Virus record (IMG/VR): IMGVR_UViG_3300009537_000168
Coordinates: 1-24,405 of that record
Direction: 5' to 3' (one strand)
Length of the DNA: 24,405 bases
Origin: a virus
In this document: one piece after another, positions 1 through 24,405 of the stretch
How positions within the stretch are numbered: the stretch's first letter is position 1
Layout of the letters: each line of letters starts with the position of its first letter
Translations under genes and position numbers: made by a program
Notes under the pieces: generated by a model
What the model was told of the DNA's origin: nothing
Database searches by the model: none
Seen by the model: the letters and a program-made list of their open reading frames with translations, nothing else

Positions 1-60
1 ACACGGCATTTCCGGATTTAGAAATCAGGCAACTTTAGAATAGTTGACAAACGGTAAACC
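1..60 (+). other. Tail end of an upstream gene, and gap before TerS
   Basis: Two plus-strand frames are open from the left edge and stop at 36-38 (TAG) and 41-43 (TAG). One of them may be the end of an upstream gene, but too few codons are visible to choose. The rest is a short gap with no clear Shine-Dalgarno before the ATG at 61. It contains TTGACAAACGG (44-54), which recurs at 9434-9444. Confidence 0.3.
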
Positions 61-399
61 ATGCCACGATACAAGAACGCACAATTTTTAGAGGCTATTG
101 ACGGATGCGCCGGGATCATATCCACGGTCGCCTCTCGTGTCGGCTGTTCGTGGGAAACGGCGCGTGACCGCATCCAGAAGTCGCCGAAACTACGCCAGGC
201 ATTTCAGGACGAACAGGAGCACGTCAACGATATGGCGGAGACGACCGTACTGAAGTCAATCAAGGACGGCAACACGCAGGATGCGAAGTGGTGGCTGGCC
301 AGGATACGGCGTGACAGGTTCAGCGAACGCACCGAAATCACCGGCGCGGACGGGCAAAGCCTCATCATCAACGTGACAGTCGGAGACGATGACGATTAG
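61..399 (+). CDS. terS: Terminase small subunit-like protein (TerS)
   Basis: This 112-residue protein probably recognises phage DNA and hands it to the large terminase for packaging. Its N-terminal half reads as a helix-turn-helix (ACAGIISTVASRVGCSWETA region, residues about 15-40) typical of small HTH-type TerS proteins. A helical middle contains the TVLKSIKDGNTQDAKWWL stretch, followed by an acidic tail ending in four aspartates. It lies directly upstream of TerL and overlaps it by 11 bases, the standard position for TerS. The family is variable in sequence, so the call rests on the HTH plus context. No clear ribosome binding site precedes the ATG. Confidence 0.8.
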   Translation: MPRYKNAQFLEAIDGCAGIISTVASRVGCSWETARDRIQKSPKLRQAFQDEQEHVNDMAETTVLKSIKDGNTQDAKWWLARIRRDRFSERTEITGADGQSLIINVTVGDDDD

Positions 400-1636
400 A
401 GAAGTACAGGTAAGAGTCGATCCGGCAGTATTCAACGACGTTTACCGGCCGCACCTTTACAACTACGCACGCACACAGATTGAGTACGGCGGCTCCGGCT
501 CCGGCAAGTCACGTTTCCTCGCACAGCGCGCCGTCCTGGACGTGGCTGCCGGTGGGCGCAACTATCTGATCTGCCGCGAGGTCGGGCGCACGATCCGGCG
601 CTCGGTGTTCAACGAGATCGAGAAGGTCATCAACCATTTTGGGTTGAAGAAGTTATTTTCGATCAACCGCTCCGAACTGCTGATAACCTGCGCGAACGGA
701 TATCAGATACTTTTCGCCGGCCTGGATGATAGCGAGAAAATCAAGTCGATCACGCCGTCAAAGGGCGTCATCACGGACATCTGGGTCGAGGAAGCCACCG
801 AGACGAGCCGCGATACGGTCAAGAGCCTGTACAAGCGCCAGCGCGGCGGGTCCGAGGATGTGCCGAAGCGGTTGACGTTATCCTTCAACCCGATCCTGAA
901 GTCGCATTGGATTTACGAGGACTACTTTTCCAAGATTGCCTGGGCTGATGACCAGACAGAATATCAGTCTGACGAGCTTAGTATCCTCAAGACTTGGTAC
1001 ATTCACAATCGATTTTTGACGGAAAGCGACCGCAAGGATCTTGAGGGCGAGACTGATAGTTACTACTACCAGGTCTACACCCTCGGTAATTGGGGAGTTC
1101 TGGGAGATGTTATCTTCACGAACTGGGAGACGCGTGATTTGTCAGGGATGCGTGACCAGTTCACGAATATGCGTCACGGGCTTGACTTTGGCTTTTCGAG
1201 CGATCCGGCCGCTGTGGTGCGTACGCACTATGACGGCAAGCGTAACGAGATTTACATTTATGGAGAGCTGTACGAGTATGGGTTGACAAACGACCTGCTT
1301 GCAGAGGATGTCAAGGACCTGATCGGTATTGATGTTGTAACCTGTGATAGCGCCGAACCGAAGTCAATCGCTGAGTTGACAAAGCATGGCGTATCAGCCA
1401 GAGGAGCGGTAAAAGGTAAGGATAGTGTCATGCACGGTATTCAGTGGTTACAGCAGCAAAGGATTATTGTTGACTCCGCGTGCGTGAACATGCGCAACGA
1501 GTTGACACAATATCAGTGGGCGAAGGACAAGAACGGAAACAGCTTGCGCCGCCCAACTGATAAGAACAATCATTTGATTGACGCGCTAAGATACGCGTAC
1601 GAGAATGATATGGTTGATACATGGTGGTTTGCATAG
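389..1636 (+). CDS. terL: Terminase large subunit (TerL), packaging ATPase/nuclease
   Basis: This is the motor protein that pumps DNA into the prohead and cuts the concatemer. At 415 residues it matches the usual length of PBSX-type terminases. The ATPase half shows a Walker A motif GGSGSGKS (residues 34-41), a Walker B segment IWVEEA (131-136) with paired glutamates, and the coupling motif SFNP (165-168). The nuclease half has the three expected acidic sites: D266 in GLDFG, D320 in CDSAEP and D398 in HLIDALRYA. All key residues are present, so it should be active. The ATG at 389 lies inside the end of TerS with GGAG a few bases upstream, indicating translational coupling. Confidence 0.95.
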   Translation: MTIREVQVRVDPAVFNDVYRPHLYNYARTQIEYGGSGSGKSRFLAQRAVLDVAAGGRNYLICREVGRTIRRSVFNEIEKVINHFGLKKLFSINRSELLITCANGYQILFAGLDDSEKIKSITPSKGVITDIWVEEATETSRDTVKSLYKRQRGGSEDVPKRLTLSFNPILKSHWIYEDYFSKIAWADDQTEYQSDELSILKTWYIHNRFLTESDRKDLEGETDSYYYQVYTLGNWGVLGDVIFTNWETRDLSGMRDQFTNMRHGLDFGFSSDPAAVVRTHYDGKRNEIYIYGELYEYGLTNDLLAEDVKDLIGIDVVTCDSAEPKSIAELTKHGVSARGAVKGKDSVMHGIQWLQQQRIIVDSACVNMRNELTQYQWAKDKNGNSLRRPTDKNNHLIDALRYAYENDMVDTWWFA

Positions 1637-1651
1637 CCACCGGGAGATAGT

Positions 1652-2041
1652 ATGGCAAAAACTCAATTAGACGCAATCTATGACAGCGGCACTCACGCAT
1701 ACGTGAGAGTGCGAGCAACCCGCGTTACTGTTCTGAACGCGCAGGCCGGGACGTATTCGTCAGCGTTCAACACCAGTCAAACGACGGTGCTGGCGAAGTC
1801 GGGCGTTATCACCTCAACCGACTTCACCCTGGCAGATGGCGATACATCCGGGCGCAAGATCACCGTTGCGGCACAATCAGCCGTGTCGGTCATTCGCACG
1901 GGTACGGCTTCACACGTCGCTATTACCGGCTCAACCGGCTCTACGCTGCTCTTGCAGACGACCTGCACAACGCAGGCGCTGACGACTGGTAACACGGTCA
2001 ATATTCCGGCGTTCGACTTCGAGCTAAGGGACGTGGCTTAA
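1652..2041 (+). CDS. Conserved phage protein, beta-rich, probable structural protein
   Basis: The 129-residue product is rich in Thr, Ser, Ala and Val, with little charge in its second half, as in small virion beta-sandwich proteins. The C-terminal pattern LLLQTTCTTQALTTGNTVNIPAF resembles a motif remembered from unassigned phage proteins near packaging genes; this was not checked by search. No signal peptide, membrane segment or catalytic motif is seen. GGGAG precedes the ATG by a few bases. The stop overlaps the next start as TAATG, so the two genes are probably co-translated. A minor virion component is inferred from composition and position only. Confidence 0.65.
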   Translation: MAKTQLDAIYDSGTHAYVRVRATRVTVLNAQAGTYSSAFNTSQTTVLAKSGVITSTDFTLADGDTSGRKITVAAQSAVSVIRTGTASHVAITGSTGSTLLLQTTCTTQALTTGNTVNIPAFDFELRDVA

Positions 2042-2991
2042 TGCCCAGCGTGGCGCTGGTTGGATTTGCGCCGAATACGCTAGAGCATGTGCGCTTGTCA
2101 AGCGCGGATGAAATCTGGTCTATCGTCTGGGCTTATAAGTACCATCAGTTTTCGCGGCTCAACCGGCTGTTTGAAATGCATCCTATCTGGATGCAGGCCG
2201 AGAGCCGGAAAAAGGAATATGTCAAGCCGCGCGAGCATTGGGCCTGGCTCAAGGTAAATAAGCAGTTCCCGGTGTATATGCTGGAGGATCGCCAGGAGGT
2301 TCCTGCGTGCGTTCGCTATCCGATTGAGGACGTCACGCGGGACCTGCTTGGCGGTTGGACACGCAGCGGGAAACCGATGCACCTGTTCACCTCCAGCTTC
2401 GATTTTATGATTGCGCTTGCAATTCACGAGGGCTTCGACGAAATCGAGATCATCGGCGCGGAGATGTCCAGCGATAGCGAGTTCCGCTATCAGCGCGAGG
2501 GCTACGCCTTCTGGCACGGCTTCGCGCTCGGTCACGGCGTCCGCATCAACCAGCACGCACCGACGCAGTTACTATACAAACCGCGCCGGTACGGATACGA
2601 TGGATTTCAGATGATATATAGACAGGACTTAGAGCGGCTTCGCAACGAGTACGGTTTACAGCATCGTGACGCCCTGGCGCGTGTCCAGTTTTTCGAGGGA
2701 CAGGTACAGACGGCGCGAGAGGCTGTCGAGATGTTCGACGGTGACGAGCAAACCCGCGCCCGGCTGGTGGAACATCTCGAAACGAAAATCCAGCGGTTGA
2801 ATTCAGAGCGTGACATATTGGCGATATCTTCCGGGGCGTTACAGACTGTTGATTACCTCATCAAGGAAATCGACCTCGAGGAAAACGACTCGACGCTCAA
2901 CAATCCCTTCGAGACGGTTGTCACAACTCAAAAAGCCAAAGCCGCCGAAGCCGCCCAAACCGCCGAAGCCGCCGAAGCCGCCACCGCCTAA
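2041..2991 (+). CDS. Rossmann-type protein with C-terminal helical module (paralogue A)
   Basis: The 316-residue protein has two parts. Residues 1-190 look like a Rossmann domain: an opening strand ending in LVGFAP (6-11), EMHPIW (45-50), SSFDFMIALA (118-127) followed by the strand EIEIIGAEM (134-142), and RYQREG (149-154). This layout recalls DUF115/MptE-like and CST-I-type sialyltransferase folds, but no catalytic assignment is safe. Residues 195-285 are charged helices with an SSGALQTV turn (263-270). The C-terminus is a low-complexity Ala/Glu tail. The gene at 8303 is a clear paralogue, sharing EhHPhW at the same residue numbers (45-50), SSFD, IIG and RYQREG. Function is unknown; glycosyl or nucleotide transfer, or a structural role, are possible. 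Confidence 0.7.
   Translation: MPSVALVGFAPNTLEHVRLSSADEIWSIVWAYKYHQFSRLNRLFEMHPIWMQAESRKKEYVKPREHWAWLKVNKQFPVYMLEDRQEVPACVRYPIEDVTRDLLGGWTRSGKPMHLFTSSFDFMIALAIHEGFDEIEIIGAEMSSDSEFRYQREGYAFWHGFALGHGVRINQHAPTQLLYKPRRYGYDGFQMIYRQDLERLRNEYGLQHRDALARVQFFEGQVQTAREAVEMFDGDEQTRARLVEHLETKIQRLNSERDILAISSGALQTVDYLIKEIDLEENDSTLNNPFETVVTTQKAKAAEAAQTAEAAEAATA
2932..2988 (+). repeat. Low-complexity GCCGCCGAA-type tandem repeat
   Basis: Nine-base units close to GCCGCCGAA are repeated about five times at the 3' end of the paralogue A gene. They encode an Ala/Glu tail (AAEAAQTAEAAEAA). The alternative frame reads as Lys-Pro-Pro repeats, but that frame lacks a convincing start there. The tract is probably prone to length variation by slippage. 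Confidence 0.6.
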
Positions 2992-3004
2992 CGGAGATCC
3001 TGGA

Positions 3005-4801
3005 ATGGCGATTGCCTTTACTAACCTAGGTAACAGCGCAGATTTTACGGCGAATAACTCTGATCCGCCCGACATCAACGACGGTACGAATACAACCTCG
3101 TATTCTAACGCCAGTTGGACGCCGCCTACTACCGGGCTGATCGTTGCGTTTGTTGAGGCGCGCCGGAATGGTGGGCCTGACACGCCGACCATGAGCGGCA
3201 ACGGCATGACCTGGGTGCAGATTGGCACGACGCTGGACACCACCGCTGACGGAAACGGCTTATCGCTGTTCGGTGCTGATTTATCTACATCGTCAACCGG
3301 CGCAACTACGGTTGACTTCGCGACCAATACGCAGGTGCATTGTGTTGTCTCGTTCTTCCAGGTTACCGGCGTTGACTTGTCCGGTGGTCTAGCAGCCGCT
3401 TTTGTGCAGAACCCACGCAACACCGGAACCGGCACAACCGGCAGTATCACGCTGGCGTCGGCGGGAAGCTCAGACAATCGTGCGATTGCCTGCTTCCATC
3501 ACGTCTTCAAGGAGTACAAAACGCCGCGCACGAATTGGACAGAAGTTGACGATCTGATCGGCGCGGGACAGAACCGCGGCGTACAAACACAGTGGCGCAC
3601 GGATGCGTTTGAGACGACGGCTTCTGCCGATTGGTCAACCTCAACTGACTGGGGCGGGATTGCGGCGGAACTCAAAGCGTCTGTCGCCGGTGCAACCCTG
3701 GCAGTTGCCGACCTTGCGACCGTTGCGGCGCTTGACACATTCGCGCTGACGCAGGTCCACAACGTAACCGTCGCCGACCTTGCGGTAGTCGCACAGATAG
3801 ACGCGATCAGCCTGACGCAAGTACACAACCTGACGGTACAGGACTTAGCCGTCACCGTTACGATTGACAATGTAGACCTGACGCAGACAAGCAATCTGGT
3901 AGTTGCTGACCTTGACGTTACGGTTACGCTTGACGCAGTAAACCTGACACAGGTTCATAACATCACAGTCAACGGCCTTGATACCGTTGCGACGATTGAT
4001 AATATTACGCTGACGCAGGTTCACAACCTCGTAGTGCAAGACCTGGATGTAACCGTCACGATCGACAACGTGACGGTTGACCAGGCTGCAAACCTGATAG
4101 TAGATGACCTTGCGACTGTTGCGACAATTGACGCCGTAACGCTGACACAGGTCCACAATATCACGGTTAGCGATCTTGACGTAGTAGTCGCGGTGGACAG
4201 CATCACGCTGACGCAGGTCCACAATTTGACGGTGCAGGATCTCGCGGTTATTGCGACGATTGACAACGTGGTTCTAGCAGGTGCCGGAGCGCTGACCGTT
4301 TCTGACCTCGATGTAGTAGTCACGATTGATAACGTCACATTGACGCAGGTGCATAACCTGACGGTTCAAGACCTGGCCACAGTCGCAACGATAGATAACG
4401 TCACGCTATCAGTTGCGGGCGACTTGATAGTTCAAGACCTGGATGTGATTGTCACAATAGACAATGTGACGCTAACGCAGGTCCACAATCTGACGGTTGC
4501 CGATCTGGACGTAGTGGCGGCGATTGACAGCCCGGTACTGACGCAGACGCATAACCTCGTGGTTAGCGACCTGGTGGTAGTGACAGAGCTTGAGGCCGTC
4601 ACGCTGACGCAGGTGCATAACCTGAGCGTGGATGATCTCGCAGCCATCGTGACGATAGACAACATCACATTTGTGGCGGCTGTGACCGGCCTGATTAGCC
4701 TGACCTTATTCAGTCGCACACCGGCGCAGACATTAGACAGCCGCACGCCAGCACACACGCTGTTGAGTCGTTCGATGGCGCAGACGTTGGAGGATAAGTA
4801 G
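3005..4801 (+). CDS. Virion protein with 14 x 22-residue beta-repeats
   Basis: The start is placed at the ATG at 3005, because CGGAG lies 8-9 bases upstream and the in-frame sequence before it is proline-lysine low complexity made by the previous gene's tail. The 598-residue product has three parts. Residues 1-230 form a Thr/Ser/Gly-rich jelly-roll-like domain. Residues 232-247 are a partial repeat, and 248-555 are exactly 14 repeats of 22 residues with consensus LTQVHNLTVxDLxVxxTIDNVT. Residues 570-596 are three 9-residue SRxxAxTL repeats. The alternating hydrophobic pattern suggests a beta-solenoid or fibre shaft. It sits among head genes, so a head fibre, decoration or adhesin is the likely role. 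No enzyme motif is visible. Confidence 0.75.
   Translation: MAIAFTNLGNSADFTANNSDPPDINDGTNTTSYSNASWTPPTTGLIVAFVEARRNGGPDTPTMSGNGMTWVQIGTTLDTTADGNGLSLFGADLSTSSTGATTVDFATNTQVHCVVSFFQVTGVDLSGGLAAAFVQNPRNTGTGTTGSITLASAGSSDNRAIACFHHVFKEYKTPRTNWTEVDDLIGAGQNRGVQTQWRTDAFETTASADWSTSTDWGGIAAELKASVAGATLAVADLATVAALDTFALTQVHNVTVADLAVVAQIDAISLTQVHNLTVQDLAVTVTIDNVDLTQTSNLVVADLDVTVTLDAVNLTQVHNITVNGLDTVATIDNITLTQVHNLVVQDLDVTVTIDNVTVDQAANLIVDDLATVATIDAVTLTQVHNITVSDLDVVVAVDSITLTQVHNLTVQDLAVIATIDNVVLAGAGALTVSDLDVVVTIDNVTLTQVHNLTVQDLATVATIDNVTLSVAGDLIVQDLDVIVTIDNVTLTQVHNLTVADLDVVAAIDSPVLTQTHNLVVSDLVVVTELEAVTLTQVHNLSVDDLAAIVTIDNITFVAAVTGLISLTLFSRTPAQTLDSRTPAHTLLSRSMAQTLEDK
3746..4669 (+). repeat. 14 tandem 66-bp units encoding a 22-residue repeat
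   Basis: Fourteen consecutive in-frame units of exactly 66 bp, each coding for about LTQVHNLTVQDLAVTVTIDN plus two residues. The most conserved DNA core is near CTGACGCAGGTNCAYAA. Units 4, 7, 10, 12 and 14 (counting from residue 248 as unit 2) vary the LTQVHN corner, with LTQTSN, VDQAAN, LAGAGA, LSVAGD and LTQTHN. The spacing never changes. Many differences are synonymous, so the array is old rather than a recent expansion. Confidence 0.9.
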
Positions 4802-4803
4802 AC

Positions 4804-5127
4804 ATGGCAATAGTCAAACGAGAGACAAAAGAATCGCCCATATTTCAGGGCGCAGATGAAACCATCGCGTACACAATCACTACCACGCCGTGGGCCAGCA
4901 CGCCAACATCACCGAGCGCCAAAATATACAGCTACACACAGGCCACGGACACCTACACCGACAAGACCAGCACGCTTATGACTGGCACCGCCTCGGTTAG
5001 CAGCGACGTGATTACACTTCCGGCTGTGGCGGGGCTGACGGCTGGCACGCGCTACCGGGTCGAGTGTCAATTCACGGTATCCGGCAATGTATTTGAGCCT
5101 TATTTCTGGATATACGCGCAGCGATAA
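4804..5127 (+). CDS. Small Ig-like/beta-sandwich phage protein
   Basis: The 107-residue product begins MAIVKRETKESPIFQGADET and ends VSGNVFEPYFWIYAQR. Alternating strands and a terminal aromatic strand (RYRVECQFTV, then EPYFWIY) fit a single immunoglobulin-like or BppU-like beta-sandwich as found in phage virion accessory proteins. No membrane or catalytic motif is visible. It begins 2 bases after the repeat-protein gene, with GGAGGATAAG upstream, and ends 14 bases before the portal. It probably works with the repeat protein in the virion; this is inferred from position and fold pattern only. Confidence 0.65.
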   Translation: MAIVKRETKESPIFQGADETIAYTITTTPWASTPTSPSAKIYSYTQATDTYTDKTSTLMTGTASVSSDVITLPAVAGLTAGTRYRVECQFTVSGNVFEPYFWIYAQR

Positions 5128-5141
5128 GACCAGGAGACTCT

Positions 5142-6623
5142 ATGGCAGGCATTTACACATACCAACAAGGCGCCAGCGGCAAGGCGATTAATATAAACCA
5201 GTTCCCACCCGAAGCCTGGTCAATCATCACCGGCGGCGATAGTGATGGCAACAATGCCGACCTGGAGCGGCTGTTCAAGGCCGTGCCATGGCTCAATCGC
5301 GGCGTACGCATCCTCGCCAACGGTATGTCTAACCTTCCCTGGGTGATACTCAACAGCAAGGGCGAGGAAGTTGACGGCAGCGAGGATTATCAGAACGCGG
5401 CCGGTATATGGGACGATCCATTCCGTGATCTGTGGCTCATGGAGGCCAGCTTCGTGCTGTTCGCCAAGTCCTACTGGATGATCGAGCGGCGCGGACGCGG
5501 GCGCATGACGATACCGGCGGGCCTGCGCTATTTTGTGCCGCACACCGTCACACCATTGCAGGACAACGAGCGCGGTCTGGTCGGCTTTGAGCGGAACATC
5601 CAGGGCAGACCCCCGGAGACGTTCGCGATTGATGAAATGCTTTACATCTGGGACAACGATCCGTTCCAGGAGTTGGAGCCGAAATCATCGCGCGCAATTG
5701 CCGCGCTTGCCGCCGCCGGAGTGCTGGCGAACATTGACGAATTCGCAGCCGACTTTTTCAAGAAGGGGATGATTAAGACGACATTGCTGAAGCTTTCTGG
5801 AAACCCGCCTCCGGCCGAGAAAGAACGTTTCAAGGCGATTTGGGGGAAGTTAATGAAGGGTGCCAAAACAGCCTGGGAATCTCTGGTTGTCAACGCCGAC
5901 TCGGTAGAACCTGTTGTAGTTGGCGAAGGTATCGGCGAGCTTGGTAACACCAAGTTGACCAGCGAGAAGCGCGAGGACATCGCCACGGCGCTGGGCGTGC
6001 CGCAATCGTCACTATTCTCGAGCGCGGCCAACTTTGCCGTGAAGGAAGGCGACAAGCGTGACCTGTACGAAGAGGCAGTCATCCCTGACAGCCGCATCAT
6101 TGCAAGCGCACTCAACAACCAGTACCTTGTCCCGCAGGGTTATCGCCTACAATTCCGGCCAAACGAGATGGACATCTTCCAGGAGGATGAGGAGGATCGA
6201 TCCGGTGCTGTCGTGAATTACATCAACGCCGCTCTAGTTGCGCCGCCGAAAGTCACGCGGGTTGTATTCGAAATGATGGGCGTCGAACTTCCCGGCGGAA
6301 TGGAGTATGATGAATTTGAAAAGATGCTGGCGGAGAGCAAGGAAAGTATGCCGGAGCCAGTAGCCGAAGCGACCCAGGGGTCTTTACGTCCCGTCGGCGG
6401 CACATTGCCGGAGGATGACGGGGAAGGTAAATCGCTCATGCTGGCGGAGTGGGACGCCTGGAAGCGTAAGGCGCTCAAGCGCGTCAAGCGCAACCGGACG
6501 GCAGCAACACCGTTCAAAGCGGATCATATCCCGGCTGAGCTTGTTGACCTGGTAACCGTGCTGCTTGAGGAAGCGACCACGGTCAAGCGCGTGCGCGAGA
6601 TATTCGCAGCCGCGGAAGGATAG
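5142..6623 (+). CDS. Phage portal protein
   Basis: The 493-residue protein should form the dodecameric ring at the head vertex through which DNA enters and leaves. It matches HK97/SPP1-type portals. The N-terminal wing contains VPWLNRGVRILANGMSNLPW (about 48-67). The stem and crown region contains NIDEFAADFFKKGM (about 196 onward), followed by LGVPQSSLF and the NFAVKEGDKRDLYEEAV segment (about 284-315), then the typical FRPNEMDIFQEDEEDRSG and APPKVTR motifs. The C-terminal about 90 residues are charged and less conserved. The start is supported by CCAGGAG 6 bases upstream of the ATG. Size, motifs and position after TerL agree. Confidence 0.93.
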   Translation: MAGIYTYQQGASGKAININQFPPEAWSIITGGDSDGNNADLERLFKAVPWLNRGVRILANGMSNLPWVILNSKGEEVDGSEDYQNAAGIWDDPFRDLWLMEASFVLFAKSYWMIERRGRGRMTIPAGLRYFVPHTVTPLQDNERGLVGFERNIQGRPPETFAIDEMLYIWDNDPFQELEPKSSRAIAALAAAGVLANIDEFAADFFKKGMIKTTLLKLSGNPPPAEKERFKAIWGKLMKGAKTAWESLVVNADSVEPVVVGEGIGELGNTKLTSEKREDIATALGVPQSSLFSSAANFAVKEGDKRDLYEEAVIPDSRIIASALNNQYLVPQGYRLQFRPNEMDIFQEDEEDRSGAVVNYINAALVAPPKVTRVVFEMMGVELPGGMEYDEFEKMLAESKESMPEPVAEATQGSLRPVGGTLPEDDGEGKSLMLAEWDAWKRKALKRVKRNRTAATPFKADHIPAELVDLVTVLLEEATTVKRVREIFAAAEG

Positions 6624-6629
6624 TGAAAA

Positions 6630-6812
6630 GTGAACCCCTTTTTCGAGTTGTTTCTGGGATTATGTCTGGGTCTGTTGATTATTTCAGGAGCAGTATTAGT
6701 AAGTACAAGCGGGTCAATACAGGCTATTATTGGCGCGCTCATGTTGTCTATTTCCTGTATTGTTTTAGGAAATGGAGTTGGTGAACCATGGAAGGATAAG
6801 AATGTCAGATAA
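6630..6812 (+). CDS. Small two-segment membrane protein
   Basis: This GTG-started 60-residue protein is preceded by a strong GGAAGGA 9 bases upstream. It contains two hydrophobic stretches, LFLGLCLGLLIISGAVLV (about 7-24) and IIGALMLSISCIVLG (about 33-47), with a short polar end. It lies between the portal and minor-head genes and overlaps the latter by 11 bases. Base composition is more AT-rich than its neighbours. It could be a holin-like or virion-associated membrane peptide, but nothing in the sequence decides this. Confidence 0.65.
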   Translation: MNPFFELFLGLCLGLLIISGAVLVSTSGSIQAIIGALMLSISCIVLGNGVGEPWKDKNVR

Positions 6813-7434
6813 TCTCCGCTCCATGGTCATGCTTGACCGGCTCAAAACGCAGGCGTCGTACAAGTCGCAGATCCGTGCGGCAGTGCGCGGGCTGTGGAAC
6901 GGCACGTTTGACGAGATGCAATTCTTTGAGGCAATGGAGAGCGCAATATTCCGCGGCTTCCGGCAGGCGTGGGCGGAGGGCATGAAAGATGTCGGCCTGT
7001 CGTTTGAGGATGCGACCACCGAGGAACTTGCGCAGCTTAACCGCATGGCGTGGGAGGAACTCAATTTCGTGTGGGGATTTGCCGCGGCGATTGTTGAGGG
7101 AAGCAAGGAAAACGGCGGTAAGTTAGGCGCGTTCGACACTCGCATTGATATGTGGGTTGCACGCTATAACAACGTCAAGAACCAGGCGCTGCAAATGGCG
7201 CAGAACGACCCGGTATTAGAATGGGTGCTGCACGCGAACGAATCATGCCCGTCATGCTTGAAGATGAGCGGACAGCGGAGAAGGTCGAGCGTGCTTGCCC
7301 GGCTAGATATCCGCCCGCAGCATCCTTCGAAGCTGGAATGTCAAGTTAACGCGGGTGGCGTGGATGTCTGCAAGTGTGAGTTGCGACCGACAGACCAACC
7401 GCCGTCACGCGGCAGGCTACCTAAGTTACCATGA
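6802..7434 (+). CDS. Minor head / head morphogenesis protein (Mu gpF / SPP1 gp7-like)
   Basis: The start is placed at the ATG at 6802 because GGAAGGA lies just upstream; the earlier in-frame ATG at 6772 has no such site. The 210-residue product is helical through residue 140. A cysteine-rich end follows: CPSC (149-152), then C180, C190 and C192 in a CxxC...C...CKC arrangement with conserved G and P residues. That end is the signature of minor head proteins that bind the portal or enter the head during assembly. Length is shorter than many homologues (250-400). Its stop overlaps the next start as ATGA. Confidence 0.8.
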   Translation: MSDNLRSMVMLDRLKTQASYKSQIRAAVRGLWNGTFDEMQFFEAMESAIFRGFRQAWAEGMKDVGLSFEDATTEELAQLNRMAWEELNFVWGFAAAIVEGSKENGGKLGAFDTRIDMWVARYNNVKNQALQMAQNDPVLEWVLHANESCPSCLKMSGQRRRSSVLARLDIRPQHPSKLECQVNAGGVDVCKCELRPTDQPPSRGRLPKLP

Positions 7435-7907
7435 CCGACTTTCAATACTCAATCGAGGGCATGGACGAGCTGCACGAAAAGCTGCTCAACCTGTCGCGCC
7501 ACCTGCCGAAAGTCACGGCGCGCGGGATATTCAAATGGGCGAAGGCGACGCGTGCTATTTTGAAATCAACGCCATACCCAAACAAGAACACAAAGAAGAT
7601 GGTCTGGCAATCCGACAAGCAGCGCCGTTACGTCATGGCCGCGATCCGTGACGGGCGCATCAAGGTGCCGTACCGGCGCACAGGTAACCTCGCTAACCGC
7701 TGGAAGGTGGTCCGCACGACGGAAGGCGTGATTATTACCAACAGCGCCGATTACAGCGTCTATGTAGTGGGCGATGCGGTCGGCTTCGGGCAGAATAAGC
7801 ATTTCCACCGTGGCCGCTGGTGGAAGGGGCGCAGCGTGGTTGACAAGGAAGCGCCGAAGATGGTAGATTATGTCAAGAAGGAAATATTAGAGGAGTGGCG
7901 CAAGTGA
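7431..7907 (+). CDS. HK97 gp10-like head-tail/tail component
   Basis: The 158-residue protein carries the family pattern: an N-terminal GMDELHEKLLNL helix, a basic middle, YRRTGNLANRWKV (about 79-91), GVIITNSADYSVYV (about 98-111), and a C-terminal helix ending VKKEILEEWRK. HK97 gp10-like proteins act at the head-tail joint or tail terminus. The gene usually lies after the connectors; here it sits before the capsid gene, between the minor head protein and small genes. A second candidate tail-completion protein is encoded at 12538. Start and stop overlap neighbours (ATGA and GTGA). Confidence 0.8.
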   Translation: MTDFQYSIEGMDELHEKLLNLSRHLPKVTARGIFKWAKATRAILKSTPYPNKNTKKMVWQSDKQRRYVMAAIRDGRIKVPYRRTGNLANRWKVVRTTEGVIITNSADYSVYVVGDAVGFGQNKHFHRGRWWKGRSVVDKEAPKMVDYVKKEILEEWRK

Positions 7908-8104
7908 GCGTACCGCGTGTACTCGTCAACGTGGGCTATGACAGCGACGAAATCAAGGATGCGATGCTTGAGGATTATTACCGCTTCCAGGGCTACTTGT
8001 CGCAAACCGGCAATGTCTGGCTGGCAATCTTGTACATCAAACAGGCAGACGCCATGCCGCTGATCTGGATGAAAAGACAGTTACAGCGAAAGGATGACAG
8101 ATGA
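7904..8104 (+). CDS. Small phage protein of unknown function
   Basis: The GTG at 7904 is chosen over an in-frame GTG at 7895 because it gives a GTGA overlap with the upstream stop and places AGGAG (7891-7895) 8 bases away. The 66-residue product begins MSVPRVLVNVGYDS and continues with amphipathic helices (KDAMLEDYYRFQGYL and NVWLAILYIKQAD). It ends with a basic WMKRQLQRKDDR tail. No known motif is recognised. The stop overlaps the next ATG (ATGA). Tight coupling on both sides argues that it is translated. Confidence 0.6.
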   Translation: MSVPRVLVNVGYDSDEIKDAMLEDYYRFQGYLSQTGNVWLAILYIKQADAMPLIWMKRQLQRKDDR

Positions 8105-8310
8105 AATGCGAATATTGTGATACCCCGCGCGAGAAAGGACGCACTAGCTGCCACAAGTGCGGCGGGCCGCTCCCAAAAGGATCGCACGACCCGGAGATAA
8201 TCGTTCGTAGCCCAACTATGACTGTTGATTATTCCGGCCCTTATTCCGCCATGGGCCGTTCGCAGTACTACACTCGCATGTCATCAACCTCAACCCCAAT
8301 CTATGATTGA
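8101..8310 (+). CDS. Small zinc-ribbon protein
   Basis: The 69-residue protein starts with a compact zinc-ribbon: C3xxC6 and C17xxC20 (MKCEYCDTP...SCHKCGGPL), a metal knuckle pair sufficient for one zinc ion. The remainder is Ser/Thr/Tyr-rich with no predicted helices. It lies between small head-region genes and overlaps the next gene by 8 bases. The role is unknown; such ribbons often bind nucleic acid or stabilise a small scaffold. Confidence 0.65.
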   Translation: MKCEYCDTPREKGRTSCHKCGGPLPKGSHDPEIIVRSPTMTVDYSGPYSAMGRSQYYTRMSSTSTPIYD

Positions 8311-9430
8311 CACAATCACGCTGATCGGACGCGCCCCGTCCACCCGGCACCACATAGCGGACATCGGGCCTGACGAGAAGATATACACCATTGCGGCGTG
8401 TTGGGACATTGTACCCAGGATTGACGCCTGCGTTGAAATCCACCCGCTGTGGGCGCTGTCCCATCCGAACTATGATTCCAGCGGCGAACTGTGGAAATGG
8501 ATCAAACAACCGCACGACTTTCCGTTGTACATGCAGGACCGCTATGCAAACGTGCCAGCGTCGGTGCGCTTCCCGAAAGAGGACGCACTCGGCCAGGTGC
8601 CGATATTCCGCGGCGATAAGCGCAACGAGTACGCATCGTCCTCGTTTGACTGGCTGATGGGCCTTGTTATCCTGGAGCAGCCGCGCCGCATCAAGATAAT
8701 TGGCTATGATATGGGCAGTGAAACGGAGTGGCGCTATCAGCGCGAGGGCGCATCGTCCTGGATCAACTTTGCCGCCGGACGCGGTATCGAGGTCTGGCTG
8801 CCGCCGGAATGTTCGCTGCTACGCGGGATGCTGTACGGTTACGAAGGTGCACAGGCGATCCAATACAAGCGCCTCGACAGATTGAGTAAGCAGGCCGATA
8901 AATGGATGGCGGACAAGCGCGTCCATTTCGAGACGTTGAACGAGAGCATCCCACGTGCCGAGACTGTCGAGACGGCGGAGGGCAACGGGCTGTTGTACCA
9001 GGATCTGAGTAAGGCGCGTGATGACTTCTTCTTGATGAGCGGCGCACGCCAGGCATTAGACGAGCTGCGCGAAAAGAGCGGTATTGGCGATATCATCACC
9101 CGCCAGGCGCTTGAGACGCAATCGACGGTTGCGCGCGTGGAGAATATGAAACTTAGCTCAGCGCTGAATTTCTGGGAGGGCGTGGTCCGCGATCGCAAGC
9201 AGCGCTATGACGATAACAAAGCCTTCCCCGACAACGCCGGTATATTCCTGCGAGAACTTGAGGACGCTCATAAACGCCAGAACAAGGCGCGGGATGACTT
9301 CTTCACGTGGAAAGGTGCGCTGCAAATGGTCAATGAGCTTATTCACGAATGCGACTTCGGTCCTAACAAGGACTGGTCGCCAGTGAGCGATGTACTATCG
9401 CTTGAGGTGGACGTGCGTGCAGAGAGCTAA
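8303..9430 (+). CDS. Rossmann-type protein with duplicated helical module (paralogue B)
   Basis: The ATG at 8303 is preferred to an earlier in-frame TTG because it aligns the first strand (TLIGRAP, residues 6-12) with the paralogue at 2041. Residues 1-195 repeat that protein's Rossmann pattern: EIHPLW (45-50), SSFDWLMGLV (113-122), RIKIIGYDM (129-137) and RYQREG (144-149). Residues about 190-350 hold two copies of a helical module marked by KARDDFF at 237-243 and 328-334, each followed by GA and an xEL helix. Paralogue A has one related module. Total length is 375. No Shine-Dalgarno is seen; coupling to the preceding gene is likely. Enzymatic function is not provable from the sequence. Confidence 0.72.
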   Translation: MIDTITLIGRAPSTRHHIADIGPDEKIYTIAACWDIVPRIDACVEIHPLWALSHPNYDSSGELWKWIKQPHDFPLYMQDRYANVPASVRFPKEDALGQVPIFRGDKRNEYASSSFDWLMGLVILEQPRRIKIIGYDMGSETEWRYQREGASSWINFAAGRGIEVWLPPECSLLRGMLYGYEGAQAIQYKRLDRLSKQADKWMADKRVHFETLNESIPRAETVETAEGNGLLYQDLSKARDDFFLMSGARQALDELREKSGIGDIITRQALETQSTVARVENMKLSSALNFWEGVVRDRKQRYDDNKAFPDNAGIFLRELEDAHKRQNKARDDFFTWKGALQMVNELIHECDFGPNKDWSPVSDVLSLEVDVRAES

Positions 9431-9433
9431 CAT

Positions 9434-9462
9434 TTGACAAACGGGAATTAATGTGATAAGCT
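9434..9462 (+). promoter_or_regulatory. Candidate sigma70-type promoter before the capsid gene
   Basis: A perfect -35 hexamer TTGACA (9434-9439) is followed after 17 bases by TAAGCT, a weak -10; GATAAG with an upstream TG (9452-9460) is an alternative. It lies just after the stop of paralogue B and before a structured leader, a sensible place to boost capsid expression. The same 11 bases TTGACAAACGG occur at 44-54. Confidence 0.4.
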
Positions 9463-9565
9463 ATATCAGCTAAAATTCATTCGTTGAATTTTGGTACAAA
9501 ACTGAATACGTCTCGAATTCGCAGGTAGCAAACAGGCGCGGTAAGCGCAGCGAAAGGCGACCGGG

Positions 9566-9632
9566 ACGGCCAATTAGTTGCAACGAACGGCCAATCATCA
9601 CGATGTCACAATCGTGTCGGTTGGCCGTTTTT
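9566..9632 (+). terminator. Terminator-like hairpin with a duplicated 5' arm in the capsid leader
   Basis: ACGGCCAA (9587-9594) pairs with TTGGCCGT (9621-9628). Inside, CACGAT (9599-9604) pairs with ATCGTG (9611-9616) around a 6-base loop, and five Ts follow (9628-9632). A second ACGGCCAAT (9566-9574) can compete for the same 3' arm. The hairpin ends only 17 bases before the capsid start, so it may act as an attenuator or as an RNA-structured leader rather than a plain gene-end terminator. Confidence 0.65.
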
Positions 9633-9648
9633 GCGTTCAGGTGCGCTT

Positions 9649-11445
9649 ATGGACGAAAAAAACGAACATCTTGCGGATGACGATTATCTGGTCTGGTACG
9701 GCGATGCAGTCAAGGCGCTCGGAGACGGGCGCGTCGGCGGTTATCTGGTGCGCTTCACTTCGCCGGATGATCCGGACATGGAGGGCGACTACTTCGACGC
9801 CGCAACCGACTTTGGTGAATTGAAAACCTCGGCAGTCTATTACCAGCACGGTATGGACCCGCGTCTCAAGACGCGCAGACTCGGAGTTGCTGAATTGTCA
9901 GAGGACGAATTCGGCGTATGGGCGGAAATGCAACTTAGCCTGCGAGACGAGTACGAAAAGTTTATTTATGACATGACCAAGGCCGGGAAGATGGGATGGT
10001 CATCCGGCACGGCACCGCACCTTGTAGAAAGGGAGCGGTCGGGGAAGTCCTGGCACATCAAACACTGGCCGCTTGGCCTGGATGCGTCATTGACACCGAC
10101 CCCCGCCGAACCACGCAATACAGCAGTATCACTAAAATCGTTGAAATCTTCCGAGCTAGAGGCGTCCGAAAGGTCAAACAATGACGACGACGCGAAGCCC
10201 GCCGAAGTTCAAACTGTAACGGCTCATGTAGATGAGCAACCCAAACACATCGAGTTTACCAAAACTCAGGAGGACATAACCATGTCTGACGAAACCAAAA
10301 CTCCTGATGTGGTCGAGGAACCCATGGAAGCTAAGTTCAAAGCACTCAGCGCCCAGGTAGATCAAATCCTCAAGGCCATCCAGGACAGCCCAAAGCTCGA
10401 GCGCGGCGGGTATTACACCAATGACGGCGGCGCAAAAGACGCCGGGCATAAGTCATTCGGCGACTGGCTGCTCGCAGTCAAGCGCAATGATATGAAGCGC
10501 CTGGGAACGGTCTATGCTCAGAAGGACTTGGGAAAAGACACCGGCTCCGCTGGTGGATACCTGGTCCCCGAGGAATACGCTAATCAGCTTTTACAGATTG
10601 CGACCGAAGCCAGCCCCATTGCTAACCGCGTTCAACGCGTCCCGGTGGGCGTTAATTCCGGCGTGTATCCGGCGCTTGACTACTCAGTCGCGCCGACCGC
10701 GGGCAGCGGACAATCGGCCCTGGCTGCCGGTGTTTCCGCCGCATCGACCGAGGAAAACGCAGCGCTTACTGAGGATGAACCCATCTTTCGTGAGTTGAAT
10801 TGGCGGCTTCACAAAGTCGGCGGCTTCACTGATGTCAGCAATGAGCTGATTGCAGATAGTCCGCAGTCGGTTGAAGCACTGCTTACCTCGCTGTTCTCAA
10901 TCACCATCGCAAACAAAAACGAACGCAACATTATCCGCGGCTCCGGTGCGGGCGAACCGACCGGCATCCTGAATGCTGCATGTGCGATCGGCGTTGCGAC
11001 TGCCACTGATAACGCATTCGCCGAAGCCGACGCGCTGGCAATGTTCAGCCGCTTCAAGCGACTGAGCGCACAACAGCCGGTATGGATCATGCATCCCGGC
11101 GTTATTCCCGACCTCGCCAGCTTCACGGCCAGCAATCAGGACCTGGTTGATTGGCGCGTGGGCGTTAGCGGCAGCCTGTTGGGTTATCCGATCCTGTTCT
11201 CCGAGCACATGCCTCAGGACGACGGGGACGATGTTCTCCTGGCAGACCTCGGTGCTTACCTCTGGTTCCAGAAGGGCGTGCTTGAAATCGCCTTCTCGGA
11301 GCATGTAGGCTTCAAGAGCGATCAGGGTACCTGGCGCTTTGCGCAGCGAAATGACGGCATGGCCTGGTTGAACGCAGCTATCACACTCGCAGATCCGACC
11401 GGCAGCTACACCGTTAGCCCGTTCGTATTCCACAACGACGCCTAA
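9649..11445 (+). CDS. Fused prohead protease / scaffold / major capsid protein (HK97 fold)
   Basis: The 598-residue protein combines two usually separate proteins. Residues 1-165 are an HK97-type prohead protease (U35-like) with H67 in YYQHG, S118/S119 in GWSSGT, and D145 in the LDASLTPTPAEP motif as the likely third residue. Residues 166-260 are a charged, helical delta/scaffold-like linker. From about 295 the HK97 capsid domain follows: GSAGGYLVPEEYANQLLQIA, ASPIANR, then GSGAGEPTGIL and the WIMHPGV segment. An internal ATG at 10282 (M212) has a strong Shine-Dalgarno and would yield a 387-residue scaffold-capsid protein. The ATG at 9649 is favoured by AGGTG 5 bases upstream; an in-frame TTG at 9631 lies in the hairpin tail. 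The protease would free the capsid from itself after assembly. Confidence 0.92.
   Translation: MDEKNEHLADDDYLVWYGDAVKALGDGRVGGYLVRFTSPDDPDMEGDYFDAATDFGELKTSAVYYQHGMDPRLKTRRLGVAELSEDEFGVWAEMQLSLRDEYEKFIYDMTKAGKMGWSSGTAPHLVERERSGKSWHIKHWPLGLDASLTPTPAEPRNTAVSLKSLKSSELEASERSNNDDDAKPAEVQTVTAHVDEQPKHIEFTKTQEDITMSDETKTPDVVEEPMEAKFKALSAQVDQILKAIQDSPKLERGGYYTNDGGAKDAGHKSFGDWLLAVKRNDMKRLGTVYAQKDLGKDTGSAGGYLVPEEYANQLLQIATEASPIANRVQRVPVGVNSGVYPALDYSVAPTAGSGQSALAAGVSAASTEENAALTEDEPIFRELNWRLHKVGGFTDVSNELIADSPQSVEALLTSLFSITIANKNERNIIRGSGAGEPTGILNAACAIGVATATDNAFAEADALAMFSRFKRLSAQQPVWIMHPGVIPDLASFTASNQDLVDWRVGVSGSLLGYPILFSEHMPQDDGDDVLLADLGAYLWFQKGVLEIAFSEHVGFKSDQGTWRFAQRNDGMAWLNAAITLADPTGSYTVSPFVFHNDA
10268..10284 (+). 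promoter_or_regulatory. Strong internal ribosome binding site and start for capsid alone
   Basis: AGGAGGA (10268-10274) stands 7 bases before an in-frame ATG (10282-10284) that begins MSDETKTPDVVEE. It falls exactly at the boundary between the protease and the scaffold/capsid parts. It is the best Shine-Dalgarno in the capsid region, better than the one for the full-length start. Initiation here would produce a nested 387-residue capsid precursor, ending at 11445. Confidence 0.75.
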
Positions 11446-11460
11446 ACGGAGGAACTAACA

Positions 11461-11901
11461 ATGGGTAAATTACCTTCCGAATACGTGGCAATTGTTGCCA
11501 CTATCGATCCCGACCAATACAGCACCGGGAGTCAGGACTCAGATTGGGTCAACATGGAGGAATTCCACGAGGTCATGGCCGTTGTACAGGCCGGGGTTAT
11601 CGCGGCTTCCGGCACGATTGACGCATCTGTGCGCCAGGCAACTTCCAGCACCGGCGCTGGCGCTAAAGCTATTACCGGCAAAGCAATCACGCAGCTCACG
11701 ACCGGCGATAACGATAAACAGGCTGTCATCAACGTTCGCACCGATGAACTTGATGTAGCTGGCGGTTTTTCGTTCGTCTCGCTTCGTCAGACCTTGACGA
11801 CCGCGGGCGGCGATATGAGCGGCGTTGTGCTTGGTATGGGCTGTCGCCATGCTCCGGCTGACGACTACGATCTTGCGTCTGTTGCTGAAATACTAGCTTA
11901 G
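11461..11901 (+). CDS. Probable capsid decoration/stabilisation protein
   Basis: The 146-residue product follows the capsid gene by 15 bases and has a strong GGAGG upstream of its ATG. It has an N-terminal YVAIVATIDPDQYST strand region, and a middle section GTIDASVRQATSSTGAGAKAITGKAITQL (about 51-79) of a type remembered from small phage proteins found next to major capsid genes. It ends with a GMGCRHAPADDYDLASV segment. No membrane or catalytic motif is seen. Position and the beta-rich composition support a cement or decoration protein in high copy; the family assignment was not verified by search. Confidence 0.6.
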   Translation: MGKLPSEYVAIVATIDPDQYSTGSQDSDWVNMEEFHEVMAVVQAGVIAASGTIDASVRQATSSTGAGAKAITGKAITQLTTGDNDKQAVINVRTDELDVAGGFSFVSLRQTLTTAGGDMSGVVLGMGCRHAPADDYDLASVAEILA

Positions 11902-11913
11902 GTAACGTGATAA

Positions 11914-11938
11914 GCGGGGAGGTTGTTAGCCTCCCCGC
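11914..11938 (+). promoter_or_regulatory. Perfect 9-bp stem-loop between decoration and connector genes
   Basis: GCGGGGAGG (11914-11922) pairs perfectly with CCTCCCCGC (11930-11938) around a 7-base loop. No T-run follows, so it is a poor intrinsic terminator. The 5' arm contains GGGGAGG, the only Shine-Dalgarno-like sequence before the connector ATG at 11948. The stem may therefore protect the capsid mRNA 3' end, limit connector translation, or both. Confidence 0.6.
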
Positions 11939-11947
11939 ACATACGCG

Positions 11948-12538
11948 ATGGCCTACTGCACAAGTACAGATGTCAAGCTCTATCTTGGCATCGACTCAAC
12001 TAATACGGGCGATGATACGCTGATAACGGCGTTAGTTGCGCGCGCTCAGGCGTACATCGAAACATATACGCACCGGCTGTTTTCTTCGACGGCGGACAGC
12101 ACGCGCCGCTTTACGGTGGACCAGGACAACGAAGGTCGAACACTCTACTTTGATGAAGATATCTGTTCTCTGACGACCGTTATCACTAACGCGGACGCCT
12201 CGACCGGAACAACCATCACAAGCACGCAGTACATCACACTACCGCGCAACGAGACGCCGTACTATGGCATACGCATCAAGGACAGCGTAGACGCTGACTG
12301 GACATACACGACTGACGCAGAAATGGGAATCACGGTCGCCGGCAAATGGGCTTACAGCACCACGCCTCCGGCCGACATCAAACATGCCTGTATCCGGCTG
12401 AGCGCGTTTTACTACCGGCTCAAGGACAGCCAGGTGTTTGACGTGCAGTCGATCCCCGCAGCCGGTGTAATCACCGTTCCACAGGGCGTCCCGAAAGACG
12501 TTGACCTGGCGTTGATGTCCTACGTAAAGAGGCTCTAG
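11948..12538 (+). CDS. Head-tail connector (gp6-like adaptor)
   Basis: The 196-residue protein fits the gp6/gp15-type adaptor that binds below the portal. It opens with the helical CTSTDVKLYLGIDSTNTGDDTLI and continues with the ALVARAQAYIETYTHRLF helix typical of this family. An inserted beta region spans about 50-135, and a C-terminal helical DIKHACIRLSAFYYRLKDS (about 141-159) follows. Length is within the usual range for the group. The gene follows a stem-loop and lacks a free Shine-Dalgarno. Its TAG stop overlaps the next GTG start. Confidence 0.8.
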   Translation: MAYCTSTDVKLYLGIDSTNTGDDTLITALVARAQAYIETYTHRLFSSTADSTRRFTVDQDNEGRTLYFDEDICSLTTVITNADASTGTTITSTQYITLPRNETPYYGIRIKDSVDADWTYTTDAEMGITVAGKWAYSTTPPADIKHACIRLSAFYYRLKDSQVFDVQSIPAAGVITVPQGVPKDVDLALMSYVKRL

Positions 12539-12954
12539 TGGCGACTAATGCCGCCTTTCTAGCCGCAATCCAGGCGCTAATCGTCTCGGGCGTTACTACG
12601 CATTTCGATGAACCGCCGCGCGCTCTGTCTACTGCTCAGCTTCCGGCAGCCTTCCCCCTCATGCCTTCGGGCGCGATGGGTGAAAAGGTGTTGTCATGCT
12701 GGTCGCAAAACAAGACCCGCTCAATTGGTTTCGTGATTGCGATCGAAGCCGTCGGACAGGGTACGCAACCGCAGAACTACGCGCGCCTGGCGGCCCTAAT
12801 GGACAACCTCGAAACGGCGCTTGACGGCCTGGAGAAATCGCAGGGCGGCACGCTGGCCAACTTCATCGAATACGACATCGCTGCCGAAATCTTCGAGGTA
12901 GCCGGAAATGACTACTGGTCAGTTGTTGCAACGGTTAGCGCGAGGGACGTATGA
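12538..12954 (+). CDS. Tail completion/terminator protein
   Basis: The 138-residue protein starts at a GTG overlapping the connector stop, with AAAGAGG 6 bases upstream. It shows an N-terminal helix (AAFLAAIQALIVSG), a strand-rich core RSIGFVIAIEAVGQG and a helix ARLAALMDNLETALDGLEK. It closes with a strand pair at DYWSVVATVSARDV. This alpha/beta layout and place, directly after the adaptor and before the tube protein, fit the tail terminator ring that caps the tail tube. Sequence conservation in this group is low, so the assignment is mainly contextual. Confidence 0.65.
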   Translation: MATNAAFLAAIQALIVSGVTTHFDEPPRALSTAQLPAAFPLMPSGAMGEKVLSCWSQNKTRSIGFVIAIEAVGQGTQPQNYARLAALMDNLETALDGLEKSQGGTLANFIEYDIAAEIFEVAGNDYWSVVATVSARDV

Positions 12955-13136
12955 AAATCAAACTAACTCAACCCGCAAGCGTCAACGGCGGCAGCTTCAA
13001 TTTCAAGCCCGGGCAGACCGTGGCAGAAGGCGAGGTGCCGCGCTGGGTGATTGACCTGCTGCTCGGCAGCGGGTACGCCGAAGAAGTGCGCGAACGGAAG
13101 AAAAAGGACAAATCAACAGGAGGCTTAGATGGCTGA
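12951..13136 (+). CDS. Small conserved phage protein
   Basis: The 61-residue product begins MKIKLTQPASVNGGSFNFKPGQTV and has a compact beta core ending in the EVPRWVIDLLLGSGYAEEV helix (about 28-46), then a lysine-rich tail. Similar small proteins with a G-V-x6-A..LI..GYAE pattern are common among phage tail/head-joint genes. Function is not known. Both ends overlap neighbours: ATGA at the start, and 8 bases shared with the tube gene at the end. Confidence 0.65.
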   Translation: MKIKLTQPASVNGGSFNFKPGQTVAEGEVPRWVIDLLLGSGYAEEVRERKKKDKSTGGLDG

Positions 13137-13530
13137 TTCCGGTCTATCTCAAAGCATAACTTTCGGCACAACCACGCTTGCCGGCAGCGGATGTATTCAG
13201 TCGGCAAGCCTGAACCGCAGCGTGAACGCCAGCAACTACCAGTGCAACGGTGTCATGAAGACCGCCCTGGGCGCAAAGTCATACGTATTCAACATGTCGA
13301 TTGCGCTCGCAGCGACCGACACTGCCACAGTTGCAGCCCTGCAAGAGGGCGACAGCGCAACCACGTTCAAGTGGTTCCCCGGCGGCGTTACATCTGGAAA
13401 CATGAAAGTCACGTCTACAAAAGCGTGGGTTGTGGCGGCTAATTACAGCTCGCCCGTCAACGGCGTTCTGACTGCTGACATCACAGTCAATCTCGACAAT
13501 CTGACTGACGGAACAAGCACCGGCGGATAA
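13129..13530 (+). CDS. Major tail tube protein (siphovirus)
   Basis: The 133-residue protein is beta-rich with few charges, preceded by a strong AGGAGG 5 bases upstream. Placement between the tail terminator and the frameshifted tail chaperones is the standard tube-protein position. The sequence shows paired strands, such as SASLNRSVNASNYQCNG and YVFNMSIALAATD, followed by a strand-rich GGVTSGNMKVTSTKAWV segment and a Gly/Thr-rich end. It is short for a tube protein but within range. Tube proteins are poorly conserved in sequence, so the call depends on context and composition. Confidence 0.75.
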   Translation: MADSGLSQSITFGTTTLAGSGCIQSASLNRSVNASNYQCNGVMKTALGAKSYVFNMSIALAATDTATVAALQEGDSATTFKWFPGGVTSGNMKVTSTKAWVVAANYSSPVNGVLTADITVNLDNLTDGTSTGG

Positions 13531-13550
13531 GCCGGAAAGGATGGCTCCAA

Positions 13551-13910
13551 GTGAGCGACGAAATCAAGGATGCGGGCGGGGAAGTCTCCGCCCCTTCCTG
13601 GAAAGATCAATTCAAGTTACGCGGCGACCTGCGTCAGCGTGACGTTTACGCGTTTGAAACGAACGCTCACAAGCTGGGAGGCCTTGATATTGCTGGCAAT
13701 ATCATCAGAGCATCCCACGCTCTGAAGGCCGCAATTGAGGCGGGTTGGTTGGTAGCCCCGACCAGCGAGGTGTTACAAACATCAGGCGGTGAGAAACGCT
13801 ATCATATCGACGGCGAGGACGTTGACGATCTGCACGCCGGAAAGGTTCTGTATTATGGTGCTAAGGTAATCGAGGCTTACGTAACCGCAATCACTGTCCC
13901 CCCAAACTGA
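13551..13910 (+). CDS. Tail assembly chaperone, upstream part (gpG-like)
   Basis: The GTG at 13551 is used, with GAAAGGA a little far upstream. The 119-residue product is charged and partly helical (AFETNAHKLGGLDIAGNI, then an ASHALKAAIEAGWLV helix). It ends ITVPPN at a TGA. It would act with the tape measure protein during tail assembly and not remain in the virion. Its last codons form a CCCAAAC slippery heptamer in the right phase, so a minority of ribosomes should continue in the -1 frame into the next gene and make a 206-residue fusion. Confidence 0.82.
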   Translation: MSDEIKDAGGEVSAPSWKDQFKLRGDLRQRDVYAFETNAHKLGGLDIAGNIIRASHALKAAIEAGWLVAPTSEVLQTSGGEKRYHIDGEDVDDLHAGKVLYYGAKVIEAYVTAITVPPN

Positions 13911-13950
13911 TCGAGGCGGTGGCAGACTACGTCCTCGGAGACGACCCGCC
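13901..13950 (+). promoter_or_regulatory. -1 programmed frameshift site with downstream hairpin
   Basis: The heptamer C CCA AAC (13901-13907) has zero-frame codons CCA and AAC followed by the TGA stop. A -1 slip re-pairs them as CCC and AAA and enters the frame of the downstream gene without a stop. Seven bases later GGCGG (13915-13919) can pair with CCGCC (13946-13950), enclosing a second CGTC/GACG stem (13930-13943). Spacing and phase fit a canonical stimulated -1 shift. Confidence 0.85.
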
Positions 13951-14170
13951 GCCGCCCTATCTGATCCGAGCATTTGATTATAAACAGTGGGGGGTCAACG
14001 TGCTTGACCTTCCGCCCGGAGAGGTGCGCGCCGTGTCACAAGCAATCAACGCATACGACAACTTAGCAGCATACAAGCGCGCCGCCGGTCATCACAGAGT
14101 AAGAGACTGGACATTACAGAACCCGCAGGCGTGGGATTTTGTCTCGCGGCTGTTAGCGAAACGGTTATGA
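13919..14170 (+). CDS. Tail assembly chaperone, downstream part (gpT-like extension)
   Basis: This region is read mainly as the -1 frameshift extension of the previous gene, entering at CTG 13907. An independent GTG start at 13919 would give 83 residues (MADYVLGDDPPPPYLIRAF...). The segment is helical and ends QNPQAWDFVSRLLAKRL. In lambda-like phages the T part tethers the chaperone to the tape measure protein, which is encoded just downstream here. No good Shine-Dalgarno serves the GTG. The fusion of 119 plus 87 residues is therefore the preferred product. Confidence 0.82.
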   Translation: MADYVLGDDPPPPYLIRAFDYKQWGVNVLDLPPGEVRAVSQAINAYDNLAAYKRAAGHHRVRDWTLQNPQAWDFVSRLLAKRL

Positions 14171-14178
14171 GGTAATTG

Positions 14179-15606
14179 ATGGCAGGCGATCCAGAACTAA
14201 CTATCCGCGTAAATGCGGTCACATCTCAGGCGCAATCCGCTATCTCCGGTTTCATGAATTCAGTAACCGGGAATTTCGGCACTATTCTTGCTGCCGGGGG
14301 TGCGCTTGCAATCGGAACGAAAGTCGTCCTCGGCCAGCTTGAGGACTTATACAAGGTTGCGCGGGCTGGTGCCGACTCGGCAGGTGGCGAGGTATCAGCC
14401 GCATACGACCGTTTCGATGCTGCACTAGACAACCTGGAAACGGGCGGTAAAGAATTGCTAGCAAATGCACTCTATCCGCTAATCGCCGGGCTTATTGAAA
14501 TGCCGGGGGCAGTCGAGACAATTAACAAGGCGCTGGACGAGGGGGTTATTAGCTTCGGGGATTATCTATGGGCGGCGGTCCGCCTGGTATCATTTCAATC
14601 GTTATTCAGAAAAGACTATCGCGATGCAATCCTTGAGGATCTGGGATTAGTGAATGAGGGGATTGACGAGACGATTGAACAGATTGACAAGCTCAGCAAA
14701 GCCGAAGCCGCACATATAGATTTTCAATCCGAGTCATGGGATAACGCTATGCTGGTATCGGCTGGCCTGTTGGAGTCTAAGGTCAACGCGTCCCTGATAT
14801 CGACAAAAGAACATATGGAAGCCAGCCGTGAAGCTGCCGGACTACTTGGCGGCGCGCTCATGGACATGGCCGGAGATTATGACGCAGCCAGGACTGCCGC
14901 CGGTCTGTTGAACGAAGGCATTAAGTTAGTCAGCGATACCATGCTCGAACAGGAACGCGTCAAGCTGGCCTTGAAGCTTGCCACTGAGGATTTAACAGGC
15001 GAAGAAAAGGCGCAATTGATTTTACAGTTTGGCGAGCTTGAAAACATATCGGCGCTCAACAAAGCCTATGACGACGGCGTGATATCTAAGTATGACTGGA
15101 TTGAAGCAATGTCTGACGGCATGGTGACTACCGAAGAACTCGCCGCCTTACTTGGTGAAACGGCAGACGAGGCCGCCCGCGGAGCAGCAGAACTTGACGC
15201 GCTCGGTATGGCCGCTATGAACGCCAGCGGAGATTATGTTCTCAATTTTGACGTAAATGTGACCGGCGATCAACTGCCGAACCCCGGCAAATATAATCCG
15301 GGCGCAAAAGGTGGGGGCGGGTCCGCTCGCGATAACGCTGGCGGCGGCTTTTCTCACGGCACTGATTTCGTCGTTCCTCCCGGCTTCAATAACGACAGCT
15401 TCGGCCCGATCTACGTCGAGTCGGGCGAGCGCGTCCAGGTCACGCCAGCGAACCAGATGGGCGCGGGTAAAGGCGGCGGGGGTAACGGGCCGGTAAACGT
15501 CACCGTGCTGCTCGACGGCAAGGAAATCGCCGCGCAGGTACTCACGCAGGCCGGACGCGGGATGCGCAACGCGCGCAGTTCCGGCGCAGGACTAACAGGC
15601 AGGTAA
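14179..15606 (+). CDS. Tape measure protein
   Basis: The ATG at 14179 has GAGGT 5 bases upstream and is preferred to the in-frame TTG at 14176. The 475-residue protein sets tail length and threads the tail tube. It has an amphipathic N-terminus, a hydrophobic stretch (FGTILAAGGALAIGTKVVLG, about 33-52) and long helical repeats. Its C-terminus has the typical HGTDFVVPPGFNNDSFGPIY then ESGERVQVTP pattern (about 392-423). At about 0.15 nm per residue it implies a tail near 70 nm, short for a siphovirus. No muralytic domain was recognised. Confidence 0.88.
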   Translation: MAGDPELTIRVNAVTSQAQSAISGFMNSVTGNFGTILAAGGALAIGTKVVLGQLEDLYKVARAGADSAGGEVSAAYDRFDAALDNLETGGKELLANALYPLIAGLIEMPGAVETINKALDEGVISFGDYLWAAVRLVSFQSLFRKDYRDAILEDLGLVNEGIDETIEQIDKLSKAEAAHIDFQSESWDNAMLVSAGLLESKVNASLISTKEHMEASREAAGLLGGALMDMAGDYDAARTAAGLLNEGIKLVSDTMLEQERVKLALKLATEDLTGEEKAQLILQFGELENISALNKAYDDGVISKYDWIEAMSDGMVTTEELAALLGETADEAARGAAELDALGMAAMNASGDYVLNFDVNVTGDQLPNPGKYNPGAKGGGGSARDNAGGGFSHGTDFVVPPGFNNDSFGPIYVESGERVQVTPANQMGAGKGGGGNGPVNVTVLLDGKEIAAQVLTQAGRGMRNARSSGAGLTGR

Positions 15607-15608
15607 TA

Positions 15609-18080
15609 ATGGCACCTATCGTAAAGCTCATTCAGGGTAAAGACCAACTCAACCTGAATTCCGGGCGTTATTGCATCGAAGAATCTGACTTCCTCCCACC
15701 CACCACGGCGCGAGAGGTCACATTTGGCCGCGCATCCGTCGGGCAGAACCTGGCCAGCAAGCGCCGCGATAATCGTTCGTGGGGCTTTTCGGTCAACATC
15801 GAAGCCGCCTCAGTCAGCGAGGCAGAGCGGGCAATGCGGGATCTGCAAGCCTTCCTGAATCGGGCAGGCGACAATCGCAGTGAACCGCTGTACATCGCCT
15901 ACCGCGCTTGGAACGGGCATACATACGAACCGTTCTTCGGACAGTTCGGCGCGTTTGCTCGTTATGAAATCGAGGACGGGAAAGCGGAACTTGCCAGCGA
16001 GTACCTCAATCCATTGCAGAATTCCAACAGGATCGTGCGCCTATCGGTCGATCTGGTAATAAAGCCGCAGGCGCTCGGGCTGCCTCAGCGAGCGGGACAG
16101 GCTAGCGGGCGTTTATACGAGGACTTCCTCGGAACAGCAGACGGCAAGCCGCGCGGCGTATGGATTGAACAGGCTCCGTCTGCGCTGGAATTCGCGAACC
16201 CAGTATTTATGTCAACGACCGCATACGACACTGGCTGGACTACCGCCGGAACTGGTACAGTTAAAACGCAAAATCTCGACCCGGTATATATCCAGGTCGG
16301 CACGCGCTCGCTCAAGTTCTCCAGTATCCAAACGAACAATAGCGCAACTATGTATCAGTCTATCAGTGTTACTTCGGGAAATGCCTATTGGATCAATTGC
16401 TTGGTAAAACGGAGAGATAAAGGCGCAATTTCTTCCAGTCAATTGGGGTTTGTATTTACCGGAACCGGCGGCAATTCATTCTACATTGCCCTTGGTGATG
16501 GTTGGTACTGGTGCGGCCGCAGATTTACAGCCACTTCAACCGCATCAATTAACATCGGTTATTACTGGAACTCGCCCGTTCCGGTTTATTTCGACGCATG
16601 TTCTATTTCAAACAATACCGCGGTGCCTCGCTATTTACTCAAGGAGGCCGCCTGGGGTGCATATACAACTGCCGTAACAAGTGGATTCTTGCGATACAAA
16701 TTTGCGGACTTATTCCCAGCACGCAATCAATGGACGATCCGCATTGTTTGGAAGCCGCCACCTGAGTCAGCCGGTACGCGCACGTTTATACAGGCTAATG
16801 ACGGAGAAATATCTCTGACGCTGAATTCCTCCACACAACTATTCTGCCAGGTATCATCTGGCAATAGTGTAACCTCATCGGTTATCTCGATTACAGCCGG
16901 GACGACTATTATCATTCATGTCACATACAATGGGGACGCAATCACGATTTACAAGGATAGCCAAAGTGTAGGAACTGGCAGCGGAAAAACAGCGGCAACA
17001 GCGGAGCCAGCCAGTTTTTACATAGGCTCAAATACCACTCCGGCAAATCATTGCTTCGGCACGATCATGGGTGTTGCCACGTTTGCGGAGGTGATGAGTG
17101 CGATCGAAGTCACCGCCGATTATAACGAGGTTGTCCAGCAGGTAACGGACGATCAGCGCGTTGATCCGCTTCCGTACCTGTGGACGAACGACGGCGATGA
17201 TATTATTGACAACGAGCAGACCTCGACTGACAGAAACTTTTGTTTTTTGTCCGGGATGGTGGGCGATGATGTTGAAACGGAAGTCATGGGTTATTTGCCA
17301 ACTAGCGCCTTTAGCACTACTGTCGGGTTTTTATTCGGTACGGTCACCCGTTCGCCGGGAACGTTCAATAGCAATTTCTTTGATGACGAACACGCCGAAC
17401 AGTTCTTTGCCGTAGACGGTGCAGGAACCGCCGACACCCTGGCAAACAATAATGTGACACTGCGTCAAAGCCAAACTACTACGATTTTATCATATTGCAC
17501 CGCTTCGCCACAAATTGTTTTTTACCCCTCAGTGCGTGGGCGAGAGATTTATGCCTGGACGACTATGAAGGACGCCGGGTCAAACTTACAAATTCGTTTA
17601 GCCGTTAGCCTTGGTGGCGAAAAATTATATACAGATTGGCGCAGCGTTAGCAATGTAAGTGAATACTTGGGTTTTTTGTTGGGCCCGATTACAGTTCCGA
17701 ACACCCCGCGCATTGTCGATTTGCAACAAAAGATTGGCTTTTCGATCGAGGCTAAACGCACATCAGGAACAGCTGATCTTAATGTATCGCATACTCTTTA
17801 CCTGATGGGAGCAACAAGCTTTGACGCCTCCGGTCTTGCGACATCCACGTTTCTTGATACTGCTTACATCAAAGGGCGCGAGGTTATCGTGGGGTACTCC
17901 GCCGGTACAATCACCCACGGCCTTGGATATGCACCTTATTTGCAACGACCGATTGACATTAAGCCTAATGTTATTAATGGAATTTTTGTACAAGGAGGCG
18001 GAGATAGTAAACTATGGGCCGCTGATATTACTATGGATTTTGACAAAATAGGGATTACGCCGCGATGGGATATTTACTAA
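15609..18080 (+). CDS. Distal tail protein with carbohydrate-binding-like insertions
   Basis: The 823-residue protein begins 3 bases after the tape measure stop, the usual place of the distal tail (Dit) protein. Residues 1-160 contain a Dit-like beta domain (REVTFGRASVGQNLASKRRD, then WGFSVNIEAAS). Residues about 195-345 form a carbohydrate-binding-module-like jelly roll with a conserved YWINCLVKRRD and DGWYWCGRRF core. Residues about 370-510 resemble a LamG/concanavalin fold. A C-terminal strand-rich domain ends FDKIGITPRWDIY. The sugar-binding-like domains suggest host-surface attachment at the tail tip. Domain limits are estimates. The 3' end overlaps the next gene by 16 bases. Confidence 0.75.
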   Translation: MAPIVKLIQGKDQLNLNSGRYCIEESDFLPPTTAREVTFGRASVGQNLASKRRDNRSWGFSVNIEAASVSEAERAMRDLQAFLNRAGDNRSEPLYIAYRAWNGHTYEPFFGQFGAFARYEIEDGKAELASEYLNPLQNSNRIVRLSVDLVIKPQALGLPQRAGQASGRLYEDFLGTADGKPRGVWIEQAPSALEFANPVFMSTTAYDTGWTTAGTGTVKTQNLDPVYIQVGTRSLKFSSIQTNNSATMYQSISVTSGNAYWINCLVKRRDKGAISSSQLGFVFTGTGGNSFYIALGDGWYWCGRRFTATSTASINIGYYWNSPVPVYFDACSISNNTAVPRYLLKEAAWGAYTTAVTSGFLRYKFADLFPARNQWTIRIVWKPPPESAGTRTFIQANDGEISLTLNSSTQLFCQVSSGNSVTSSVISITAGTTIIIHVTYNGDAITIYKDSQSVGTGSGKTAATAEPASFYIGSNTTPANHCFGTIMGVATFAEVMSAIEVTADYNEVVQQVTDDQRVDPLPYLWTNDGDDIIDNEQTSTDRNFCFLSGMVGDDVETEVMGYLPTSAFSTTVGFLFGTVTRSPGTFNSNFFDDEHAEQFFAVDGAGTADTLANNNVTLRQSQTTTILSYCTASPQIVFYPSVRGREIYAWTTMKDAGSNLQIRLAVSLGGEKLYTDWRSVSNVSEYLGFLLGPITVPNTPRIVDLQQKIGFSIEAKRTSGTADLNVSHTLYLMGATSFDASGLATSTFLDTAYIKGREVIVGYSAGTITHGLGYAPYLQRPIDIKPNVINGIFVQGGGDSKLWAADITMDFDKIGITPRWDIY

Positions 18081-19624
18081 CCGTCCAGGTTACGAACACC
18101 AGCGGGACGATAGTATTCGACCAAAACCTAGATAGCGTTTCGAATATCAAATACGAGACATTCTATCCGGGCGGGCTATACGGCTCCGCCTCATTTCTGA
18201 TTCCGATGGACTACATATCCAACTCAACTAATCTACGTGGCGGTCACGGCGTCAAAATCTTCGACGGCCCGCGTATCGTCTATGAGGGTAAAATAGACGG
18301 CCTTCAACCTAGCAATCGCGGCATAGAAGTCGAGTGCATCGGCCCATGGGCGGCGTATTTTGAAAAGCGCGGCATTGACCGGCGCTGGGCTGATAACCGC
18401 CTAACTAATGAGGCATGGCAGGAATTAGACGACGGGACCGGGGACAAATTCACGATCGACCGGCGCGAACGCATCCGCTTTACACCGCGCCCCGAGGCGT
18501 GCGTCAACACCGATCAAATTCGATTGCAATACACAATGCCAACCGGGGAAACTATCGGGCGCGTTGAGATGAATTACGATTTTCAGGAGGGCGCGCAAAA
18601 CTGGCAATACGGGGTTCGCGATGTGGTTGGCTCTGTGTGGGTCTGGGTTGTAACTATTTCGGCATCCGGCTCTCAGAGTGTCAATTTAGGAACTGCGCGC
18701 AATTACGTACAGCTACGCTATATTAGCCTTGCCAGCCAAACGCCAACCTCGGATGGCACATATTATGCTGAAATAGATTCGCCAATGATATACGCCAGTC
18801 GTGACCACGCCAGTGCAACACTCGGGAATGTCAGCGCTTACCAAGTCGCCTTGGACATCCTCGACCGCCTGGCAGTTGACGAGACACTCATCAGCGCCAA
18901 TACCTCCGGCATTTCAACGGCTCTAACACTATCCGTCAAACCATTCATTACCAATGGGCGTGAGGCTTACAGTAAGATACTAAGCCGCATTGCCGAATAC
19001 GGTGACAGTTCACAGAACGCAATCGGATATGGCCTGCGCCGCTCGCAGCTTTCAGGTGACAGCAAACCGCTGTTCTTTCTCGAGGTCTATCCCGTATTGA
19101 CAGACTACGATTTTATGATTACGGTTGAGGATGGTGACGTACAGGTGCGCGAGAATACGGACGACGTTTGGAACTGGATCAGTGTCAAGTATCGCGACAA
19201 GAACGGCCGCAGCCTGATTGTCACGCCGGACGATGACGTCAACCTCAAGAACGCCGACTCAATCACGGCATACGGCCAGCGTGAAAAGACTATCCAACTC
19301 CAGGACGGCGCGCAGGCTGATGCAATCAACTATGGGCGGCGCTATCTCGCCCGGCATAAAAATCCAACCTGGGCGGTGACAAAGCCGGTGCGTGTGGCCG
19401 AGATCAGTACTAAGGCCGGTGCCATCGTACCAGGCTCGCAGATTGAAAGCGGCAAGCGCCTGCGCATCGTTGACCTGCCGGACCGACCGAACGCGGCTGC
19501 TCTTGGCGTCACGTACCTTATCACGGCGACAAACTACGATGCGGAGACGGGGATATGCAGCATCTCGCTTGGCGGCGTGCCGGATGACCTGAGCGTGTAC
19601 CTGGCTCAATTGTCGCTGGGGTAA
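18065..19624 (+). CDS. Tail hub / tail-associated protein
   Basis: The 519-residue protein has an N-terminal hub-like pattern (VQVTNTSGTIVFDQNLDSV, then NIKYETFYPGGLYGSASFLIP) followed by the ECIGPWAAYFEKR region (about 91-103), as in gp27/Tal-type hub proteins that plug the tail tube. A middle beta domain (about 175-250) is inserted. A C-terminal domain contains DVWNWISVKYRD and repeated strand segments up to CSISLGGVPDDLS. It is the last gene of the plus-strand unit. No lysozyme or peptidase domain is evident, so wall penetration may rely on other proteins. The start overlaps the previous gene with no clear Shine-Dalgarno. Confidence 0.72.
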   Translation: MGYLLTVQVTNTSGTIVFDQNLDSVSNIKYETFYPGGLYGSASFLIPMDYISNSTNLRGGHGVKIFDGPRIVYEGKIDGLQPSNRGIEVECIGPWAAYFEKRGIDRRWADNRLTNEAWQELDDGTGDKFTIDRRERIRFTPRPEACVNTDQIRLQYTMPTGETIGRVEMNYDFQEGAQNWQYGVRDVVGSVWVWVVTISASGSQSVNLGTARNYVQLRYISLASQTPTSDGTYYAEIDSPMIYASRDHASATLGNVSAYQVALDILDRLAVDETLISANTSGISTALTLSVKPFITNGREAYSKILSRIAEYGDSSQNAIGYGLRRSQLSGDSKPLFFLEVYPVLTDYDFMITVEDGDVQVRENTDDVWNWISVKYRDKNGRSLIVTPDDDVNLKNADSITAYGQREKTIQLQDGAQADAINYGRRYLARHKNPTWAVTKPVRVAEISTKAGAIVPGSQIESGKRLRIVDLPDRPNAAALGVTYLITATNYDAETGICSISLGGVPDDLSVYLAQLSLG

Positions 19625-19656
19625 ACCTGATTTTGGGATATGTTTTGCGGTAACAA

Positions 19657-19683
19657 AATAGCCCCCTACTCAAGGGGGCTATT
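19657..19683. terminator. Bidirectional intrinsic terminator between convergent units
   Basis: AATAGCCCCCT (19657-19667) pairs perfectly with AGGGGGCTATT (19673-19683) over 11 bp with a 5-base loop. A T-rich tail follows on the plus strand (GCTTTGT), and A-rich bases precede it (AACAAA), giving a T-run on the minus strand. It lies 32 bases after the last structural gene and faces the minus-strand unit that ends at 19853. Confidence 0.9.
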
Positions 19684-19852
19684 GCTTTGTGTGCAGAACA
19701 TTGCCGATTAGGGGCTCTTTTTGCACACGGACAATACCAGGATTATGATATTATCCTGGTACGAAAAGTTAGCGCAGCTTCGACCGCCGATACTTTCGCC
19801 CGGACCACTCCCCCCCATTCGCCCAGGCTAAGATATCCTGTACAGTTTTGTA
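19684..19852. other. Intergenic region with two inverted repeats, no gene seen
   Basis: This gap between the two converging units contains GTGTGCA (19689-19695) with TGCACAC (19722-19728), and TACCAGGAT (19735-19743) with ATCCTGGTA (19753-19761) around a 9-base loop. A 65-codon plus-strand frame crosses it but overlaps the HTH gene, lacks a Shine-Dalgarno and shows no motif. The repeats may be extra terminator or regulatory elements. Confidence 0.5.
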
Positions 19853-20185
19853 CTACTTACGGCCACGATACGGGCTGCAAATAAAACACTTTGCGCGCCG
19901 TGGATGGTTGCTGATGAATGGCCTTTTGCAATCAATACAGTATTCGGCGTGGTGAACCTGCGACCCTACTGGGATCGTGCGACCACTGATAGGTATAACC
20001 GACACGGTTGGCGGCAGTCCTAGAGCTGCGCGTAAGTGCGGCTTGACTGGCTCTTGTTTCCGATTGATTACCTTCCATATATAAGCCCGCGAAACCTCGT
20101 CAAAGTCGGCGGCTATACTTTCGTATGTTTCGCCTTCTGTGATGCGTTTTTTTAGTGTGTCGTATAGTGTATCGAAATTCATCAT
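19853..20185 (-). CDS. HTH plus zinc-ribbon DNA-binding protein
   Basis: The 110-residue protein has an N-terminal helix-turn-helix (residues about 13-45, TEGETYESIAADFDEVSRA then YIWKVINRKQ). A linker contains LRAALGLPPT, and the protein ends in a zinc knuckle pair C83xxC86 and C100xxC103. Short proteins of this HTH/GLPP type are common as unassigned phage and plasmid regulators. It is the last gene of the minus-strand unit and is separated from the others by about 80 bases. A 16-base palindrome lies 8 bases upstream of its start, suggesting autoregulation. No clear Shine-Dalgarno is visible; the first two codons are both ATG. Confidence 0.72.
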   Translation of the reverse strand: MMNFDTLYDTLKKRITEGETYESIAADFDEVSRAYIWKVINRKQEPVKPHLRAALGLPPTVSVIPISGRTIPVGSQVHHAEYCIDCKRPFISNHPRRAKCFICSPYRGRK

Positions 20186-20192
20186 ATCATTG

Positions 20193-20208
20193 TGTAACTG
20201 TGGTTACA
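20193..20208. promoter_or_regulatory. Operator-like palindrome upstream of the HTH gene
   Basis: TGTAAC (20193-20198) and GTTACA (20203-20208) form a perfect dyad with a 4-base spacer, 8 bases before the HTH gene start. Read on the minus strand, TTGTAA in this site is followed after 17 bases by TATGAT, but that -10 covers the start codon, so a promoter there would begin inside the gene. An operator for the HTH protein or an upstream promoter is more plausible. Confidence 0.4.
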
Positions 20209-20264
20209 AAGCACTTGTGGGGCTTTCTGGCTTCTTGTTGTGTATCATCATCAATCCAGTCCCC

Positions 20265-20420
20265 TCAGTCCTTCGCGCTTATCGAAAACCAACACGCACA
20301 AACCAGAAAAAATGTCGCCTGAGAAATATCACCTTTTATAAATTCGCCCGCTGCTATCACGGAGCTTATCAGCGACATAAACATCATTATTACCTGAAAT
20401 ATTATTTTAGCTTTACCCAT
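20265..20420 (-). CDS. Small membrane protein (51 aa)
   Basis: This short gene starts with an ATG that overlaps the upstream stop as TGATG, with GGGGGA just before it. The 51-residue product (MGKAKIIFQVIMMFMSLI at its start) has two hydrophobic stretches, about 6-24 and 34-48, with a polar GEFIKGD turn between them. The shape fits a two-segment holin-like hairpin, but nothing identifies its role. It continues the chain of overlapping minus-strand genes. Confidence 0.55.
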   Translation of the reverse strand: MGKAKIIFQVIMMFMSLISSVIAAGEFIKGDISQATFFLVCACWFSISAKD

Positions 20421-20647
20421 CATTCCCCCGTCTTATCAATCTTGTTTATAACCTTCGCCCACGTCCCCCACCCCACCACTTCCAACCGCTCCGCCAGCGC
20501 ATCCGCCAGCGTCTCGATCAGCGCGGCCCGTTCCGCCCCGGCCATGTCGCCGCTGTGCATGTGCGCGTTGGTTGCGACGGCTAGCATGTTCGACAGCCGG
20601 TCGATTTCGGGGTAGTCGGGGTGCGATGGGAGCAGGGAGCGGGTCAT
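20420..20647 (-). CDS. Small helical protein of unknown function
   Basis: The 75-residue product is preceded by TGAGGA 5 bases from its ATG. It is largely helical: PEIDRLSNMLAVATNAHMH, then GAERAALIETLADALAERLE, and the C-terminal WGTWAKVINKIDK segment. No membrane span or known motif is recognised. Its length, helix pairs and place between membrane peptides would fit a small cytoplasmic accessory protein. The stop overlaps the start of the 51-residue gene downstream. Confidence 0.6.
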   Translation of the reverse strand: MTRSLLPSHPDYPEIDRLSNMLAVATNAHMHSGDMAGAERAALIETLADALAERLEVVGWGTWAKVINKIDKTGE

Positions 20648-20659
20648 TTAGTCCTCAAA

Positions 20660-20743
20660 CTAATCCGGCTTCCTCATAATAACTCCAAAATGCGTGTAAT
20701 CCGTGTACGTGTACATCACGGGGTGCATGTAATCGCTACTCAT
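20660..20743 (-). CDS. Possible 27-residue peptide
   Basis: An ATG overlapping the stop of the upstream gene (ATGA) opens a 27-codon frame (MSSDYMHPVMYTYTDYTHFG at the start, ending MRKPD) that stops 12 bases before the next gene. The overlap fits the pattern of its neighbours, but the peptide is tiny and Tyr-rich with no motif. It may be real or chance. Confidence 0.3.
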   Translation of the reverse strand: MSSDYMHPVMYTYTDYTHFGVIMRKPD

Positions 20744-21351
20744 CGGCGTTCGGTAGGGGAGTGTCTCACCCCGCCCACCTTGCCAAACCGTCTCGCGTCC
20801 GCCAGTGTGCTGACGATGTACGAATGTTTTAGCATAACCGACATCTTGCCGCCAACGCCGGGCTTGCTCCAACCGCGTGAACCGGAGCGCAGGACGAACG
20901 CACAAAGTCGCTTCCATTCCGATTGCTTCATGCCGTGCTTACGGCAAATCCGCCACGTCAATGCGATACCCTCGCGCGGGATACTTGTCCCGGCGCCGGT
21001 CTCATTCAGCAGCAGGTTGAGTAACGCGCCGTGAATAGCCTTATCCTGGCGCACCGCTTCGACGTGATCCCGCTCGCGCTTTTCTTCGGCTGCTGCGTGC
21101 GCCGTCGCCTTGCGTGCCTGCGCCTCCTGTCTGTACTCGCTGACCGATTTCCCCATTATCTTGATGGGGATTTTCTCGGCCTCGATTGCGCGTAAGAAGC
21201 TCAGCGCACTCATCACGCCGGTGAATTCCAGGATCACCATCACGACCGCGATACCAAGACCCTGGTACGTCCCGAGCCGGTACGCCAGCCATGCGGCGAT
21301 AAGCGCGCGGGCTGTTGCGAGGAGCGAGGCGCGCACGAAGGCGTCACGCAT
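20740..21351 (-). CDS. Membrane-anchored protein with basic C-terminal domain
   Basis: The 203-residue protein has two N-terminal membrane segments (about 8-25 and 30-52), then a charged, probably coiled-coil stretch (EYRQEAQARKATAHAAAEEK, about 72-91). A basic C-terminal half follows, including HGMKQSEWKRLCAFVLRSGS (about 139-158). The last part resembles a small winged-helix or nucleic-acid-binding fold, but this is a guess from charge and helix pattern. GGAG precedes the ATG by about 5 bases. The gene overlaps a 47-residue membrane-peptide gene upstream. Role unknown; a membrane-tethered DNA-interacting protein would be unusual. Confidence 0.65.
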   Translation of the reverse strand: MRDAFVRASLLATARALIAAWLAYRLGTYQGLGIAVVMVILEFTGVMSALSFLRAIEAEKIPIKIMGKSVSEYRQEAQARKATAHAAAEEKRERDHVEAVRQDKAIHGALLNLLLNETGAGTSIPREGIALTWRICRKHGMKQSEWKRLCAFVLRSGSRGWSKPGVGGKMSVMLKHSYIVSTLADARRFGKVGGVRHSPTERR

Positions 21352-21487
21352 ACGTCTCCAACTCTTCCAACTCCCCCACCAACTCCAGAAGCACGCCGCA
21401 CACCACGATCAGCGCAAGCGCGGCGATGATTGCGGCAAGTACCAGCGGGGAGAGCAGGACCAGGGCAAGCAGGCGTAGGTATTGCAT
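21344..21487 (-). CDS. Small membrane protein (47 aa)
   Basis: An ATG with GGAG 7 bases upstream opens a 48-codon gene starting MQYLRLLALVLLSPLVLAA. One long hydrophobic stretch covers about residues 4-35. A short acidic helix follows (ELVGELEELETYA), giving a single-span peptide. It begins 3 bases after the previous gene's stop and overlaps the next gene by 8 bases. Function unknown; an antiholin-like or pinholin-like peptide is one possibility. Confidence 0.55.
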   Translation of the reverse strand: MQYLRLLALVLLSPLVLAAIIAALALIVVCGVLLELVGELEELETYA

Positions 21488-21489
21488 CG

Positions 21490-21732
21490 TCAATCTCCAA
21501 CGTCTCGCCAGCTTCCGCCGGTGAGTTCTGTTAAATAATAGGGTAACAACGGCAGCAGCAATAACACTGCCGCAATCGTCGCCACCCCTAACGCGCTCCA
21601 GCCCTCCACTTGCGTAATCGTTTCAGCCTGGTACAGTTTGCCGATAATGACGACTGCGCAACCGTACATGCCGACGACTGCAAAGGTATATCGGTCTTTC
21701 GGGCGGGATAATAGCGCGCGGATATATTTCAT
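21490..21732 (-). CDS. Small two-segment membrane protein, holin candidate
   Basis: The 80-residue protein has a basic N-terminus (MKYIRALLSRPKDRY), a first membrane segment at about 17-33, a polar turn (QAETITQVEGW), a second at about 47-68, and an acidic end (WRDVGD). A basic tip with two closely spaced spans is a common holin layout, and the endolysin lies in the same unit. Its start overlaps the stop of the upstream gene (ATGA). The holin reading is inference. Confidence 0.6.
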   Translation of the reverse strand: MKYIRALLSRPKDRYTFAVVGMYGCAVVIIGKLYQAETITQVEGWSALGVATIAAVLLLLPLLPYYLTELTGGSWRDVGD

Positions 21733-21953
21733 AAGTCAGCATCCTTATCATTGTCTAACAGAACCGATCCGATGACTATCGCCAATAACAACCAGCGCAG
21801 CCCATCAATCGGCCACGGAAACAATATCGCTACTGCCGCTAAGATGTAGCGCGGCAACCAGTAGCGCTTTTCGGCGTCGGTCAGGTGTTCGCGCCACAAC
21901 CAGACAACAGCGATGGCGGCGGCGATTGCGGCGATGGTGAATAGTAGGGTCAT
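21729..21953 (-). CDS. Small three-segment membrane protein, holin candidate
   Basis: The 74-residue product has three hydrophobic regions (about 2-19, 34-48 and 52-66) separated by a basic WREHLTDAEKRYW loop and a short PWPIDG turn, and ends in an acidic NDKDADL tail. Three closely packed spans in fewer than 80 residues match class I holins. An excellent AGGAGGA lies upstream of its ATG, implying high expression. It overlaps neighbours at both ends by ATGA. With the adjacent 80-residue membrane protein it may form a holin/antiholin pair, which the sequence alone cannot confirm. Confidence 0.6.
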   Translation of the reverse strand: MTLLFTIAAIAAAIAVVWLWREHLTDAEKRYWLPRYILAAVAILFPWPIDGLRWLLLAIVIGSVLLDNDKDADL

Positions 21954-22117
21954 TCCGATTCCTCCTCATCATCCGCATACCCTTCCCGCTCCGGCTTCGT
22001 CGGATGCGCGCGCACGATCTCGTCACCGTCCTGCTTATACAAGCCACAGGTGCATAGTCCGTCTGGCGTCTCGAAAAAGTGATATTGGGCGCCGTCGGGG
22101 TCGGTTACGCAGAACAT
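21950..22117 (-). CDS. Small acidic protein with three cysteines (55 aa)
   Basis: The ATG overlaps the endolysin stop as TAATG, with GAGG upstream. The 55-residue product starts MFCVTDPDGAQYHFFETPDG, contains C3, C22 and C24 (LCTCGLYKQDG), and ends in an acidic DDEEESE tail. The CxC and lone cysteine could bind metal with partners but do not form a complete ribbon. The end of the gene supplies the strong ribosome site for the next membrane protein. Unknown function. Confidence 0.55.
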   Translation of the reverse strand: MFCVTDPDGAQYHFFETPDGLCTCGLYKQDGDEIVRAHPTKPEREGYADDEEESE

Positions 22118-22848
22118 TATTTTACCTCACCGAATACCGCCGCCTCTAAATCCTCGACCCGTTCCTCAATCGTCTTTGGTATCGGCGGTTGCGGCGGGCG
22201 CGGCACGATCCCGATCCAGTCGTCCATCTCAAGCGGCGTACCGTTGAATACGTCCAGGTCGGCGGCAGTCGAACGAGCGAGGCCGAATTCCGTCCCATTG
22301 CCCTTGTCAGTGTACTGCCACAGCGCCCAATCAGTGACGCCGGTTGGCAGGCCGGGATTCTTATTAGGGCTCCAGAAGTACCAGTACTGCGCAATCCATA
22401 ACGGCCAGGCTTTCGGCTGATTACCGACGAACGGCGTCAGGTAGGTGTTGTAAATATACGGCGAGGTATACAAAACCACCTTGCCCGGGAAGTATTCTTT
22501 CAGCCAGGCCAGCGCCTTCATGCAATCATTAGCAGTCCGGGCGTTGAGGTTGTTATAACTAATCTCGTAATCCCAACACAGCCACTTATAATCCAATCCG
22601 GCAGTGTCCAGGAAAAATTTAGCCTGGTCAAGCCACGGCACGCTGGTACTGTAATAGTGGTACGCGCCTCGTCGCTTCATGCTCATCACGCCGGGTTTGA
22701 GTTGCAAGCGCAGCTCATCATGGCGCATCCCGTAACTCAGGCGCTGGATCACAAAATCAAGTTGCTTTGTTGCGAGATCCGGTCGGAAATACTGGTCATA
22801 CTTTGATATGTCAATCCCGTTCGCACGCGGCGTCAGGTCAGTTATCAT
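22117..22848 (-). CDS. Endolysin, GH25-family lysozyme
   Basis: The ATG at 22848 is chosen because GGAGG stands about 6 bases before it and GH25 homology begins at once; upstream in-frame sequence belongs to the RusA gene read in another frame. The 243-residue enzyme should cleave the glycan chain of peptidoglycan for lysis. It has GIDISKY (D13), FVIQRLSYG, AYHYY, the catalytic pair D93 and E95 in CWDYE, YTSPYIYN, LWIAQYW and WALWQYTDKG, followed by DLDVF. After the catalytic domain come a proline-rich linker (217-224) and a short coiled-coil-like helix (226-240) instead of a usual wall-binding domain. It overlaps RusA by 11 bases. Confidence 0.9.
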   Translation of the reverse strand: MITDLTPRANGIDISKYDQYFRPDLATKQLDFVIQRLSYGMRHDELRLQLKPGVMSMKRRGAYHYYSTSVPWLDQAKFFLDTAGLDYKWLCWDYEISYNNLNARTANDCMKALAWLKEYFPGKVVLYTSPYIYNTYLTPFVGNQPKAWPLWIAQYWYFWSPNKNPGLPTGVTDWALWQYTDKGNGTEFGLARSTAADLDVFNGTPLEMDDWIGIVPRPPQPPIPKTIEERVEDLEAAVFGEVK

Positions 22849-23200
22849 CTCCTGCCTCCAATATCTCAATTTCTGCGAAGTCCGGCCCGCGGCGTTTCGT
22901 CGCCTCCAGTCGGACACAGTAGCGATCGTCGTCATACGCAATCCCGTTCAGCGCGTCGGCGACTGCCTTGGCCAGGTTGTCCAGGTCGCACGTCAAGAAG
23001 TTGCGCCTGGTAAAGTGTGCGCGGAGCAGAAACGGCGTTTTGTCTGGCAGGCGCTTATTCCCGCACCGGCGCATCTGTAATTTGACGGACAGCGCAAGGT
23101 TTTCCTTGCTGGCGAAATATCTCCGGGAACGCGCGTTCCATTTGCTGCCCTGCGTGGTGCGGGTGTACGGGACGATCAGCCCGGGGCAGGAAAATTTCAC
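22838..23200 (-). CDS. rusA: RusA-like Holliday junction resolvase
   Basis: The 120-residue enzyme cuts branched DNA, which helps resolve recombination or replication junctions before packaging. The family signature is clear: VPYTRTTQGSKW near the N-terminus, then CDLDNLAKAVADALNG (71-86) with D72 and D74, and the acidic YDDDR (89-93). The length is that of RusA. Translation starts at a GTG that overlaps the upstream stop (GTGA), and the end overlaps the endolysin start. All acidic residues needed for metal-dependent cleavage are present. Confidence 0.92.
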   Translation of the reverse strand: MKFSCPGLIVPYTRTTQGSKWNARSRRYFASKENLALSVKLQMRRCGNKRLPDKTPFLLRAHFTRRNFLTCDLDNLAKAVADALNGIAYDDDRYCVRLEATKRRGPDFAEIEILEAGDDN

Positions 23201-23409
23201 CCTTCCCGCTCCGGCTCTAGATACGCCTTGGTAGTAACAATAAGCTCACCGCAATCAAAACAATGCCAATCGACGGCGTTGACCCCGTAGTACTCATAAT
23301 AATCAGTGACAAAACCATCGATATTATTTGAATTGCAATGGCAACAGACCTTTGGCCAACGCATACTTTTTTGCTCGTCTAATGTTGGTAGTTTATATTC
23401 TCGGTTCAT
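23197..23409 (-). CDS. Small zinc-ribbon protein
   Basis: The 70-residue product has two metal-knuckle pairs, CCHC (about 22-25) and CFDC (about 50-53), spaced as in a zinc ribbon, with aromatic-rich loops between (DGFVTDYYEYYGVNAVDW). The GGAAAGG upstream of the ATG is a good ribosome site and lies inside the preceding gene's end. It overlaps RusA by 4 bases. Such proteins may bind nucleic acid or a protein partner; no specific role is visible. Confidence 0.65.
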   Translation of the reverse strand: MNREYKLPTLDEQKSMRWPKVCCHCNSNNIDGFVTDYYEYYGVNAVDWHCFDCGELIVTTKAYLEPEREG

Positions 23410-23552
23410 CCTTTCCTCTCCTCATCAATCATGCGCCCCACCACCACGAGCCCGCCCAACGCAACGAGCGCGAACGCCCAGGATTGCCATCCGCCGTTTT
23501 CGTTCGGCACAAGGAGGATGGCCAGGAACAGCACGAACAGGAATCTCTTCAT
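23406..23552 (-). CDS. Small membrane protein (48 aa)
   Basis: The ATG overlaps the preceding stop (ATGA). The 48-residue peptide begins MKRFLFVLFLAILLVPNENG, which could be a membrane segment or a signal-like start. A second hydrophobic stretch follows (WAFALVALGGLVVVG, about 25-39), then a charged MIDEERKG end. Its tail encodes the Shine-Dalgarno of the zinc-ribbon gene. No known family is recognised. Confidence 0.55.
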   Translation of the reverse strand: MKRFLFVLFLAILLVPNENGGWQSWAFALVALGGLVVVGRMIDEERKG

Positions 23553-23701
23553 GGCGTCACCTGCGCCAGCGCCCACAGCAGCACGGCGGCGAACATAATC
23601 ATCGCACCGGCAACGACCGCGCAGGCCGTTACCATGCTGGCGTGTACGCTATGCTGTTCGTCAAGTTCGTGCAATGCTTGTTGGATTTCGTCCTCAGTCA
23701 T
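23549..23701 (-). CDS. Small membrane protein (50 aa)
   Basis: An ATG overlapping the upstream stop (ATGA) starts a 50-residue protein with an acidic amphipathic N-terminus (MTEDEIQQALHELDEQHSVH) and one hydrophobic segment (about 22-47, including TACAVVAGAMIMFAAVLLWA). It is a single-span peptide with its charged part outside the membrane. The arrangement resembles small phage membrane regulators, but no function is assigned. Confidence 0.55.
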   Translation of the reverse strand: MTEDEIQQALHELDEQHSVHASMVTACAVVAGAMIMFAAVLLWALAQVTP

Positions 23702-23811
23702 TTGTCACCTCGAAATGATTTCTCAAATAGCGCCGCAAGAAGCGCGCACGCGAAAAAGATACCTATCACGCCGTATATACTGCCTAACAACGTTTCAAAT
23801 AAATTCCACAT
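23698..23811 (-). CDS. Small membrane protein (37 aa)
   Basis: The ATG at 23811 has GGAG 5 bases upstream. Upstream in-frame sequence is GC-rich with hairpins and not convincing as coding. The 37-residue peptide starts MWNLFETLLGSIYGVIGIFF, has one membrane span (about 9-29), and ends with a basic KSFRGDK tail. It opens the run of overlapping micro-genes after the structured gap. It is below usual gene-calling size. Confidence 0.55.
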   Translation of the reverse strand: MWNLFETLLGSIYGVIGIFFACALLAALFEKSFRGDK

Positions 23812-24015
23812 TTCGTCTCCAGTGGACCTGGCCGATTCTGCCTCGGCGTCCTGCGCGCTCCCCCCTCGCGCCAGTCGATTGCTATTCAGGCCCGTGCCTC
23901 CCCTTCGGGGTGCAGGCCACCCAGACCTGCACCCGTCCAAAGGAGGAGAAGCGGGTTAGTCCCCGCACACCGCCGCCGAGAGACTCGGAAGCGGTAGGCA
24001 TGTGCTAAGTCGCTC
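23812..24015 (-). ncRNA. GC-rich hairpin region, possible structured RNA or attenuator
   Basis: About 200 bases between two minus-strand genes hold three successive stems: GGGTGCAGG/CCTGCACCC (23908-23916 with 23926-23934, 9 bp), GCGGG/CCCGC (23951-23955 with 23962-23966) and CCGAG/CTCGG (23976-23980 with 23984-23988). A CCCC/GGGG stem (23900-23910) competes with the first. A 39-codon minus frame (23882-24001, starting MPTASESLGGG) is possible but has no good ribosome site. No tRNA is recognised. Which strand is functional is unclear. Confidence 0.4.
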
Positions 24016-24315
24016 TTAATCGGTCACCCTTCTGATTTTCTCGGGGCTGTACTCTCTCTGGATACGGACTTCGTGAGTACCCGGCGGAAGCGTCCGCGTA
24101 TAGTGTTCCTGGTGTGTGAGTCCCGTTTCTTCGTCAAGCACAACCCACTGCTGCCCGGCCATTTCGCCGAACACAACGCCGGCCGTCAGGGTGTGATGAT
24201 GTCCGGTGGCCTCTCCGAGCGCCAGCGTTCTATCTTTGCGCGCCTTCGCACTTACCGGCTTCTCGCAGTCCAAAATTATGAAAACGTCGCCTTGTCTGAT
24301 TACCTGCTTTTTCAT
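24016..24315 (-). CDS. Conserved small protein with GHHH motif
   Basis: The start is the ATG at 24315, which has AAGGAG 6-7 bases upstream; an earlier ATG at 24348 lies inside the previous gene's end. The 99-residue protein begins MKKQVIRQGDVFIILD. It contains LGEATGHHHTL (about 33-43), then TGLTHQEHYTRTLPPGTHEV (about 64-83), and ends REYSPEKIRRVTD. The clustered histidines could bind metal in a small beta-barrel. A family with this QGDV...GHxH...LTHxEH...REYxPxxIRRV pattern is remembered from phages, plasmids and bacteria without a known function; no search was made. Confidence 0.7.
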   Translation of the reverse strand: MKKQVIRQGDVFIILDCEKPVSAKARKDRTLALGEATGHHHTLTAGVVFGEMAGQQWVVLDEETGLTHQEHYTRTLPPGTHEVRIQREYSPEKIRRVTD

Positions 24316-24325
24316 CGTAAGCTCC

Positions 24326-24405
24326 TTAGCTTTCTGATACAATCTCAAATTCGCCGGGGATTAGTTCCGCGCCCCAAGCTATCGCGGCCTCAGCTGTTTC
24401 AATAT
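24326..24405 (-). CDS. Partial gene, C-terminal end only
   Basis: The last 25 codons of a minus-strand gene run in from the right edge (visible end AIAWGAELIPGEFEIVSES, then TAA). The stop lies 10 bases before the next start, and the sequence just after the stop supplies AAGGAG for that gene. Coding character is good, but the product cannot be identified from this fragment. Confidence 0.55.
   Translation of the reverse strand, partial: IETAEAAIAWGAELIPGEFEIVSES

Follow-up and report, generated by a model that had tools for sequence, protein, structure and literature searches.

In an uncultured tailed phage, a prohead protease and an HK97-type major capsid protein share one open reading frame, and a second start codon behind a Shine-Dalgarno (SD) sequence at the border of the two domains most probably allows the capsid precursor to be made without its protease as well. 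We give this explanation of two starts and two products, taken as a whole, a probability of roughly 0.87; gene anatomy and the retention of frame and start among relatives argue for it. The question behind it is how only a few proteases get into a shell built from hundreds of copies of the capsid protein. Fusing protease to capsid seems to impose a 1:1 ratio, and a nested capsid start would resolve this problem. If true, "major capsid" entries of 480-600 aa would be mis-annotated, with a second capsid precursor beginning within them.

The fused gene and its probable internal start

The window, meaning the whole stretch of DNA analysed, is a virus record of 24,405 bases with the usual gene order of terminase, portal, head-tail connector and tail-side genes. 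The features of the fused gene and of the region preceding it are as follows.

9434..9460, + strand: promoter-like TTGACA-15-GATAAG, directly 3′ of the stop of the preceding gene; weak in the window
9580..9634, + strand: strong terminator-like hairpin with a T tract (9628-9632), z -5.2, 15 nt 5′ of the protease start
9649..11445, + strand: protease-capsid fusion, a single open frame of 598 aa from ATG to stop; start context caggtgcgcttATG, weak SD (-6.1 kcal/mol)
9649..10143, + strand: prohead protease domain, S78, T4 gp21-like fold, residues 1-165
9847-9849, + strand: codon of His67
10000-10005, + strand: codons of Ser118/Ser119
10144..10281, + strand: linker, predicted to be disordered; peptide and length poorly conserved
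10268..10274, + strand: internal SD, AGGAGGA, duplex energy -10.3 kcal/mol, 7 nt 5′ of ATG 10282
10282..11445, + strand: nested capsid precursor, 387 aa, beginning at M212 of the fusion
10282..10551, + strand: delta/scaffold-like segment preceding the capsid fold; helix predicted for residues 227-246
10552..11388, + strand: HK97-type capsid domain, PF05065, residues 302-580

The coordinates that the first-pass annotation had assigned to the fusion frame, to the AGGAGGA with its 7-nt spacer (CATAACC) before the in-frame ATG, and to the 387-residue precursor are all exact. About 90 residues with one predicted helix separate M212 from the capsid fold, and by analogy with HK97 this segment is expected to be cleaved off. 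A model of the full-length fusion has a low pTM (0.48) and served solely for the disorder of the linker.

The capsid part is an HK97-type major capsid protein by both PF05065 (E 1.3e-40, 140 bits, cut-off 24.2) and TIGR01554 (E 8.6e-56, 189.7 bits, cut-off 27.5). The protease of the window falls slightly under the Pfam threshold of PF04586 (18.4 bits, cut-off 21, E 0.0025), and 10 of the 11 aligned sequences hit this profile at E up to 1, the best at 1.1e-7. Its AlphaFold2 model (pLDDT 82) finds the T4 prohead protease gp21 as the top solved structure in VIA-align (Z 9.3 over 126 residues), followed by herpesvirus proteases at Z 5-7; the capsid protein of phage Q54 is also among the structural matches, and a plain Foldseek search of the model against the PDB gave no significant match. 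His67 and Ser118/Ser119 are invariant across 51 sequences. The PF04586 matches of the relatives, the predicted fold and the conserved His and Ser together place the protease in the S78, HK97-type class. A ClpP-type protease, as in the single capsid genes of the Gifsy-2/MD8 class, is ruled out by this S78/gp21-like character.

The main ORFs of the window contain 125 in-frame ATGs; 8 of these are preceded by an SD with a duplex energy of -8 or below, and ATG 10282 carries the joint strongest SD. The pattern AGGAGG-N4-9-ATG occurs three times on the two strands of the window, against 0.78 expected. Considered alone, the window is only suggestive of an internal start beyond chance.

Conservation of the internal site among fused relatives

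Relatives were gathered through the protease domain, plus two through the whole protein, and because they were collected via the protease their choice is independent of the internal site. The fusion frame, defined as a protease open into a capsid-sized tail, is retained in 88 of 112 loci, and 70 fused loci are left after removal of near-copies. An in-frame ATG with an SD motif at a start-like distance stands at the border in 64 of these 70, whereas the other two frames give 14 and 1, and equal-size windows elsewhere in the same ORFs give 10%. A strong SD is found at the border in 47 of 70, compared with 0.9% of equal windows elsewhere, and ATGs preceded by an SD amount to 74/187 in frame 0 against 14/206 in the next frame. 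The commonest spacing between SD and ATG is 8-9 nt; the SD is found in two codon phases, with differing peptides.

When codons were shuffled synonymously with the peptide kept, 30.4 of 70 loci were expected to carry the site and 60 did so, under a motif definition slightly narrower than the one giving 64. This null is conservative because the SD itself partly dictates the peptide. SD energies gave a weaker yet significant signal under the same null (combined p 0.001). At 62 of 70 loci the stretch around the internal ATG has less structure than the remaining linker positions, and family-wide it is also less structured than the surroundings of other capsid ATGs or of the protease start. With the relatives included, the internal site is, by sequence comparison, far more than chance. 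The first-pass annotation had proposed a nested capsid start and suggested asking whether relatives keep it while the linker diverges; they do, and what they retain is an internal in-frame ATG with its own SD, as in nested head genes.

The exceptions are few. Locus L049 is fused, has a different linker and no border ATG; in L052 and L059, from the same clade, the ATG is present but no SD precedes it. The site of L112 is weak. L049, L052 and L059 form the only well-supported clade whose fused gene is without an internal SD. Their protease start likewise has little SD, and hosts of this clade may rely less on SD, although the downstream genes of L052 and L059, which do carry SD, are at odds with this.

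Split relatives give a second view of the same border. In most of them the capsid ORF lies within about 20 bases of the protease gene (102 bases in L101) and has its own SD-ATG. The split capsid of L010 begins MEITTETLK, and the fused L004 and L020 begin MEITEE at the internal ATG; the split capsid of L007 shares 84% identity with the capsid portion of the fused L063. Given that split capsids start with their own SD-ATG, in L010 with the MEIT beginning as well, the internal ATG corresponds to the start of a stand-alone capsid gene. A protease-domain tree, quickly made and with many weak branches, needs six changes between the fused and split states, at least three of them forced by well-supported branches.

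Several further observations concern the relatives themselves. Many (L004, L007-L011) carry 50-200 extra residues ahead of the protease, with repeated motifs such as MPDPSEYDDKDKFMEVCIPKVLEDG. Matches in bacterial assemblies (L093-L112) are mostly from Chloroflexota (Anaerolineae), which hints at this phylum as the host of the phage group. In Salinibacter phage 13_1 (L114, 1339-3885) a related protease domain lies towards the C-terminal end of a protein of 849 aa, and a separate 461-aa ORF follows downstream of its gene.

Two proposed products, their ratio and competing readings

From a single mRNA with two in-frame starts and a common stop, initiation at 9649 would give the protease-delta-capsid fusion and initiation at 10282 the delta-capsid precursor without protease. 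Both would co-assemble through their common delta/capsid part, the fusion bringing a tethered protease to the prohead interior and the short form filling the other positions of the shell; once activated, the protease would cut itself loose and then trim the delta segments. The anatomy of the gene, read in the light of the HK97 and T4 pathways, leads us to infer that both starts are used, that the protease is tethered, that cleavage takes place and that the short form may be in excess.

The first-pass annotation had expected a minor fusion and an abundant capsid, with the ratio of protease to capsid fixed by initiation strength. In the window the internal SD is indeed the stronger (-10.3 vs -6.1 kcal/mol), but across the family mean SD energies at the two starts are equal (-8.2 and -8.4, with the next gene alike), bearing in mind that the protease start was picked as the best SD among candidates, a bias in its favour. 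A ratio set by SD strength alone is accordingly rejected as a general rule. Accessibility of the mRNA is higher at the internal start than at the protease start family-wide (0.59 vs 0.47) and lower in the window (0.31 vs 0.50), the latter because CAGGAG can pair with a nearby downstream CTCCTG. Ribosomes translating the fusion would open this pairing, so that coupling of the two starts is possible.

The best surviving alternative, which we still regard as improbable, is that all capsid comes from a self-cutting full fusion and that the internal ATG, a relic from once-separate genes, sees little use. Single capsid genes of the Gifsy-2/MD8 type are assumed to work in this way, fusions are commonly presented as polyproteins that cleave themselves (PMC8306868), and L049 suggests that a fused gene can perhaps manage without a border ATG. 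The record of phage c2, a fusion compared below, notes that the mature capsid protein starts at codon 206, so an internal start is not required there; because this codon lies downstream of both starts, the mature N-terminus does not distinguish the two routes. A relic would be expected to decay, yet SD and ATG persist despite divergence of the linker peptide, and the internal site is selectively unstructured.

A shade less probable again is a separate transcript begun inside the protease gene, in the manner of herpesvirus UL26.5, which would use the internal SD-ATG for a capsid-only product. In 28 of 53 relatives a hairpin lies no more than 45 nt from the start of the protease gene, compared with 6 of 125 starts of other genes; these hairpins look like terminators and could limit full-length transcripts in about half of the family. 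Sigma-70 promoters, however, are not enriched where such a transcript would begin: mean scores in the linker and protease region (7.1 and 7.7 of 12) equal those of codon shuffles, a result that leaves room for phage-specific promoters. The enrichment sits instead upstream of the hairpin, as sites resembling TTGACA-17-TATAAT, frequently with a TG in front of the second box, ahead of the protease gene family-wide. The window shows between 9431 and 9649 the order TTGACA, leader of roughly 150-200 nt, hairpin with T tract and ribosome site, an arrangement that resembles an attenuator or lambda pR′-tR′, which is a late switch.

The least credible reading takes the SD-like word for a site of ribosome pausing, or for a trait of the peptide at the domain border, and not for a start: linkers are indeed rich in Glu/Lys codons with common GAG/GGA words, and shuffles retain the motif in about 43% of loci, but neither pause nor peptide needs an in-frame ATG 8-9 nt downstream, and the surplus is a property of frame 0 and exceeds the peptide-preserving null.

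Comparison with known systems

Protease-capsid fusions are already known from c2, Q54, Nocturne116, thaumarchaeal proviruses, MD8 and Paracoccus phages, and so are nested in-frame scaffold genes (lambda C/Nu3). For a capsid start nested inside fused genes and retained among them we found no description in the open-licence literature, a weak absence. Among named phage genomes, relatives of the whole fusion gave partial matches only, none above 80% of the query.

The Lactococcus fusions c2 (l5), bIL67, Q54 (orf21) and Nocturne116 (ORF18) likewise carry an N-terminal prohead protease and an HK97-type capsid in one ORF, though their sequences are barely alike to that of the window, and a viral scan with the Q54 protein matched Q54 alone. 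Those of c2, Q54 and Nocturne116 have been described as natural prohead protease-capsid fusions without discussion of a nested start (PMC8306868). In c2, bIL67, CHPC967, bIBB14, LG75P1, Q54, Nocturne116 and GE1 the border has an in-frame ATG preceded by an SD or a sequence like it, the motif being weaker in the last three. This ATG is codon 131 of l5 in c2, where the motif is AAAGGAG, and codon 144 of orf21 in Q54; the two c2 products would measure 480 and 350 aa. In the record of eb1 (AF152410) the capsid CDS is annotated from the border ATG, and Pfam PF06673 begins at residue 131 of c2, which is this same ATG. We lean, with some reserve, towards a nested start being general for fused S78 protease-capsid genes, from the Chloroflexota-linked phages to those of Lactococcus, with the protease dose given by the protease-tagged subunits of the shell and c2 always having made two products.

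Two thaumarchaeal proviruses, NCAV2-Pro1 and NitIsl-Pro1, also join a prohead protease domain to their capsid protein (PMC6563490), and differ from the phage of the window in being archaeal. Gifsy-2, Pseudomonas phage MD8 and Paracoccus phages encode protease, scaffold and capsid in a single ORF (PMC8508860, PMC6536676); their protease is of ClpP type, and the Paracoccus phages have a Mu gpT-type capsid domain. MD8-like fusions of ClpP-type protease, scaffold and capsid with an SD-ATG at the protease border occur at L113 (4371-6452), L115 and L172-L195, and RcSwan (L116) has AAGGA 8-9 nt 5′ of an ATG at residue 214. It is possible, judging from these sequences, that they form an independent case of a nested start; we did not count them as such, the border SD-ATG of the non-redundant members lying within a conserved peptide.

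HK97 itself shares the S78-type protease and the delta domain on the capsid N-terminus, and differs in that gp4 and gp5 are two separate adjacent genes, the state which our split relatives resemble. Lambda C/Nu3 shares the in-frame internal start in a protease gene, the common stop and the protease-free product; there, in contrast, it is the scaffold that is nested, the capsid protein has a gene of its own and gpC is a different type of protease. The strict lambda type, a nested scaffold with the capsid encoded elsewhere, thus does not describe our case, in which the nested product includes the capsid domain. Mu I/Z is a nested in-frame arrangement of the lambda kind. The analogy with the nested gene in lambda C drawn in the first-pass annotation is apt, and herpesvirus UL26/UL26.5 is at least as close, with the same protease fold and a nested in-frame product lacking the protease. 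Unlike the capsid nested here, the UL26.5 product is a scaffold and comes from its own transcript.

Follow-up and report, generated by a model that had tools for sequence, protein, structure and literature searches.

Why phages keep several holin-like genes is a question raised by work on Gordonia phages, in which up to four such genes were called 'unprecedented' (PMC9671378). The question returns in an uncultured bacterial virus (IMGVR_UViG_3300009537_000168), in which the gene of a GH25 endolysin lies within a minus-strand chain of genes for very small membrane proteins. An earlier sequence-only reading had described seven such peptides, had considered seven too many for a holin and had proposed a composite lysis, superinfection-exclusion or membrane-stress system. 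In this study, we asked whether these short frames are genes, whether their number is unusual, and which of them may serve lysis. The whole 24,405-base record, in the following called the window and probably a fragment of the genome, was analyzed.

The source virus is a tailed phage, and the GH25 lysis enzyme shares the record with phage terminase, portal and capsid genes. The minus-strand unit containing the lysis genes converges on the plus-strand structural module, which has the following features up to the hairpin between both transcription units:

389-1636, plus strand: large terminase (TerL), structural module
5142-6623, plus strand: portal, structural module
9649-11445, plus strand: fused protease/capsid protein, structural module
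After the capsid gene, to 19624, plus strand: tail genes, structural module
19657-19683, no strand: terminator-like hairpin, bidirectional, where the structural and lysis transcription units converge

tRNAs and Rfam elements were not found in the window. In order of transcription, the minus-strand genes are:

24016..24315, minus strand: g99, upstream of the chain; match to phrog_27831 (E 6e-11)
23698..23811, minus strand: m37, 37 aa; one TM span (residues 11-29)
23549..23701, minus strand: m50, 50 aa; acidic N-terminus, one TM span (24-42)
23406..23552, minus strand: m48, 48 aa; two hydrophobic spans, hairpin-like
23197..23409, minus strand: zn70, 70 aa; CCxxC...CxxC, zinc-ribbon-like; AT-rich
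22838..23200, minus strand: RusA-like Holliday junction resolvase, 120 aa; GTG start
22117..22848, minus strand: GH25 endolysin, 243 aa; short C-terminal heptad tail
21950..22117, minus strand: c55, 55 aa; acidic, with cysteines; TAATG with GH25, ATGA with m74
21729..21953, minus strand: m74, 74 aa; two TM spans (1-19 and 48-66); holin-like candidate
21490..21732, minus strand: m80, 80 aa; two TM spans (15-33 and 45-63); holin-like candidate
21344..21487, minus strand: m47, 47 aa; a single, very hydrophobic span (KD peak 3.18), acidic C-terminus
20740..21351, minus strand: p203, 203 aa; TM spans 4-22 and 32-50 at the N-terminus, then about 150 basic residues
20420..20647, minus strand: p75, 75 aa; soluble, following a 92-nt gap; weak match to phrog_1091 (E 0.0024)
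20265..20423, minus strand: m52, 51/52 aa; one strong hydrophobic span and a second, weaker one; ATGA overlap with p75
19853..20185, minus strand: p110, 110 aa; Cys-containing, non-membrane protein; no further gene follows on this strand

All minus-strand ORFs named in the sequence-only reading were recovered in place, and each of the seven peptides has one or two hydrophobic spans; the three spans given there as the upper value were found in none. The chain gene p75 (20647-20420) was absent from that reading. The assignments of RusA (PF05866, E 3e-9, 37.9 bits vs. a cut-off of 22.8; phrog_140, E 5e-12) and GH25 (PF01183, E 4e-15, 56.9 bits vs. a cut-off of 27, residues 12-184; phrog_291 endolysin, E 1e-19; PDB relatives 4kru and 2wag) are secure by Pfam, whereas the zinc ribbon amounts to a cysteine pattern and a weak match to a PHROG of unnamed function (phrog_2993, E 7e-5). 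The C-terminal ~150 residues of p203 are basic and mostly helical; its single-sequence structure model had a pLDDT of 52 and was therefore unusable for a fold search. For p110, which has a promoter-like site upstream (20209-20181), no clear family was found in Pfam or PHROGs.

Information on the host came from TerL and GH25. TerL has 66% identity to a terminase on an Anaerolineales MAG contig and 67% to a terminase in an unclassified MAG, and members of the TerL family occur also in Firmicutes genomes (identity up to 59%). The nearest GH25 relatives found were Anaerolineales chromosomal genes (35-39%), while phage GH25 proteins reached about 30% or less. From these closest cellular relatives, the host is probably of the Anaerolineales type. 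The Chloroflexi have been proposed to be monoderm (PMC5826079). No Rz/Rz1-like spanin pair with a lipoprotein was recognized, as reading of the eight TM proteins gave no convincing lipobox and profile searches gave no matches; this apparent absence of spanins fits a host with a single membrane.

For gene prediction, we used a caller trained automatically on the long ORFs of the window, which scores codon use, start codon, Shine-Dalgarno sequence and overlap. It replaced a greedy longest-ORF count, which was dropped since antisense ORFs hid real genes. The codon-trained caller picked all seven micro-membrane ORFs at the coordinates known before, together with c55, p75 and p203 (scores 8.2, 13.0 and 22.2), and chose no competing plus-strand gene against the micro-membrane ORFs; zn70 and p110, both AT-rich, were missed. 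Scores were comfortable for m50 (10.8), m48 (7.4), m74 (15.9), m80 (10.0) and m47 (9.2) and marginal for m37 (3.1) and m52 (4.8). The default minimum of Prodigal is 90 nt. With all seven recovered by a simple caller that relies on codons, the view that five of them are too short for typical gene callers was overstated. A synonymous-codon test, which is independent of amino-acid content, was positive in five of the seven frames and negative for m37 (z -0.3) and m52 (z -0.8). In the control of this test the antisense register scored as well, so that the test supports the register and not by itself the strand; the full codon scores favored the sense frame for the five. The codon support for m50, m48, m74, m80 and m47 as genes is good. 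For m37 and m52, which have the least evidence of the seven, the case is weak and rests on overlaps and hydrophobicity; because no membrane protein here is conserved in a relative, we infer their gene status.

The junctions link the chain closely. From m37 to m52, eight of the 12 junctions are ATGA, GTGA or TAATG, with ATGA overlaps at both ends of m50 and of m48 and between m37 and the following gene. The other four are an overlap of 11 nt (RusA/GH25), a gap of 2 nt (m80/m47), an overlap of 8 nt (m47/p203) and the 92-nt gap (p203/p75). Shine-Dalgarno-like GGAG, AGGAG or GAGG motifs precede most starts of the chain, as had been stated before, including a GGAG ahead of the ATG of m37. ORF pairs linked by ATGA or GTGA, with both ORFs of at least 37 codons, numbered 10 on the cassette strand and four on the opposite strand; the 10 exceed the mean of 2.1 and the highest value of 6 obtained in 200 Markov simulations.

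Two alternatives concern the frames themselves. Some of them, above all m37 and m52, may be untranslated, their hydrophobicity and overlaps having arisen by chance, which would leave five or six real membrane genes. The synonymous codon use of these two frames is unlike that of the genome, another frame equals or beats their codon score, and the synonymous-codon test scores the antisense register too. Nevertheless, we consider this unlikely: both have an ATGA overlap and an SD-like sequence, both clear the codon caller, if barely, and AT-rich genes are at a disadvantage under a model whose training genes were structural and GC-rich. Even without m37 and m52, the five remaining small TM genes are still above every control described below. 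It is extremely improbable that the true genes at 23.3-24.0 kb lie on the plus strand, where frames of 217 and 226 aa are open (23306-23959 and 23328-24008), and that the upstream trio is an artefact. These frames start with GTG or TTG, run opposite to the operon, would encode proteins of unlikely composition and were passed over by the codon-trained caller; they were rejected on codon score.

The number of membrane genes was compared with two control sets. The first set, 2.8 Mb in 227 further contigs of viruses or prophages, was analyzed with the caller and hydropathy rule used for the window. None of these contigs had more than three small TM genes on one strand within 3.6 kb, compared to seven in the window, and about 10% of their small ORFs had a TM span, compared to 7 of 12 here. 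The second set was centered on the endolysin and comprised 19 described phages (of Bacillus, Streptococcus, Faecalibacterium, Butyrivibrio, Gordonia, Mycobacterium and Arthrobacter, and one uncultured podovirus). Around their endolysins, 0-2 TM genes of up to 95 aa and 0-4 of up to 260 aa were counted, the window having seven and eight, respectively. The cluster is exceptional by its wide gap to the controls, in a comparison that is post hoc and uses a small control set. Eight membrane genes around the endolysin are twice the highest count found in described phage lysis cassettes, and the argument that seven exceeds what a holin requires was borne out, this being roughly twice the known maximum (227 contigs; 19 phages; PMC9671378).

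No relative was detectable for any of the micro-proteins. They occurred in none of the loci scanned via TerL (12 viral loci at first and 80 later, plus 37 loci on genome contigs), and viral contigs scanned with GH25, RusA, p203, m74, g99 and tail proteins contained no sister cassette. When up to 400 Anaerolineales genomes were searched with p203, m80 and GH25, the matches were either weak and attributable to chance or belonged to chromosomal GH25 genes that are not part of a lysis cassette. The membrane peptides had no significant match in Pfam, PHROGs, NCBIfam or PADLOC. This includes the holin families of PHROGs, Pfam and NCBIfam, to which the best match of any membrane protein here was a very weak one of m80 (phrog_443, E 0.07), a protein with a basic N-terminus (5 K/R).

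Position is more informative. The GH25 endolysin looks intact. By hydropathy, it has neither a signal peptide nor a TM or SAR span, and by established lysis logic an endolysin without export signal or anchor needs a holin. Directly after c55, on the strand of GH25, follow four consecutive membrane genes, m74 and m80 (two spans each), m47 (one span) and p203 (two spans), joined to one another by overlaps of 4 and 8 nt and by a gap of 2 nt; these are small TM proteins encoded near an endolysin on the same strand, as in a lysis cassette. We therefore prefer, with moderate confidence, to read the locus as the lysis-containing part of a tailed-phage minus-strand operon that was expanded with membrane genes, the downstream four being holin-like and the other four accessory. 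RusA in the same operon means that the unit is not purely lytic. By position and analogy, m74, m80, m47 and p203 would form a holin/antiholin set. One or two of them, likeliest the two-span proteins m80 and m74, which by topology appear to be the best holin candidates, would gather in the membrane and trigger holes, through which GH25 would get to the cell wall. m47 and p203 may modulate the timing of lysis as antiholin or accessory proteins, a role comparable to that of the second TM protein in mycobacteriophage lysis cassettes. m37, m50, m48 and m52 would be accessory membrane genes acquired piecemeal and outside any single machine.

The composition of the chain bears on its origin. AT-rich and GC-rich genes alternate along it, with a GC3 of 0.43-0.45 for m37, zn70 and m52 and of 0.59-0.83 for m50, m48, m74, m80, m47 and p75. 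A perfect 18-bp repeat flanks the RusA-GH25-c55 block:

21979..21996, minus strand: 18-bp perfect direct repeat, copy 1, inside c55
23199..23216, minus strand: 18-bp perfect direct repeat, copy 2, at the end of zn70

The GC3 patchwork and the repeat favor piecemeal assembly and suggest that the chain may have been built by stepwise gain of small genes, whatever the order of events. Pairwise comparison of the peptides gave no convincing paralogy beyond hydrophobic bias, and an origin by duplication was rejected on this ground.

The remaining alternatives concern function. m37, m50 and m48 are set apart from the endolysin by the Cys protein zn70 and RusA, and m52 lies beyond p75 and the 92-nt gap after p203. 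These four are more likely accessory membrane genes, for exclusion, host takeover or lysis timing, than parts of a lysis machine. More specifically, they could be early host-takeover or superinfection-exclusion peptides whose only tie to the lysis genes is the common operon, a tentative proposal which we rate as rather unlikely. The trio sits with RusA and the Cys-pattern protein downstream of g99, a widespread phage protein (80 viral loci) that adjoins non-lysis genes in many other phages. Small membrane proteins are also a usual form of exclusion factors. Against it, no sequence match to exclusion or defense families was obtained: the best PADLOC match had an E of 0.03 (Csx18), and Pfam and NCBIfam gave none above cut-off. 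One lysis machine made of all eight parts is conceivable yet unsupported. That all eight membrane proteins act with GH25 as one composite apparatus of holins, antiholins and timing factors would explain the shared strand, the almost gapless overlaps from m37 to p203 and a gene count well beyond the controls. However, the separation of the trio and of m52 by DNA-metabolism or unknown genes speaks against the single system proposed before, the composition is a patchwork, and phages are not known to require more than a few proteins of this kind, which makes such an apparatus quite improbable. Highly doubtful, too, is the boldest version, in which six to eight micro-membrane proteins (hole-formers, inhibitors and sensors) would constitute a graded lysis decision device of a kind undescribed before in an Anaerolineales-type monoderm host. 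From the proposed composite lysis, exclusion or membrane-stress system, lysis stands for the downstream four, and exclusion and stress found no backing besides hydrophobicity. In the reading preferred here, these four are the only genes with good support for a part in lysis, by their position after GH25 and by analogy to actinobacteriophages. If only they matter, the locus would be a multi-holin cassette of the ordinary type, in which the other membrane genes are passengers.

Among known systems, the mycobacteriophage lysis proteins LysF1a/LysF1b of F1, gp4/gp5 of Ms6 and gp11 of D29 (PMC13056207, PMC9671378) resemble the window in that a small two-TM holin-like protein is encoded with a one-TM partner; in F1, both are needed for efficient lysis (PMC13056207). 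p203 may be compared with a mycobacteriophage holin that has two TM helices and a long region at its C-terminus. In contrast to the window, these phages have no more than one or two membrane genes, and the function of their proteins was tested; a sequence match to them was not found. Coliphage P1 (PMC9025707) likewise has holin-like genes beyond the textbook holin/antiholin pair (LydA/LydB/LydC/LydD), but combines them with a SAR endolysin and a diderm host. Closest in layout are the cassettes of the Gordonia rubripertincta phages DumpTruck, LilyPad, PokyPuppy, DalanDe and Xenia2 (PMC9671378, PMC11385102), in which LysA is followed by one to four distinct, non-duplicated TM genes and unique genes were inserted one by one (PMC9671378). 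As there (1-4 TM helices), the endolysin is followed by a same-strand run of distinct membrane genes without convincing paralogy, and the arrangement m74-m80-m47-p203 is like that of the four TM genes downstream of lysA in DumpTruck and LilyPad. The cassettes share no detectable sequence relationship, and the enzymes differ, with GH25 here and an amidase LysA there; no LysB was recognized in the window. Also, three membrane genes lie upstream here, beyond RusA, and the window has eight membrane genes, seven of them of 37-80 aa, compared to at most four in Gordonia phages (87-162 aa in DumpTruck and LilyPad). With about twice Gordonia's four, very small proteins and a host group with little-studied phages, the locus is an extreme form of the multi-holin lysis cassette, in which the roles of most members are putative and which offers defined gene candidates for a division of labor in lysis.

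The RusA resolvase and GH25 endolysin genes lie between the two copies of an 18-bp perfect direct repeat, spaced 1220 bp apart:

21979-21996, in the gene of a 55-residue acidic Cys-containing protein
23199-23216, in the gene of a 70-residue CCxxC...CxxC protein

In both genes, the in-frame translation of the repeat is PEREG. The flanking pair is possibly a recombination scar. Two chromosomal GH25 genes that lie in tandem in an Anaerolineales genome (L237:6198-7883) rank with the endolysin's nearest relatives, and the endolysin may originate from host genes of this type.

Three further genes of the window stand out:

2041-2991 (+), structural module, near the large terminase gene; protein 1 of a pair
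8303-9430 (+), structural module, ahead of the capsid gene; protein 2 of the pair
3005-4801 (+), 598-residue repeat protein

Pairwise protein comparison of the pair (33% identity over 275 residues, E 7e-35) identifies the two products, at the sequence level, as paralogues. The 598-residue protein has a distinct N-terminal region followed by many diverged repeats of type LTQVHNLTVADLDVVATID, which were missed by a tandem-repeat finder due to their high divergence.

Two terminase genes of the same family as that of the window, about 54 kb apart, were present in the viral contig IMGVR_UViG_3300025030_000076 (80305 b; L190:4251-5474 and L192:18247-19473). The contig could combine two phages, contain a join made during assembly, or have undergone a duplication.

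The gene at 24016-24315 (-), upstream of the micro-membrane gene chain, is not followed by the long gene located immediately downstream in several relatives; it belongs to phrog_27831, a widespread phage family (80 viral loci).
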